From positions 1,240,001-1,304,000 of the forward strand of contig NZ_CP060398.1 of NCBI RefSeq assembly GCF_015840915.1: a stretch of 64,000 bases of DNA, written 5' to 3'. The stretch is from Synechococcus sp. CBW1002 (GTDB taxonomy: Bacteria; Cyanobacteriota; Cyanobacteriia; PCC-6307; Cyanobiaceae). Positions 1 through 64,000 of the stretch are shown piece after piece; the first letter of the stretch is position 1; each line of letters opens with the position of its first letter. Under the pieces are notes generated by a model. That model had not been told where the DNA came from and searched no databases. It worked only from the letters and a program-made list of their open reading frames with translations. Position numbers and translations under genes: made by a program.

Positions 1-515
1 CTTCTTTGCTCATGAATCGCACCTGCAGGCACAATCAGATGCACGTGGGGATGGTAGTCAAGCCGGCGGTTGTGCGTGTGCAGCACTGCGTGCGCTCCGA
101 TCTTTCCCCTGAGCTTTGGATCACGGCGAGCAAAGGAATCGATCGTTTGCCAGCACGTTCTCAGCAGCAGATCATAGGTTGCTCTTTGATGCTGCCAGAA
201 CACCGGCCTCAGCTCAGCCGGTACCGTGAAGGTGATCAGGAAATACTCCACCGGCAGCAGCTTGGCTCGTTGTCGTTCAATCCACTGCTGGCTTTCATGA
301 TGCTGGCAATGGGGGCAACTGCGATGGCCGCAGGAATGGGGGATCTTGACACTGTGCTCACAATTGGAACATTGCAGCACCATCAGGTCGCTGCCTTGAC
401 GGCGGCAGCGTCGCATCGCCTGCAGGGCCTGGCGATGACTCGGCAGTAGCTGAGGGCCATGAAGACGCTCCAGGTCTCCCTGGTAGCGCTCCACCAAGTG
501 AGAGAGAAGCATCAT
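1..515 (-). CDS. IS91-family transposase, N-terminal part (cut by window edge)
   Basis: Reading the minus strand from an ATG at 515 gives an open frame to the window edge. It starts MMLLSHLVERYQGD and carries a zinc-binding cluster of Cys and His (CSNCEHS, then CGHRSCPHC) at about residues 53-75. Next come a WIERQRAKLLPVEYF segment, a FTVPAELRPVFW segment and an HPHVHLIVPAG motif. This order is typical of IS91-type rolling-circle (Y2) transposases: a zinc-binding domain, then the HUH-like nuclease. The catalytic tyrosines lie beyond the edge. The start overlaps the stop of the upstream recombinase by four bases (ATGA), so the two genes are translationally coupled. The family is clear; completeness cannot be judged. 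Confidence 0.85.
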   Translation of the reverse strand, partial: MMLLSHLVERYQGDLERLHGPQLLPSHRQALQAMRRCRRQGSDLMVLQCSNCEHSVKIPHSCGHRSCPHCQHHESQQWIERQRAKLLPVEYFLITFTVPAELRPVFWQHQRATYDLLLRTCWQTIDSFARRDPKLRGKIGAHAVLHTHNRRLDYHPHVHLIVPAGAIHEQR

Positions 516-1420
516 GACTCCTCCGCCCAGCGCAGCTGGAAGCCATTCAGCAGTGTTTCAATGCGATCACCGGTGTGATCGCGCACCACCTGGGTGATGT
601 GGGCGTAGCGGGCCGTGGTGTTGCTATGGCTGTGGCCGAGCAGGGACTGGATCAGGCGCAGGTCCATCCCCTGCTCCAGCAGGTGGGTGGCATAGGCATG
701 GCGTAGTGAGTGCACCGTGAGCCGCTTCTCGATCCCACACTCCAGGCGGGCTGCTCTGAGAGCTGCCTGCACGCCGCTGGCATCCATCGGTGCACTGGTG
801 ATCCGCACGATGATCTGGCTGCCGGCCGGACTGGGAAAGAGCAGCCGCGGATGGCGGTGGGTCGTCCAGAAGCGACGCATGGCCTGCAGCGTCAGCACCG
901 GTATCGGCACGTAGCGATCCTTGCCGCCCTTGCCATCGCGGATGTGCACGCGCCGCTGGCTGCCATCAATGTCCGCCACCTCCAGCGCCAGGCCCTCGCC
1001 GATTCGCAGGCCAAGGCTGTAGACCACCAGCAGAAATATCCGGTAGCGCAACTTGCGCACCGTGTTGATCAGCCGATGCACTTCCTCGCGGGTGGGAACA
1101 TCAGGCAGACTGCGCACACGTGGCGGGCGGATGATCTTGATCCATTCCATCTCGCGATCAAGAACATAGCGGTGGAAGAACTGCAGACTGCAGAGATCAA
1201 CCTTGATCGTGCTCCACGAATACTGCTCCAACAAGGCAGCGAAGTACCCTTTCAAGTCATCAGGGCTGAGATCATCGGGGCAACGGTCGAAGTGGCCAGC
1301 CACACGACGCAACGTTCGGCTGTAGCTGTCAATCGTCTTGCTGCGTAAGCCGTGCAGCCTCATCGCTTTTACGTTAGCGTCAAAGAGGCGATCAAAGCGC
1401 TCCTGTTCGGTACTATTCAT
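512..1420 (-). CDS. Tyrosine recombinase accompanying the IS91-type transposase
   Basis: This 302-aa phage-integrase-type recombinase has an N-terminal SAM-like core-binding domain (about residues 8-95) and a C-terminal catalytic domain. Visible catalytic residues are the Arg in GLRIGE, the Lys in GKGGKDR, HSLRH (HxxR), the His in LLGHSHSNTT and the Tyr in ARYAH, so the active set looks complete. It lacks the extra segment that marks integron integrases, unlike the gene at 10138-11109. Many IS91-like elements carry a recombinase gene directly upstream of and overlapping the transposase, and that arrangement is seen here. It probably takes part in resolution or insertion of the element, by inference. 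The element's ori and ter ends were not recognised. Confidence 0.88.
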   Translation of the reverse strand: MNSTEQERFDRLFDANVKAMRLHGLRSKTIDSYSRTLRRVAGHFDRCPDDLSPDDLKGYFAALLEQYSWSTIKVDLCSLQFFHRYVLDREMEWIKIIRPPRVRSLPDVPTREEVHRLINTVRKLRYRIFLLVVYSLGLRIGEGLALEVADIDGSQRRVHIRDGKGGKDRYVPIPVLTLQAMRRFWTTHRHPRLLFPSPAGSQIIVRITSAPMDASGVQAALRAARLECGIEKRLTVHSLRHAYATHLLEQGMDLRLIQSLLGHSHSNTTARYAHITQVVRDHTGDRIETLLNGFQLRWAEES

Positions 1421-1614
1421 TGAGCTGGCTTCCCGTTGGGAAGATGAAGGGAATCAGCGCATCAGTAGATGCGCATCCCTCAGTGGCTTCCCGGAATCAG
1501 TCGCCAGCCGCAACCCAGCGGGGACTGCTCAGCTCTCGCCCTGAGCATCACCCTGTGTCATCCCCGCAAGGCCCCCGGTTTCAGGAAAGATGTCACCCCT
1601 CTCATCCGTACATC

Positions 1615-3381
1615 GGGACTCCTGAAAAAGATTCTCGGCCCATCGGCGCCGGATTCGTCCGTTTGCTTCGCGTTAATCAGGCTGGCAAGCGCGGTGACAT
1701 CAAGTCGGCCAGATCTCAAAAGCCTGGCTTGCAGATGCCCTCAGGCGCTCTGATCGCTGACCAGGCCATAAAAAAGCTGTAGATCCACCCAAAAAGAAGG
1801 ACAAAAAAGAGGCGCAGCAGCCTCAAGACCTTTTCCGCGCACATCACGACAAAGGCCATCGAGATGGAGGATTCGGCACCAGCTGGTAGACGAGCCATGA
1901 TCAGATCCAGGGAATACTTGCGCTTTCCAGAGCCAAAGACGCCTTCCACTTCATTGCGTCGAGCTTGATCAGATCGGAGCTGGTGCTTGTGTGCAGTGGT
2001 GACATCAGGATCCTTGGGCGGGCGACCCAATCGCTTGCCGGAGAGGCGAATACCGTTCCTCGTGCAGAAATGCCTATTCTTGGCCGTGATATAAATCCGG
2101 TCGGCGCAGATTCGCTCTGGGTAAGATCCTGTATCCAGCTTGTATTTTTCCGCCTGAGCGATAAGGTCTTCTCCTTCGTTGTAGGGGTTCCAGCTTATGC
2201 GGTGCAAGAACGGAAAGCCGTTTTGAACCGAAACACTGATTTTGGCTCCAAACTCCACCGCAGCACGTGCTTTGCCTCGCACCATTGGGCGGATATGGGT
2301 CTGCACAAGATTCACCAGGCGGTCTGGAATGCTGTTGGTCTGAGAGGCGAGCAGAAGGCCCTGTTGCCGCTCCAACTCGCTGCAGGCCAACAACTTCTGC
2401 CACCAATGCCTCTTAAGCTCGGAAAGCCTTGCCCCGCAGCCGATCAGAGCATCAATGGCCTTGAGATTCTGCCGCACATAGCCAAGCTGATGTTTAATGG
2501 CAGCCTTCACTTTGCGGCGACGTGGTCGTTTTTGCTTCGCCACTCTCAGGAAATGAGCACGAGCAAGGCCACGGTCGTAGCGAGGTCGATGTCTCCTGAA
2601 TCCCGATGACTGACTGCACAGATCATCAATGACTCGCTCGGTCGTTGTGCGAGCCTCGTTGAGGAGCTTGAGGTCTCTGGGATAGGTGATGTCGGCTGGA
2701 GTGCAACTGGCATCAATCGTGAGAGTGCCCCAATTCTTTCCTTCTGGCCAGTCAGCAGGCTTGATCAACGCATCAAGTTCTAGCTGAGCGCCTCCTCCAC
2801 TGGAATCACGATCATCATGGTCGTCATCGTCTGCTGCCTGAGCAAGTGCTTCCAGAAGGATCTCTTTGCCGCGCTGCACCACCAGCTCGTTGATACGGCG
2901 CAGATCCTCGTCAGAAAAACGCTTGCGAAAGTGCACCATCATCGAGGCATCAAACGGTGCCTTGGATGTGTAGCCCGCAAAGCCAAGAAAGAACTGAATA
3001 TAGGCGTTCTCTCTGATCTGATGGACTGTCTCTTCGTCGGTGAGCCCTAACTTCTGTTTGATGTAGAGAGCACCAAAGGCCATTCTCACTGATTTGGCTG
3101 GAGCGCCAATTGTGGCGCTGAATTGAGGGGCATAGGTTTCTTCCAGCTCATCCCATGGGATCAGCCCCTCCAGTTGAACCCAGCGATTCTCGGGATCAAG
3201 TGTGCCGCCAAATGGCAGGTGGAACTCCTTGATTGAGATCTGACCGTTATTGTGCCTCCGGTACATATGGAGCGATCAGGAGTAAAGGCAATCACGGATT
3301 GCCTGATTCACGGCTACTTTAGCGGATTCTCATGCTTGAGACCAGCTGCGGCGCAATGGATCTGGATTTTTCAGGAGTCCC
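1615..3381 (-). mobile_element. IS5-like insertion sequence, copy 1 (1767 bp, intact)
   Basis: The element is bounded by inverted repeats starting GGGACTCCTGAAAAA and by a 6-bp direct repeat TACATC at 1609-1614 and 3382-3387. It carries one transposase gene (1716-3266). The second copy at 50249-53284 has the same ends (one base different), its own 6-bp duplication TACCTG, and exactly 1767 bp once its inner insertion is removed. This agreement fixes the boundaries. It sits 36 bp inside the left end of the outer IS3-like element. Confidence 0.92.
1716..3266 (-). CDS. IS5-family-like transposase, 516 aa, intact
   Basis: The N-terminal half holds a DUF772-like region (residues about 40-130, with KLGLTDEETVHQIREN and MMVHFRKRF). 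A DDE catalytic domain follows, with Asp in TLTIDASC (about residue 184), Asp in ADRIY, and a late Glu in RNEVEGVFG. A Lys/Arg-rich stretch near residue 245 (KQKRPRRRKVK) lies between. The length is normal for the larger IS5/IS1182-like transposases. The protein is almost identical to the one split between 50364 and 53183, so both copies moved recently or one gave rise to the other. Subgroup assignment (IS5 versus a neighbouring family) is uncertain because a 6-bp target duplication is not the usual mark of the best-known IS5 groups. Confidence 0.88.
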   Translation of the reverse strand: MYRRHNNGQISIKEFHLPFGGTLDPENRWVQLEGLIPWDELEETYAPQFSATIGAPAKSVRMAFGALYIKQKLGLTDEETVHQIRENAYIQFFLGFAGYTSKAPFDASMMVHFRKRFSDEDLRRINELVVQRGKEILLEALAQAADDDDHDDRDSSGGGAQLELDALIKPADWPEGKNWGTLTIDASCTPADITYPRDLKLLNEARTTTERVIDDLCSQSSGFRRHRPRYDRGLARAHFLRVAKQKRPRRRKVKAAIKHQLGYVRQNLKAIDALIGCGARLSELKRHWWQKLLACSELERQQGLLLASQTNSIPDRLVNLVQTHIRPMVRGKARAAVEFGAKISVSVQNGFPFLHRISWNPYNEGEDLIAQAEKYKLDTGSYPERICADRIYITAKNRHFCTRNGIRLSGKRLGRPPKDPDVTTAHKHQLRSDQARRNEVEGVFGSGKRKYSLDLIMARLPAGAESSISMAFVVMCAEKVLRLLRLFFVLLFGWIYSFFMAWSAIRAPEGICKPGF

Positions 3382-3718
3382 TACATCCGGGGGCTTGAGG
3401 ACATGACCAATGCGTCGTTACAGCGAGGCCGTCAAGGCTGATGTGAGAAGGCGGATGAGCCCGCCGCACAGGCAGAGCGTGGCCCGGATTTCAGAAGAGC
3501 TGGGCATCCACGTGATCACCCTCTACAAATGGAGGAAGACGTGGCGGTTGCAGGGAGAGGTGGTGCCGGCATCTCAGAAGGAACCAGATGGCTGGAGTGC
3601 TGCCGACAAGTTCACGGTGGTGCTGGAGACGGCCGGGTTGAACGCCACTGAGCCCCCCTGCGTCAGGAAAGAAGTCCGCTCGGTCTGACCCATCCACTAG
3701 GGGGCCAAACCGAGGACC

Positions 3719-4228
3719 ATGAAACCGATTTATGACCAGGCCGTGCGGGCTGAGATCCGCAATCGCATGAGCCCGCCCAACCGAGAGAGCGTGGCCGAGA
3801 TCGCTCGCTCCACCGGCATCACTACCCAGACCCTCTACAACTGGCGCAGTCAGTGGCAGAAAGAGGGCCAGCTGGTGCCGGCCACCAGCAAGCCGCCGGA
3901 GCAGTGGGGCGCATCCGACAAACTGGCCGCCGTGATCCAGGCCGCAGGCCTCAGCGGCCCCGATCTCGGCGCTTACTGCCGTGAGCGGGGCCTCTACCCC
4001 AAACAGCTTGCCCGATGGCGCCAGGCCGCTGAGGATGCCAATGGCCCCAGCGCGCCGACCATGACCGACCACAGGGATCTACAGCGCAAAAACCAGGAGC
4101 AGGCACGCCAGATCCGGCGCCTTGAACGTGAGTTGCAGAAGAAGGAAAAAGCTCTTTCGGAGGCGGCAACATTGCTGATGCTGTCAAAAAAGCTCGATCA
4201 GCTTTGGCTGCAAGAAGAGGAGTCCTGA
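3719..4228 (+). CDS. IS3-like element OrfA (HTH plus coiled coil), copy A
   Basis: This 169-aa DNA-binding subunit has a helix-turn-helix at about residues 22-48 (SVAEIARSTGITTQTLYNWRSQW). A second conserved block reads LGAYCRERGLYPKQLARWRQ at about 84-103. A C-terminal coiled coil of charged residues runs from about 120 to 155, the usual place for OrfA dimerisation. Its stop codon overlaps the start of orfB by four bases (CTGA). It differs very little from the copy at 55305-55814 and more from the one at 48283-48792. Confidence 0.87.
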   Translation: MKPIYDQAVRAEIRNRMSPPNRESVAEIARSTGITTQTLYNWRSQWQKEGQLVPATSKPPEQWGASDKLAAVIQAAGLSGPDLGAYCRERGLYPKQLARWRQAAEDANGPSAPTMTDHRDLQRKNQEQARQIRRLERELQKKEKALSEAATLLMLSKKLDQLWLQEEES

Positions 4229-5283
4229 TTCCGTCAGAGCAGAGAAATAAAGCCATGGACTTTCTCCATGAAGGCCTCAATGCAGGAGCTTCCATCAAGG
4301 CTGTTGCTGATCTGATCGGCATCTGTTCACGCACTCTGCGGCGCTGGGGGCTTGATATCAGCGGCCAGGGATTCAGTGTGGACCACCGCAAGGGTGCCCC
4401 ACGTGAAGTGGCTCACAGATTCACGGCAAAAGAGCGGCAGCGGGTGATTGACTCCGTCAATGATCCGCGCTTTGCCGATCTTGCGCCTGCTCAGATCGTG
4501 GCCATTCTTGCTGAGGAGAGAATGTATGTGGGTTCAGAGTCGACGATCTATCGCATCATGCGGCAGGAAGGCCTGCTGAATCATCGTGGCAGGGCCCGCT
4601 CTCCCCGCGAGCCAAGACCAGTCCCGGTGCTGGAGGCAACAGGAGTTTACCAAGTGCTGGCCTGGGATATCACCCTGTTGCCCGGCCATGTCAAGGGTCA
4701 ATTCTACTACCTCTACATGGTGATGGATGTGTGGAGCCGCCGCATCCTTGGAGTGGAAGTGCATGAGCGCGAATGCAGCGTGCTCGCCAGCGCATTCTTT
4801 GATCGCGTTTGCCGCGATGAAGGAATCAACAAGGAGACTGCTGCGGTCCTGCACTCGGACAATGGCGCCCCCATGCGCTCATTCGCCTTGGCGGCCAAGA
4901 TGGCGGAGCTGGGTGTTTCGCTCTCGTTCTCCAGGCCGCGCGTCAGCAACGACAACGCCTACGCTGAATCATGGTTCCGTACCATGAAGTACCACCAGAG
5001 TTATCCGCTACGGCGCTTCCGGGAACTGCTCTCGGTAAAAGCCTGGGTGGATGGCTTTGTCGAGTGGTACAACGCTGAGCACCGGCACAGCGGCATCAAG
5101 TACGTGACGCCCAATCAGCGGCACTACGGCCAGGCCGATGGGATCTGTGCCATCCGGCAGAAGACCTACGAAGAAGCTCGGCAGAAGAATCCGCAGCGCT
5201 GGAGTCGTCACATCCGTGACTGGAGCCAGCCACAGGTTGTGAGCATCAACCATCCCCGTCCGCAGCAACCTATCGCTACTTGA
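4225..5283 (+). CDS. IS3-like element OrfB, DDE transposase (rve domain), copy A
   Basis: The N-terminal part has an HTH (ADLIGICSRTLRRWG) and an IS-specific linker (ESTIYRIMRQEGLLNHRGR). An rve-type integrase core follows. Catalytic residues are visible as Asp in AWDITLLPG, Asp in LHSDNGAPM and Glu in DNAYAESWF. The chosen start is CTG at 4225, which overlaps the orfA stop as CTGA and begins LIPSEQRN. The relatives use TTG at the same place, so translational coupling from a non-ATG codon looks conserved. A TTG at 4204 in the same frame is an alternative. The product is about 352 aa, full length for this type. Confidence 0.87.
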   Translation: MIPSEQRNKAMDFLHEGLNAGASIKAVADLIGICSRTLRRWGLDISGQGFSVDHRKGAPREVAHRFTAKERQRVIDSVNDPRFADLAPAQIVAILAEERMYVGSESTIYRIMRQEGLLNHRGRARSPREPRPVPVLEATGVYQVLAWDITLLPGHVKGQFYYLYMVMDVWSRRILGVEVHERECSVLASAFFDRVCRDEGINKETAAVLHSDNGAPMRSFALAAKMAELGVSLSFSRPRVSNDNAYAESWFRTMKYHQSYPLRRFRELLSVKAWVDGFVEWYNAEHRHSGIKYVTPNQRHYGQADGICAIRQKTYEEARQKNPQRWSRHIRDWSQPQVVSINHPRPQQPIAT

Positions 5284-6262
5284 CCCTCAACAATCCAGGC
5301 CCCCGTGGCTGTCCGATGGCGCCCCTCGGTGGGCGCCATCGGACACAGCCGCGAACAGGGGCCGGACGCCCCAACCCCGACCAAAGACAGCCATCGATGA
5401 CAACGACACCCCGGCCACGGCGACCCTGAACCTCAACCCGCAGTACACTCAAGTTCGGTGCTCAGCTCAGCACCCCGAGCGGACAACTTCCCTGATAGGT
5501 CCCGAGCTCAGTGCCTATTGCCGCGAGCGGGGGCTCTTTCCTGAGCAGGTGAGCCGCTGGCGTCAGACCGCTCAGGATGCCAACGCCAAGCCGGTGCTGA
5601 CGATGGCCGAGCAAAAGGAGCTCGAAAGGCTCCGTGCCCAGGACCAGCGAGAGATCAAAGCACTCAAGAAGGAGCTGCAGCGCAAGGAGAAGGCCCTGGC
5701 GGAGGCGGCGGCCTTGCTGGTGCTGCGAAAAAAGTGGGATGCCTTCTGCTCGGAGGACGCGGAAGGTTGACCAGCGCCGCGCACCGGCGGAAGGTGATCG
5801 AGCTGATCGGCGAGGCGCATGCGGCTGGAGCCGGCCTGGTGAGCGCATGCGGTGAGATCGGCATCTGCCTGCGTACCCTCAAACGATGGCGGAAGGCCTT
5901 TCTGGGTGATGGGGACGGCGAGGACCGCCGTAAAGGAAGTCCTCGCCTGGTCGTTCACCGGCTGACGGAGGAGGAGCGCCAGCGGATCCTGCTGACGTGC
6001 AACCAACCGGAGTACGCCTCGCTTCCGCCCGGGCAGATCGTGCCAGCGCTGGCGGATCAGGGCCTCTATATTGCCTCCGAGAGCAGTTTCTACCGGGTGT
6101 TGCACCAGGCAGGGCAGTGTCACCGACGTGGGCGGGCCCGGTTGCCGCAGGAACCGCGCTCCGTGCCGCGCCTCAGGGCGGATGGCCCAAACCGGGTTTG
6201 GAGCTGGGACATCACCTATCTGCCGACCACAGTCCGGGGTGTGTGGCTTTACCTCTACCTAG

Positions 6263-8052
6263 GAGCCTGTCGCGCATAGATCAGCACCCAGTCTCTCCAC
6301 AGCCGCCCATCAATCTGCCCAGATCCCAGTGACTGCAATGGATCTGGGCGATACACTCGGGCATGCAGAAGCGCAAGACCTTTCGCCCCTGGCAGCCGCA
6401 GCAGGCCACCCTGCTGCCGCCGTCACCGCGTGAGTGGCTCTCAGAAGACCACCAGGTGTATTTCCTGCTGGACCTGGTGGATGAGCTGGATCTCTCCGCG
6501 ATCCTCGTACCCGCTCAGGCCAAGGACCCCCGCGGAGAGAAGGGATTCGATCCACGCATGATGACGATGCTGCTGCTTTACGCCTACTGCGTGGGCATCG
6601 TCTCCTCCAGGAAGATCGAGCGGGCCTGCTACGAGGATCTGGCATTCCGCGTGCTGACCGGCAACCAGCAGCCGGACCACAGCCGAATCAGCGAGTTCCG
6701 CCGGCGCAACCTTGATGCCCTCAAGGGCCTGTTTATTCAGATCCTGCGCCTGTGCCAGAAGGCGGGGATGGTGAGCCTGGGCCATGTGGCCCTCGATGGC
6801 ACCAAGGTGCAGGCCAATGCCTCCAAGCACAAGGCGATGAGCCACGAGCGGATGCTCAGGGCGGAGAAGGAGCTCCAGAAGGAAATCAACGCCTTGATCC
6901 GCAAGGCCGAGATCCTGGATGCCCAGGAAGACCGGCGCTACGGCAAAGGAAACCTGGGCAGTGAACTTCCCGATGAGCTGCGCCACAAGCAGGGCCGCCT
7001 CGCAAAAATCCGTCAGGCCCGCAAGGAGATGGAGGCGGAAACCGCTGCAGCTGCAGCGCGGCAGCGGCAGGAGGAAGCCGAGAAGGCCAGAGCCAAAGCG
7101 ACCGCAGCCGAGGAATCGGATGGATCGGCCCCTGAGCAGGCCGAGCTGAACAGGAAAGCGGAAGCCGCAGCGGCAAAGGCAGCAGCGGCGGGGGACAAAG
7201 CCATCGAGGCCGCCGAGAGCGCTGGCCTCGAGCCACCAGATCTGGAGCCACTCGCCTCTGACGCGATGCCCAGGCGTGGTCTGGCGAGAAAGGCTGACGG
7301 CACACCGACGGCCAAGACCCAACGGAATTTCACAGATTCCGACAGCCACCTCATGCAGTCCGGCGGCACCTACCTGCAGGGCTACAACTGCCAGCTGGCG
7401 GTCGACAGTGACCACCAGGTGATCGTGGCGGTGGGCGTCAGCAACCAGCCACCGGACGTGGAGCACCTGGAGCCCATGCTGGAGCGGATCGCCGCCAGCG
7501 CCGGTGAACTGCCGGACGTGATGACGATGGATGCGGGCTACTGGAGCGACGACAACGCAGGTCACTGTGAGGACCTTGGCATTGACGCCTACATCGCCAC
7601 CGGCCGTCTGCCGCATGGGAAGCCGCCACCGCCACAGCGAGGACCGCTGCCCAGAGATGCCGACGCCAGAACCCGCATGGCCCGCAAGATCAGAAGCAAG
7701 AAGGGATCCAGGATCTACGCCCAGCGCAAAGCGATCGTGGAGCCGGTGAACGGCCAGATCAAGGAAGGCCGGGGCCTGCGGCGGTTTCTCTTGCGGGGCC
7801 TGGAGAAGGTCGATGGTGAATGGCATCTGATCGCTGCCACCCACAACCTGCTCAAGTTGTTCCGGTACAGGCGATCACAGCAGCAGCTCTGGGCAGCAGC
7901 GACGGGATGAGGGGTAGAGACCCTGGCAATGCCGCCAGGGCTGAGTCAACCTCGCCCCAATGAACCAGCTCAGCGGGAGAGGTAGACCTCAGAGCTCACC
8001 TCACCGGGATTCGTCGTGACCAGGGGCTCGCTGCTCTATTGGCAACAAACTC
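6263..8052 (+). mobile_element. IS1182-type insertion sequence (1790 bp)
   Basis: The ends are inverted repeats GAGCCTGTCGC and GAGTTTGTTGC, and the flanks carry the palindromic 4-bp duplication CTAG (6259-6262 on the left). On the right the CTAG has itself been split by an IS630-type element, leaving CTA at 8053-8055 and TAG at 9199-9201. A 4-bp palindromic target is characteristic of the IS1182 family. One transposase gene is present (6363-7910). Confidence 0.88.
6363..7910 (+). CDS. IS1182-family transposase, 515 aa, intact
   Basis: The N-terminal DUF772-type domain (about residues 20-110) contains KGFDPRMMTMLLLYAYC, RKIERACYEDLAFRVL and DHSRISEFRRRN. The DDE core begins with ALDGTKVQANAS. 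A very long Ala/Glu/Lys/Arg-rich coiled coil (about 165-300) separates it from TDSDSHLMQSGGTYLQGYNC, from MTMDAGYWSD, and from the C-terminal segment carrying the last acidic residue (KAIVEPVNGQIKEGRG). The order and spacing match IS1182-family transposases. The insert between the first two catalytic blocks is typical of the family, though the low-complexity Ala-rich part is unusually long. Confidence 0.9.
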   Translation: MQKRKTFRPWQPQQATLLPPSPREWLSEDHQVYFLLDLVDELDLSAILVPAQAKDPRGEKGFDPRMMTMLLLYAYCVGIVSSRKIERACYEDLAFRVLTGNQQPDHSRISEFRRRNLDALKGLFIQILRLCQKAGMVSLGHVALDGTKVQANASKHKAMSHERMLRAEKELQKEINALIRKAEILDAQEDRRYGKGNLGSELPDELRHKQGRLAKIRQARKEMEAETAAAAARQRQEEAEKARAKATAAEESDGSAPEQAELNRKAEAAAAKAAAAGDKAIEAAESAGLEPPDLEPLASDAMPRRGLARKADGTPTAKTQRNFTDSDSHLMQSGGTYLQGYNCQLAVDSDHQVIVAVGVSNQPPDVEHLEPMLERIAASAGELPDVMTMDAGYWSDDNAGHCEDLGIDAYIATGRLPHGKPPPPQRGPLPRDADARTRMARKIRSKKGSRIYAQRKAIVEPVNGQIKEGRGLRRFLLRGLEKVDGEWHLIAATHNLLKLFRYRRSQQQLWAAATG

Positions 8053-8055
8053 CTA

Positions 8056-9198
8056 GTATGCCGTCCCGGAAATAACAGCTAGAATCGAGAGTGTCACCCG
8101 AGGTGCCTTGTGGCGCTTGGTCGTCCGATGCCTCCGCTGGTCCTCAGCGAGGACGAGGTTCAGCAGTTGCGGGCCCTTGCAAATTCCCGGTCGTTGCCGC
8201 ATTCGATCGTGCAGCGCGCTCAGATCGTGCTGGCCTGCGGTGCCGGCGAGACCAACACCGCCATCGCCAAACGGATGGGGCTGACGGGGATGACCGTTGG
8301 CAAGTGGCGCAAGCGGTACCGGGAGCTGGGCCTGGAGGGCCTGCATGACGAGCTGCGGCCGGGTAGGCCTCGCACCTACGAGGACGACACGGTGGCGGAG
8401 GTGATCAACCGGGCACTGCAGACCAAGCCCACCGATGGCAGCACCCAGTGGTCTGCGCGCTCCCTCGCGGCTGCCACCGGCATCTCCAAAACCACCGTTC
8501 ACCGCTGGCTGCAGACTTTCTCGGTCCAGCCCCACCGGCAGAAGTCGTTCAAGCTCTCCACCGACCCGTTCTTTGTGGAGAAGGTCCGCGACATCGTCGG
8601 CCTGTACCTGAACCCTCCGGATAAGGCGATGGTGCTCTGCGTCGACGAGAAGACGCAGATCCAGGCACTGGACCGCACCCAGCCGCTGTTGCCCATGGGC
8701 CTGGGTTACGTGGAGGGCGTCACCCACGACTACATCCGCCACGGCACCACCACGCTGTTCGCTGCTCTGGATGTGGCAACAGGCGAGGTGATCACCCAAT
8801 GCAAGCCCCGCCATAGGCATCAGGAGTTCCTGGGGTTCCTGCGCCAGATCGAGAAGTCGGTCCCCGAGGAGCTTGATGTCCACTTGATCGTCGACAACTA
8901 CTGCACCCACAAGCACGCCAAGGTGAGGGCCTGGCTGGCGCAGCGGCCCCGCTTCCACGTGCACTACACACCGACCTACGCCTCCTGGATCAACCAGGTG
9001 GAGCGTTGGTTTGGGATCATCACCCAGCGGGCGATCCGACGCGGCAGCTTCTCCAGCGTCAAGGAGTTGATCTCCAAGATCGAGCAATTCGTGGCGGCCT
9101 ACAACAAGACCAGAGCCCCGTTCAACTGGACCGCGACGGCGGACTCAATCCTGGAGAAGCTCCAGCGACTTTGTTCGCAAATCTCCGGGACGGCACAC
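8056..9198 (+). mobile_element. IS630-type insertion sequence (1143 bp) inserted in another element's target duplication
   Basis: The ends are GTATGCCGTCCCGG and, inward from the right, GTGTGCCGTCCCGG. The flanks are TA at 8054-8055 and 9199-9200, the fixed target of IS630/Tc1-type elements. The TA belongs to the right-hand CTAG duplication left by the IS1182-type element, so this is the younger insertion. It carries one gene (8110-9201). Confidence 0.9.
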
Positions 9199-9201
9199 TA
9201 G
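8110..9201 (+). CDS. IS630-family transposase, 363 aa
   Basis: The N-terminal part has a winged or HTH domain ([23 protein letters not shown], about residues 42-64) and a second HTH ([13 protein letters not shown]). The DDE domain has Asp in [12 protein letters not shown], Asp in [11 protein letters not shown] and Glu in [12 protein letters not shown], the typical IS630 D, D, E set. The annotated start is GTG at 8110; an ATG at 8128 ([10 protein letters not shown]) is equally possible. The stop TAG at 9199-9201 is formed by the duplicated target TA plus the next host base, so the reading frame ends exactly at the element border. Confidence 0.9.
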
Positions 9202-9850
9202 TGGTCGACGTCTGGAGCCGCAAGGTGGTGGCCTGGGATATGGCTGAGGTGGAATCGGCTGAGATCGCGGCGGATCTGGTGCAGCGAGCCTGTCTCAAGG
9301 AGCGTTACCGCCGCCCAAGGGGATGTGGCGCCAACCAGTCCACCCCCCTGCCGCTGATCCTCCATGCCGACAACGGCAATGCCATGCGCGCCGCCACACT
9401 CGAGGCGCGGCTGGAGGAGTTGGGTGTCCTGCGGTCGTTCTCTCGGCCCAGGGTTTCGAATGACAATCCCTTCTCGGAAGCCTTGTTCCGCACGTTCAAG
9501 TACCGGCCCGACTACCCCAGTCGGCCGTTTACCAGCAAAGAAGAGGCGTGTGAGTGGGTGTCGGCGTTTGTCGACTGGTACAACCATCAACACCGCCACA
9601 GCGGCATCAAATTCGTGACGCCTCACCAGCGTCACAGCGGTGCCGCGAAGGTAATTTGCCAGCAGCGAGCCAATGTCTACGAGAAGGCCCGTCAGGCCCA
9701 TCCAAGACGCTGGAGCCGAAGCACCCGCTGCTGGCGTCAACCCGAAGAAGTGTGGATCAACAAGCCACCAGAGGAACCCGATCCGATCCTCGCGCTACCC
9801 TTAACCGAGGCCGTCTAAATGGCAGCCAAGGAGTGACACCTTCCCTGAAA

Positions 9851-10137
9851 GTCACCGGGCGCAGAGCCTTGAATCGACAAAAGTTGACTATGATTATTCT
9901 TGTAATCTGCCGCGAAGCGGCTTAGTTCAACGATTATGGATAGATCGTGCGCAGCCACGATCTTATCTGTATTTAGGCGGGTCCGATATCCCCTCCCTGC
10001 TCAGTGCCTGCGGCTGCATAAGAGCCCTAAGTCTCCCAAGGCGATGGCTGAAATGCGTTCCAGCATAAGGCCCTTTCTGGCATTGCTCTATCGCTGACGG
10101 GAACTTGGGTGGGTCCGAGAACCAAATGTTTGGGCCG
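9851..10137. other. Noncoding stretch between the IS pile and intI, with an attC-like hairpin
   Basis: No credible gene is seen. At about 9886-9943 the sequence can fold into a long imperfect hairpin. It has an inner CCGC-GAA-GCGG stem-loop, a short TAA/TTA stem, a 4x4 unpaired block, and an outer stem of about ten pairs including wobbles. The right arm (CGGCTTAGTTCAACGATTA) resembles the L'/R' half of integron attC sites such as the aadA type, but the expected GTT cleavage triplet reads GAT. There are also two copies of GGGTCCGA (9979 and 10111) and two of GCATAAG (10015 and 10063). Nothing firmer can be said. Confidence 0.4.
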
Positions 10138-11109
10138 CTACAAAAGGTCGACGGGGCTCATTACCCCGCAAGGGCCTCGATTCAGTACATGTGTATAGAT
10201 CATCGTGGTCTTCACGTCGCTGTGCCCAAGCAATTCCTGGATCGTGCGGATATCCTGGCCGCGCTCCAGTAGATGAGTCGCAAACGAGTGGCGAAAGGTG
10301 TGGCAGCTGGCCGCCTTGCTGATGCCGGCACGCAGGATCGCCCGCTTCACGGCCTTCTGGATCACGGATGGGTCGATGTGGTGCCGGCCTTCCACTCTCG
10401 TCTTTGCGTCACGCCAGCGGTGGGCCTGTGGAAAGACCCATTGCCACCAACATTCCAAAGCAGCATTCGGGTATTTCCTTCCCAGTGCCATTGGCAGCAA
10501 GACTCTCCCCCAACCTGCTTCCAGGTCTGCACAGTGAATCTGTCGCACCGCCTTTAGATGCGCCTGCAATGGCTCCGCGAGGCTGGTTGGAAGCACGGTG
10601 ATCCGGTCCTTGTCCCCTTTGCCGCTGCGAACGGTCACGTGCCTGGCCTCGAAGTCCACGTCCTGGACCCGGAGCCGCAGGGCTTCCATGAGCCTCAGGC
10701 CGCCGCCATACAGCATCTGCGCCACGAGTTGTTCGGTGCCCTCGAGTTGTTGCAGCACAGCCTTCGTCTCCGCCACCGTGAACACCACCGGTAGCCGCTT
10801 GGGCTGCCTGGCACGGACCACTCCCTCCAGGTTGCCCACATCACCGCCCAGCACATGCCTGTAGAGGAACAGCAAGGCCGACAGTGCCTGGTTCTGCGTG
10901 GAGGAACTCACCTGGCCCACCGTGGCCAGATGCGAAAGGAACGCATTGATCTCCTGCTCGCCCATCTCACGCGGATGGCGCATCCCGTGAAAGTGCAGAA
11001 ATCGTTTCACCCATTGGGAATAGGTGCTGATCGTGCGGCGCGCGTAGTGCCGCACCTGTAGCTCCTCCCGGTAACGATCCATCAGCCTTGGGCCTTGATG
11101 AGGAGTCAT
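10138..11109 (-). CDS. intI: Integron integrase (IntI-type tyrosine recombinase), 323 aa
   Basis: The N-terminal core-binding domain (VRHYARRTISTYSQWVKRFLHFHG) and the catalytic domain resemble IntI1 along their whole length. The catalytic residues are present: Arg in GGGLRLMEAL, Lys in GKGDKDR, HTFRH, His in LLGHSDVKTT and Tyr in MIYTHVLNRG. The decisive mark is the IntI-only segment between the Lys and HxxR motifs (LGRKYPNAA, WQWVFPQAHRW, GRHHIDPSVIQKAVKRA). In known integron integrases it grips the extrahelical bases of attC. The end VMSPVDLL matches the IntI1 pattern VRSPLDAL. The gene lies 21 bp downstream of a same-strand gene, so there is no room for an attI or own promoter on its 5' side, and no cassette array follows. 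A start at 11082 (MDRYREELQ) is possible. Confidence 0.9.
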   Translation of the reverse strand: MTPHQGPRLMDRYREELQVRHYARRTISTYSQWVKRFLHFHGMRHPREMGEQEINAFLSHLATVGQVSSSTQNQALSALLFLYRHVLGGDVGNLEGVVRARQPKRLPVVFTVAETKAVLQQLEGTEQLVAQMLYGGGLRLMEALRLRVQDVDFEARHVTVRSGKGDKDRITVLPTSLAEPLQAHLKAVRQIHCADLEAGWGRVLLPMALGRKYPNAALECWWQWVFPQAHRWRDAKTRVEGRHHIDPSVIQKAVKRAILRAGISKAASCHTFRHSFATHLLERGQDIRTIQELLGHSDVKTTMIYTHVLNRGPCGVMSPVDLL

Positions 11110-11130
11110 GTCTGCGGTGCGGAACCACCT

Positions 11131-12039
11131 TCAGGGTTCCCCGCCCAGTCCCTGCCGCCCTCGCGCCAGCGTTGCCTCCAGGTCCCGGCGCCATTCGCCC
11201 GGCGCGAAGGTGTGCCAACGGCCGTGGCCGGGGAGAAGCCAGCGCACGTCCAGATCCAGCAACCGCTCCACCGAACGCAGCTGCTCCGGCCAGTTCCACC
11301 AGCAATAGCGCTGGGACGCCACCACCCCCGGCGGATGCACGCCCCACCAGAGGTGGTCGCCGCTGAACAGCACCTGCTCGGCGAACAGCACGGCCACCGA
11401 GCCGGCGGTGTGCCCCGGTACCGGCAGCACCAGCAGGTCGGCATCGAGCCGGATCGGTTCCGAGCCTTCCCAGTGGTGCTCAGCCTGCGGCGCGGCCTCC
11501 GCATCAGCGCTGTGGATCCAGCGTTCAGCGCCGAACCGCTTCGCCCAGGCCTGGTGATCGGCCACATCGTCGCGGTGGCTGAGCAGGATGCGGCTGACGC
11601 CGCCCAGGGCCTCGATCCGGCGGGCCAGCGCTGCGCTCCAGCGCGGTGAATCGATCAGCACGTTGTCTGAGCTGCCATCGGGGCGTCGCCGGGTGATCAG
11701 CCAGCTGCTCGCCCCGAAGCTCTGGCGCGAGGCCCAGCCGCAGTAGTGCACCTCCCCCTGCGGCAGGCTCACCACCAGCGATGGGAAGCCATCGGCTGGT
11801 GTGAGCGCCAGCAGGTTCCGGCTGGTGCCGATCGCGGCCACCGGGCAGGCCTGCAGCGCCAGCAGGGCGGCGCGGGTCTCGGCATCGCCCTGGGGCTGGG
11901 CCCACACGTGCGACGTGCTGCCGGTGGGGGCGAAGTGGGCCGGATCGAACTGCCAGCAGGTGCCGCAGTCGATGCAGCTGGCATCCACGTAGAAGGGGCC
12001 GCCGGCATTGGCGGCCAGGCGCTCGCTCGCACGGGCCAT
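11131..12039 (-). CDS. 4Fe-4S ferredoxin domain fused to metallo-beta-lactamase fold protein
   Basis: Residues about 15-72 form a small single-cluster ferredoxin domain, with three cysteines in CIDCGTC (22, 25, 28) and the fourth in ALQACPVAAIG. A metallo-beta-lactamase fold of about 200 residues follows. Its usual HxHxDH signature reads SHRDDVADH, so one metal-site His is replaced by Asp. Later ligands look normal (PGHTAGSV, FSGDHLWW, LLPGHGRWH). Such proteins are often annotated only as MBL-fold hydrolases. The ferredoxin part suggests electron transfer to or from the metal centre, by inference, and the substrate is unknown. It is divergent from the methyltransferase gene, with 99 bp between. 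Confidence 0.8.
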   Translation of the reverse strand: MARASERLAANAGGPFYVDASCIDCGTCWQFDPAHFAPTGSTSHVWAQPQGDAETRAALLALQACPVAAIGTSRNLLALTPADGFPSLVVSLPQGEVHYCGWASRQSFGASSWLITRRRPDGSSDNVLIDSPRWSAALARRIEALGGVSRILLSHRDDVADHQAWAKRFGAERWIHSADAEAAPQAEHHWEGSEPIRLDADLLVLPVPGHTAGSVAVLFAEQVLFSGDHLWWGVHPPGVVASQRYCWWNWPEQLRSVERLLDLDVRWLLPGHGRWHTFAPGEWRRDLEATLARGRQGLGGEP

Positions 12040-12138
12040 GGCGGTGAGGCAATACCACCCTCAGCCTGGTGGATCGCTCCGCTCTGGCCCACGGTCTGGT
12101 GCTGGGGCTAGAGAGCAACGGCACCCCGTTCTGGCCCG

Positions 12139-13152
12139 ATGGACCCCCGCGCGGATCTCACCAGTCACTTTCTCCAGCTCGCCAGCGGTAACTGGGTCAC
12201 CCAGATGATCCACGTGGCTGCCGAACTGGAGCTCGCCGACCATCTGGCCGCCGCCAACCCCGAGGGCCTGACCGCCGAGGAGCTCGCCGCCCGCTGCGGC
12301 GCCGATGCCGATGCCCTGTTCCGGCTGCTGCGGGGCCTGGCCAGCCTGGGCCTGTTCGCCGAAACCGAGCCGCGCTGCTTCGTGCTCACCCCCCTGGCGG
12401 AACTGCTGCGCAGCGACCATCCCGCCTCCCAGCGCCAGTTCGTCCGCATGCTCGGCGGTGAGCACTACGACGCCTGGGCCGACCTGCTCCACAGCGTGCG
12501 CACGGGCGAGAGCGCCTTCCGCCACCATTTCGGCGAACCCGTCTTCCCCTGGTACGGCCACAACCCCGAGCGCGGCGCCATCTTCGACGGCGCCATGACC
12601 GACTTCTCCCGTGTGGAGACCCAGGGCCTGCTGGCGGCCTACGACTTCAGCTCCCTCACCCACCTGGTCGACGTGGGCGGCGGTCGGGGCCAGCTGCTGC
12701 AGGCGGTGCTGAGCCACCACGGCCACCTGCGCGGCACCCTGTTTGATCAGCCCTCCGTGGTGGAGCCGGTGGCGGTGCCGCCGGCGCTGGAGGGGCGCTT
12801 CCAGGTCGCCTCCGGCGACTTCTTCCACTCCGTGCCGGCCGGAGCTGACGCCTACCTGCTCAAGCACATCCTCCACGACTGGGGCGATGACGCCTGCCTC
12901 ACGATCCTGGGCCACATCCGCGCCGGCCTTGCCCCCGGCGGCCGGGTGCTGATCCTCGAGCAGGTGATTCCGCCAGGCAACGATCCGGCCCCCGCCAAGA
13001 TGCTCGACCTGAACATGCTCGTGATGACCGAAGGCGGCCGCGAGCGCATCCCCGGTGAGTACGCCAAGCTGCTGGAGCGGGCCGGACTGCGCCTTCAGGC
13101 GATCACCGCCACACCCTCGCCGATCAGCGTGGTGGAGGCGGTGCTGGGCTGA
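12139..13152 (+). CDS. SAM-dependent O-methyltransferase, COMT/acetylserotonin type
   Basis: This 337-aa protein has an N-terminal winged-helix dimerisation domain (about residues 8-95, with LTAEELAARCGADADALFRLLRGLASLG) and a class I methyltransferase fold. The SAM loop is LVDVGGGRGQLL at about 172-183. Later conserved blocks are GDFFHSVPAGADAYLLKHILHDW, with the His and Asp typical of the plant-COMT-like family near the active site, and LDLNMLVMTEGGRERIPGEYAKLLERAGL. It methylates hydroxyl groups of small aromatic or polyketide-like molecules in known relatives. The substrate here cannot be read from sequence, and no biosynthetic cluster surrounds it. A cyclase gene follows after 18 bp on the same strand. 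Confidence 0.85.
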   Translation: MDPRADLTSHFLQLASGNWVTQMIHVAAELELADHLAAANPEGLTAEELAARCGADADALFRLLRGLASLGLFAETEPRCFVLTPLAELLRSDHPASQRQFVRMLGGEHYDAWADLLHSVRTGESAFRHHFGEPVFPWYGHNPERGAIFDGAMTDFSRVETQGLLAAYDFSSLTHLVDVGGGRGQLLQAVLSHHGHLRGTLFDQPSVVEPVAVPPALEGRFQVASGDFFHSVPAGADAYLLKHILHDWGDDACLTILGHIRAGLAPGGRVLILEQVIPPGNDPAPAKMLDLNMLVMTEGGRERIPGEYAKLLERAGLRLQAITATPSPISVVEAVLG

Positions 13153-13170
13153 GCCTGCCAGAGTTGTTCC

Positions 13171-14592
13171 ATGACCGCCACCTTCCCGTGGGTCCGGGCG
13201 CGCCTGTCGCGCCGCATCGCCTTCTGGATCTTCCTCAATTTCCTGGTGGTGGAGGCGATCGTGCTGGTGCCGTCGGTGCTGCGCCAGGCCGAGCGGCTGG
13301 GCCTGCAGCTGCGGGAGATCACCAGCGCCAAGATCCAGTGGCTGGTCGCCATGCAGGCGCCAGGAAGTCCTGAGGCGCTCCTGCAGGAGGTGAAACGGCT
13401 GCAGGGGCCAACCATGGTGGCCGATCTGAAAGGTGCGGCGCTCTACCGCGCCTCCACCGGGGAGCTCCTGGGGGGCTTCGGTTCCAAACCCAGCCTCCGC
13501 TCGGCTGCGGCTTCCGATGCTTCGCTGCAGGGGCGCTGGTTTCCCGGCGAGAACGCCTACGACGGCCTCTGGAGACCCCAGGTTCTGCGGGGCAACGACC
13601 TGGTGCTGATCGTGCGGCACAACGATGCCGCCCTGCGCCAGGGCCTGCTGGTCTACGTGCGCAACATCGTGCTGATCGTGCTGGGCATCGCCAGCGTTCT
13701 CACCCTGATCACGATGGTGGTGATGCAGCGCCTCGTGATCGGCCGGGTGCTGCTGCTGCATGATCACCTGCTCCGATCCGGCACCGCCTTTGAGGAGGGG
13801 ATGCCAGCCGATCCAGACAGCTTCCTGATCCCGGTCGCCGCCTCACGTCGCGCCGATGAACTCACCGACGTGATCGAGGCTTTCAACCGTTCCTTCCAGC
13901 GCACCAGTGGAGAGATGGAGCGGCGGATCGCAGCGGAGGCCTCCGCCCAGGCCGAGCGGGACCGCTCCGAGTCGCTGTTGCTCAACATCCTGCCGGCGCC
14001 GATCGCTGAGCAGATGAAGCGTGGCAGCCACACGATCGCCGAAACCCACGCCGATGTGACGGTGCTGTTCGCCGACATCGTGGGGTTCACCGCTCTTTCC
14101 TCCCGGATTGATGGCGACGCCCTGGTGGTGCTGCTCAACCGCGTCTTCTCGAGCTTCGACGACCTGAGCGAGCGCCACGGGCTCGAGAAGATCAAGACGA
14201 TCGGCGACAGCTACATGGTGGTGGGTGGCCTGCCGACCGCACTCGACCACCACGCCGAGGCCGTGGCGGAGATGGCCCTGGCGATGCAGGCGGCGATCGC
14301 CCAGGTCGAGGCTCCGGTGGCAGGGTCGCTCGCTCTCCGCATCGGGATCCACAGCGGGCCCGTGGTGGCCGGCGTGATCGGGCGCCGCAAGTTCATCTAC
14401 GACCTCTGGGGCGAGACCGTGAACGTGGCCAGCCGCATGGAATCGAACGGGGAGCCGGGCCGGATCCAGATCAGTCAAGCCACCTGCCGCAAGCTGGCCG
14501 GCTCCTATGCCACCGAACGTCGCGGCCAGGTGCCGATCAAGGGCGTGGGGGAGATGACCACGTACTGGCTGCAGGGCCGACTTGCGTCGTAG
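13171..14592 (+). CDS. Membrane-bound class III adenylate cyclase
   Basis: The 473-aa protein has a transmembrane helix near residues 17-35, a periplasmic-type domain (about 36-165) and a second helix at about 168-192. A linker with HAMP-like character and a short coiled coil lead to a class III catalytic domain (about 285-470). Metal-binding Asp residues are seen in VLFADIVGFT and in IGDSYMVVGG. The purine-specifying Lys in EKIKTIGDS and Asp in FIYDLWGETVNVASR point to ATP, not GTP. The Asn and Arg of NVASRM are the transition-state residues. It should make cAMP in response to an external or membrane signal. The sensor domain was not recognised. The convergent moaA gene ends 23 bp away. Confidence 0.88.
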   Translation: MTATFPWVRARLSRRIAFWIFLNFLVVEAIVLVPSVLRQAERLGLQLREITSAKIQWLVAMQAPGSPEALLQEVKRLQGPTMVADLKGAALYRASTGELLGGFGSKPSLRSAAASDASLQGRWFPGENAYDGLWRPQVLRGNDLVLIVRHNDAALRQGLLVYVRNIVLIVLGIASVLTLITMVVMQRLVIGRVLLLHDHLLRSGTAFEEGMPADPDSFLIPVAASRRADELTDVIEAFNRSFQRTSGEMERRIAAEASAQAERDRSESLLLNILPAPIAEQMKRGSHTIAETHADVTVLFADIVGFTALSSRIDGDALVVLLNRVFSSFDDLSERHGLEKIKTIGDSYMVVGGLPTALDHHAEAVAEMALAMQAAIAQVEAPVAGSLALRIGIHSGPVVAGVIGRRKFIYDLWGETVNVASRMESNGEPGRIQISQATCRKLAGSYATERRGQVPIKGVGEMTTYWLQGRLAS

Positions 14593-14615
14593 TCGCTTCA
14601 GCCGCTTGAGCCGTT

Positions 14616-15770
14616 TCAGCCGCCGAGGTAGGCCATCTCTGCCGGAGTGGCTCGGCCCGCGGTCGTGCCAACGGCCTCCCTACGGTCTTCGCTGTAGCGG
14701 TCCTGCCGCTGTTGCCAGAGTGCCCCGATCGCAGCCCGCAGTCCCGCCGCATCCGCTGATGCTCCTGTGGCCGGCCGGAGCCAGGGTTTGAGGTCGCTGC
14801 CGCCGCTGGCGAACAGGCAGGTGTAGGCCACGCCGTCGGAGGTGACCCGCAGGCGATTGCAATCGCCGCAGAAGGGGGCGCTGATCGAGGCCACCACCGC
14901 CACATGCAGCGGCGCGGCGCCGGCTGAAGACCCCGGGTTGTCGAGGTAGCGCCAGCGGCTGGCGGTGCCCTGGGCGGGACGCCCCACCGGTTGCAGCGGC
15001 CAGTGGGCTCCGATGTGCCGCACCATCTCGGCGGCGCTGAGCACCTGCTGTGGGTCCCAGCCGTTGCGGTTGCCCACATCCATGAACTCGATCAGGCGCA
15101 ACTCCACCCCCCGCTGACGCGCCAGGGCCGCCAGCGGGATCAGCTGGTCGTCGTTGCGGCCGCGGGCGATCACCGCGTTGAGCTTCAGCTCCCCCCGGGC
15201 CGGATCGAAGCCGGCGGCGCGGGCGTGCTCGATCGCCTCCAGCACCCGCTGCAGCAGCCGCTCCCCCCGTGCCGCCTCGGCCTCTGCAGGCGGGGCGGTG
15301 CTGGCCAGACCGGCCATCCGGGCCACGCTGGCGCCATCGGTGCCATCAAGGCTGAGCGTGATCCGATCCAGCCCGGCCTGCCGCAGCGCCCTGGCCCGTT
15401 CCGCCGTGAGCAGCGCCCCGTTGCTGGTCAGGGCGATCTCGCGCAGCTGGCTGCCCTGGCCGCGGTTGCCTTGTCCGCTGGCGGCACCACCTTTCAGCGG
15501 CTGCAGGCTGCTGATCAGCTCCTCGAGCGGTGCATAGAGCAGTGGCTCCCCGCCCGTGAGCCGCAGCGAGGAGAAGCCCAGCCCGGCGGCGGTCTCGACC
15601 AGCTGCCGCCGTTCTGCCAGGGTCAGCAGCTCGGGCGGATCCCGATCGTCCGGGCAGCAGTAGGGACAGGCCAGGTTGCAGCGGGCCGTGAGCGACAGCC
15701 GCAGCACCCCCGGCGTGCGGTGGAGGCGATCGAGCAGAGGGACTGGGGGGGCTGAGGCGGCAGGGTCCAC
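14616..15770 (-). CDS. moaA: GTP 3',8-cyclase MoaA (molybdenum cofactor synthesis)
   Basis: This radical-SAM enzyme catalyses the first step of molybdopterin synthesis, from GTP to the cyclised 8-hydro-GTP. The N-terminal radical-SAM cluster motif is CNLACPYCC (residues about 31-39), followed by LTGGEPLLY. The C-terminal substrate-side cluster is seen as FCGDCNRLRVTSDGVAYTCLF. The protein ends in YLGG, and the terminal Gly-Gly is required in known MoaA. An insertion of about 18 residues rich in Gly and Gln (near residue 100) is a small oddity. The gene lies beside mobA and the nitrate reductase genes, which need the cofactor. Confidence 0.93.
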   Translation of the reverse strand: MDPAASAPPVPLLDRLHRTPGVLRLSLTARCNLACPYCCPDDRDPPELLTLAERRQLVETAAGLGFSSLRLTGGEPLLYAPLEELISSLQPLKGGAASGQGNRGQGSQLREIALTSNGALLTAERARALRQAGLDRITLSLDGTDGASVARMAGLASTAPPAEAEAARGERLLQRVLEAIEHARAAGFDPARGELKLNAVIARGRNDDQLIPLAALARQRGVELRLIEFMDVGNRNGWDPQQVLSAAEMVRHIGAHWPLQPVGRPAQGTASRWRYLDNPGSSAGAAPLHVAVVASISAPFCGDCNRLRVTSDGVAYTCLFASGGSDLKPWLRPATGASADAAGLRAAIGALWQQRQDRYSEDRREAVGTTAGRATPAEMAYLGG

Positions 15771-15835
15771 GCGGGCATCAGCCCTTGAGGCTTCGGCTCC
15801 GCCCAGCCTGCCGGGTTATGCCTTGGGCTGGCGAG

Positions 15836-16459
15836 TCACGGCCCGGCTGCCTTGTCCGGTCGTGCGGCTGGCCCGTCGTGTGGCCAGTCGTGCGGATGGT
15901 TGCAGTTCCTCAGCTGGGAGGGCTCCAGCCTCACCGGCAGCACCGGCTGGCGATCCAGCCAGCTCTGCAGACGGCGATGGCCCAGTGCCAGCCAATCCTC
16001 CAGATCGCGGCGCACGGTTGGCGTGTTCGGGTAGACCCCCAGCAGGGGCTGCAGGCGCTGGCCGTCGTGGGCGAGGCAGAACTGGTGGGGGTGTTGGTCT
16101 GCGGCCTCGAGCAGCTGCCGCAGGCTCTGGGTCTCCAGCCAGGGCATGTCCACCGGCATCAGCAGCAGGATTGCGTCGTCCGGGTGCCGGTGCATCAGCC
16201 GCGCCAGGGCCCGCAGCGGCCCTCGCCAGGGGGGTGGTTCCTCGAAGCAATCCAAGGGCACGCCCAGGGGCTGCGCCAACCCTGCGGCCAGGGCCAGGTG
16301 GGACGAATGGCGGCTGCAGAGGGTGATCGGCTGCTCCAGGGCGGCCAGCCGCCGCAGCCCCCGCTCCAGCCAGGTGCCGCCGGCCGGATGGGGCAACAGG
16401 GCCTTGTCGCGTCCCATGCGGCGGCTGTCACCACCGCTCAGCAGGCAGCTGCGCAGCAA
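15836..16459 (-). CDS. mobA: Molybdenum cofactor guanylyltransferase MobA
   Basis: This 207-aa nucleotidyltransferase-like protein begins with the GTP-binding signature LLSGGDSRRMGRDKALL (residues 6-22). It continues with the metal-site motif LLMPVDMPWL (about 98-107) and LLGVYPNTP. It attaches GMP to molybdopterin, giving the bis-MGD type of cofactor used by NarB. It is transcribed away from nrtP, and the 345 bp between them hold an NtcA site. The tail (residues about 185-207) is low in conservation and rich in His and Pro. Confidence 0.88.
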   Translation of the reverse strand: MLRSCLLSGGDSRRMGRDKALLPHPAGGTWLERGLRRLAALEQPITLCSRHSSHLALAAGLAQPLGVPLDCFEEPPPWRGPLRALARLMHRHPDDAILLLMPVDMPWLETQSLRQLLEAADQHPHQFCLAHDGQRLQPLLGVYPNTPTVRRDLEDWLALGHRRLQSWLDRQPVLPVRLEPSQLRNCNHPHDWPHDGPAARPDKAAGP

Positions 16460-16682
16460 GGATCAGCACTGCTCAGCCGGTGGATTTCGGCAGTAGCTGC
16501 TGCTTGCGAGGATCACGCTGCCGTCCACAATCGTCAGAGGTCTGGTCAAGACATTCGCTGATCAGATGGCTTGAGAATGCCAAGGAGGGTGGCTGAACCA
16601 TTGCTCTGTCTTCCTGGTCTGTCTTCCTGGATCGATACAAGCAGCGATGCAGTCCGGCATGAAGGCTGCTCGATGACCATCC

Positions 16683-16725
16683 GTAACTTTGGCTACATCG
16701 CGGGTTTGGTGTGAGCTGGTCTAAT
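16683..16725 (+). promoter_or_regulatory. NtcA-activated promoter of nrtP-narB
   Basis: GTAACTTTGGCTAC at 16683-16696 fits the NtcA box GTA-N8-TAC exactly. A -10-like hexamer TCTAAT at 16720-16725 starts 23 bp after it, the spacing known for NtcA class II promoters (about 22 bp). The nrtP start is 79 bp downstream. NtcA is the global nitrogen activator of cyanobacteria, and nitrate transport is one of its standard targets. The site is seen; activity is inferred. The rest of the 345-bp gap (16460-16804) shows no gene. Confidence 0.85.
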
Positions 16726-16804
16726 GCCTGAGCGGTTGGCATGGTGCGCCGCTCAAAGGCTCCGCCCGATTTTCGAGAGGTGAGGGTCGCCATCTTGATT
16801 TCAC

Positions 16805-18367
16805 ATGCTTGCCGAACTCTGGTCACTCCAGGGCAGATATAAGACACTGCATCTCACCTGGTTTGCCTTTTTCCTTACTTTCGTTGTCTGGTTCAACCTT
16901 GCACCCCTGGCCACCACGGTCAAGGCCGAATTTGGGCTCAGCGTTCCTCAGATCCGCACCCTGGCGATTTGCAACGTTGCCCTGACAGTGCCCGCCCGCA
17001 TTCTGATTGGAATGCTGCTCGACAAGTTTGGACCCCGAATTACCTACTCCACGTTGTTGGTGTTTTCGGCGATCCCCTGTCTGATGTTTGCGGCCGCTCA
17101 GGATTTCAACCAGCTGGTTGTGGCCCGCTTGTTGCTTTCCATCGTGGGCGCCGGGTTTGTGATCGGCATCCGAATGGTGGCTGAATGGTTTCCCCCCAAG
17201 GAGATTGGCGTTGCCGAAGGGATTTATGGCGGCTGGGGAAATTTCGGCTCGGCTTTCTCTGCCTTGACCCTGGTGATCGTGGCCGGCTGGCTGTCATTCT
17301 CCGGTGGTTTTGAAGTGGATGGTGCTGTTCTGAACTGGCGAGGTGCAATTGCCTTGACGGGCATCATTTCGGCCGTCTATGGATTGATTTATTATTTTAA
17401 TGTAACCGATACGCCCCCCGGAAAAACCTATCAAAAGCCCCTTAAGACTGCTGGTCTCGAGGTGACATCGATCAAGGATTTCTGGGGTCTGATCGGCATG
17501 AATGTGCCCTTCGCGGCGATCCTGGCGGTGCTGGCCTGGCGCCTCCAGAAAGTGAAGTTCCTTGATGCGGGTGGATATACGATTGCCCTGCTCCTGGTGC
17601 TGGTTTTCTTTATCTTCCAGACCTGGGGCATTATCCGCACCAACAAGGCCCTGATCCTGGGTCAACGCACCTACGACAAGGACGATCGCTATCAGTTCAA
17701 GCAGGTGGCGATCCTGGAGCTCACCTATATCGTCAATTTCGGGTCCGAGCTGGCGGTGGTGTCGATGCTTCCCACCTTCTTTGAAACCACCTTTGACCTT
17801 CCCAAGGCAACGGCGGGCATCCTGGCCTCCGCTTTTGCCTTCGTGAACCTGATCGCCCGTCCTGGCGGCGGCCTGCTGTCCGACAAGCTCGGTTCACGCA
17901 AGTCGACCATGGGATTTCTCACCATCGGCCTGGGTATCGGCTATCTGGTAATGAGCATGATCAAGCCCGGCACTTTCACCGGCAATGCTGGCATTGCCCT
18001 GGCCCTGGTGCTCACGATGGCCTGCTCGTTCTTTGTGCAGGCTGGCGAAGGCTCCACCTTTGCCATGGTGCCGCTGGTCAAGCGCCGGGTCACCGGCCAG
18101 ATCGCTGGCATGGTCGGGGCTTACGGCAATGTGGGGGCCGTGGCTTACCTCACGATCTACAGCCTGCTGCCCGTCTGGATGGGTGGCGCTTCGGCGGAGC
18201 CTTCGCCTGAAGTGATTGCTGCCTCCAACAGTGCCTTCTTCCAGATCCTGGGAGTGGCTGGCTTGATCGTGGGCTTCATGTGTTACTTCTTCCTCAATGA
18301 GCCCAAGGGCTCCTTCGCTGATCAGCATGAGGGTGAAGCCGTTGCTGCCGCCTCCCCCGTGGGCTGA
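16805..18367 (+). CDS. nrtP: Nitrate/nitrite permease NrtP (major facilitator family)
   Basis: This 520-aa polytopic membrane protein of the NNP nitrate porter family shows twelve hydrophobic segments. The first is LTWFAFFLTFVVWFNLAP, and a long loop lies between helices 6 and 7. Family marks include GAGFVIGIRMVAEWFPPKEIGVAEGIYGGWGNFGSA in helix 5 and the second nitrate signature QIAGMVGAYGNVGAVAY in helix 11. Arg residues in helices 2 and 8 (RILIGML and RPGGGLLSDKLGSRK) correspond to those that bind nitrate in related porters. Marine and freshwater Synechococcus often use this one-gene permease in place of the NrtABCD ABC transporter. It begins the NtcA-controlled nrtP-narB unit. Confidence 0.93.
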   Translation: MLAELWSLQGRYKTLHLTWFAFFLTFVVWFNLAPLATTVKAEFGLSVPQIRTLAICNVALTVPARILIGMLLDKFGPRITYSTLLVFSAIPCLMFAAAQDFNQLVVARLLLSIVGAGFVIGIRMVAEWFPPKEIGVAEGIYGGWGNFGSAFSALTLVIVAGWLSFSGGFEVDGAVLNWRGAIALTGIISAVYGLIYYFNVTDTPPGKTYQKPLKTAGLEVTSIKDFWGLIGMNVPFAAILAVLAWRLQKVKFLDAGGYTIALLLVLVFFIFQTWGIIRTNKALILGQRTYDKDDRYQFKQVAILELTYIVNFGSELAVVSMLPTFFETTFDLPKATAGILASAFAFVNLIARPGGGLLSDKLGSRKSTMGFLTIGLGIGYLVMSMIKPGTFTGNAGIALALVLTMACSFFVQAGEGSTFAMVPLVKRRVTGQIAGMVGAYGNVGAVAYLTIYSLLPVWMGGASAEPSPEVIAASNSAFFQILGVAGLIVGFMCYFFLNEPKGSFADQHEGEAVAAASPVG

Positions 18368-18460
18368 TTGCCCGCTGTTTTGAGGCCTGGTTCTCCACCA
18401 CGACCGTCGACATCAGGCAGGCCGATGGCCTGCCTTTTCCATTGTGATCGTTGTCTGTTC

Positions 18461-20665
18461 ATGGTTGATTCCGCTGCCTCCTCCCTGCGCTCCCAGTGCC
18501 CCTATTGCGGAGTTGGGTGCGGGCTTGAGCTGATGCCGCCGGCCTCGAAAGGCAAGCCAACCCGTCGAGGTGACGATGGCCTGCCGGTCTGGGGTGCCCG
18601 GGGCGATCGGCAGCATCCCTCCAGTCTCGGACAGGTCTGCGTCAAGGGAGCTACGGTCTGCGACACGCTGGATGGGGGAAGGCAGCTGCAGCCCCTCTAT
18701 CGCGCCAGCCTGGATGATCCGTTGGCGCCGATCTCGTGGGATCTGGCCTTGGAGCGGATTGTGCACCAGATCAAGGCGAGTCTGGCTGGCAAGGGGGCAG
18801 ACGCGATCGCCATGTATGGCTCCGGCCAGTTTCACACCGAGGACTACTACCTCGCCCAGAAACTGTTGAAGGGGGCGATCGGGACCAACAATTTTGATGC
18901 CAATTCACGCCTGTGCATGAGTTCGGCTGTGGCCGGCTATGCCTGCAGCCTGGGCTCTGATGGCCCGCCCTGCAGTTATGACGACCTTGACCACTGCGGC
19001 GTCGCCTTTCTGATCGGCACCAACATGGCGGAGTGCCATCCGGTGCTGTTCCAACGTCTGCTCAAGCGCAAACGGCGCCAGCCTGGATCCCTGCAGCTGG
19101 TGGTGGTGGATCCGCGCGCCACCGCCACCGCTGCCGCCGCCGATCTGCATCTGCCGATTCGCCCGGGCACCGATCTCGTGCTGCTGCACGGAATTGGCCA
19201 TCTGCTGTTGCGGCAGGCATGGATCAATTTTGAGTTCATCGAGGGGGAAACCGAGGGGTTTGCGGCCTATGCGCAGTTGATCCAGGCCTGGACTCCCGAT
19301 CGGGTGACGCGGATCTGTGGCATCACCGAGGAGCAGTTGCAGGCTGTGGCCTCCCTTTGGGGTGGTGACGGTCCGGTGCTCAGCCTCTGGTCCATGGGCG
19401 TGAACCAGAGCGTCGAAGGCACTGCCACCGTGGCGGGGATCATCAACCTGCATCTGATCACCGGTCAGATCGGCCGTGTCGGCGCCGGACCGTTCTCGCT
19501 CACGGGACAGCCCAATGCGATGGGGGGGAGGGAGGCCGGTGGCCTCTCCCATCTCCTGCCCGGCTATCGCACGGTCGCGGATCCTCTGCATCGCCGGGCG
19601 GTGGAGCAGGTCTGGGGGTTCCAGCCTGGTGCGATCAGCCCCGCCCCCGGGCTCACGGCCTGGCAGCAGGTGGAAGCGATGGAGGCGGGCGAACTCGATC
19701 TCTGGTGGGTCGCCGCCACCAATCCGTTGGTGAGCCTGCCCAATCTTGAACGGGTCAAGGCGGCGCTGCTGCGTTGTCCCCTGGTGGTGGTGAGCGAGGC
19801 CTATGCGGAGACGGAAACAGCTCAGTACGCCCATCTGATCCTGCCCGCTGCCCAGTGGAGCGAGAAGGAGGGTGCCATGACCAACTCCGAGCGACGGGTC
19901 ACCCTCTGCCCCTGCTTCCGCCCCGCTCCCGGCCAGGCGCGTGCCGATTGGCAGGTGTTTGCCGAGGTGGGTCGCCGCCTTGGTTTTGTGGATCAGTTCA
20001 CCTATGCCTCAGCCGCTGAGGTCTATGCCGAGTTCGTGCAGCTCACCGCCGGTCGTCTTTGCGATGTCTCCGGTCTGAGCCACGATCTTCTCCGTCTGGA
20101 GGGGCCCCAGCAGTGGCCCTTTCCGATCGGCACCGAGCCCACCACCGAAGCCCGGCGGCTGTACACCGATTGGCGCTTCGCGACCCCCAGTGGGCGCGCC
20201 CGCCTGATCGCCGAGCAGCCGATGGGGCTGGCGGAGCCCCCCAGTGAGGCCTATCCCCTGGTACTCACGGTGGGGCGCTACCTCGGCCACTGGCACACCA
20301 TGACCCGCACGGCCCGTGTTCCCCGGCTCACGGCGATGCATCCCGAACCCCTGCTGGAAATCCATCCCGACGATGCCGAATCCCTGGGCCTGGAGAGCGG
20401 AGCTCTGGCCTCGATCAGCTCACGCCGGGCCAGCATCACCGCCAGGGTCGACATCACCGAACGGATCCGGCCAGGCACGGTTTTTCTGCCGATGCACTGG
20501 GGATTCATGCAGGAGCAGGCCTGTGAGGTGAATGCCCTGTTGCACGAGCAGGCCTGCCCGATCTCGAAGCAGCCGGAACTCAAGGCTGCGGCCGTGTGTG
20601 TTGCGCCGGCGCCGGCGCGACAGCTTCAAGGGAAGACCTCGATCAGCGCGGCCGCGAGGTTGTGA
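18461..20665 (+). CDS. narB: Ferredoxin-nitrate reductase NarB
   Basis: NarB reduces nitrate to nitrite with electrons from ferredoxin, using one 4Fe-4S cluster and bis-MGD molybdenum. The cluster motif CPYCGVGC lies close to the N-terminus and its fourth cysteine is in GQVCVKGATVCDTL. Mo-cofactor domain marks follow: NFDANSRLCMSSAVAGY (with the likely Mo-ligand Cys), GTNMAECHPVLFQR, MGVNQSVEGT and GRVGAGPFSLTGQPNAMGGRE. The C-terminal molydopterin dinucleotide-binding domain begins near LVLTVGRYLGHWHTMTRTAR. The start at 18461 was chosen because the cluster motif then begins 14 residues in; the frame is open to 18368 but that extension looks noncoding. About 734 aa is normal. The 3' end overlaps the convergent narM by 40 bp. 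Confidence 0.94.
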   Translation: MVDSAASSLRSQCPYCGVGCGLELMPPASKGKPTRRGDDGLPVWGARGDRQHPSSLGQVCVKGATVCDTLDGGRQLQPLYRASLDDPLAPISWDLALERIVHQIKASLAGKGADAIAMYGSGQFHTEDYYLAQKLLKGAIGTNNFDANSRLCMSSAVAGYACSLGSDGPPCSYDDLDHCGVAFLIGTNMAECHPVLFQRLLKRKRRQPGSLQLVVVDPRATATAAAADLHLPIRPGTDLVLLHGIGHLLLRQAWINFEFIEGETEGFAAYAQLIQAWTPDRVTRICGITEEQLQAVASLWGGDGPVLSLWSMGVNQSVEGTATVAGIINLHLITGQIGRVGAGPFSLTGQPNAMGGREAGGLSHLLPGYRTVADPLHRRAVEQVWGFQPGAISPAPGLTAWQQVEAMEAGELDLWWVAATNPLVSLPNLERVKAALLRCPLVVVSEAYAETETAQYAHLILPAAQWSEKEGAMTNSERRVTLCPCFRPAPGQARADWQVFAEVGRRLGFVDQFTYASAAEVYAEFVQLTAGRLCDVSGLSHDLLRLEGPQQWPFPIGTEPTTEARRLYTDWRFATPSGRARLIAEQPMGLAEPPSEAYPLVLTVGRYLGHWHTMTRTARVPRLTAMHPEPLLEIHPDDAESLGLESGALASISSRRASITARVDITERIRPGTVFLPMHWGFMQEQACEVNALLHEQACPISKQPELKAAAVCVAPAPARQLQGKTSISAAARL

Positions 20666-21096
20666 TGGTCGTGCCCGGGGCGGGCCAGCTTGCAGAGGGC
20701 GAAGCGCTCCAGTTCTGACAGGGCAAGCCAGCACTCCGGGCTGAGGCTGTATCCCAGTTCGGCGGCGGCCGTCGTGACCGCCACGGGCGGTTCACCTCCC
20801 CGCTGCCAGGGTTCCTGGCTGGCGATCGGCAGGTCTGTGGCTTCGCCATCCGGCAGGTCCCGGGTGCGCTGCTTCAGATGGGTGGCCAGGGCCCGGAGTG
20901 CCTCGGCATCGTCGCCCCAGAGCACCAGCTCCTGCCGCTCCGCTTCGGGCATCGCCAGCCAGTGGCTGAGGCGAAGTTTGATGCCGGCCAGATCAAGTTT
21001 GCGCCTCACACAGAGAGGGATGCAGCGCCAGTTGCCGACGAAGTCGTGCTCAAAATCAAAGCAATGGCTGCCCTGACTGGCCTGGTCAGGACGCAT
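20626..21096 (-). CDS. narM: Nitrate reductase associated protein NarM
   Basis: This 156-aa soluble protein has the conserved N-terminal block FDFEHDFVGNWRCIPLCVRRKLDLAGIKLRLSHWL (given here only as landmarks FDFE, WRCIP and RKLDL). In cyanobacteria of this type NarM is needed for NarB activity, though how it acts is not settled. The C-terminal half (SLSPECWLALSELERFALCKLARPGHDHHN) is also family-like. It starts inside the 3' end of the TrpD2-like gene (11-bp overlap), so the two form one minus-strand unit. Its own 3' end overlaps narB by 40 bp in convergent orientation. Confidence 0.88.
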   Translation of the reverse strand: MRPDQASQGSHCFDFEHDFVGNWRCIPLCVRRKLDLAGIKLRLSHWLAMPEAERQELVLWGDDAEALRALATHLKQRTRDLPDGEATDLPIASQEPWQRGGEPPVAVTTAAAELGYSLSPECWLALSELERFALCKLARPGHDHHNLAAALIEVFP

Positions 21097-22207
21097 CGGC
21101 CCTCCACTGGATCAGACGCTGCAGCTGGGTCAGACCGGCGCCGCTGTTCACCAGGTTCCGGGCCATGGCCAGGCCACGCTCGAGATCGGCCTGCACCCCC
21201 GCCAGAGAGAGATAGACGCCTGCATTCCAGATCAGAGCCGTTGTCAGCGGGCCCTGTCCGCCCAGGGCCGCCAGCGCCTGTTGGCTCCAGCTGTCCAGCT
21301 CGAGCCAGGGCACATCGTTGTCGTAGCAGCCATGGTCACGGGGATGGAGGATCATCCGCTCGATCTGGTCACCCCGCGCACGGGCGGTGATGCAGGCCCG
21401 GCTGATCGGCAGGTCTGTGCTGCCTTCCAGGCCTTTCACGGTGATCACCTCCTCCTCTCCCGCCAGATCCAGTGCTTTCCATGCCCGCGATTCGGTGGGG
21501 GGATGCACGAAGCCGCTCACCAGGAGATGGGGACCGCGGTGGGCGGTCCAGAGCAGTTCGAGGCTGGCGACGGGTGGGCGCTTCCCCAGATCTTCCCGAA
21601 TCTCGGTGAGCCGCTCCGCCAGGGGGAAATGATCGGGCTGATGGATCAGGGCCAACCGCTGCTGAGTGAGCCCCTCCTGAACGGTGGCCAGCGGCAGGTG
21701 CAGCAGATCGAGGCCCAGGGAGGCGAACAGTTCCATGGCCGTCACCCCGTATTTGACCGGCATCCGGCTTCCGCCCTGCAGCACCACCGGCAGGCCGGCG
21801 GCAGCCAGCACCAGGCTGGTCAGCGGGTAGATCGGGGCTGTGCGGGTGCGGCCATCAAAGGGCATGCCGAAGCTGACCGCTCGCTCGGTGGTGTGGAGGG
21901 CGGGGCCGAGGTCCCTGTAGAGATCCAGCATGCCGGCGAGTTCCTGGGTCTCCGGTCGTCGAATCCGGTGGGCGATCAGGAAGGCACCGATCTGGGCTGG
22001 ACTGGCCAGGCCGCGCAGCATCAGCTCCAGAGCATCCCGCGCTTCGCTGCGGCTGAGGCCCTGGCTGGTGTGCTCACCGCTGCCGATTTTCTTGAGATAG
22101 AGCTTGAATCGCTGGCGTTCATCACTGGGCTGTCTGGCAAATGCTGCTGCGGCTTCCAGGGTGGTCGTGGGATCTGGCGCGGGATTCGAGGTGGCTGGCA
22201 TCAACAT
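21086..22207 (-). CDS. TrpD2-like anthranilate phosphoribosyltransferase family protein
   Basis: The protein has the nucleoside phosphorylase/phosphoribosyltransferase class III fold: an N-terminal helical domain (LSRSEARDALELMLRGLASPAQIGAFLIAHRIR) and a larger domain. The usual GTGGD diphosphate motif of true TrpD is missing, and the corresponding region reads PYPLTSL-like with LPVVLQGGSRMPVKYGVTAMELF further on. A role in tryptophan synthesis is therefore unlikely. Proteins of this family recur in cyanobacterial nitrate clusters, and the known TrpD2/YbiB branch binds nucleic acid. The start ATG at 22207 was preferred over an upstream in-frame ATG at 22336, whose extra 43 residues are rich in Cys and Trp and look noncoding. 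22201 is also possible. Confidence 0.75.
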   Translation of the reverse strand: MLMPATSNPAPDPTTTLEAAAAFARQPSDERQRFKLYLKKIGSGEHTSQGLSRSEARDALELMLRGLASPAQIGAFLIAHRIRRPETQELAGMLDLYRDLGPALHTTERAVSFGMPFDGRTRTAPIYPLTSLVLAAAGLPVVLQGGSRMPVKYGVTAMELFASLGLDLLHLPLATVQEGLTQQRLALIHQPDHFPLAERLTEIREDLGKRPPVASLELLWTAHRGPHLLVSGFVHPPTESRAWKALDLAGEEEVITVKGLEGSTDLPISRACITARARGDQIERMILHPRDHGCYDNDVPWLELDSWSQQALAALGGQGPLTTALIWNAGVYLSLAGVQADLERGLAMARNLVNSGAGLTQLQRLIQWRADAS

Positions 22208-22329
22208 GGACGGTCGGCACTGAATCCACCAGCACCAGTATTTTCCACAGCTGAATGCGGAACTGTGCGGGTTGTGGCCTGAGCCGCACGGGGCCCAAGC
22301 GCACGGTGTCAGCCCATCACTGCGAAGAA

Positions 22330-22343
22330 GTATCAAGCGATAC
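22330..22343. promoter_or_regulatory. NtcA box between the divergent TrpD2-narM and small-protein/nirA units
   Basis: GTATCAAGCGATAC is an exact GTA-N8-TAC match. It is nearly palindromic, so it can serve either direction. It lies 123 bp upstream of the TrpD2-like start and about 255 bp upstream of the small membrane protein. No convincing -10 hexamer at the canonical 22-bp distance was found on either strand, so the transcript it controls is uncertain. The remainder of 22208-22597 shows no gene. Confidence 0.7.
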
Positions 22344-22597
22344 TGATTCTTTCCTGAAGATGCGACGGGGCGATCAGGTCGATCGGTTCGGTACCAACCA
22401 TTGCATCAAGGCGCGTCGTGGGCCGAGAGAGTCACCCGAACGTCCCCTGTTCCCGTGCGTCTCGCCGCTTCCTTTGGACTGTTGCTCGGTGTCCTGCATG
22501 GCTGGAGCGTTCTGGATCTGAGGGCCTCCCAGGCGGCCGCCCCCTTCGCAGGCCTCTCGGAGGCGGCGCCTCTCCAGGATTCGGGCCGCTCATACTG

Positions 22598-22828
22598 ATG
22601 CCATTCATCAGCTTGGTTGCTGCCATGGCTGCGCCGCTGCAGGTCACCCGCGCCCAGGCCTCGCCCCTGGGGGTGGCCCTCGCCTTCCTTGGCATGTTCG
22701 TGGTGGGCTCGCTCGCTGTTCAGCTGCTGGCTTCGCTGCCGCGCTCCTCGGGAGCGGCTTCCCGGTCGGGTCCGGTGCCGGTGATTGCCCATCAGGCGAC
22801 GCTCTGGCAGACCCTCGGCGAACGCTGA
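22598..22828 (+). CDS. Small single-pass membrane protein, unknown function
   Basis: This predicted 76-aa protein starts MPFISLVAAMAAPLQVTRAQ. One strong transmembrane segment (GVALAFLGMFVVGSLAVQLLASL, about residues 25-46) is followed by a short polar tail. A start at 22625 (MAAPLQ) is equally plausible. It lies 314 bp upstream of nirA on the same strand inside the nitrate cluster. The family was not recognised and nothing in it suggests an enzyme. A role tied to nitrate uptake or reduction is only guilt by association. Confidence 0.55.
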   Translation: MPFISLVAAMAAPLQVTRAQASPLGVALAFLGMFVVGSLAVQLLASLPRSSGAASRSGPVPVIAHQATLWQTLGER

Positions 22829-23142
22829 GTCTCGGCGGGTCGGATTCAGGGAGTGTCCCGGGCCAGCCTGGTCTGGGAGCTGGGATGGGGGCGCGGCGAG
22901 ATTCCGTAGCGGTAGTGACACGAGCCCTGAAGCTTCCGCCTCAGGATGTGGCGATCGCGTGATTCGGGTACTGGCGCTGCTGTTTCGGCTGCCGTCTCCG
23001 ACGACTCTTGCCGGCTGCGTATCCCTCATTGGCGCTCGCCGGCCCCACCGCTCTGCTGGATGCCGGCGTGGTGGGGCTTTCGAGGTCACGTCATGCCTCC
23101 TCTGCTTCCTGTTCCGGCGCCGTATGGGCGCGCTACTTCTTT

Positions 23143-24711
23143 ATGCAGACCCCTCCCGTAACCGATCTGTCAGCTGAGCCCAAGCTCAGTAAACTCGAGC
23201 AGGCCAAAGCCGACTTCTGTGGCCTCGATCTGGAGCCCCAGCTTGCAGATCTCGCTCTACAGGGGTGGGAATCCCTGGATGAGGCCACCCTCACCATTCA
23301 TCTCAAGTGGCTGGGTATCTTTTTCCGGCCGGTTACGCCGGGGCGCTTCATGCTGCGGCTGCGGCTGCGCAATGGTGTGATTCAGGCGGAGCAGTTGGAG
23401 GTGCTGGCCGAAGCCGTGGATCGCTGCGGCGAGCATGGCAGCGCCGACATCACCACCCGCCAGAACCTGCAGCTGCGGGGGTTGTTGTTCGAAGACATGG
23501 CCCCGCTGCTGGCGGCGATGGAGCGGGTGGGCCTCACCAGCCGTCAATCCGGCCACGACAATCCCCGCAACATCACCGGCAATCCACTGGCCGGCATCGA
23601 TCCCGAGGAGGTTTTCGATACACGACCACTGGTGAGCGCGATTCAGGAGCGGCTCTTCGCTCCGGATGGTCCCCGCAACCTGCCCCGCAAGTTCAATGTG
23701 GCGGTGGGAGGGGCGCCAGACAGTTTCCTTCTGCATAACGATCTTGCCTTTCTTCCGGCCTGGAGCGGTGGGGCCAGTGGTGGTGAGCTTGGCTTCACGG
23801 TGATGGTTGGAGGCTTCTTCTCCGCCCAGCGCAATGCCCTGGCTCTCCCGCTGGGCGTGTGGCTTCCGCCGGAGCACTTGCCCACATTCACGCTTGCGGT
23901 GCTTCGCCACTTCGAGGATCAGGGCAACCGGGAGGTGCGCAACAAGAGCCGGTTGATGTATCTGATTGATGCCCTGGGGCTCGACGACTACCGCACCGCC
24001 GTGCTCGCCCGGTTCGCTGCATTCGCCGGTACCGCGGCGGCCGACACGGTGCGGCCGCACGATGGCAGCAACCTCGTCTGCCGCGCCCCGCGTGATGGTC
24101 TGGGGGTGCATGCCCAGAAGCAGGACGGCCTGCATTGGGTGGGCCTGCATGTGCCGATGGGCCGGTTCCGTGGCGCCGACCTGTTTGAGCTGGCGCGCCT
24201 GGCGCGCACCTATGGCAGCGGAGAGCTGCGTCTGACCGAAGCCCAGAACGTGCTGTTGCCGAATGTGCCGACTGACCGCCTGGAGGCGCTGCAGCAGGAG
24301 CCGCTGCTACAACGCTTCCGTCTCGATCCCGGAGCCCTGCAGGCCGAGGCGGTGAGCTGCACCGGCAATGCCTACTGCAGCTTTGCCCTGATCCCCACCA
24401 AGGGCCTGGCCCAGGATGTTCTCGATGCGCTGGAGACGAGGATCGATCTCCCTGAGGCTGTCCGCATGCACTGGACCGGTTGCCCCAACGCCTGCGGCCA
24501 GCCCTACATGGGTCAGATTGGCCTGATGGGTGCCAAGGCTCGCAAGGATGGCGAGATGGTGGAGGCCGCCAAGATCTTTCTGGGAGGTTCCATCGGCCAG
24601 GAACCGAAGCTGGCGGAGCTCCACGACAAGGGGGTCCCGCTCACCGACCTGACCGATGTGTTGGAGCAGCTGCTCCTGGAGCGCTTCGGTGCCACGCCGA
24701 AGGCTGCCTGA
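23143..24711 (+). CDS. nirA: Ferredoxin-nitrite reductase NirA
   Basis: NirA reduces nitrite to ammonium with six electrons from ferredoxin at a siroheme coupled to a 4Fe-4S cluster. The 522-aa protein shows the two-fold repeat of the family. The first half has HLKWLGIFFRP, GSADITTRQNLQLRG and NPRNITGNPLAGIDPEE. The second half has LRLTEAQNVLLPNV and the cluster cysteines CTGNAYCSFA and CPNACGQ. The start MQTPPVTDL at 23143 was chosen over the in-frame codon at 23008 because the extension lacks coding character. The siroheme genes sirB and cobA lie downstream on the same strand. Confidence 0.94.
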   Translation: MQTPPVTDLSAEPKLSKLEQAKADFCGLDLEPQLADLALQGWESLDEATLTIHLKWLGIFFRPVTPGRFMLRLRLRNGVIQAEQLEVLAEAVDRCGEHGSADITTRQNLQLRGLLFEDMAPLLAAMERVGLTSRQSGHDNPRNITGNPLAGIDPEEVFDTRPLVSAIQERLFAPDGPRNLPRKFNVAVGGAPDSFLLHNDLAFLPAWSGGASGGELGFTVMVGGFFSAQRNALALPLGVWLPPEHLPTFTLAVLRHFEDQGNREVRNKSRLMYLIDALGLDDYRTAVLARFAAFAGTAAADTVRPHDGSNLVCRAPRDGLGVHAQKQDGLHWVGLHVPMGRFRGADLFELARLARTYGSGELRLTEAQNVLLPNVPTDRLEALQQEPLLQRFRLDPGALQAEAVSCTGNAYCSFALIPTKGLAQDVLDALETRIDLPEAVRMHWTGCPNACGQPYMGQIGLMGAKARKDGEMVEAAKIFLGGSIGQEPKLAELHDKGVPLTDLTDVLEQLLLERFGATPKAA

Positions 24712-25117
24712 CCGCCCCCGGCCACCAGGCAGGGCGACGCCAGCCGTGCTGCTGGCGTTGCTCCTGCCGCCAGACCCGATCGATCGCCTCCAGTGCGGCG
24801 GTGTCGTGGGGGTCCTGCCCGCCGTAGAGGAGACGGGTGAGCCGCTCAGGGTCGAATCCCATCAAGGCCGCTTCCTGCCACAGGCGGCTGCTACGGGCCG
24901 TATCGCCGAGGGCGAACTGGGCTCGATCGAGATCGCGCACCCATCGGAACAGCAATTGCCGCTCCTTGAGCGCATCCAGTCCGTCGAGCTCCGCCCCTGA
25001 CGCCGAAACGCTGGCCGATTGCACCCCAACGCCGCGCTGTCGTGCCCGATCGAGCCCTGGGTCTGCGGTGGTCCGGATCATGCGATTGGCCATGGGGTCG
25101 TTCGAGCAAGCCTGCAC
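24641..25117 (-). CDS. Hypothetical protein, antisense to the nirA 3' end
   Basis: This is a possible 158-aa protein whose middle part looks coding: LDGLDALKERQLLFRWVRDLDRAQFALGD, then SRLWQEAALMGFDPERLTRLLYGG. The pattern is of a compact helical protein. The last 30 codons overlap nirA and look noncoding in composition, so the true end may be a nearby frameshift or the gene may be decayed. Starts at 25093 and 25081 are alternatives. The family was not recognised. Confidence 0.42.
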   Translation of the reverse strand: MQACSNDPMANRMIRTTADPGLDRARQRGVGVQSASVSASGAELDGLDALKERQLLFRWVRDLDRAQFALGDTARSSRLWQEAALMGFDPERLTRLLYGGQDPHDTAALEAIDRVWRQEQRQQHGWRRPAWWPGAVRQPSAWHRSAPGAAAPTHRSGR

Positions 25118-25218
25118 TTGTGATAGACGCCATGGACGCCACCACCCTCTCCATCACATCAAACGTATCGATGGCTACGGTTTCTGAGCCAGGGTGGTGC
25201 CCGCCCCATCCCCGTGCC

Positions 25219-26469
25219 ATGCCGGAGCTGTTGCCGCCACCGGGCAGTCCGGAACGCTGGCCCTGGCTTCAGCAGCTGCGCCGCCGGCCGAGTCTGGATC
25301 TTGAGCCCTGGTTGGTGGCGATTGAAACGGGCCGATTGCAGCCGGAGGCCGATCTTCTGGCCGTGTTGGCGGAACGCGTCGACGGCCAGGCCACGGTGCG
25401 CCTGCTGGCCTGGTGGTTGGCGGAGCCCAGCGCCGATCCGGAGTGCCTGTCCGTGATCGCTCGGTTGCGCCATCCCGGCTGTGCTGGGCTGCTGCGCCAG
25501 GCCCTGGCGACGGCTTCCTCCGACCGTCAGGAGCTGCTGGTGCCGCTGCTCGGCCATCAGCGGGATCCAGCTGATTTCAACCGGATGCGCTCCCTGGCCC
25601 TCGAGCCAGGGCCGTTGCTGTTGCGCCGGGCAGCACTCGAGGGTCTGGCCCTGGGACTGCCGGCATGGCCCACCGAATCCCTGCGGCAGGTGCTGCGGAG
25701 CTGCGCCGTTGATCTCGATCCCCTCCTGGCAGGGGCAGCCGTGGACCTTCTGGCCCGGCTGCCGCACGGCCGCCGCAGCCTGTCTCACCTCGATCCGTCG
25801 CGGCTGGACGGGGCCGTGGCCAGGCGGCGGCAGCGGCGCCTGGCCGGTCTGCGCCGCAGTGCCCTGCTGCTGGTCGTGCATGGACGGCGGGGGGGTGTGA
25901 TCCCCGAGGAACTCGGCACCCTGGCCCGGGAGGTGGAGCGTCTGCGGGGCACCCCGGTGCATCTGCACGCCCTCACTGCAGACCCCTGCCCCGCGCCGGG
26001 CGACGGCGGGGACCTCACCCTGGTGCCCCTCTTCCTGCTGCCGGGCACCCATGTCCGCCACGACCTGGCTGCGGTTGCGGCCCGATGGCGAGGCCGCGGT
26101 GCCGTGGGTCGCGTGCCCTTCCTGGGGGCCTGGCCCTGCTGGCAGGAGGCCCTGCGTGAGGAGCTGGCCGAGCTGGCCGGTTCGGCTGCAGTGGGATCAT
26201 CCCCTTGGCTCATCCATCACCCCATGGACGGCAAGCTGGGATCTCGGTATCTGCGGTATCTGGAGCGGAGTCTGGGGGTCCGTTGCCGGTCCGCTGTTGC
26301 CGATGGGCAGGAGCCGGTGCCGGCGATGGAGGACGGAGCGCCCGTGCTGCCGCTGGTCCTGGCCGCCAATCGCCTCACCGACAGTCTTCCGCAATGGCTC
26401 GGGCGGCCCCTGCTGCAGCGCTTCCGCTTCCGTCAGCTGCTGCTGACGCAGCTTGAGGCCCTGCCATGA
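25219..26469 (+). CDS. sirB: Sirohydrochlorin chelatase (CbiX/SirB domain) with a repeat-like N-terminal half
   Basis: The C-terminal part (about residues 210-416) carries the CbiX marks LLLVVHGRRGG, with the metal-site His, and VPLFLLPGTHVRHDL, with the second His. These enzymes put Fe (or Co) into sirohydrochlorin. With cobA next to it and nirA upstream, iron insertion to make siroheme is the likely job. The N-terminal 200 residues are Leu-rich helical repeats resembling HEAT-type units (LAVLAERVDGQATVRLLAWWLAEP and following) and are not part of a minimal chelatase. The start is uncertain (25132 or 25171 possible); 25219 was taken where the conserved-looking sequence begins. The stop overlaps cobA by four bases. 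Confidence 0.8.
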   Translation: MPELLPPPGSPERWPWLQQLRRRPSLDLEPWLVAIETGRLQPEADLLAVLAERVDGQATVRLLAWWLAEPSADPECLSVIARLRHPGCAGLLRQALATASSDRQELLVPLLGHQRDPADFNRMRSLALEPGPLLLRRAALEGLALGLPAWPTESLRQVLRSCAVDLDPLLAGAAVDLLARLPHGRRSLSHLDPSRLDGAVARRRQRRLAGLRRSALLLVVHGRRGGVIPEELGTLAREVERLRGTPVHLHALTADPCPAPGDGGDLTLVPLFLLPGTHVRHDLAAVAARWRGRGAVGRVPFLGAWPCWQEALREELAELAGSAAVGSSPWLIHHPMDGKLGSRYLRYLERSLGVRCRSAVADGQEPVPAMEDGAPVLPLVLAANRLTDSLPQWLGRPLLQRFRFRQLLLTQLEALP

Positions 26470-27254
26470 CCACGCCCCCCTCGCCGGGCATCGTCTATCT
26501 GGTGGGAGCTGGTCCGGGTGACCCCGAATTGCTCACCCTCAAGGCCCACCGGTTGCTGCGCTGCTGCGACGCCCTCGTCTACGACTCCCTGGTGCCGAAG
26601 GCCCTGCTGGATCTGGTGCCGGAGGGCTGCGAGCGGCAGTTTGTCGGCAAGCGCCGCGGCTACCACTCGGTTCCGCAGCCGAGCACCAATGCGGTGCTGG
26701 TGGAGCTGGCCGGTCGCCATCGCACGGTTGTGCGGCTCAAAGGGGGCGATCCCTTCCTGTTCGGCCGCGGCGGCGAGGAGGCGGCCCACCTGGCGGCGCG
26801 CGGCATCCCGGTGCAGGTGGTGCCCGGTGTCACGGCGGGGATCGCCGCACCGGCCTACGCCGGCATTCCGGTGACCCATCGCCGGGCGGGTTCGAGCGTC
26901 ACCTTCGTGACCGGGCACGAGGAGATTGACAAGGCGCGCCCCGGCGTCGACTGGCAGGGGCTGGCCCGCTGCAGTGACGGCCTGGTGATCTACATGGGCC
27001 TCCATAACCTCAACCGCATCTGCAACGAGCTGATCGCCGGTGGCCTGGCGCCCGACACCCCGGCCGCCGTGATCCAGCAGGGCACGGTGCTGGGGCAGCG
27101 GGATCTGGTGGCTCCCCTGGGAGAGCTGGCCGATCGGGTGGCGGAGCAGGGGTTCGTGTCGCCCTCGATCGTGGTGGTGGGGCAGGTGGTGGCGGAACGG
27201 GTGGCGGCCTGCGCCCCCGCGCCGGCCGATGCCGAGATGCCGATTCCCTTCTGA
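26466..27254 (+). CDS. cobA: Uroporphyrinogen-III C-methyltransferase
   Basis: This 262-aa SUMT makes precorrin-2 from uroporphyrinogen III by two SAM-dependent methylations, the branch point to siroheme and cobalamin. Family motifs are VYLVGAGPGDPELLTLKA (residues 11-28), RLKGGDPFLFGRGGEE, VPGVTAGIAAPAYAGIPVTHR and YMGLHNL. It is a stand-alone SUMT without the CysG oxidase/chelatase part, which fits the separate chelatase just upstream. ATGA overlap with sirB implies coupled translation. Confidence 0.94.
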   Translation: MTTPPSPGIVYLVGAGPGDPELLTLKAHRLLRCCDALVYDSLVPKALLDLVPEGCERQFVGKRRGYHSVPQPSTNAVLVELAGRHRTVVRLKGGDPFLFGRGGEEAAHLAARGIPVQVVPGVTAGIAAPAYAGIPVTHRRAGSSVTFVTGHEEIDKARPGVDWQGLARCSDGLVIYMGLHNLNRICNELIAGGLAPDTPAAVIQQGTVLGQRDLVAPLGELADRVAEQGFVSPSIVVVGQVVAERVAACAPAPADAEMPIPF

Positions 27255-27348
27255 GCATCAGCCCCGGCGCCGCTGTGTCGCTCGGGCCTCCCTTCGGCAA
27301 GACTGGTGGCTGAGGCCTGGACTGTCTGGGCTCGGCACCCTTCCAGCC

Positions 27349-28272
27349 ATGCCCGCTCCCGTGTCCGCCACCCCAGCCATCACCACCCAGCTGGGAGACC
27401 AGGGACTGGGACAGCAGCCCTGGTGGGTGGAGCAATGGATGGAGCTGATCAACTCCTTCCGCTACAAGAAGCGGCTGGAGCGCGCCTGGGCCTACGCCCG
27501 CGAGGGCAACGTCCTGTCGATCCGCTTCGAGGGGCGGCGGGTGCATGCCCGCGTGCAGGGCACCGAACCCGAGCCCTACAAGGTGAAGCTCTGGCTCGAT
27601 GTGCTCAGCGAGGAAGACTGGGGCTACGTGCTCGAGGCACTCACCCAGAAGGCCCGCTGGTCGGCCCAGCTGCTGGCCGGCATCATGCCGCAGGACATCG
27701 AGCGCGCCTTCGCCGCCAGTGGCAAGCGCCTGTTTCCGTTCAAGCTGCAGGAGGTGCGCAGTGAGTGCACCTGCCCGGACAAGGCCAACCCCTGCAAGCA
27801 CACCAGCGCCGTCTACTACCTGATGGGGGATCGCTTCAGCGAGGATCCCTTCGTGCTGTTCCAGCTGCGGGGCCGCACCCGATCCCAGCTGCTGGCCGAT
27901 CTGGCGGTGCGCCGCCGCAAGGCCCTGGCGGAACGGGCGGCGGCGCTGCGGGCCAGCGCTGCGGACGGCACTCCAGCCGGATCGCTCCCGGCCCCGGACG
28001 CCGGCCAGTCGCCCCATCCCACCCATCCAGCCATCGGGGATCCGAGCCGCTGGTGGCGCTACGACGCAGCCCTCGATCCGGATCTCGTGGTGATCACGCC
28101 GGCCCTGGAGGGGGACACGGGGCTCGATGCCGCCGGTCCGCTGCCCCTGGCGGAGGAACCCCGCTTCCCCGAAGCCAACCGCCGTTTCCTCGACCATCTG
28201 CGCAGCCAGGGCCAGGCCAAGGCCAACCAGGCCATGGCGCTGGCCATGGGCGCCGGGGTTGCCGGTGGCTGA
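27349..28272 (+). CDS. SWIM zinc-finger protein
   Basis: This predicted 307-aa protein contains the SWIM motif CTCPDKANPCKH (CxC then CxH) near residue 140. It is preceded by a conserved WWVEQWMELINSFRYKKRLERAWAYAREG block and by VLSIRFEGRRVHARVQG. Such proteins in cyanobacteria often sit beside or partner with SNF2-type helicases; none is in this window. The C-terminal third is Pro/Ala-rich and likely disordered. The start at 27349 was chosen because upstream codons back to 27229 overlap cobA and look noncoding. The next gene starts within its last codons. Confidence 0.82.
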   Translation: MPAPVSATPAITTQLGDQGLGQQPWWVEQWMELINSFRYKKRLERAWAYAREGNVLSIRFEGRRVHARVQGTEPEPYKVKLWLDVLSEEDWGYVLEALTQKARWSAQLLAGIMPQDIERAFAASGKRLFPFKLQEVRSECTCPDKANPCKHTSAVYYLMGDRFSEDPFVLFQLRGRTRSQLLADLAVRRRKALAERAAALRASAADGTPAGSLPAPDAGQSPHPTHPAIGDPSRWWRYDAALDPDLVVITPALEGDTGLDAAGPLPLAEEPRFPEANRRFLDHLRSQGQAKANQAMALAMGAGVAGG

Positions 28273-28810
28273 GCCGGATCTGCTGGCTGTGTCGCATCCG
28301 ATCGCTGAGCCGCCCTCGGTGCTGGGTTCAGCGCTGGAGCCCGCCTGGTTGGCGGAACCCGTGCTGGAACGGGTGGCCTGGATCCTTGCCTCCCACCAGG
28401 CGGCCTTCGGTCGCCCCCTGATGCCGGCTGCGGCCAACCGGCGCCTGGCGGCCCAGGAGCTGTTCGTGGCCCCGGTGGTGGTGCTCGCCCATGACGATCC
28501 TGGTGAGGATCCGATCGGGCCGCGGCTGATCTATGCCAACGCCGCCGCCCTGCGGCTCTGGCGTCGCCCCTGGGCCACGATGGTGGGCCTGCCCTCGCGG
28601 CTCACGGCCGAGCCGGTGGCGCGGGCGGAGCGGGCCCGCGCTCTGCGGCAGGCCTGGCGCGACGAGGCGATCGCCCACTACAGCGGCGTGCGCATCGACA
28701 GCCATGGCCGCCGCTTCCAGATTCGCGGAGCCCGCCTCTGGACCCTGCGCGATGCCGCTGGCCAGCGCCGCGGTCAGGCCGCCTGCTTCAGCGATTGGTA
28801 CTGGTTGTAG
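28265..28810 (+). CDS. MEKHLA-domain protein (PAS-like)
   Basis: The 181-aa frame from a GTG at 28265 reads VAEPDLLAVSHP and overlaps the stop of the SWIM gene by eight bases. The body has the MEKHLA pattern: PRLIYANAAALRLWRR, then LPSRLTAEPVARAERARAL, then GVRIDSHGRRFQIRGARLWTLRDAAGQRRGQAACF. This domain is PAS-like and is found as a stand-alone protein in cyanobacteria. The ligand is unknown. The tight overlap suggests it is co-translated with the SWIM protein. The convergent transporter gene ends 10 bp downstream. Confidence 0.78.
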   Translation: MAEPDLLAVSHPIAEPPSVLGSALEPAWLAEPVLERVAWILASHQAAFGRPLMPAAANRRLAAQELFVAPVVVLAHDDPGEDPIGPRLIYANAAALRLWRRPWATMVGLPSRLTAEPVARAERARALRQAWRDEAIAHYSGVRIDSHGRRFQIRGARLWTLRDAAGQRRGQAACFSDWYWL

Positions 28811-28820
28811 GAGCCTGGAT

Positions 28821-30173
28821 TCAGCCCTGCGAGAGGCTGATGCCGAACAGCACCACGAAGGCGCTGAGCACGATCAGGCTGATGCGTGCCACCAGCAGTT
28901 GCACGGTTCCGAACCGATCGGCAGGGGCCACCTGGCGGCCCTGCATCACCCGCAGGTTCATCCAGGCCAGCACCGGTGTGGTGAGGAACGAGACCACCAT
29001 CGCCAGCTGGACCAGCGCTCCCATCGAACCGGGCCAGAAGGCGAGCACCGCGGCGGCTCCGACACCGTGCAGCACCATCCAGATGCCGTGATCCCGCCGG
29101 TCATGGACGGCGTGGCCGCGGAAGCCGCGCAGCAGCCGAAAGCCGGCGGAGGTGGAGCGGGGATAGCCGTCCAGGCAGGTGAGGGTGGTGCTGAACATCG
29201 TGGTGAAGGCCGCGATCGCGATCACCGGATAGGCCCAGCCACCGAGGCTGGCGGTGTAGAGGGTGATCAGCTGCTGGGCGAAGCGCGCGCCGCTGGGGGA
29301 GAACGCCTGCCCGGTGCCGTGCATCACCCAGGCGCCCAGCAACAGAAACAGCACCGCCATCGCCACCGTGAGCAGGTAGCCGAGGTTGAAGTCGGCTTCC
29401 ACTTCGGCGCGGGAGCCGCGATGGCCCGAGTCGTCCTGCCGCGCGAAGATCCACAGCGACGACCAGGCCGCCAGATCGAGCGGGCAGGGCATCCAGCCCA
29501 TCAGGGCCACCAGGAACGGCAGGGCCGTCAGGCTCCAGGGACTGGGGCTGAACAGGTCGGCGTTGCCGGCGGCGACCGGTCCCCGGCCCAGCACGGCCAC
29601 CGCCGCCACCACCGTGCTGATCGTGAGCAGCAGCACGATGCCCTTGCTGAGTCGATCGAGGCTGCGGTAGTGGCCCAGCAGCAGCACGGCCACGCAGACC
29701 CCCAGGATCAGCAGGGCCAGCCCCGCCGGTGTGCTCAGCCCACCGGGCAGGTTCATCGGCACCATGCTGGTGGCCAGGCTGCCGCAGACGGAGGCCACCG
29801 CCGCGATGTTGGCCACGCCGGTGGCCAGGGTGATCAGCAGAAACAGGGGCAGGTACCAGGGCCACTGGCGCTGATAGCCCTCCAGCAGGCTCAGCCCGGT
29901 GACGGCCGTGAACCGGCTGCCCACCAGCAGGAAGGGGTACTTGAACAGGTTGGCCAGCAGCACGAAACCCAGCAGGCCGAGGCCGAAGCGGGCTCCCGCC
30001 TGGGTGGAGGCCACCAGGTGAGACCCGCCGATGGCGGCGCCGGCCAGCAGGATGCCGGGCCCCAGGCTCTGCCGAAAGCCCTTGAGACTGAGCGGCATGC
30101 CCGGTTTCGGGGCCGCCTGCGACTGGTCGTTCGGATCCGGCGGTCCGGCTTCGCCTGCCACCATTGTGATCAC
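28821..30173 (-). CDS. Nramp-related transporter lacking the classic metal-binding motif
   Basis: This 450-aa membrane protein has about eleven hydrophobic segments in the Nramp fold. Helix 1 reads GPGILLAGAAIGGSHLVAST, where classical Nramp transporters have DPGN for Mn/Fe binding. Helix 6 reads MGWMPCPLDLAAW in place of the MPH signature. The transport site is therefore altered at both half-helices. Members with such changes are known (for example Nramp-related Mg transporters), so magnesium or another substrate is possible, but this is inference. The gene diverges from flv3, with 129 bp between them. Confidence 0.8.
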   Translation of the reverse strand: MITMVAGEAGPPDPNDQSQAAPKPGMPLSLKGFRQSLGPGILLAGAAIGGSHLVASTQAGARFGLGLLGFVLLANLFKYPFLLVGSRFTAVTGLSLLEGYQRQWPWYLPLFLLITLATGVANIAAVASVCGSLATSMVPMNLPGGLSTPAGLALLILGVCVAVLLLGHYRSLDRLSKGIVLLLTISTVVAAVAVLGRGPVAAGNADLFSPSPWSLTALPFLVALMGWMPCPLDLAAWSSLWIFARQDDSGHRGSRAEVEADFNLGYLLTVAMAVLFLLLGAWVMHGTGQAFSPSGARFAQQLITLYTASLGGWAYPVIAIAAFTTMFSTTLTCLDGYPRSTSAGFRLLRGFRGHAVHDRRDHGIWMVLHGVGAAAVLAFWPGSMGALVQLAMVVSFLTTPVLAWMNLRVMQGRQVAPADRFGTVQLLVARISLIVLSAFVVLFGISLSQG

Positions 30174-30302
30174 GCCCCCAGGGTGCGCTCCAGCTTGGCG
30201 GCGCCTTGGCCGGCTGGCATCGAGGGCTGACCGAGGGCTCGCCCCATGCCGCCAGCCGGAGGGCCGGTCTGCCTACAGTTCTGGCCCCCGGAGGAGACGA
30301 TC

Positions 30303-32051
30303 ATGAGCGTTGTCGCACCGCCGCGCCTGAGCCTCCAGTGCGAGGTGATCGCCGCCGATACCACCACGATCCGCTCCCTCGACTGGGATCGCAGCCGTTT
30401 CGATATTGAGTTCGGTCTGCGCAATGGCACCACCTACAACGCCTTCCTGGTGCGGGGAGAGCGCACGGCCCTGATCGACACCAGCCACCTCAAATTCGCC
30501 GACACCTGGCTGCCGCTGCTCGAGCAGGAGATTGATCCTCTGGCGATCGATCATCTGATCGTGTCCCATACCGAGCCAGACCATTCCGGCCTGATCAGCC
30601 ATCTGCTCGACCGCAATTCCGAGATCGAGATCGTGGCCTCCAAGGTGGCGATCCAGTTCCTTGAAGACCAGGTCCACCGCCCGTTCCGCAGCCGTGCCGT
30701 GAAGAGCGGTGACACGCTCGATCTGGGTACCAATTCCGCCAGCGGGATTCAGCACCGCTTCGACTTTCTCAGTGCTCCCAACCTGCACTGGCCGGACACG
30801 ATCTTTTCCTTCGATCACGGCACCGGTATCCTCTACACCTGCGACGCATTCGGGCTGCATTACTGCAGCGAGGAGCTGTTCGACAGCGATCCCGGCGCCA
30901 TCGCCCCGGATTTCCGTTTTTATTACGACTGCCTGATGGGGCCGAACGCCCGCAGCGTGCTGCAGGCGCTCAAGCGCATGGAGGGGTTGCCGGAGATCAC
31001 CACGATCGCCGTGGGCCATGGCCCCCTGCTGCGCCAGCACCTCAGCCTCTGGGTGGGTGACTACCGCGACTGGAGCAGCCAGCGCAGCAAGGGGGAGGCC
31101 TATGCCGCTGTCTGTTATCTCAGCCAGTACGGTTTCTGCGACCGGCTCAGCCAGGCGATCGCCCGTGGCATCGGCAAGGCCGAGGCCCAGGTGCAGCTGG
31201 TGGATCTGCGTGCCACCGATGCCCAGGAACTCACTGCGCTGATCGGCGAGGCCAGTGCTGTGGTGGTACCCACCTGGCCAGCCGCGCCCGACGCTGAACT
31301 TCAGGCCCAGGTGGGCACCCTGCTGGCGGCCCTCAAGCCGAAGCAGTGGGTCGCCTGCTACGACGCCTACGGCGGCAACGACGAGCCGATCGACACGGTC
31401 GCGGCCCAGCTGCGCAGCCTCGGCCAGAAGAGCGCCTTCGATCCGCTGCGCATCCGTCAGGTGCCGGACGGCCAGGATTACCAGCGCTGCGAGGAGGCCG
31501 GCACCGATCTGGGCCAGCTGCTCACCCGCGAGAAGACGATCGCGGCCATGAAGAGCCTTGACGGCGACCTCGACAAAGCGCTTGGCCGCCTTTCAGGAGG
31601 CCTCTATGTGGTGACGGCACGCCAGGACGATGCCGAGGGCGGCAGCCGCAGTGGTGCGATGGTGGCCAGCTGGGTGAGCCAGGCGAGTTTTGATCCCCCG
31701 GGGCTCACCGTGGCGGTGGCCAAAGACCGCGCCATCGAGGCCCTGATGCAGGTGGGCGACCGCTTCGTGCTCAACATCCTGCGGGAGGACAACCACCAGG
31801 TGCTGCTGCGCCATTTCCTCAAGCGCTTCCCCCCCGGTGCCGATCGCTTCGCCGGCGTCACCACCCTGGACGGCGTCGCCGCTGGCGGCCCGGTGCTCGG
31901 CGATGCACTGGCCTACCTCGGCTGCCGCGTTGTTCAGCGGATGGAGGGTCCGGATCACTGGATCATCTACGCCGCCGTGGAGCAGGGCACCGTCTCCGAT
32001 CTGGAGGCCTCCACCGCCGTGCACCACCGCAAGGTGGGCAACCACTATTGA
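30303..32051 (+). CDS. flv3: Flavodiiron protein Flv3 (canonical diiron site)
   Basis: In cyanobacteria Flv1/Flv3 reduce O2 to water with photosynthetic electrons, a safety valve under changing light. The 582-aa protein has a metallo-beta-lactamase-like diiron domain with the full HxExDH motif (HTEPDHSG, His89, Glu91, Asp93, His94). A flavodoxin-like domain spans about 265-410. The C-terminal flavin reductase domain (about 425-582) is characteristic of the photosynthetic class. Complete iron ligands mark it as Flv3-like rather than Flv1-like. The start ATG at 30303 is preceded by GGAGGAG. The Flv1 partner lies at 33355 on the same strand, separated by an opposite-strand gene. Confidence 0.9.
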   Translation: MSVVAPPRLSLQCEVIAADTTTIRSLDWDRSRFDIEFGLRNGTTYNAFLVRGERTALIDTSHLKFADTWLPLLEQEIDPLAIDHLIVSHTEPDHSGLISHLLDRNSEIEIVASKVAIQFLEDQVHRPFRSRAVKSGDTLDLGTNSASGIQHRFDFLSAPNLHWPDTIFSFDHGTGILYTCDAFGLHYCSEELFDSDPGAIAPDFRFYYDCLMGPNARSVLQALKRMEGLPEITTIAVGHGPLLRQHLSLWVGDYRDWSSQRSKGEAYAAVCYLSQYGFCDRLSQAIARGIGKAEAQVQLVDLRATDAQELTALIGEASAVVVPTWPAAPDAELQAQVGTLLAALKPKQWVACYDAYGGNDEPIDTVAAQLRSLGQKSAFDPLRIRQVPDGQDYQRCEEAGTDLGQLLTREKTIAAMKSLDGDLDKALGRLSGGLYVVTARQDDAEGGSRSGAMVASWVSQASFDPPGLTVAVAKDRAIEALMQVGDRFVLNILREDNHQVLLRHFLKRFPPGADRFAGVTTLDGVAAGGPVLGDALAYLGCRVVQRMEGPDHWIIYAAVEQGTVSDLEASTAVHHRKVGNHY

Positions 32052-32085
32052 AGTGGGGCAAGTGGGGCCCAAGCCCACCCATGGC

Positions 32086-33225
32086 TCAGCCTTTGATCGT
32101 GTAGACCCCCTCCGCATTGACCTGAAGGATGAACACGGGCACCTTCAGTCGGTTGCCGGTGATCGGATCGATCGTGATGGTGCCGGTCGCCCCCTGGTAG
32201 TTGCGGGTCTGCAACAGCGCATCAAGGGCAGGCTCAAAACGGTTGCTGCCGGCCTGCTCCATGGCTTCGGCCAGCACCTGCAGGGAGTCGTAGGTGAAGG
32301 TGCCCCAGACGCTAGGGGTGCGATCGAAACGCTGCTCATAGGCCTTCACGTAGACCTTGGCCGTGGGTAACTGGGCGGCTTCAGGGGTACCGCTGAACAC
32401 AAGGGACTGGGCCACCTCGAGCCCGGCCAGTTTCACAAAGGCCGGATCCACGTTGGCCAGACCCATGAAGCGCTGGGCGTCGCTGCCACTGGCGGCCAGC
32501 CCTTTGGCGATGACACTGCCCTCCGGGAAATAGGTGCTCACGTAAACCAGGCCGGGGTCACTGGCCAGGGCCTGCTGGATCGCGGCGCTGTAGTCCTCGG
32601 CCCCCGGGGTGATGCTGAATCGCTCCACGTCCACCCCATTTGCCCTGAGGGCCGCCTCGAGCCGATCCGCCATCCCCGTGGTGAAGGTGGAAGGATCCAC
32701 CAGCATCGACACCGTCTTGATGCCCTGGGAGAGGATGTAGGCCTCCTCCACCGGAGCGATCTGGCTGTTCTTGGGCTGCACGGTGACACCCTCGCCATCG
32801 GTGTCATCCGTGGACGTGAGATGTACAGGAACGATCTCGTTCTCGAGGTAGTAGGGCAGGTTGAGGATGCCCACGCCGGAGTTGTAGGGGCCGATCACCG
32901 CATCGGCCCCCAGGCGCTTGAGCTTCCGGGCCACGGGCAAAGCCCGCTCCGGATCGGCCCTGTCGTCGGCCTTCACCAGCTCGATCGGGCGTCCCAGAAT
33001 TCCGCCCTCGAGATTCAGCTCCTCAGCTGCCAGTTTGGCGCCGCGCCACATGTCGCGCCCATTGGCTTTCTGGGAGCCGCTCAGCGGGGCCTCCAGACCA
33101 ATCACGATCGGCTCCTGATCGGACGACAGGCCACCACCGTTTGAATCAAGCCCGTAGCCAAACCCGGCCAGAATGGATGCAACGGGATTGCCAGCCAGCT
33201 GCAGTTCGATGAACAACGGTTCCAT
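32086..33225 (-). CDS. ABC-type branched-chain amino acid or urea-like solute-binding protein
   Basis: This periplasmic-binding-protein fold I protein (Leu/Ile/Val-BP family) shows PIVIGLEAPLSGSQKANGRDMWRGAKLAAEELN at about residues 38-70. DAVIGPYNSGVGIL and a closing TFTYDSLQVLAEAMEQAG follow. No clear Sec signal or lipobox is seen at the chosen start (33225, MEPLFIELQLAGNP). An in-frame ATG at 33294 adds 23 residues without improving this. No permease or ATPase genes adjoin it, so it is either an orphan or works as a sensor. It lies on the strand opposite to flv3 and flv1 and separates them. Confidence 0.82.
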   Translation of the reverse strand: MEPLFIELQLAGNPVASILAGFGYGLDSNGGGLSSDQEPIVIGLEAPLSGSQKANGRDMWRGAKLAAEELNLEGGILGRPIELVKADDRADPERALPVARKLKRLGADAVIGPYNSGVGILNLPYYLENEIVPVHLTSTDDTDGEGVTVQPKNSQIAPVEEAYILSQGIKTVSMLVDPSTFTTGMADRLEAALRANGVDVERFSITPGAEDYSAAIQQALASDPGLVYVSTYFPEGSVIAKGLAASGSDAQRFMGLANVDPAFVKLAGLEVAQSLVFSGTPEAAQLPTAKVYVKAYEQRFDRTPSVWGTFTYDSLQVLAEAMEQAGSNRFEPALDALLQTRNYQGATGTITIDPITGNRLKVPVFILQVNAEGVYTIKG

Positions 33226-33354
33226 GCACGGCCCTGCCCGGATGGTCGACCTTACCCATGGTCTTGGGACAGCACCATCAGTCAGTGGTGTCAACGCAGA
33301 CGGGATTGAGATCGTCGCCCCTCCTTAGAGTCACCGCCACCGGAACGGCGAAGC

Positions 33355-35178
33355 ATGGGCGCGAGTGACGCAGAACGCCGGGTGATCCAGCTGGCGATCG
33401 AACCCGGTCTGGTCTGCCTGCGGGGGCTCAGTCCCAAGCGGCTGCGCTTCGAGGTGGAGTACGGCCTGGAGCGGGGCACCAGCGCCAACAGCTTTCTGTT
33501 CACCGCCGGAACCACCGCGACTGGCCAGCCGGTACCGCCGGTGCTGGTGCATCCGCCCGGGGAATCCTTCGCCGCCCCGTTCCTGGAGCAGTTGGCCGGG
33601 TTGGTGCCGGCCGAGGCGGCCCTGAAGGTGGTGGTGGGTCACGTCAACCCCAACCGGGTGAGCCTGCTGCGGCGCCTGGCCAGCCAGTGGCCCCAGCTGA
33701 TGCTGGTGGCCTCCAATACCGGTGCCAAGCTGCTGGCGGAGCTGTGGGACCAGCGCAAACCGGCCCCTCCGGGCAGCACCCAGCCCGAACCGGTGATTCC
33801 CCCCCTGCCCGCCATCGATGTGGTGAAGCAGGAGGCGACCCGTCCGCTTGGGGATGGCCATGAGCTCACCTTGATCCCCACCCCCACGCCCCGCTGGCCT
33901 GGGGCCCTGATCGCCTTCGAGCAGAAGACCGGCCTGCTGATGAGCGGCAAGTTCTTCGCCGCCCACCTCTGCAGCGAGGTGTTGGCCGAAAGCGACCGCA
34001 ACAGCACCGAGGAAGACCGCCGCTATTACTACGACTGCCTGATGGCGCCGATCGCCCGCCAGGTGGAGGTCGTGGTCAACCGGCTGGATGAGCTGCCGAT
34101 CCGCACCATCGCCCCCGGCCACGGACCCGCCATCGCCGAGAGCTGGCGCAGCCTGCTGGCCGATTACCGCCGCTGGGGCGAAACCCAGGACCGCGCCAGG
34201 CTGTCGGTGGCCCTGCTGTTCGCCAGCGCCTATGGCAACACCGCCGCCATCGCCGATGCCCTGGCCCAGGGGGTGGGACGCACCGGCGTGCGCGTCGAGA
34301 GCATCAACTGCGAATTTGCGCCCGCTGACCAGCTGCTCTCCGCCATCCGCTCCTGTGACGCCGTCCTGATCGGTTCCCCCACCCTGGGGGGGCATGCGCC
34401 CACGCCGATTGTGTCGGCTCTGGGCACCCTGCTGGCGGAGGGGGATCGGGCCAAGCCGGTGGGGGTGTTCGGCAGCTTCGGCTGGAGTGGTGAGGCGCTC
34501 GATCTGCTCGAGAGCAAGCTGCGCGATGGCGGCTTCCAGTTCGCCTTCGAGCCGATCAAGGTCAAGTTCAGTCCCGATGCCGCCACGATCAAAACGATCG
34601 AGGAAACCGGCACGGCCCTGGGCCGCAGCCTGCTGGTGGAGCAGCGCCGCAGCCAGCGCCGCAGCGCCGCCGGTGGTCTGAGCGAAAGCCGCAGCGATCC
34701 GGCGGTGCTGGCCCTGGGCCGGTTGGTGGGCTCCCTGTGTGTGCTCACCACCCGAAAGGGGGAGGGGGAGACGCGCCTGAGCGGGGCGATGGTGGCCAGC
34801 TGGGTGAGCCAGGCCAGCTTCTCGCCGCCCGGTCTCACGGTGGCGGTGGCACGGGACCGGGCCCTGGAGAGCCTGCTGCACGTGGGCGATGGCTTTGCGC
34901 TCAACGTGCTGGCGGCGGGCCGGCAGAGCGGCCCGATGAAGCAGTTTCTGCAGCCGTTCCCGCCGGGAGCGGATCGCTTCGCCGGCCTGGAGCTCCAGGA
35001 GAGTCCTGGGGGCTATCCGGTGCTGCCGGAGGCGCTGGCCTGGCTGGAGGGCAGGGTGAAGCAGCGGATGGAGTGCGGCGACCACTGGCTGGTCTATGCC
35101 GAGCTCAGCAGTGGCGGCCTGCTGGATCCCACGGGAGTCACGGCCGTCCACCAGCGCCGGAGCGGGGCCAACTACTGA
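33355..35178 (+). CDS. flv1: Flavodiiron protein Flv1 (altered diiron site)
   Basis: The three-domain layout is the same as Flv3, with 607 aa. The HxExDH motif is replaced by GHVNPNRVS (His96, Asn98, Asn100, Arg101), so iron ligands are lost. Flv1 of cyanobacteria is known for such substitutions and acts as a partner of Flv3. The flavodoxin domain keeps SVALLFASAYGNTAAIADAL. The reductase domain carries SGAMVASWVSQASFSPPGLTVAVARDRALESLL, almost the same as in Flv3, which shows their common origin. The insert PAPPGSTQPEPVIPPLPA near residue 140 is a Pro-rich loop. Confidence 0.9.
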   Translation: MGASDAERRVIQLAIEPGLVCLRGLSPKRLRFEVEYGLERGTSANSFLFTAGTTATGQPVPPVLVHPPGESFAAPFLEQLAGLVPAEAALKVVVGHVNPNRVSLLRRLASQWPQLMLVASNTGAKLLAELWDQRKPAPPGSTQPEPVIPPLPAIDVVKQEATRPLGDGHELTLIPTPTPRWPGALIAFEQKTGLLMSGKFFAAHLCSEVLAESDRNSTEEDRRYYYDCLMAPIARQVEVVVNRLDELPIRTIAPGHGPAIAESWRSLLADYRRWGETQDRARLSVALLFASAYGNTAAIADALAQGVGRTGVRVESINCEFAPADQLLSAIRSCDAVLIGSPTLGGHAPTPIVSALGTLLAEGDRAKPVGVFGSFGWSGEALDLLESKLRDGGFQFAFEPIKVKFSPDAATIKTIEETGTALGRSLLVEQRRSQRRSAAGGLSESRSDPAVLALGRLVGSLCVLTTRKGEGETRLSGAMVASWVSQASFSPPGLTVAVARDRALESLLHVGDGFALNVLAAGRQSGPMKQFLQPFPPGADRFAGLELQESPGGYPVLPEALAWLEGRVKQRMECGDHWLVYAELSSGGLLDPTGVTAVHQRRSGANY

Positions 35179-35359
35179 GGGGGCCGCAGGAGGCAGCCCC
35201 TCACCAACACTGTTCGCGCTCTAACCCGAAGTGGTTATGACTTCGTGTAAGCTCTGGAGAACGGTGGGCCCGGTCTCCATCCCTCTCGCGTTCGATCCTG
35301 ATCGGGTTGATCCTTCCGGGTCCTTTTCTGCCGCGCTCCATCCTCTGCGTTTTTCCGTC

Positions 35360-36070
35360 ATGGATCTGTCCAACCCCTCCACCCAGGCCAACCTCGAGGC
35401 TGCCTTCGGCGGTGAGAGCATGGCCAACCGCAAATATCTCTTCTTCGCCGATGTGGCCAAACAGCTGGGCCATGCCGAGCTGGCGAAGCTCTTCCGCGAC
35501 ACGGCCAATCAGGAAACCGAGCATGCCTTCGCCCATTTCCGCCTGCTCCATCCCGAGCTGGTGGTGGCCGATCCCGCCGGCCTGAGCGAGGAGCAGAAGC
35601 AGGCTGTGCTGGCCCGCTGCCTGGAGCTGGCGATCGAGGGCGAAACCTACGAGTACACCACCATGTACCCGGAGTTCGAGGCCCAGGCCCGTGTGGATCG
35701 GGATGCCGATGCCGCGGCTGAATTCCAGGATCAGATCGACGAATCCGAGGAACACGCCGGCATCTTCCGCAAGGCGGCCAGCAACTTCGGCCTGCTCACG
35801 CCGATCGAGCACCACCATGCCGACCGTTATGGCGTTGCCCTCGAAGCGCTGCAGGGCAAGGGCCAGGCCGGCGAGACGGCCCCGCTGCCCGGGCTGTGGA
35901 TCTGCAAGGTGTGTTCGATGATCTACGACCCTGTCAAAGGGGATCCCGATTCCGGAATCGCCGCCGGCACCCCCTTCGAGGCCATCCCAGACGACTGGAC
36001 CTGCCCGATCTGCGGCACCCGCAAGGCCAATTTCATCCCTTATCGCGAGCCCGAACTGCTGGCGGCCTGA
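35360..36070 (+). CDS. rbr: Rubrerythrin
   Basis: This 236-aa diiron peroxidase has a four-helix ferritin-like domain and a C-terminal rubredoxin domain. Iron-ligand helices are seen in ANRKYLFFADVAKQLG, TANQETEHAFAHFRLL (ExxH), GETYEYTTMYPEFEAQA and DESEEHAGIFRKA (ExxH). The rubredoxin part has CKVCSMIYDP and CPICGTRKANF. It reduces hydrogen peroxide with electrons passed through the rubredoxin. The start MDLSNPSTQ at 35360 is preferred to 35231 because the extension is low in coding character. Its position after flv1 makes a small group for O2 and peroxide handling. Confidence 0.92.
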   Translation: MDLSNPSTQANLEAAFGGESMANRKYLFFADVAKQLGHAELAKLFRDTANQETEHAFAHFRLLHPELVVADPAGLSEEQKQAVLARCLELAIEGETYEYTTMYPEFEAQARVDRDADAAAEFQDQIDESEEHAGIFRKAASNFGLLTPIEHHHADRYGVALEALQGKGQAGETAPLPGLWICKVCSMIYDPVKGDPDSGIAAGTPFEAIPDDWTCPICGTRKANFIPYREPELLAA

Positions 36071-36104
36071 GTCATCGGCGATAGGTCGAGGCTCGGCTCA
36101 GTAC

Positions 36105-36134
36105 ACCTGGATGGAAGCCTCTGTTCATCCAGGT
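36105..36134 (+). terminator. Possible transcription-ending hairpin after rubrerythrin
   Basis: A 9-bp perfect stem (ACCTGGATG with its complement CATCCAGGT) with a 12-nt loop lies 35 bp after the rubrerythrin stop. There is no T-run, so it is not a standard intrinsic terminator; it may only stabilise the mRNA 3' end. Confidence 0.35.
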
Positions 36135-36326
36135 CGCTTCATCATGGGCAATAGTGCTTCTGATTTCTTCATCCCAATGTGACGTGCTTGACCCGTAATC
36201 CGATACATCCGCGACCAATGCACAGGCGGTTGTTGCTTCACGATGGCGTTGTAACGCTCTTTAGGGCGTTGTGTGTGCGCGGAGTGGCAACTCCGAGGCC
36301 GCTCCGCCGCATCAGTGCTGTCGTCA

Positions 36327-36542
36327 ATGGCTCCAGTCATCCGGGACAACGTGGTGGTGCGCTATCGAGGATTCGTGCTGATTCCGATGGTTCCAGCCGG
36401 TTGGCTGGTGCGTCCTGAGCGCAGCCCGATGGTGGTTCTTCCCTTCCGGTTTCCTGCCGCGTCACTCGATCAGCTGAAGGCAGAGATCGACGGGCGCCTC
36501 CTGGATCAGAGCCTGGCTGCTGATCAGGGCTTCGCAGCCTGA
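36327..36542 (+). CDS. Small conserved-looking hypothetical protein, 71 aa
   Basis: The frame starts MAPVIRDNVVVRYRGFVLIP and continues VPAGWLVRPERSPMVVLPFRFPAASLDQLKAEIDGRLLDQ. The pattern of short beta strands followed by a helix is typical of small folded domains in picocyanobacteria. Codon use resembles the neighbours. No family name can be given. The in-frame codons upstream to 36273 look noncoding. Its neighbours offer no functional clue. Confidence 0.58.
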   Translation: MAPVIRDNVVVRYRGFVLIPMVPAGWLVRPERSPMVVLPFRFPAASLDQLKAEIDGRLLDQSLAADQGFAA

Positions 36543-36646
36543 GCCGGCTCAGCAGGCGAGCCGCCCATCAGTCCTGCGCAAGTTCCCGACCTGAGCTGGT
36601 TCGTGCCAGGTCTCAGGGCGGGATGGATCGTGTCTTGTCCTCGCCC

Positions 36647-36952
36647 TCAGGCGGCCTGAGGGGGTGGAGGGGTGGAGCCCCCGACCTGGAACGGCAGGAC
36701 CAGGGTGGCCCAGTGATCGGGCCGAGTCGGCCGGAGACGGCGGGGTTGGCGCACACCGAAGGGAACCCGCACCACGTTGGTGCCATCGCTGCGGGTGGTG
36801 GCTTCGCTGCCGCTGCTGCGGTTGATGCTGGGGAGAGGGGGCAGGGAGGGGCCCGGCACCGCCTCGGACTCAGACCAACTCAGGGCGCGCAGCGAGCGCC
36901 CTGAGTTGGTCTGAGTCCCCCAGCCGTCTTCGCTGTTGCCTCCGCTACCCAT
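36647..36952 (-). CDS. Possible small protein upstream-adjacent to gcvP 3' end
   Basis: This 101-aa frame starts MGSGGNSEDGWG. Its C-terminal half looks structured (TNVVRVPFGVRQPRRLRPTRP, then DHWATLVLPFQVGG), while the N-terminal half is Ser/Gly-rich. A perfect 23-bp inverted repeat lies inside it (36866-36918), which is odd for a coding region and lowers confidence. The family was not recognised. If it is not real, 36543-37016 is a 470-bp gap whose only notable content is that repeat. Confidence 0.4.
   Translation of the reverse strand: MGSGGNSEDGWGTQTNSGRSLRALSWSESEAVPGPSLPPLPSINRSSGSEATTRSDGTNVVRVPFGVRQPRRLRPTRPDHWATLVLPFQVGGSTPPPPQAA
36866..36918. repeat. Perfect 23-bp inverted repeat with 7-nt loop
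   Basis: The arms are 36866-36888 and 36896-36918. The left arm begins GGACTCAGACC and ends AGGGCGC, the right arm is its exact complement, and the loop is GCAGCGA. The stem is far longer than a usual terminator and there is no T-run on either strand. As RNA it would be a very stable hairpin. See the matching finding. Confidence 0.9.
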
Positions 36953-37016
36953 GGAACTGGCCCCGAAACGACGCAATGATGCGCTATTACGCCAAAAGAT
37001 GTAACCCCTCGAACGA

Positions 37017-40046
<3,030 letters not shown>

Positions 40047-40096
40047 GGTCGGGCGGGATCCTAGGGAGGCTCGCCAGCTCCCTTGCCCTTGCAGGC

Positions 40097-40486
40097 TCAG
40101 GCGCCTTCCACCTTGGCCCGGTAGCTGGGGGCTTCCAGCAGGGCGTCCAGCTCACCGCGATCGGAGGGACGCACCACCAGCAGCCAGCCCTCTCCGTAGG
40201 GATCGTTCTGCAGTTCCTCCGGGCTGGCTAGCACTGCCTCGTTGCGCGCCTCCACCACACCGCTGATCGGCGCCATCAGATCTTCCACCGCCTTGACCGA
40301 TTCGACGCTGCCGAAGCTCTCGCCCCGCTTCAGGGATGCCCCCACCTCGGGCAGCTCCACGAAGACGATGTCGCCGAGTTGGTCGATGGCGAAGGCGCTC
40401 AGTCCAAGCCGCAGCTGGTCGCCTTCGCCGCGCACGTATTCGTGGCTGTCGGCGTAGCGGCAGTCGTCGGGGAAGTGGAGTGCCAT
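40097..40486 (-). CDS. gcvH: Glycine cleavage system H-protein
   Basis: This 129-aa lipoyl carrier protein has its lipoylated Lys in [18 protein letters not shown] (about residue 64). The N-terminal Y-x-x-SHEYVR start and the closing [16 protein letters not shown] are typical. It shuttles the aminomethyl group from GcvP to the T-protein. It is in one unit with gcvP, with a 50-bp gap. Confidence 0.95.
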
Positions 40487-40555
40487 GGCCGGAGGCGGGG
40501 CTGTGCAGGCTCAGTCTGGAGGAGGGCAGCGCCCGCCGGTGCTGGCGCCGGTTGG

Positions 40556-41854
40556 TTACTCGGGAATCAGGTCGTTCGCCTTCAGGGCCGCCAGGGCCCG
40601 CTCCAGGGCGATGGCCACGTGGGCGTGGTGGGTGCCGCCCTGGGTGTACAGCACGTAGGGCTCCCGCAGGGGCGCATCGGCGGAAAACTCACTGGTGCTG
40701 CCGTCGATGAAGGTGCCGCCGGCCATCACCAGTTCGCTGGCGTAGCCGGGCATCGGCGCCGGTACCGGATCGAGATAGGCCCCCACCGGCGAGGCGGCCT
40801 GGAAAGCGCGGCAGATCTGCCGCAGCCGATCGGGATTCCCCAGCCGCACCGCCTGAATGATGTCGCTGCGGCTGGCTCCGGGGCCGGGGTTGGTGGCATA
40901 GCCCCGTTCGGAGAACACCGTGGCCACCAGATCGGCGCCGATCAGCGCCTCGCCCACCATCTGCGGGGCCAGGAACAGGCCCTGGAAGAGCAGACGGTGC
41001 AGGTCGAAGCCGCTGCCGCCCTCGCTGCCGATGCCCGGCGCTGTGAGGCGGCAGCAGGCCTGCTCCACCAGATCGGCGCGGCCGGCCACGTAGCCGCCGC
41101 TGGGGGCGATGGTGCCGCCCAGGTTCTTGATCAGGGAGCCGGCGATCAGATCGGCTCCCACCGCCGTTGGCTCCTGCTCCTGCACCAGCTCGCCGTAGCA
41201 GTTGTCCACGAAGCACACCACGCCGCTCTGGAGGGCCTTGACCCGTTCGCAGAGCCGGCCGATCTCCGCCACGTCCAGCGAAGGCCGCCAGCTGTAGCCG
41301 CAGCTGCGCTGGATCAGCACCATGCGGGTGGGCAGGGCCAGGGCCTCCGCCAGCCGATCGGTGTCCACCCGTCCATCCGGGGTGAGGGCGAGTTCGTCGT
41401 AGGTGATGCCGAACTCGGCCAGCGATCCCTGGCCGCTGCCGCGGATGCCGATCACCTCCTCGAGGGTGTCGTAGGGGCGGCCGGTGAGGGCCAGCAGTCG
41501 ATCACCAGGGCGCAGCACGCCGAACAGGGCCGCAGCGATGGCGTGGGTGCCGCTCACGAACTGCAGCCGCACCGCGGCCGCCTCCGCCTGCAGCACCCGG
41601 GCGAAGACCCGATCCAGCACTTCCCGGCCCAGATCGCCGTGGCCATAGCCGCTCACCGAGGCGAAGTGCTGCACCCCCAGTCCTTCCGCCGCAAAGGCCT
41701 CCAGCACCCGCTCGAGGCGGGGACGCACCCCAGCCGTGCGGGCCGCCACCTGGGGGGCGATCCGCTGCAGGGCGGTCTCCACCCGCTGCCGGGCCCAGTC
41801 CCGCTGGGCAGCGCTGGGCTTGGCGGCGGGCAGGCCCATCGGCGAACGGTGCAT
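40556..41854 (-). CDS. Methionine gamma-lyase family PLP enzyme (YnbB/aluminium-resistance type)
   Basis: This 432-aa fold-type I PLP enzyme has the cofactor Lys in LIAGSLIKNLGGTIAPSGGYVAG (about residue 240). Other blocks are QFVSGTHAIAAALFGVLRPGDRLLALTGRPYDTLEEVIG and a C-terminal YVLYTQGGTHHAHVAIALERAL. Members are annotated as methionine gamma-lyase-like or aluminium-resistance proteins, but their substrates are largely unproven. It lies 69 bp upstream of gcvH on the same strand and may share its transcript. Confidence 0.85.
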   Translation of the reverse strand: MHRSPMGLPAAKPSAAQRDWARQRVETALQRIAPQVAARTAGVRPRLERVLEAFAAEGLGVQHFASVSGYGHGDLGREVLDRVFARVLQAEAAAVRLQFVSGTHAIAAALFGVLRPGDRLLALTGRPYDTLEEVIGIRGSGQGSLAEFGITYDELALTPDGRVDTDRLAEALALPTRMVLIQRSCGYSWRPSLDVAEIGRLCERVKALQSGVVCFVDNCYGELVQEQEPTAVGADLIAGSLIKNLGGTIAPSGGYVAGRADLVEQACCRLTAPGIGSEGGSGFDLHRLLFQGLFLAPQMVGEALIGADLVATVFSERGYATNPGPGASRSDIIQAVRLGNPDRLRQICRAFQAASPVGAYLDPVPAPMPGYASELVMAGGTFIDGSTSEFSADAPLREPYVLYTQGGTHHAHVAIALERALAALKANDLIPE

Positions 41855-41945
41855 CGGCAGGCCCCATGCTGCCGCCGGTTAGATTTCTTTGGCTGCATTG
41901 GCTACAGAACGGAGAAGCCAAGGCACGAGACATCCGGAGAGTTCC

Positions 41946-42947
41946 TTGGTTTCCAGTCCAGAAGCATTGAGTTCAGTGCCCAACGCGCCGCGATCCGGTG
42001 AGCCCGTGCTGGTTCACAGTGTTGATCCCGCTGACGGGGCTGAAGCCATCAGCACCGCCCATCGCGAGCGCAAGGAGGCCCGCATCCGTGCCGCCCTGGC
42101 GGCCCGGCGCCTGCCGCTGCCGCCGCGGCAACGCAAGTTCAAGCTCGGCACCACCGGTTTCATGCTGGCCATCCATGTGGGGGCCGTGTTTGCGTTGCTG
42201 CCGCAGTTCTGGAGCTGGCAGGGGCTGGCGGCGCTGGCCTTGCTCTACTGGGTCACGGTTCTTGGCGTCACCCTGGGTCTGCATCGCCTGGTGGCGCACC
42301 GCAGCTTTGTGGCGCCCCTCTGGCTGGAGCGCACCCTGGTGCTGATGGGCACCCTCGCCTGCCAGAGCGGCCCGATCGAATGGGTGGGTCTGCATCGCCA
42401 TCACCACAAATTCTCCGACCAGCCCAACGACCACCACGACGCCGCCCGCGGCCTCTGGTGGGCCCATAGCGAATGGATGCTGCACGAGATTCCGGCGGTG
42501 CAGCACGTGGCCCGCTTCACCGGTGACCTGCAGCGCGATCCCTTCTACCGCTGGCTCGACCGCTGGTTCCTGCTGCTGCAACTGCCCCTCGGGGCGGCTC
42601 TGTATTGGTATGGCGAAAGGGCCGGCGTGCGGGGCGGTGGCCTGGGCCTGGTGCTCTGGGCGATTCCGCTGCGCCTGGTTCTCGTGTACCACGTCACCTG
42701 GTTGGTGAACTCGGCCACCCATGCCTTCGGCTATCGCAACTTCGATTGCCCGGATCTGTCGCGCAACTGCTGGTGGGTGGCGTTGCTCAGCTTCGGCGAG
42801 GGCTGGCACAACAACCACCATGCCCATCCCCACTCCGCCCGCCACGGCCTGCGCTGGTTCGAGTTCGACATCACCTGGCAGCACATCAAGTTGCTGCGGG
42901 CCTTCGGCTGGGCGCGACGCGTCCGTGTGGCCCACTACCGGGCCTGA
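41946..42947 (+). CDS. desC: Acyl-lipid delta-9-type desaturase, first copy
   Basis: This membrane fatty-acid desaturase has the three His boxes HRLVAHRSF, HRHHHK and HNNHHA, which bind the diiron centre. It also has hydrophobic segments FMLAIHVGAVFALLPQFW and LAALALLYWVTVLGVTLGLH. It introduces the first double bond into membrane-lipid acyl chains. The start is uncertain: there is no ATG in the frame, and TTG codons at 41889 and 41946 are candidates. A second copy lies 900 bp downstream. The two share the His boxes and the context of an intervening HTH gene. Confidence 0.87.
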   Translation: MVSSPEALSSVPNAPRSGEPVLVHSVDPADGAEAISTAHRERKEARIRAALAARRLPLPPRQRKFKLGTTGFMLAIHVGAVFALLPQFWSWQGLAALALLYWVTVLGVTLGLHRLVAHRSFVAPLWLERTLVLMGTLACQSGPIEWVGLHRHHHKFSDQPNDHHDAARGLWWAHSEWMLHEIPAVQHVARFTGDLQRDPFYRWLDRWFLLLQLPLGAALYWYGERAGVRGGGLGLVLWAIPLRLVLVYHVTWLVNSATHAFGYRNFDCPDLSRNCWWVALLSFGEGWHNNHHAHPHSARHGLRWFEFDITWQHIKLLRAFGWARRVRVAHYRA

Positions 42948-42978
42948 AGCCTCAGCTGCCGCCGCGCTGCCTGTTCCT

Positions 42979-43788
42979 TCAGGCTTCGCCTGATCCTCTC
43001 TGCGGCCCTGGCATCGCCCCAAGTTCCCTCCGGATCGCCGCCGCCAGGTCGAGGGAATGGCCGTTCATTCCGAGCCGTTGCTGCCGGGCCCTGTCGCGCA
43101 GGAGCTCCAGGAACTGATCGGCGCTCAGCTCCTGCTCTCCCGCCACCCCCAGCGCCGCCAGGGTGCGACGCAGATCGGGCAGTTCGGCATCCAGTTCGCT
43201 GGCGTTGTAATCGCTCTGGCCGGCCATCACCTCCGCGAAGCGTTCGCGCCGCTGGCGACGGGCCACCGGATAGGCCTCCAGGAGCAGCGTGCGGCACTGC
43301 CGCCACGGCTGGCCAGCGGTGAACAGCCCTGCCAGGGCGGCACTGAGGCCGGCGGCCTCGGCATCGGCGATCCGCAGGTCAAAGGCCGGCGGCGGCTGGC
43401 GCACGCCCACGAACACCTCCAGCAGCTCCCCGGGGCCAAGCACACCGCCGTGGGGATCGGTCACGGGCTGGGCGGACACCGCCAGCGCTTCCAGGGCTTC
43501 GGGGGTGTCCAGCAGCAACTGGCGCAGTTCGGCGGTGAGCGGTTGCCCGGGTGGCTGGGCCGCCAGCCACTGGTTGACGCTGCCGAGGGCGAGAAACACC
43601 TCCGGCCCGGGGGAGGCGAGCTTGCCGTTGCGCAGCATCGAGATCTGAGAGTTGTGCACCTTGCCCAGATCGAGGGCCTCGGCCAGGCCCGGCAAGACGC
43701 GGTGACTCCAGTCGTTGCGCTCATGCCACACCTTGATCAGATGGGCGAAGGCGGCGCGGCCCGCACCGAGCTTGTCTCGATAGCCCAC
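42979..43788 (-). CDS. HTH-type protein between two desaturase genes
   Basis: This 269-aa protein has an N-terminal segment resembling a helix-turn-helix of the Xre sort (LGKVHNSQISMLRNGKLASPGPEVFLALGSVNQWL, about residues 40-75). The helical remainder is of unknown type (FDLRIADAEAAGLSAALAGLF, YNASELDAELPDLRRTLAALGV). It is divergent from the second desaturase, with 58 bp between starts, and convergent with the first. Regulation of desaturase expression is a reasonable guess from position only. The family was not recognised by name. Confidence 0.68.
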   Translation of the reverse strand: MGYRDKLGAGRAAFAHLIKVWHERNDWSHRVLPGLAEALDLGKVHNSQISMLRNGKLASPGPEVFLALGSVNQWLAAQPPGQPLTAELRQLLLDTPEALEALAVSAQPVTDPHGGVLGPGELLEVFVGVRQPPPAFDLRIADAEAAGLSAALAGLFTAGQPWRQCRTLLLEAYPVARRQRRERFAEVMAGQSDYNASELDAELPDLRRTLAALGVAGEQELSADQFLELLRDRARQQRLGMNGHSLDLAAAIRRELGAMPGPQRGSGEA

Positions 43789-43846
43789 TTGCTGATCAGG
43801 ATCCGTATTGCTACCATCTTATCGATTGATCAGGAGCCGGTCCGTT

Positions 43847-44872
43847 ATGACCGCCACAGCTACACGTTCTCCGGTCGCCGCGGCTGCCGCCTCTGCTGCC
43901 GGTCTGCGCAGCCACCAGGCGGCGTCCGTCGCCGCGGTGGATGCCCTGCAGCGCTCCGCCCGGCTGCGTCGCCCCCGCCGCGGTGAGCCCACCCCGGAAA
44001 TTCCGAGTGGCCGCAGCTGGGTCACCATCGGCTTCATGGCGACGATCCACGTTCTGGCCCTGGTGGCCCTGTTGCCTCGCTTCTGGAGCGTGCCCGCCGT
44101 GGCCTCGCTGGTGGTTCTCTATTGGGTCACCGCCTGCCTGGGCGTGACGATCGGCTACCACCGGCTGCTCAGCCATCGGGCCTTCCGCGTGCCCCAGTGG
44201 CTGGAGCGCTTCTTCGCCACCTGTGGCGCCCTCAGCTGCCAGCACGGCCCGATCGACTGGGCGGGTCTGCACCGTCACCATCACAAGTTTTCCGATACGG
44301 ATGCGGATCATCACAACAGCCACCGTGGCTTCTGGTGGAGCCACATGGGCTGGATGTTCAAGGAGATCCCGGCCATGGGAGCCGTGCCTCGGCTCACGGG
44401 TGATCTCGCCGCTGATCCCTACTACCGCTGGCTGAACAACTGGTTCCTGGCCCTGCAGCTCCCCCTGGCCGGCCTGCTGTTCTGGATCGGCACCGTCACC
44501 GGTGCCGGCGGCTGGGCCCTGGTGCTCTGGGGCATCCCCCTGCGCCTGGTGCTCGTCTATCACGCCACCTGGCTGGTCAATTCCGCCACCCATTGCTGGG
44601 GTCGCGTCAGCCATGCCAGCGGCGATGCCTCCCGCAACAACCCCTGGGTGGCGGCGCTCACCTTCGGCGAGGGCTGGCACAACAACCACCATGCCTTCCC
44701 CCATTCGGCCCGCCAGGGTCTGGAGCCCGGTCAGATCGATCTCACCTGGGAGCACATCCGCCTGATGCGGGTCCTGGGCCTGGCCACCAAGGTGCGGCTG
44801 CCCAAGGCGGCCCTCGGCGGCCCCACCCTGGCGGATGCCCAGGAGCGGGGTGCGGTCGGTGGCGTAGGTTGA
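43847..44872 (+). CDS. desC: Acyl-lipid delta-9-type desaturase, second copy
   Basis: This 341-aa membrane desaturase has His boxes HRLLSHRAF, HRHHHK and HNNHHA. It shares the layout of the first copy, including a poorly conserved Ala-rich N-terminus and DHHNSHRGFWWSHMGWM after the second box. The start ATG at 43847 was preferred over 43808. Two delta-9-type enzymes in tandem may act on different acyl positions or at different temperatures, as known for DesC isoforms in picocyanobacteria; which is which cannot be read here. rplI follows after 36 bp. Confidence 0.9.
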   Translation: MTATATRSPVAAAAASAAGLRSHQAASVAAVDALQRSARLRRPRRGEPTPEIPSGRSWVTIGFMATIHVLALVALLPRFWSVPAVASLVVLYWVTACLGVTIGYHRLLSHRAFRVPQWLERFFATCGALSCQHGPIDWAGLHRHHHKFSDTDADHHNSHRGFWWSHMGWMFKEIPAMGAVPRLTGDLAADPYYRWLNNWFLALQLPLAGLLFWIGTVTGAGGWALVLWGIPLRLVLVYHATWLVNSATHCWGRVSHASGDASRNNPWVAALTFGEGWHNNHHAFPHSARQGLEPGQIDLTWEHIRLMRVLGLATKVRLPKAALGGPTLADAQERGAVGGVG

Positions 44873-44908
44873 ACAATCGGTTTTCGTCAGAGCGTCGGTT
44901 TCGAATCC

Positions 44909-45367
44909 ATGGCCAAGCGCGTACAAGTCGTACTGAACGAGGACGTCCTCAGCCTGGGCAAGGACGGCGATCTCGTGGATGTGGCCCCCGGCTACGCCCG
45001 TAACTTCCTCCTTCCCACCGGCAAGGCCATCCCCGTGACCCCCGCGGTGATGCGTCAGGTGGAGGCCCGCCGGGCCAAGGAGGCCGAGCGCCAGGCCGCC
45101 CTCAAGGCCGAGGCGGAAGCCTTCCGCACCGCCCTGGCCACGATCGGCCGCTTCACGATCAAGAAGCAGGCCGGCAACGACGATGTGATCTTCGGCACGG
45201 TGACCAACGGCGATGTGGCCGAGGCCATCGAAGCCGCCACCAAGAAAGAGGTGGACCGCCGCCACATCCTGGTGCCCGAGATCCATCGCACCGGCTCCTA
45301 CAAGGTGCAGGTGAAGCTCCACCACGACGTCACCGCCGAGCTCAATCTCGAAGTGGTCAGCTACTGA
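44909..45367 (+). CDS. rplI: Ribosomal protein bL9
   Basis: This 152-aa protein has the L9 signature [33 protein letters not shown] in the N-terminal domain. A long connecting helix (about residues 42-75, rich in Arg, Glu and Ala) leads to the C-terminal domain. It binds 23S rRNA near the L1 stalk. It is followed by dnaB, the common cyanobacterial order. Confidence 0.97.
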
Positions 45368-45482
45368 TCGCTGCGGCGACCATGGCTGCCGCCAACGTCA
45401 CGCCGTCGGGGCCTTCGGGCCTTGACGGCGTTGTGGTGTGGGCCGTCTACGGTGCTGCTGTCACACCCTCCCATTGCCGCCG

Positions 45483-46889
45483 ATGGTGAGCGCGCCTCCG
45501 ATTCCCAGCGATGCGGCCGATCCTGGCCCGCGCCGCCGAGCACGGGCCGCCGCAGAGGCGAGCTTCGAGGCGCTGCCCGATTCGGTGCCACCCCAGAACC
45601 TGGAGGCCGAGGAAGCCGTTCTCGGCGGCATTTTGCTCGATCCCGATGCGATCGGCCGGATCGCCGACGTGGTGCAGCCGGAGGCGTTCTACCTGGGTGC
45701 CCATCGCGAGATCTACCGCACCGCCCTGATGCTGCACAGCCAGGGCAAGCCCACCGACCTCACCGCCATGGCGGCCTGGCTGGCGGACACAGGCCACCTG
45801 GAGAAGGTGGGCGGCACCGGACGGCTGGTGGAGCTGGTGGAGCGCACCCTCTCCACCGCCTCGATCGACCAGGTGGCACGCCTGGTGATGGACAAGTACC
45901 TGCGCCGCCAGCTGATCAAGTCGGGAAATGAGGTGATCCGGCTCGGCTTCGAACAGAGCAAGCCGATGGAGCAGGTGCTCGATGAGGCTGAGCAGAAGAT
46001 CTTCGCGATCAGCCAGCAGAAACCCAGCGCCGGCCTCACCCCCACCGCCGAGATCCTCACCAGCACCTTCAACGAGATCGAGAGCCGCTCCCTGGGCACG
46101 GCCGTGGCCGGTATCCCGGTCAACTTCTACGACCTCGACGCCATGACCCAGGGGCTGCAGCGCAGTGACCTGATCATCGTGGCCGGCCGCCCCGCCATGG
46201 GCAAGACCGCCATCACCCTGAATCTGGCCAAGAACGTGGCCCAGCTCCACAACTTGCCGGTGTGCGTGTTCTCGCTGGAGATGAGCAAGGAGCAGCTCAC
46301 CTACCGGCTGCTGGCCATGGAGGTGGGCATCGAGAGCGGTCGTCTGCGCACCGGCCGCCTGCAGCAGGAGGAGTGGCCGCTCTTGGGGCAGGGCATCAAC
46401 ACCCTGGGCCAGATGCCGATCTTCATCGACGACAAGCCCAATGCCGGCGTGCTCGAGATGCGTTCCCTCTGCCGCCGTTTGATGGCCGAGAGCGGCAAGG
46501 AGCTGGGTCTTGTGGTGATCGACTACCTCCAGCTGATGGAGGGATCGGGTTCCGATAACCGCGTCCAGGAACTCTCCCGTATCACCCGCGGCCTCAAGCA
46601 GATGGCCCGCGAGCTCAACGTGCCGGTGGTGGCCCTCTCCCAGCTCAGCCGTGGGGTGGAGTCACGCACCAACAAGCGGCCGATGCTCAGCGACCTGCGG
46701 GAATCGGGCTCGATCGAGCAGGACGCCGACCTGGTGCTGATGATCTACCGCGACGAGTACTACAACCCCGATACGCCCGATCGTGGCATCACCGAAGTGA
46801 TTGTGACCAAGCACCGCAACGGGCCGGTGGGAACGGTGAAGCTGCTGTTCGAGCCGCAGTTCACCCGCTTCCGCAATCTGGCGGCCTGA
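45483..46889 (+). CDS. dnaB: Replicative DNA helicase DnaB
   Basis: This 468-aa hexameric helicase opens the replication fork. The N-terminal helical domain has PPQNLEAEEAVLGGILLD. The RecA-like domain has Walker A in GRPAMGKTAITLN (about residue 238) and later marks FSLEMSKEQLTYRLLA, VVIDYLQLMEG (Walker B), ALSQLSRGVESR and RESGSIEQDADLVL. There is no intein, although inteins are frequent in cyanobacterial dnaB. The start MVSAPPIPSD at 45483 was chosen over 45438. Downstream the chromosome changes to IS-rich accessory sequence. Confidence 0.96.
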   Translation: MVSAPPIPSDAADPGPRRRARAAAEASFEALPDSVPPQNLEAEEAVLGGILLDPDAIGRIADVVQPEAFYLGAHREIYRTALMLHSQGKPTDLTAMAAWLADTGHLEKVGGTGRLVELVERTLSTASIDQVARLVMDKYLRRQLIKSGNEVIRLGFEQSKPMEQVLDEAEQKIFAISQQKPSAGLTPTAEILTSTFNEIESRSLGTAVAGIPVNFYDLDAMTQGLQRSDLIIVAGRPAMGKTAITLNLAKNVAQLHNLPVCVFSLEMSKEQLTYRLLAMEVGIESGRLRTGRLQQEEWPLLGQGINTLGQMPIFIDDKPNAGVLEMRSLCRRLMAESGKELGLVVIDYLQLMEGSGSDNRVQELSRITRGLKQMARELNVPVVALSQLSRGVESRTNKRPMLSDLRESGSIEQDADLVLMIYRDEYYNPDTPDRGITEVIVTKHRNGPVGTVKLLFEPQFTRFRNLAA

Positions 46890-47227
46890 TTCAGTTGCAT
46901 GTGCTGGTGCGTCTGCTGGTGTGCCGCTGCGAATCAGGTCGCCAGATTCACCCTGGTCTGAGATGTTGACGCGCCTTGGAGCGAGGTCGTCATCGAGCCA
47001 TGTCGCGGCGCCTATCAGCAAAGATGTCCGCTCAGGGTACTGATCTGAGTACCTCAGAAAGCCTACTCCGGATGGAGGATCATGGGCTTCGAGATCGGAT
47101 GTTGATCGTCATCGCGCGTTGATCAGGAGCGCAGGCTTGAGCGGCCGGCCCCCGGTCGGAGGCTGAGGCCGGCCCGCCTCTTGCGGGCGGTCCAACCACA
47201 ACCCCCTGGGGCCTGGGTTTCTGATCT

Positions 47228-48286
47228 TCAAGCAGCGACAGTGTCCTGCGGTCTGGGATGGTTGACCCGCACGACTGTTGGCTGAGCCCAATCGCGAGGT
47301 GGCCTGGCCCAGCGGCGTGGATGTTGCGCACGCGCCTGCTCATAGGTCTGCTGACGGACTCTGCAGATCGCGTCAGCTTCTCCGTAGTGACGTTGATTGG
47401 GCGTCACATACTTGATGCCGCTGTGACGATGCTCAGCGTTGTACCAGTCAACAAAACCATCGACCCAGGCACGCACTGAGAGAAGATCCCGGAAACGACG
47501 CACTGGATAGCTCTGGTGATATTTCATGGTTCGGAACCATGACTCAACGTAGGCGTTGTCATTGCTCACCCGCGGCCGCGAGAATGACAGGGAGATGCCG
47601 AGCTCGGCCAGCTTGGCGGCCAAGGTGTAGGAGCGCATGGGTGCTCCGTTATCGGCGTGCAGGATCGTGGTCGACCCCGAGCTGATCCCTTCATCACGGC
47701 AGACACGATCAAAGAAGTGCTTGGCCAGTTCGCCGCATTCACGATCGTGCACCTCAACGCCAAGGATGCGCCGGCTCCACACATCCATCACCATATAAAG
47801 GTAGTAGAATTGACCCTTCACAGGCCCCGGCAACAGGGTGATATCCCAGGCCAGCACTTGATGGATGCCCGTTGCCTCCAGCACGGGTGGCTCTCTTGGC
47901 TCCCGCGGTGGGCGGCTCCTGCCGCGATGATTTAACAGGCCTTCCTGGCGCATGATGCGGTAAATCGTTGACTCCGATCCCACGTAGACTCCCTCCTCGG
48001 CAAGGATCGCCACGATCTGACCAGGCGTGAGATCGGCAAAGCGTGGATCGTTGACAGTGGACAACACCTGTTGGCGCTCCTCCTCGCTGAAACGATGCAT
48101 GACATGCCTGGACGCTCCCTTGCGTTGATCGCAGCTGAATCCCTGGGTCCGAATCATCAAGCCCCATCGCCTCAGCGTGCGTGTCGCCAGGCCGAAAAGA
48201 TCAGCAATGGCCTTGGCCGAAAGGCCACGACTGATGCCTTCCTGTAGAAGCGCGACGATCGCACCGCGATCGCCAGACGGAATCAA
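47228..48286 (-). CDS. IS3-like element OrfB, DDE transposase, copy C
   Basis: This 352-aa rve-type transposase has Asp in AWDITLLPG, Asp in LHADNGAPM and Glu in DNAYVESWF, so the triad is complete. The N-terminal HTH is ADLFGLATRTLRRWG. The start is TTG at 48286, overlapping the orfA stop as TTGA. The related elements have CTGA or TTGA at the same point. It differs from copies A and B throughout, which marks an older or separately acquired insertion. Confidence 0.87.
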   Translation of the reverse strand: MIPSGDRGAIVALLQEGISRGLSAKAIADLFGLATRTLRRWGLMIRTQGFSCDQRKGASRHVMHRFSEEERQQVLSTVNDPRFADLTPGQIVAILAEEGVYVGSESTIYRIMRQEGLLNHRGRSRPPREPREPPVLEATGIHQVLAWDITLLPGPVKGQFYYLYMVMDVWSRRILGVEVHDRECGELAKHFFDRVCRDEGISSGSTTILHADNGAPMRSYTLAAKLAELGISLSFSRPRVSNDNAYVESWFRTMKYHQSYPVRRFRDLLSVRAWVDGFVDWYNAEHRHSGIKYVTPNQRHYGEADAICRVRQQTYEQARAQHPRRWARPPRDWAQPTVVRVNHPRPQDTVAA

Positions 48287-48792
48287 GGATCCTCGTCCGG
48301 TTGAAAGATCTGGTTGAACTTTTTTGAGAGCATCAACAACGTCGCCGCTTCTGTCAGTGCTTTTTCTTTCTTCTGCAATTCACGCTCCAGCTGGCGATTC
48401 CGCCGGACCAGTTCCTGATTCTTGCGTTGCAGTTCCCGCTGATCAGCCATGCTCGGCGCGCTGGGGCCATTGGCATCCTCGGCGGCCTGGCGCCAACGGG
48501 CAACCTGCTTGGGGTACAGCCCCCGCTCCCTGCAGAACGACCCGAGCTCGCTTCCGTTCAGTCCTGCGGCCTGGATCACGGCTGCCAGCTTGTCGGCAGC
48601 GCTCCACTGCTCCGGCGGCCGGTTCGTGGCAGGCACCAGCTGGCCCTGCTTCTGCCACTGGCTCCGCCAGTTGTAGATGGTCTGCGCCGTGATCCCGGTG
48701 TCGCGGGCGATCTCAGCCACGCTCTCAAGGTTCGGAGGGCTCATCCGCAGGCGGACGGCTTCCCGCAGAGCGGCGTCATAGGGCGGTTGCAT
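48283..48792 (-). CDS. IS3-like element OrfA, copy C
   Basis: The 169-aa protein has an HTH (SVAEIARDTGITAQTIYNWRSQW), the block LGSFCRERGLYPKQVARWRQ and a C-terminal charged coiled coil (ELQRKNQELVRRNRQLERELQKKEK). It is the upstream partner of the transposase at 47228-48286. Confidence 0.86.
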   Translation of the reverse strand: MQPPYDAALREAVRLRMSPPNLESVAEIARDTGITAQTIYNWRSQWQKQGQLVPATNRPPEQWSAADKLAAVIQAAGLNGSELGSFCRERGLYPKQVARWRQAAEDANGPSAPSMADQRELQRKNQELVRRNRQLERELQKKEKALTEAATLLMLSKKFNQIFQPDEDP

Positions 48793-49797
48793 AGTCGTCG
48801 GTTGGGCCCCCAGGTGGACGGGTCAAACCGAGCGGACTTCTTTGCTGACACTGGGGGTCGCGGGGCAATCAAGCGGCCCTGAAAAGGCCGGATTCGACTC
48901 GTCAAGATTTTCCCGAATTCTATGTAATGATTCTGGTCACCTGCGTCACAGGAGCTGTAGTCAAGGCTTGAGCTGAATCTGAGAGGCTGGGAGCGGCGCT
49001 TGCCGGAAAGCCAACAGCCCACAGACAAGGAGTATTCGGATTGACTGGTATCGTGGTAAGCTGCCAAAGAGTAAATTATATGAAAGCAAAGGGGTGCCAA
49101 GAGACAGATCAGAGATTGAAGACTGTTTTGAATTTATCAAGACAAAACAGGACCAAGGGTATGACCTGATTTTCTTCCCGAATCCAGGAAACTCTGGAGA
49201 CGCAGTCATTGCATGCGCAACAATACAGCAACTTGAGAAGCGCAGGATTCGATGCACGCTTGCAAGGAGCGGTATGCAGCATAAGCCGAGTAATTACTAT
49301 ATTTATAGTGGCGGCGGTAATCTCGTTCCTTTCTATGCCGATGCCGCCAAGGTGCTGGCAAGCTTGTCAAGGCAAAAGGCGGGTTTGTGTGTGCTCCCTC
49401 ATAGCTGCTTTGGTGTCGACAGCGTCCTTCAGCTCTATGAAGGGGATCTTACGATATTTGCCAGAGAGGCCACGACTCAACACTATTTACGGAGCCTAGA
49501 TGCTCGGAATCTTACGATCAAGATAGACCATGATATTGGTTTATCCTTGGACATGGAAGACCCTCGTCTTGCAATGCCGAGAACTTTTAACGCCTTGTAT
49601 GGCAATGCAGGCAGAGGGCAGTCACTTTGTATTCTGCGAAATGATTGCGAATTCGTAGCCAATCCCTTGCTTGCAGGCAAAAATAGCATAGACATATCAA
49701 ACCTTTGGCCTAAGGGATGAGGTGGTCTGGCTTTTCTGGACAGGCCCCATCGTTAACCTCTGAGGCGGGGTACCGCCCCTGAAAGGGGCTCCCACCG

Positions 49798-50085
49798 ATG
49801 AGCAAGCGCCGCACCCACAGCCCCGAGTTCAAGGCCAGGGTCGCCATGGAGGCGATCAGTGGCCGCAAGACGATCCAGGAGATCGCCGCCGACCACGCCA
49901 TCCACCCGATCCAGGTGAGCCAGTGGAAGCGGCAGCTCCTGGACGGTGCCAGCGAGCTCTTCACCCGAGGCAAGAAGACCAAGGACAAGGAGGAGGGGCA
50001 GGCCAAGGAGGCGGAGCTGTTCCAGCAGATCGGACGGCTGCAGATGGAGCTGGAGTGGCTCAAAAAAAAGTCTCAACTGCTCTGA
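49798..50085 (+). CDS. IS3-family OrfA, 95 aa, copy A
   Basis: OrfA is a short HTH protein of the IS3 family (Tnp-8/HTH-21 type) starting MSKRRTHSPEFKARVAMEAISGRKTIQEIAADHAIHP in outline, with the recognition region IQVSQWKRQLL. A C-terminal Lys/Glu/Gln-rich leucine-zipper-like helix ends LEWLKKKSQLL. An A8 tract (50062-50069) lies at the end of the gene, where IS3 elements normally shift frame into orfB. It is identical in sequence to the copy at 51946-52233. Confidence 0.9.
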   Translation: MSKRRTHSPEFKARVAMEAISGRKTIQEIAADHAIHPIQVSQWKRQLLDGASELFTRGKKTKDKEEGQAKEAELFQQIGRLQMELEWLKKKSQLL

Positions 50086-51062
50086 TGCCCGTGAACTGCG
50101 CAAGCTGGTCGATCACGACCACCCCGAGCTCAGCATCAGCAGGCAGTGTGCGCTGCTGGGGCTGCCTCGATCCACGCTGTACTACCGGCCGACACCGGTC
50201 CGTGTATCGACGCTGCGGATCATGGCCAGGATCGATGCTCTCTACCTGGGGTCTCCTGAAAAATCCAGATCCATTGCGCCGCAGCTGGTCTCAAGCATGA
50301 GAAACCGCTAAAGTAGCCGTGAATCAGGCAATCCGTGATTGCCTTTACTCCTGATCGCTCAATATGTACCGGAGGCACAATAACGGTCAGATCTCAATCA
50401 AGGAGTTCCACCTGCCATTTGGCGGCACACTTGATCCCGAGAATCGCTGGGTTCAACTGGAGGGGCTGATCCCATGGGATGAGCTGGAAGAAACCTATGC
50501 CCCTCAATTCAGCGCCACAATTGGCGCTCCAGCCAAATCAGTGAGAATGGCCTTTGGTGCTCTCTACATCAAACAGAAGTTAGGGCTTACCGACGAAGAG
50601 ACAGTCCATCAGATCAGAGAGAACGCCTATATTCAGTTCTTTCTCGGCTTTGCGGGCTACACAGCTAAGGCACCGTTTGATGCCTCGATGATGGTGCACT
50701 TTCGCAAGCGTTTTTCTGACGAGGATCTGCGCCGTATCAACGAGCTGGTGGTGCAGCGCGGCAAAGAGATCCTTCTGGAAGCACTTGCTCAGGCAGCAGA
50801 CGATGACGACCATGATGATCGTGATTCCAGTGGAGGAGGCGCTCAGCTAGAACTTGATGCGTTGATCAAGCCTGCTGACTGGCCAGAAGGAAAGAATTGG
50901 GGCACTCTCACGATTGATGCCAGTTGCACTCCAGCCGACATCACCTATCCCAGAGACCTCAAGCTCCTCAACGAGGCTCGCACAACGACCGAGCGAGTCA
51001 TTGATGATCTGTGCAGTCAGTCATCGGGATTCAGGAGACATCGACCTTGAGGTGGGTGCCTT

Positions 51063-51970
51063 TTATTGGACAGTTCCGGCCCCTGACATCGTTAACCCAG
51101 GACGGGTGGAACATGGTTCGGCCTCAGTGTAGACCGCGTGGGGAGTTTTGCCTCCAAGGGAACTGTGAGGTCTTACATGGCAATACCGCCACAGGAAGCG
51201 GGCCAGGCTGATTTCAGCGTCCCAGCCATCGCTGTATGCCCGTAGGTAGACCTCCTCGTACTTGACAGTCCTCCACAGCCGTTCAACAAGGATGTTGTCG
51301 TAGCACCGCTTTCTGCCGGACCAGCTGATCTGGATCCGCTCCCCTTTGAGTCTGGCCACAAAGTCAGCGGACGTGAACTGACAGCCTTGATCGGAGTGGA
51401 AGATCTCTGGCCTACGGCCGCCTCCCAAGGCCATCTCCAGGGCCTCCAGACAGAACTTCGTGTCAAGGCTGTTGGAGAGCCTCCAGCTGAGCACATGCCT
51501 GGAATGGAGATCCATGATCGCCACCAGATAGAGAAACCCTTTCTGCAGAGGGATGTAGGTGATGTCGGTCGCCCAGACCTGATCCACCGACGTGACCTGC
51601 GTGAGGTCCACCAGGCAGGGGAACCGCACGGACGGATCACCTGGAACCGTCGTCCGGGGCTTCTGGTAGATCGCCCGTAATCCCATGCGCCGCATGAGGT
51701 TTCGCACTCGATCTCGGCTGATCGGGATACCATCTTGGGCCAGATAGTCCACCATCCGGCGGCTGCCGCTGCAGGGATCCTCCAGGTAGAGAGCATCGAT
51801 CCTGGCCATGATCCGCAGCGTCGATACACGGACCGGTGTCGGCCGGTAGTACAGCGTGGATCGAGGCAGCCCCAGCAGCGCACACTGCCTGCTGATGCTG
51901 AGCTCGGGGTGGTCGTGATCGACCAGCTTGCGCAGTTCACGGGCATCAGAGCAGTTGAGACTTTTTTTTG
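51063..51970 (-). CDS. IS3-family OrfB, DDE transposase, copy B (frameshift-dependent)
   Basis: The catalytic protein of the element has a conserved region running from SLNCSDARELRKLVDHDH, through the HTH-21 part (LSISRQCALLGLPRSTLYYRP), to the rve core. The triad is Asp in WATDITYIPL, Asp in HSDQGCQFTS and Glu in NILVERLWR. It ends in LTMSGAGTVQ close to the element border. It has no credible start codon of its own. Its frame is +1 relative to orfA, and the two overlap at an A8 tract (51962-51969 on the plus strand as T8). Expression as an OrfAB fusion would need +1 or -2 slippage there. Confidence 0.85.
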
Positions 51971-52233
51971 AGCCACTCCAGCTCCATCTGCAGCCGTCCG
52001 ATCTGCTGGAACAGCTCCGCCTCCTTGGCCTGCCCCTCCTCCTTGTCCTTGGTCTTCTTGCCTCGGGTGAAGAGCTCGCTGGCACCGTCCAGGAGCTGCC
52101 GCTTCCACTGGCTCACCTGGATCGGGTGGATGGCGTGGTCGGCGGCGATCTCCTGGATCGTCTTGCGGCCACTGATCGCCTCCATGGCGACCCTGGCCTT
52201 GAACTCGGGGCTGTGGGTGCGGCGCTTGCTCAT
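51946..52233 (-). CDS. IS3-family OrfA, 95 aa, copy B
   Basis: The sequence and features are the same as the OrfA at 49798-50085: HTH at the N-terminus, then a zipper-like helix ending KKKSQLL. It is the upstream partner of the transposase at 51063-51970. Confidence 0.9.
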   Translation of the reverse strand: MSKRRTHSPEFKARVAMEAISGRKTIQEIAADHAIHPIQVSQWKRQLLDGASELFTRGKKTKDKEEGQAKEAELFQQIGRLQMELEWLKKKSQLL

Positions 52234-54249
52234 CGGTGGGAGCCCCTTTCAGGGGCGGTACCCCGCCTCAGAGGTTAACGATGGGGCCTGTCCAGAAAAG
52301 CCAGACCACCTCACCTCGCTACGACCGTGGCCTTGCTCGTGCTCATTTCCTGAGAGTGGCGAAGCAAAAACGACCACGTCGCCGCAAAGTGAAGGCTGCC
52401 ATTAAACATCAGCTTGGCTATGTGCGGCAGAATCTCAAGGCCATTGATGCTCTGATCGGCTGCGGGGCAAGGCTTTCCGAGCTTAAGAGGCATTGGTGGC
52501 AGAAGTTGTTGGCCTGCAGCGAGTTGGAGCGGCAACAGGGCCTTCTGCTCGCCTCTCAGACCAACAGCATTCCAGACCGCCTGGTGAATCTTGTGCAGAC
52601 CCATATCCGCCCAATGGTGCGAGGCAAAGCACGTGCTGCGGTGGAGTTTGGAGCCAAAATCAGTGTTTCGGTTCAAAACGGCTTTCCGTTCTTGCACCGC
52701 ATAAGCTGGAACCCCTACAACGAAGGAGAAGACCTTATCGCTCAGGCGGAAAAATACAAGCTGGATACAGGATCTTACCCAGAGCGAATCTGCGCCGACC
52801 GGATTTATATCACGGCCAAGAATAGGCATTTCTGCACGAGGAACGGTATTCGCCTCTCCGGCAAGCGATTGGGTCGCCCGCCCAAGGATCCTGATGTCAC
52901 CACTGCACACAAGCACCAGCTCCGATCTGATCAAGCTCGACGCAATGAAGTGGAAGGCGTCTTTGGCTCTGGAAAGCGCAAGTATTCCCTGGATCTGATC
53001 ATGGCTCGTCTACCAGCTGGTGCCGAATCCTCCATCTCGATGGCCTTTGTCGTGATGTGCGCGGAAAAGGTCTTGAGGCTGCTGCGCCTCTTTTTTGTCC
53101 TTCTTTTTGGGTGGATCTACAGCTTTTTTATGGCCTGGTCAGCGATCAGAGCGCCTGAGGGCATCTGCAAGCCATGCTTTTGAGATCTGGCTGACTTGAT
53201 GTCACCGCGCTTGCCAGCCTGATTAACGCGAAGCAAACGGACGAATCCGGCGCCGATGGGCCGAGAATCTTTTTCAGGAGTCCCTACCTGGAGGATCCCT
53301 GCAGCGGCAGCCGCCGGATGGTGGACTATCTGGCCCAAGATGGTATCCCGATCAGCCGAGATCGAGTGCGAAACCTCATGCGGCGCATGGGATTACGGGC
53401 GATCTACCAGAAGCCCCGGACGACGGTTCCAGGTGATCCGTCCGTGCGGTTCCCCTGCCTGGTGGACCTCACGCAGGTCACGTCGGTGGATCAGGTCTGG
53501 GCGACCGACATCACCTACATCCCTCTGCAGAAAGGGTTCCTCTATCTGGTGGCGATCATGGATCTCCATTCCAGGCATGTGCTCAGCTGGAGGCTCTCCA
53601 ACAGCCTTGACACGAAGTTCTGTCTGGAGGCCCTGGAGATGGCCTTGGGAGGCGGCCGTAGGCCAGAGATCTTCCACTCCGATCAAGGCTGTCAGTTCAC
53701 GTCCGCTGACTTTGTGGCCAGACTCAAAGGGGAGCGGATCCAGATCAGCTGGTCCGGCAGAAAGCGGTGCTACGACAACATCCTTGTTGAACGGCTGTGG
53801 AGGACTGTCAAGTACGAGGAGGTCTACCTACGGGCATACAGCGATGGCTGGGACGCTGAAATCAGCCTGGCCCGCTTCCTGTGGCGGTATTGCCATGTAA
53901 GACCTCACAGTTCCCTTGGAGGCAAAACTCCCCACGCGGTCTACACTGAGGCCGAACCATGTTCCACCCGTCCTGGGTTAACGATGTCAGGGGCCGGAAC
54001 TGTCCAATAAAAGGCACCCACCTCAGGACGGGACCTATCAGGGAAGTTGTCCGCTCGGGGTGCTGAGCTGAGCACCGAACTTGAGTGTACTGCGGGTTGA
54101 GGTTCAGGGTCGCCGTGGCCGGGGTGTCGTTGTCATCGATGGCTGTCTTTGGTCGGGGTTGGGGCGTCCGGCCCCTGTTCGCGGCTGTGTCCGATGGCGC
54201 CCACCGAGGGGCGCCATCGGACAGCCACGGGGGCCTGGATTGTTGAGGG

Positions 54250-55308
54250 TCAAGTAGCGATAGGTTGCTGCGGACGGGGATGGTTGATGCTCACAACCTG
54301 TGGCTGGCTCCAGTCACGGATGTGACGACTCCAGCGCTGCGGATTCTTCTGCCGAGCTTCTTCGTAGGTCTTCTGCCGGATGGCACAGATCCCATCGGCC
54401 TGGCCGTAGTGCCGCTGATTGGGCGTCACGTACTTGATGCCGCTGTGCCGGTGCTCAGCGTTGTACCACTCGACAAAGCCATCCACCCAGGCTTTTACCG
54501 AGAGCAGTTCCCGGAAGCGCCGTAGCGGATAACTCTGGTGGTACTTCATGGTACGGAACCATGATTCAGCGTAGGCGTTGTCGTTGCTGACGCGCGGCCT
54601 GGAGAACGAGAGCGAAACACCCAGCTCCGCCATCTTGGCCGCCAAGGCGAATGAGCGCATGGGGGCGCCATTGTCCGAGTGCAGGACCGCAGCAGTCTCC
54701 TTGTTGATTCCTTCATCGCGGCAGACGCGATCAAAGAATGCGCTGGCGAGCACGCTGCATTCGCGCTCATGCACTTCCACTCCAAGGATGCGGCGGCTCC
54801 ACACATCCATCACCATGTAGAGGTAGTAGAATTGACCCTTGACATGGCCGGGCAACAGGGTGATATCCCAGGCCAGCACTTGGTAAACTCCTGTTGCCTC
54901 CAGCACCGGGACTGGTCTTGGCTCGCGGGGAGAGCGGGCCCTGCCACGATGATTCAGCAGGCCTTCCTGCCGCATGATGCGATAGATCGTCGACTCTGAA
55001 CCCACATACATTCTCTCCTCAGCAAGAATGGCCACGATCTGAGCAGGCGCAAGATCGGCAAAGCGCGGATCATTGACGGAGTCAATCACCCGCTGCCGCT
55101 CTTTTGCCGTGAATCTGTGAGCCACTTCACGTGGGGCACCCTTGCGGCGGTCCACACTGAATCCCTGGCCGCTGATATCAAGCCCCCAGCGCCGCAGAGT
55201 GCGTGAACAGATGCCGATCAGATCAGCAACAGCCTTGATGGAAGCTCCTGCATTGAGGCCTTCATGGAGAAAGTCCATGGCTTTATTTCTCTGCTCTGAC
55301 GGAATCAG
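54250..55308 (-). CDS. IS3-like element OrfB, DDE transposase, copy B
   Basis: It is almost identical to the protein at 4225-5283 (a visible change is VDRRKG for VDHRKG). The triad residues lie in AWDITLLPG, LHSDNGAPM and DNAYAESWF. The start is CTG at 55308, overlapping the orfA stop as CTGA. It is full length and probably functional. Confidence 0.88.
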   Translation of the reverse strand: MIPSEQRNKAMDFLHEGLNAGASIKAVADLIGICSRTLRRWGLDISGQGFSVDRRKGAPREVAHRFTAKERQRVIDSVNDPRFADLAPAQIVAILAEERMYVGSESTIYRIMRQEGLLNHRGRARSPREPRPVPVLEATGVYQVLAWDITLLPGHVKGQFYYLYMVMDVWSRRILGVEVHERECSVLASAFFDRVCRDEGINKETAAVLHSDNGAPMRSFALAAKMAELGVSLSFSRPRVSNDNAYAESWFRTMKYHQSYPLRRFRELLSVKAWVDGFVEWYNAEHRHSGIKYVTPNQRHYGQADGICAIRQKTYEEARQKNPQRWSRHIRDWSQPQVVSINHPRPQQPIAT

Positions 55309-55814
55309 GACTCCTCTTCTTGCAGCCAAAGCTGATCGAGCTTTTTTGACAGCATCAGCAATGTTGCCGCCTCCGAAAGAGCTTTTTCCTTCTTCTGCAA
55401 CTCACGTTCAAGGCGCCGGATCTGGCGTGCCTGCTCCTGGTTTTTGCGCTGTAGATCCCTGTGGTCGGTCATGGTCGGCGCGCTGGGGCCATTGGCATCC
55501 TCAGCGGCCTGGCGCCAGCGGGCAAGCTGTTTGGGGTAGAGGCCCCGCTCACGGCAGTAAGCGCCGAGATCGGGGCCGCTGAGGCCTGCGGCCTGGATCA
55601 CGGCGGCCAGTTTGTCGGATGCGCCCCACTGCTCCGGCGGCTTGCTGGTGGCCGGCACCAGCTGGCCCTCTTTCTGCCACTGACTGCGCCAGTTGTAGAG
55701 GGTCTGGGTAGTGATGCCGGTGGAGCGAGCGATCTCGGCCACGCTCTCTCGGTTGGGCGGGCTCATGCGATTGCGGATCTCAGCCCGCACGGCCTGGTCA
55801 TAAATCGGTTTCAT
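55305..55814 (-). CDS. IS3-like element OrfA, copy B
   Basis: This 169-aa HTH and coiled-coil protein is the same as the one at 3719-4228. It starts MKPIYDQAVRAEIRNRMSPP and ends WLQEEES, with the stop overlapping the transposase start. Confidence 0.88.
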   Translation of the reverse strand: MKPIYDQAVRAEIRNRMSPPNRESVAEIARSTGITTQTLYNWRSQWQKEGQLVPATSKPPEQWGASDKLAAVIQAAGLSGPDLGAYCRERGLYPKQLARWRQAAEDANGPSAPTMTDHRDLQRKNQEQARQIRRLERELQKKEKALSEAATLLMLSKKLDQLWLQEEES

Positions 55815-56236
55815 GGTCCTCGGTTTGGCCCCCTAGTGGATGGGTCAGACCGAGCGGACTTCTTTCCTGACGCAGGGGGGGATTCCCCAGCAGGGGCTTT
55901 GGAGTGACGTATCTTGATGCTCCCTTGGTATTTAATTGCGTGTCGTGGTTTCTCTCGCTGCTGGCGCCCGCTGCAGTGATCCATACGGATAGATTGCATG
56001 TCGGCATCGCAGCAGCACTGCTTGGCAAAGAGGTTTATTTGTACGATAACTGCTACAAGAAGATTAGCGCCGTGTATGAATTCTCATTGAAAAATAGGCC
56101 CGGCTTGAATATTAGACTAGGTTGAGATCTTTCAGGATTTTCGGTAATGCTGGGATGGTCACTTCAGGCGGAGCTCCCTTCGGAAACGATCGATCTGGCT
56201 CTGGATAGCCTGTGTTTCGTCTTGGCGTTCCTGACA

Positions 56237-57385
56237 TCATAAGGATGAATGATTTGACTGAGATCTTGTCGCTACCTGCTTGCTGATCACTTTTTGCAGT
56301 GTCTCCAGCCAGGTACCTGCAATCTCATGTTTCGTTGCAAAAGTGTAAATACTGACTAGTTCATTTAGTTTTGCCACGTTCATCAGCTTATCTCCAAGCC
56401 TCATGATCTGCTCACCTGTAATATCCTTCTCAAAAGCCGAGGGCAGTGGCTTGCCGGCTGCGCGAAAGTTCAGGATGGTCCGAATACACTTTTCGCACAC
56501 GCAACAGTTCGCGCCTGTCTGCGGCCCTTCCCAGCAGACTCGCAGATTATTGACACACTCCAAAGTCTCTGAGATGTGCATTACTTTCTCGGTTCTTGAA
56601 AAAGCATGTCCTTCAGCCATGATGGAGAAGATATCACTAGAAAGCATGTGATCAGATATGGGATTAGAGCCCCAAGGCAGAGTCAGTGCGTCGTATCTCT
56701 CGGCACTGCTGAGTATGCCTATGGAATGACTGCCATTGAATTGATGTAATACACCAGCGAAAGCGGCTGCAAAGTTCTGCTCCCAGTCGGGCAGCGCCAG
56801 CCTTGCGTTGGTCTTGACGCAGACGAGAGGAATATTTGTTGCCGCAAGAATCTTGCGGCAACTTTTGGCGGCTTGGTCAAAAGCTGCCTGAGCCTCAAGA
56901 CGAATGTCAAATCCATGCACGAGAACGGCAGCATCAATGTTTACGTGATATTTTCCAGGGGATCGATTAACGTGCTTGAAGAGGCTGAAACAGCTATCCA
57001 CCCCTCCTGAGAAGAGAAGAACTGCTGACTGGCCAGTGTCAACCACTACTTTCTTTTCAATGTGGTCTGCATTGATATCCACGCATTGATATAAATTGGG
57101 AAACCATGAGCAAAAAACATGTTGAAACTCTTCGAGATTACGCATCAGGGATTGGCTTGCGCTTCCATGAACATAAATGTCTCTGCCGGTCTTCATGGAT
57201 GCAAAAAGAATGGCCACTATTGCAAAGTCTAAATTTGCAGTCGACTTAGAATGGCCGAAGAATTCGTAGTAGATGGAATCCCTTGAGATGGATCTGTTGT
57301 TATCGAAGCACTCGATTGTGAGATCTCTTCTCAGCACATTGCCGGATGATCTTTCGTCAAGAAATAGGTGAACACTTTTCGACAT
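56237..57385 (-). CDS. QueC-like PP-loop ATPase in a glycan locus, function unknown
   Basis: This 382-aa protein has the PP-loop pyrophosphatase motif LLFSGGVDSCFSL (residues 123-135). C-terminally it has four cysteines (284, and CCVCEKC giving 294, 297 and 300, followed by IRT). This is the spacing of the zinc site in QueC, the 7-cyano-7-deazaguanine synthase. It also has about 115 extra N-terminal residues not found in QueC. PP-loop enzymes activate carboxyl or carbonyl groups with ATP before amidation, nitrile formation or thiolation. Its neighbours are a pyruvyl transferase and a glycosyltransferase, so a sugar or lipid-linked intermediate is a possible substrate (inference). The base composition is AT-richer than the core genes, a sign of transfer. 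It is not recognised as a named family. Confidence 0.75.
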   Translation of the reverse strand: MSKSVHLFLDERSSGNVLRRDLTIECFDNNRSISRDSIYYEFFGHSKSTANLDFAIVAILFASMKTGRDIYVHGSASQSLMRNLEEFQHVFCSWFPNLYQCVDINADHIEKKVVVDTGQSAVLLFSGGVDSCFSLFKHVNRSPGKYHVNIDAAVLVHGFDIRLEAQAAFDQAAKSCRKILAATNIPLVCVKTNARLALPDWEQNFAAAFAGVLHQFNGSHSIGILSSAERYDALTLPWGSNPISDHMLSSDIFSIMAEGHAFSRTEKVMHISETLECVNNLRVCWEGPQTGANCCVCEKCIRTILNFRAAGKPLPSAFEKDITGEQIMRLGDKLMNVAKLNELVSIYTFATKHEIAGTWLETLQKVISKQVATRSQSNHSSL

Positions 57386-57621
57386 GGGCCAGCTTGATTT
57401 GTCGGGATTCTATCTTGAGATTGGCATCAGTGTGATTGGCTGAAATCCAATGACTTGAATCTGCTGTGCCGATAGGCAGCTACGCAAGCACTATGGAAAC
57501 TGCTGCGAAACTAGCTATGTGCAATATGCTGCCATGCCAGTCGGTTGATGATCTTCTGCTGTCACCACAGAGAGCATATGGCCACATCGTATTGCTATTG
57601 GCCGTGAATAGAAGAGTGTCC

Positions 57622-59139
57622 TCAGTGACTGCTCCAACGTTGAGAGGTCATCTTGTGTGCTTTCGCCGTTGCGGAGGCCACGACATCACTATCATTGACA
57701 GTGCTGGAAAATTTGCAGTCGAAGCTTACGACCGGATCACAGGCCGTGTAAGTTATCGCCTCTTCGTAAATTAAAAAGTCGGCAACGCACCGAGTTGGCC
57801 GATACAACTTCTTTAGATCAAGACAAGTAGAGTCGCGCAGAAAGCGATTGGCCAATCGTCGAGCAATCTTCTTCTTGATTAGATAGCCATAGGTCCCCCA
57901 GAATTCGTGCTCCCAACGGATGAAAGGGATGTCATGGTCAGCCAGCTCAAGCAGGCGTGTTAGGAAGCTTGGGTTATTTGTTCCAAGCTGAATGATCTCC
58001 CAGTCCGCGGGAAGTTGCTTGAGGAAAGCAGCCGAATTGAAGTCATCACGAAGAATGGCGTCATCTTCAAGCACAAGAAAGACTTGGTTGTTTGGACCGC
58101 TTTCGTTGGCAAGAAGTTTAAACAGCATCAAATGACTGGACAGACACGCGAGTTGAGCTGGGCGATTATATACAGGCATGTCAGTGCTAACTTGTGGCAG
58201 TGTCTCAGGCGTGATTGCTTTGAAGAAAAAGCAGTCAAGCCCCGCCTGCGCAAGTCTTGCATTGATGATCTCTTGGCGCTGAGAATTTCCTTCAATCGAA
58301 ATGCACCAAGCATGCTGTAATCCTAGCCTTTGCCATGGAGAGACAGGCTTGCCTTTGGGAGTATTTCTTTCGCCGTCAGCCCGATTGGCACCGGCAATGG
58401 CTTGCTCGTAGCGCGATAATATAGATCTCAGGTGTCTTATCACATTGGCTTGCAGTGCAGCGCCAACGGGTCGGAGCTGATCGGTATCGCCAGCGGCTTT
58501 GAGCGTTCGAAAATCAGGTCGATGATTATTGTGAGAGATGCAAAGAATCGTGTGATCTGGATCTAGCAGGACCAGTGGTAGCGTGAAGTCCTTCAGGAAA
58601 CTTTTTTCCTCGCCGGAGGTGACACTGTCGGAGCAGCGCGTTTGCAGCAATAGTTCCCGCTTGAAGGCCCAGGTGGCCGCCGTAGCCTGGTTGCTGCCAA
58701 ACGGGCCAGCCAGCCACAGCTCTCGCTCCGGCAGGAACAGCACTGGCAGCTGATTGCAGCCCGCCATCAAGCCATCGCCTCCGCTGAGCCGTTGCACCGC
58801 ATGGGCCACCCGGCCGGTCGGGTAATAATCAGTATCGTTCATCACCACGATGATCTCGCCGCTGCAGAATCCATGGCTGAGATTGCGCACCTGGTCCAAC
58901 GGCAGCCTCTGCTTCAGGCGCTCATAGCGAATCGTGAGACCCTGGTGGGGATCCGGCTGAAAAGCTTGTGTGCTGTCGTTGCTGTTGTCTACGATCACCC
59001 ATTCCAGCAGTTCGCGAGGATAGGTCTGTGTCAAGATCTGCTGCTGCAAGAGCGGCAGCAGTCCGGCAGGACCATGCGTGACCGTGCAGAGACTCACGCG
59101 TGGAAGCTGCACTGGATGCTGCGAGGCAGACTGATTCAC
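57622..59139 (-). CDS. Two-domain glycosyltransferase: GT2-type plus GT25-type
   Basis: The 505-aa protein has an N-terminal GT-A domain (about residues 12-240) with VSLCTVTHGPAGLLPLLQQQ, WVIVDNSNDST and the DxD-like MNDTDYYP. Its C-terminal domain (about 275-480) is of the GT25 LPS type: HAWCISIEGNSQRQEIINARL, LACLSSHLMLFKLL, VFLVLEDDAIL with the catalytic-metal EDD, and GTYGYLIKKKIARRL. Each domain would transfer one sugar, so the fusion may add two residues in sequence to a surface glycan. The N-terminal half has host-like GC, the C-terminal half is AT-richer, which hints at a chimeric origin. The 236 bp down to the PP-loop gene hold no convincing gene. Confidence 0.8.
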   Translation of the reverse strand: MNQSASQHPVQLPRVSLCTVTHGPAGLLPLLQQQILTQTYPRELLEWVIVDNSNDSTQAFQPDPHQGLTIRYERLKQRLPLDQVRNLSHGFCSGEIIVVMNDTDYYPTGRVAHAVQRLSGGDGLMAGCNQLPVLFLPERELWLAGPFGSNQATAATWAFKRELLLQTRCSDSVTSGEEKSFLKDFTLPLVLLDPDHTILCISHNNHRPDFRTLKAAGDTDQLRPVGAALQANVIRHLRSILSRYEQAIAGANRADGERNTPKGKPVSPWQRLGLQHAWCISIEGNSQRQEIINARLAQAGLDCFFFKAITPETLPQVSTDMPVYNRPAQLACLSSHLMLFKLLANESGPNNQVFLVLEDDAILRDDFNSAAFLKQLPADWEIIQLGTNNPSFLTRLLELADHDIPFIRWEHEFWGTYGYLIKKKIARRLANRFLRDSTCLDLKKLYRPTRCVADFLIYEEAITYTACDPVVSFDCKFSSTVNDSDVVASATAKAHKMTSQRWSSH

Positions 59140-59486
59140 TTGTCACTTTGGTAGACGACGTGTTCCATGGCTGGTTGTCATCGATAGGGGATTAGCGCAT
59201 GTATTGGAGGGTTGGAGATTGACAATCGTCGATAATGTGTTCTGGTCTTGGACAGAAAAACAATGGCGTACATATGCTCCTGCTTTCTGCCAGGCTGACC
59301 AGTCTCTCGGCACGGGCTCGCGCCCGCGACGAGCCTGTGCAACTGGAGAAAGACCTCAGCGACACCAGGCTCGGTGCCTGCAGCCGCGAGCGCGGCCTGC
59401 GTCCTTGGACGGTGATCGATGCAGGCGTCACACAGCCAAGCAGGCAGCCCCACGCGAGCGAACCAGCCAGCCGGTTGAAGAGCGAC
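59140..59486. other. Noncoding gap between the glycosyltransferase and thiC, with a possible IS relic
   Basis: No intact gene is seen. In the plus-strand frame, 59353-59400 or so reads SDTRLGACSRERGLRPW. This resembles the LGAYCRERGLYP block of the IS3-like OrfA proteins in this window, and may be a decayed fragment. The rest shows nothing recognisable. Confidence 0.35.
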
Positions 59487-61075
<1,589 letters not shown>

Positions 61076-61114
61076 TTTGGAAACCTAGCAAGGCTGAAAC
61101 GAAGAGGAGGCTGA

Positions 61115-61747
61115 TCAGCTGCCCTGCAGACCGTTGAGAGCCGCCGCGACGACGCGATGGTCGGGGTCCTGCTGCAGTTCCACCAGCAGACGACGGGCCA
61201 CGTCGCTGGACGGTGCCGCTGCGGAGGCCGGTGCCAGGGACGATGGCAGACCCGGCTTCTGTACCAGCCGTCCGAGGATCTCGGCACCCCCCACCCGCAC
61301 GGTGCCGTCGCCATCGGCGATCGCCAGCTGGGCAAGATCGAGCAGCCAGGCATCCGGCATCTCCGGATGTTCGGCCAGGGCCGAGAGGATGCTGCAGCGC
61401 ACCAGCCACTGGTGATCCACCACAAAAGCCTGGCGCACAAGAGGCCAGGCCTCAACATGGCCATAGCTCACCAGGGAATTGGCGGCTTCGGCGCGCACGT
61501 TGGCGTCCTCATCGTGCTGAAGGGCCTGCACCAGGGCCTGGCGGGCGGCATCGCTGCGTTTGACCCCCAGGCCGGCGCAACTGAGCGAGCGGATCATGAA
61601 GGTGGTCTGTTCCAGACCCAGCAGCAGCAGGGGAATGGCCTGCTCCGCCGGCACCTGCCTCAGTCCCGCCAGTGCGGGCATGGCCCGGCTGGGATCGCCG
61701 GAGGCGATTGCCTGGCGCAGGGCATCAAGATCGATCGACTCAGCCAT
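61115..61747 (-). CDS. HEAT-repeat protein
   Basis: This 210-aa protein is built of helical repeats: IPLLLLGLEQTTFMIRSLSCAGLG, ALVQALQHDEDANVRAEAANSLVSYG, AFVVDHQWLVRCSILSALAEHP and LLVELQQDPDHRVVAAALNGLQ. In cyanobacteria such short HEAT proteins include phycobilin lyase partners of the CpcE type and degradation factors, but no lyase partner or phycobilisome gene is near, so no such role is claimed. Its start overlaps the end of the upstream small membrane protein gene by eight bases. Confidence 0.8.
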   Translation of the reverse strand: MAESIDLDALRQAIASGDPSRAMPALAGLRQVPAEQAIPLLLLGLEQTTFMIRSLSCAGLGVKRSDAARQALVQALQHDEDANVRAEAANSLVSYGHVEAWPLVRQAFVVDHQWLVRCSILSALAEHPEMPDAWLLDLAQLAIADGDGTVRVGGAEILGRLVQKPGLPSSLAPASAAAPSSDVARRLLVELQQDPDHRVVAAALNGLQGS

Positions 61748-61973
61748 TGTCCTGTCTTAGGTCACCCAGGAGCTGGGCGCGACGTCGGCGGCGGCCCACC
61801 AGGCTGGAGGCCTGCAGCCCCACCCCGATCAACAGGGCCGGAATCGCCTGCATCCGGTCTGCCCCCTGGCGCAGCAGCAGCGCCACCAGGGCCAGCAGGA
61901 TCAGCAGAAGCGACGACAGCGCCAGCAACGGGCGGACTGTTCGAGCCGGCGAGCCGGCGGGAGGAAGCGTCAT
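61740..61973 (-). CDS. Small membrane protein, DUF3188-like
   Basis: This 77-aa protein has two hydrophobic helices (LLALSSLLLILLALVALLL and IPALLIGVGLQASSLV) linked by RQGADRMQA, and a basic GRRRRRAQ tail. The size and pattern recall the DUF3188 family of picocyanobacteria, a tentative match made from memory. The start overlaps the stop of the amidohydrolase gene by four bases, so the two are translationally coupled. Confidence 0.65.
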   Translation of the reverse strand: MTLPPAGSPARTVRPLLALSSLLLILLALVALLLRQGADRMQAIPALLIGVGLQASSLVGRRRRRAQLLGDLRQDNG

Positions 61974-63247
61974 GCCAACGGGCCGGCACTGGCCTGGCGC
62001 TCCATCCAGCGCAGCAGGCTGAGGGTGAGCACCTTCACCCCGACCGCCAGGGCTGCTTCATCCGGCGCGAAGGTGTTGCTGTGCAGGGGCGTGCAACCCG
62101 TGGCACCGGCCACCCCGAGGCGGAACATGGTGCCGCGGGTGCCCTGCTGCAGCTCGGCAAAATCCTCCGCCCCCAGCGAGGGCTGCTCCAGCCAGCGCAC
62201 CTGATCGCGTCCCAGCAGTTCGGTGGCGGCCTCCGCCACCAGCTCGGTGAGTTCCGGATCGTTGTGCACCGGCGGTGAGATGCAGCGGTAGCGCACCCGG
62301 GCTTCGCCGCCATGGCCCCGGCAGAGGGCCTGGACCGTGTCCTCGATCCAGCCAGGCAGCTGGGAATGGAGCTCCAGATCCAGGCAGCGCACGGTGCCGA
62401 GCAGACGCACGTGATCGGCGATCACGTTGAAGGCCTTGCCCCCCTCGATCCGGCCGAAGCTCACCACCACGGGATGGAGTGCATCGAGCCGCCGGCTGAT
62501 CGCCTCCTGCAGACCACTCACCACCCGCGCCGCGATCCAGATGGCATCGGTGGACTGGTGCGGGCGGGCGCCATGACCTCCTTCGCCGAGCACCTCCACC
62601 TCCAGCTCGCCGGCTGCGGCGGTGAGGCTGCCGCAGCGCACCCCGATCGAACCCACCGCCAGGCTGGGGAACACGTGCACACCGAACAGGGCCTGTACCC
62701 CCTCCATGGCGCCATCGGCCCGCATCCAGGCTGCACCCTGGGCCGTCTCTTCGGCGGGCTGGAACAGCAGCCGCACCCGCGCCGTCAGCAGCCCGGCAAG
62801 GGGAGCCAGCACGTGCGCCACCCCCAGTCCCACGGCGGTGTGCAGATCGTGGCCGCAGGCATGCATCAGCCCCTGGCGGGTGGAGGCGTAGTCGAGGCCG
62901 GTGCGCTCCTCCACCGGCAGGGCATCCATGTCGACCCGCAGGGCCACCAGGGGCACGTCCGGCCCCTCAGGCCCCAGTTCGGCCAGCACGCCGGTGCGGC
63001 CCACCCCCTCACGTACCCGCCAGCCCCAGCGACGCAGCTCGCCGGCCACCAGGGCAGCGGTCTGCTGCTCATGGCCGCTGAGCTCGGGATGGCGGTGGAT
63101 GTGGCGGCGCAGCTGAATCAGCTCCGGCAAGACCTCGGCCAGGCTGGCCTCGAGGCCGAGACGCTGCCAGTCTGCCAGCGGATGGGCACCGCAACCGGGC
63201 GCCGCGGCTCGGGGGGTGTCGGATCCGGTGGCGAGGGGCAGGGGCAT
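61970..63247 (-). CDS. M20-family amidohydrolase (hippurate/IAA-amino acid hydrolase type)
   Basis: The 425-aa metallopeptidase-like enzyme shows LIQLRRHIHRHPELSGHEQQTA, LRVDMDALPVEE, MHACGHDLHTAV, LLFQPAEETAQGA and LHSNTFAPDEAAL, which carry the metal ligands and catalytic Glu of the M20D group. These enzymes split N-acyl amino acids or related amides; the substrate is not readable from sequence. The start MPLPLATGSDTP at 63247 was chosen because the longer form (63334) overlaps the upstream TPR gene deeply. It ends in a four-base overlap with the small membrane protein gene. Confidence 0.88.
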   Translation of the reverse strand: MPLPLATGSDTPRAAAPGCGAHPLADWQRLGLEASLAEVLPELIQLRRHIHRHPELSGHEQQTAALVAGELRRWGWRVREGVGRTGVLAELGPEGPDVPLVALRVDMDALPVEERTGLDYASTRQGLMHACGHDLHTAVGLGVAHVLAPLAGLLTARVRLLFQPAEETAQGAAWMRADGAMEGVQALFGVHVFPSLAVGSIGVRCGSLTAAAGELEVEVLGEGGHGARPHQSTDAIWIAARVVSGLQEAISRRLDALHPVVVSFGRIEGGKAFNVIADHVRLLGTVRCLDLELHSQLPGWIEDTVQALCRGHGGEARVRYRCISPPVHNDPELTELVAEAATELLGRDQVRWLEQPSLGAEDFAELQQGTRGTMFRLGVAGATGCTPLHSNTFAPDEAALAVGVKVLTLSLLRWMERQASAGPLA

Positions 63248-63258
63248 CGAGGGGATTG

Positions 63259-63963
63259 TCAGGAGGCCAGAGCCAGGAACTGGGCCAGAGCCTGCACGGG
63301 CACGGGTGGCCAGCGCCGTATCCGCAACAGCCATTCTTCCTGGCGATAGCGCGGATCGAGACCGGAGGCCGCCGCCCAGTTGCTCTCGGCTTCCCCCTGA
63401 GCCCCCTGCCGCCAGAGCAGGGCGGTGAGACCGGCGCGGGCATCGGCGAACAGGGGGTAACGGCGGATCAGCTGGCGGAACTGGCGTTCGGCGGCCTCGA
63501 GATCCCCCAGCTGGAAAGCGGCCAGGGCAGCACTGGAGCGAGCCATGGCGAAACCGGGACGGGCCAGGTCAGCCGCGTCATAGCAGCGTCGCGCCTCGGT
63601 CCAGTCGCCCTGGGAGCCGCGCACGTTGCCGAGGTTGTAGAGCGCCGAGGCGTCAGCGGGATCCCGCTCCAGGATCCAGGTGTAGTCGGCGGCGGCGGCC
63701 TGCCAGCGCTGCAGTGCCTCCTCGGCCGTTCCCCGGTTGAGGTGGGGATCGGGGTTGAGCGGATCGAGCGCCATGGCGCGGCCCTGGTCTTCGATGGCGC
63801 CCTCGGGGTCGCCCAGGGCCAGCCGCACATTGCCGCGGTTGCTCCAGGCCGCGGCCTGGCTGGGGTCCTGTTCCAGCACACCATCCCAGAGAATCAGGGC
63901 TTCGCTGAAGCGGCCGTCGCGGCTGGCGGCCAGGGCCTGCTCGAACTGCTCGGGCAGGCTCAC
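63259..63963 (-). CDS. Tetratricopeptide-repeat protein
   Basis: This 234-aa protein consists almost wholly of TPR units: FEQALAASRDGRFSEALILWDGVLEQDP, AAWSNRGNVRLALGDPEGAIEDQGRAMALDP, PHLNRGTAEEALQRWQAAAADYTWILERDP and ALYNLGNVRGSQGDWTEARRCYDAADL. TPR proteins serve as scaffolds, and many in cyanobacteria help assemble photosynthetic complexes, but this one gives no specific clue. It heads the unit with the amidohydrolase, 11 bp upstream of it. The last 37 bp of the window hold nothing visible. Confidence 0.85.
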   Translation of the reverse strand: MSLPEQFEQALAASRDGRFSEALILWDGVLEQDPSQAAAWSNRGNVRLALGDPEGAIEDQGRAMALDPLNPDPHLNRGTAEEALQRWQAAAADYTWILERDPADASALYNLGNVRGSQGDWTEARRCYDAADLARPGFAMARSSAALAAFQLGDLEAAERQFRQLIRRYPLFADARAGLTALLWRQGAQGEAESNWAAASGLDPRYRQEEWLLRIRRWPPVPVQALAQFLALAS

Positions 63964-64000
63964 GCCAGGCCTGGCTGAGATCGGAGCGGCAGCGAGGGCC

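Follow-up and report, generated by a model that had tools for sequence, protein, structure and literature searches.

What does a QueC-like enzyme do among glycan genes, and is it QueC at all? The question is raised by a minus-strand open reading frame (57385 to 56237, ATG start) in the window analysed here, a stretch of 64,000 nucleotides of the Synechococcus sp. CBW1002 genome. The frame encodes a PP-loop protein (P0001; Table 1) that resembles QueC and QatC. A sequence-only reading had set it apart from ordinary queC and proposed that it could activate a carboxyl group on a sugar, lipid or peptide for amidation or nitrile formation. QueC relatives are increasingly recognised as reusable ligases, serving queuosine, type IV CBASS and Qat. 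PP-loop enzymes convert ATP to AMP and pyrophosphate while a carboxylate (or an amide oxygen) is adenylated, and a zinc site completes the fold of enzymes such as these. The explanation that we favour, tentatively and somewhat short of an even chance, is an adenylating PP-loop ligase that would modify the carboxylate of a surface-glycan precursor.

Table 1. Features of the PP-loop gene and its surroundings in the window
Feature	Position	Strand	Basis
QueC/QatC-like PP-loop protein, 382 residues	56237..57385	-	Open reading frame, AlphaFold2 model and structural matches
N-terminal extension, residues 1-116	57038..57385	-	AlphaFold2 model of the domain alone, pLDDT 94.7
PP-loop SGGVDS, residues 126-131	56993..57010	-	G128 and D130 invariant in 91 members
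Cys4 site C-x9-C-x2-C-x2-C, residues 284-300, presumed zinc	56486..56536	-	Four cysteines invariant in 91 members
C-terminal extension of three helices, residues 324-380	56246..56416	-	DSSP on the model
Broken PF04230 gene, 5' piece	48983..49717	+	Profile positions 30-201, E 2.8e-18
Same PF04230 gene, 3' piece	55871..56122	+	Profile positions 260-316, E 1.4e-15
Insertion-sequence cluster between the PF04230 pieces, several transposase frames, some broken	49720..55870		List of open reading frames
GT2-like and GT25 glycosyltransferase, upstream of the PP-loop gene	57622..59139	-	PF01755 E 1.5e-16, PF00535 E 0.0027

Sequence features and distribution of the family

The protein carries SGGxDS on a Rossmann-like core, as in the PP-loop ATP pyrophosphatase superfamily. 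Some 117 residues lie ahead of the PP-loop domain, and the cysteine site reads C284-x9-C294-x2-C297-x2-C300. G128, D130, R264, C284, N293, C294, C297 and C300 are invariant in an alignment of 91 homologues, and the PP-loop and Cys4 features are thus not there by chance; the sequence-only reading, which had picked out both the SGGVDS motif and a QueC-like tail, was right on these points. The QueC-type arrangement of the four cysteines and their invariance suggest a zinc site, the metal being presumed from QueC and QatC. A fifth cysteine is seen within the site at alignment position 295 (NCC instead of NCG) in 19 of the 91 members, the window protein among them.

Searches of Pfam, NCBIfam, PADLOC and PDB sequences with the window protein gave no significant match. 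The best matches below significance were to TilS (E 0.008), DUF6395 (E 0.039; 14.4 bits against a gathering score of 25) and QueC (PF06508; E 0.069; 13.1 bits against 22). DUF6395 (PF19932) is a family of no known function, matched at the cysteine region. Neither Pfam nor NCBIfam provided a strong match to a relevant family for any of 97 members; DUF6395 was matched weakly by 32 of them (best 1.3e-5), QueC by 15 (best 2.6e-4) and the LarE model by three. A search for DUF6395 across 146 genomes gave no signal and was uninformative.

In a scan of GTDB contigs, related stretches numbered at least 511; the phyla represented include Pseudomonadota, cyanobacteria, Planctomycetota, Bacteroidota, Chloroflexota and Acidobacteriota. 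The Synechococcus genome has one copy. When 119 relatives were searched with the single protein, only two besides the source genome contained a homologue; both share no more than the class with it, and none was found in the same taxonomic family. Homologues are present on plasmids of Gloeothece, Azospirillum, Gemmobacter, Priestia, Nostoc and the archaeon Halorientalis, and there were no relatives on viral contigs (single-protein scan) or in phages (tblastn). Tandem family copies occur in nine of 71 loci, with two to four copies at L048, L025, L028, L045, L073, L089, L010 and L117, as if each acted on another residue.

Our literature search found no paper describing a QueC-like protein in polysaccharide loci, and the 2026 survey of PF06508 mentions WbpG as the sole glycan-locus relative of such a type (PMC13329287). 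The family is widespread, is without a name and is distinct from queC.

Predicted structure

The AlphaFold2 model, built from 91 sequences, has a mean pLDDT of 94.9 and a pTM of 0.93. Its structural matches span many PP-loop enzymes, led by QatC (9y01; Z 16.1, r.m.s.d. 5.5, 306 residues aligned, residues 1-372 of the model), QueC (3bl5; Z 13.1, r.m.s.d. 3.1 Å, 178 residues aligned, core only) and Cap9 (Z 11.9 over 168 residues). Foldseek alone returned only Cap9 (E 0.02), QatC and QueC emerging in a second structural comparison. Since the match to QatC is nearly full length and that to QueC covers the core, the N-terminal domain belongs to an architecture like that of QatC. In our model the core is QueC-like, as had been expected from sequence, and over its full length the protein resembles QatC. 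The extra N-terminal domain that the sequence-only reading had emphasised is there, but it is not unique, as the full-length architecture of QatC is comparable.

Modelled alone, this domain has the order strand-strand-strand-helix-strand-helix-strand, as in RNase H. RNase H-like folds match it only at Z of about 5.7, so the likeness is one of topology, with kinship undemonstrated. Its alignment with the N-terminal domain of QatC by hhalign gave no signal, and the resemblance of the two domains is therefore a structural one. A weak profile link joins the family as a whole to QueC (77% probability) and to QatC (83%), in each case over short stretches.

Thiolases, LarE and TilS rank below Cap9 in the structural list, with Z below 10. 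Their presence there, together with the three members that touch the LarE model, is what a sulfur transferase (thiolation) in the manner of LarE, ThiI or TtuA has in its favour. We consider this very improbable, because the structural similarity is lower than to QatC, QueC and Cap9 and the invariant QueC-type cysteines suggest a zinc site.

The likeness to QatC, a component of the qatABCD anti-phage defence, covers the N-terminal extension, the QueC-like core, the Cys4 site and the three C-terminal helices. The cysteine spacing is nine residues in the window protein versus about 19 in QatC (PMC13329287). The NCBIfam model of QatC, NF041925, did not match the window protein and is touched by only two of the 97 members (E about 0.005). 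Six cyanobacterial loci (L155-L160) encode proteins that match this model below its cut-off, with E of about 1e-41 to 1e-47; we found no open reading frame of 300-520 residues with SGG-x-D[ST] there, and these proteins are possibly another QatC-like family.

Cap9 of type IV CBASS has the core fold in common with the window protein, but it is a minimal QueC core of about 185 residues without extensions, encoded beside a CD-NTase (PMC13329287), whereas the window protein has extensions at both ends. The Tyr/Asp deazaguanine site of Cap9 has no counterpart in the form of a conserved Y-x-D.

Cap9 modifies a protein, as QatC supposedly does, and the window protein might likewise act on a protein partner, for example its PF04230 neighbour. 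The fold is in keeping with this, as are the N- and C-terminal extensions: in QatC the extensions are required and hold QatB, which is bound by the three C-terminal helices, while the reaction itself is unresolved (PMC13279940). We nevertheless regard protein modification as quite improbable, for a conserved N-terminal glycine was not found in the PF04230 neighbours and the genes nearby include no small conserved partner that recurs.

The locus in the window

The PP-loop gene was described from sequence as lying with a pyruvyl transferase and a glycosyltransferase gene. A GT2/GT25 gene and a PF04230 (polysaccharide pyruvyl transferase) gene are indeed present, but the latter is broken. Its 5' piece lies about 6.5 kb from the PP-loop frame and its 3' piece ends 115 bp away. 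The two pieces flank the insertion sequences, from which we conclude that the gene was formerly convergent with the PP-loop gene at a separation of 115 bp. In the tree, Panacagrimonas (L016) is a near relative; there the PF04230 gene is intact, and it too is convergent with the family gene and next to it. Within the insertion-sequence cluster, the frames at 49798-50085 and 51946-52233 have identical 95-residue products.

The G+C content is 46.5% for the PP-loop gene and 48-50% for the PF04230 pieces, compared with 64% for the window; the low value of the PP-loop gene fits lateral acquisition. Given the broken PF04230 gene, the window probably contains a glycan locus that was acquired laterally and is now decaying.

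Glycan genes across the family

In 36 of 71 non-redundant loci the family gene has a PF04230 gene no more than 6 kb away, where about 0.6% would be expected, a rate derived from 61 PF04230 matches in 24 carrier genomes (about 130 Mb) and expressed per 13-kb stretch. Among loci that extend 4 kb or more in each direction the count is 30 of 51, and in 21 of all 71 the two genes are immediately adjacent. PF04230 is also the commonest family among 117 first and second operon neighbours (27), followed by GT2 (nine), asparagine-synthase-like proteins (seven), Wzx-type flippases (six), ABC proteins (four) and GT25 (three). NeuB, cytidylyltransferase (CMP-transferase) and ABC-2 exporters are found in some loci; those with NeuB and the CMP-transferase provide a carboxylate-bearing sugar, which supports our best explanation. 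GT2, GT4 and flippase genes are still frequent where PF04230 is missing. The linkage to PF04230 is scattered over the tree, requires 14 or more changes on well-supported branches, and so arose or was kept repeatedly. It could also be a mere reflection of general glycan islands. Not all PF04230 members have proven pyruvyl transferase activity.

The recurrent polysaccharide neighbourhood on which the sequence-only reading had staked its proposal thus holds for much of the family but not throughout: 24 of the 71 loci, several of them on short contigs, lack both PF04230 and a clustered glycan gene. In Pragia fontium, whose genome encodes no PF04230 protein, the family gene is outside any recognisable glycan locus, in an operon of small-molecule genes. 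The member there (L019, 4463-13219) is accompanied by a DapA-like aldolase, a glyoxalase-like protein, a redoxin and an OYE flavoenzyme, with a 2-isopropylmalate synthase near the operon; this is perhaps a small-molecule pathway that uses the same enzyme type.

Two further arrangements were observed. An asparagine-synthase-like gene of about 600 codons is directly upstream of the family member at L014, L017, L018, L022, L041, L042 and L055, which places two PP-loop enzymes side by side. On the Gloeothece plasmids (L005 and L006) the pair of PF04230 gene and family member adjoins non-ribosomal peptide synthetase genes.

Relation to QueC and deazaguanine chemistry

QueC and the window protein share the core fold, SGGxDS and the tail C-x8/9-C-x2-C-x2-C, the spacing being one residue apart (C-x8 in QueC, C-x9 here), but QueC lacks the roughly 115 additional N-terminal residues. 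A genuine QueC is encoded elsewhere in the genome (E 1e-69). QueC is missing from 14 of 49 carrier genomes, and 11 of these 14 also have no PTPS-family protein (QueD). Seven of the 11 are isolate genomes (Jannaschia, Aestuariivirga, Alginatibacterium, Pelagibius, Pelagibacterium, Paracoccus and Mesorhizobium), in which carboxy-deazaguanine should not be made de novo, a salvage or unrecognised route being possible. Carriers without QueC and QueD make carboxy-deazaguanine unlikely as the general substrate of the family. These observations uphold the earlier view that the gene is not an ordinary queC.

The QueC motifs YxQxHxxE, VPxRN and YPDC, as defined in PMC13329287, are absent from the conserved columns of the 91 members. 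The canonical deazapurine-binding Tyr/Asp pair, whose absence the sequence-only reading had named as support, is likewise not conserved: Y-x-D occurs in the corresponding stretch of eight of the 91, the equivalence of individual residues being uncertain because the mapping of the deazaguanine Tyr and Asp by hhalign is ambiguous.

Two alternatives can be weighed on this evidence. A diverged QueC or QatC with deazaguanine chemistry or an anti-phage role would agree with the nearest folds, which are QatC, QueC and Cap9, but we give it very little weight in view of the separate QueC, the carriers devoid of QueC and QueD, the unconserved QueC motifs, the scarcity of matches to the QatC model and the blank PADLOC search. 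The neighbours are, moreover, glycan genes with no qat genes seen: qatA, qatB and qatD do not figure among the top 25 Pfam families of the neighbours, qatB having no Pfam model. Nitrile formation in two ATP-dependent steps, as by QueC, ToyM and PesC, seems equally remote, since the catalytic motifs of QueC are not conserved and we know of no bacterial surface glycan that bears a nitrile. In its favour, QueC has the same core fold and reaches its nitrile via an amide (PMC13060819; PMC13329287).

Taken together, we are highly confident that the family is not QueC, is QatC-like and is mostly linked to glycan genes.

A possible reaction

The favoured ligase would be an ATP-pyrophosphatase of the QueC/QatC type turned, in most of the family, to surface-glycan assembly. 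An acyl-adenylate (or its amide equivalent) would form with release of pyrophosphate. The activated acid or acetamido group may reside on a glycan precursor or a substituent of it; candidates, named with less assurance, are a uronic acid, a nonulosonate or a pyruvate ketal, the last perhaps added by the PF04230 partner. AMP might then be displaced by ammonia or an amine, with an amide as the most likely product, again with less assurance. Amide formation is one among several reactions of PP-loop enzymes, and we treat amidation specifically as plausible but still doubtful. The likely role of the N- and C-terminal extensions is to bind a partner protein or a lipid-linked glycan.

Sugar-modifying PP-loop zinc enzymes are already known. 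The N-acetyl sugar amidotransferases (NASATs) WbpG, WbuX and PseA combine a PP-loop with a tetracysteine zinc site, act on sugars and belong to glycan loci (PMC10607449). By analogy, the family might turn a sugar's N-acetyl group into an acetamidino group, adenylating the amide oxygen before ammonia is added. The inclusion of WbpG in the survey of the QueC superfamily (PMC13329287) and an hhalign probability of 87% between the family and NASATs, over the PP-loop half only, lend this some credit. The cysteines are placed differently, however: in NASATs they precede the PP-loop (35, 38, 70 and 73 versus a PP-loop at 113 in L169), whereas in the window family they follow it, and the model TIGR03573 was matched by none of the 97 members. 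We therefore think an acetamidino product improbable.

A broader proposal is that the QueC/QatC architecture has a third branch, which pairs with PF04230 proteins to make a surface-glycan modification of a kind that has yet to be described; a sugar acid or pyruvate ketal might, for instance, be turned into an amide, a nitrile or an amine-linked form. We consider this rather unlikely as a whole.

Implications

The QatC layout would extend beyond defence if a large branch, as yet without a name, carries it in glycan loci, and the family may help to explain QatC. The PP-loop protein and the PF04230 protein offer a concrete pair with which to seek a new glycan modification. If our reading is true, bacteria would have, in carboxyl (or amide) activation on a surface sugar, a means of altering their coats that has not been described before.
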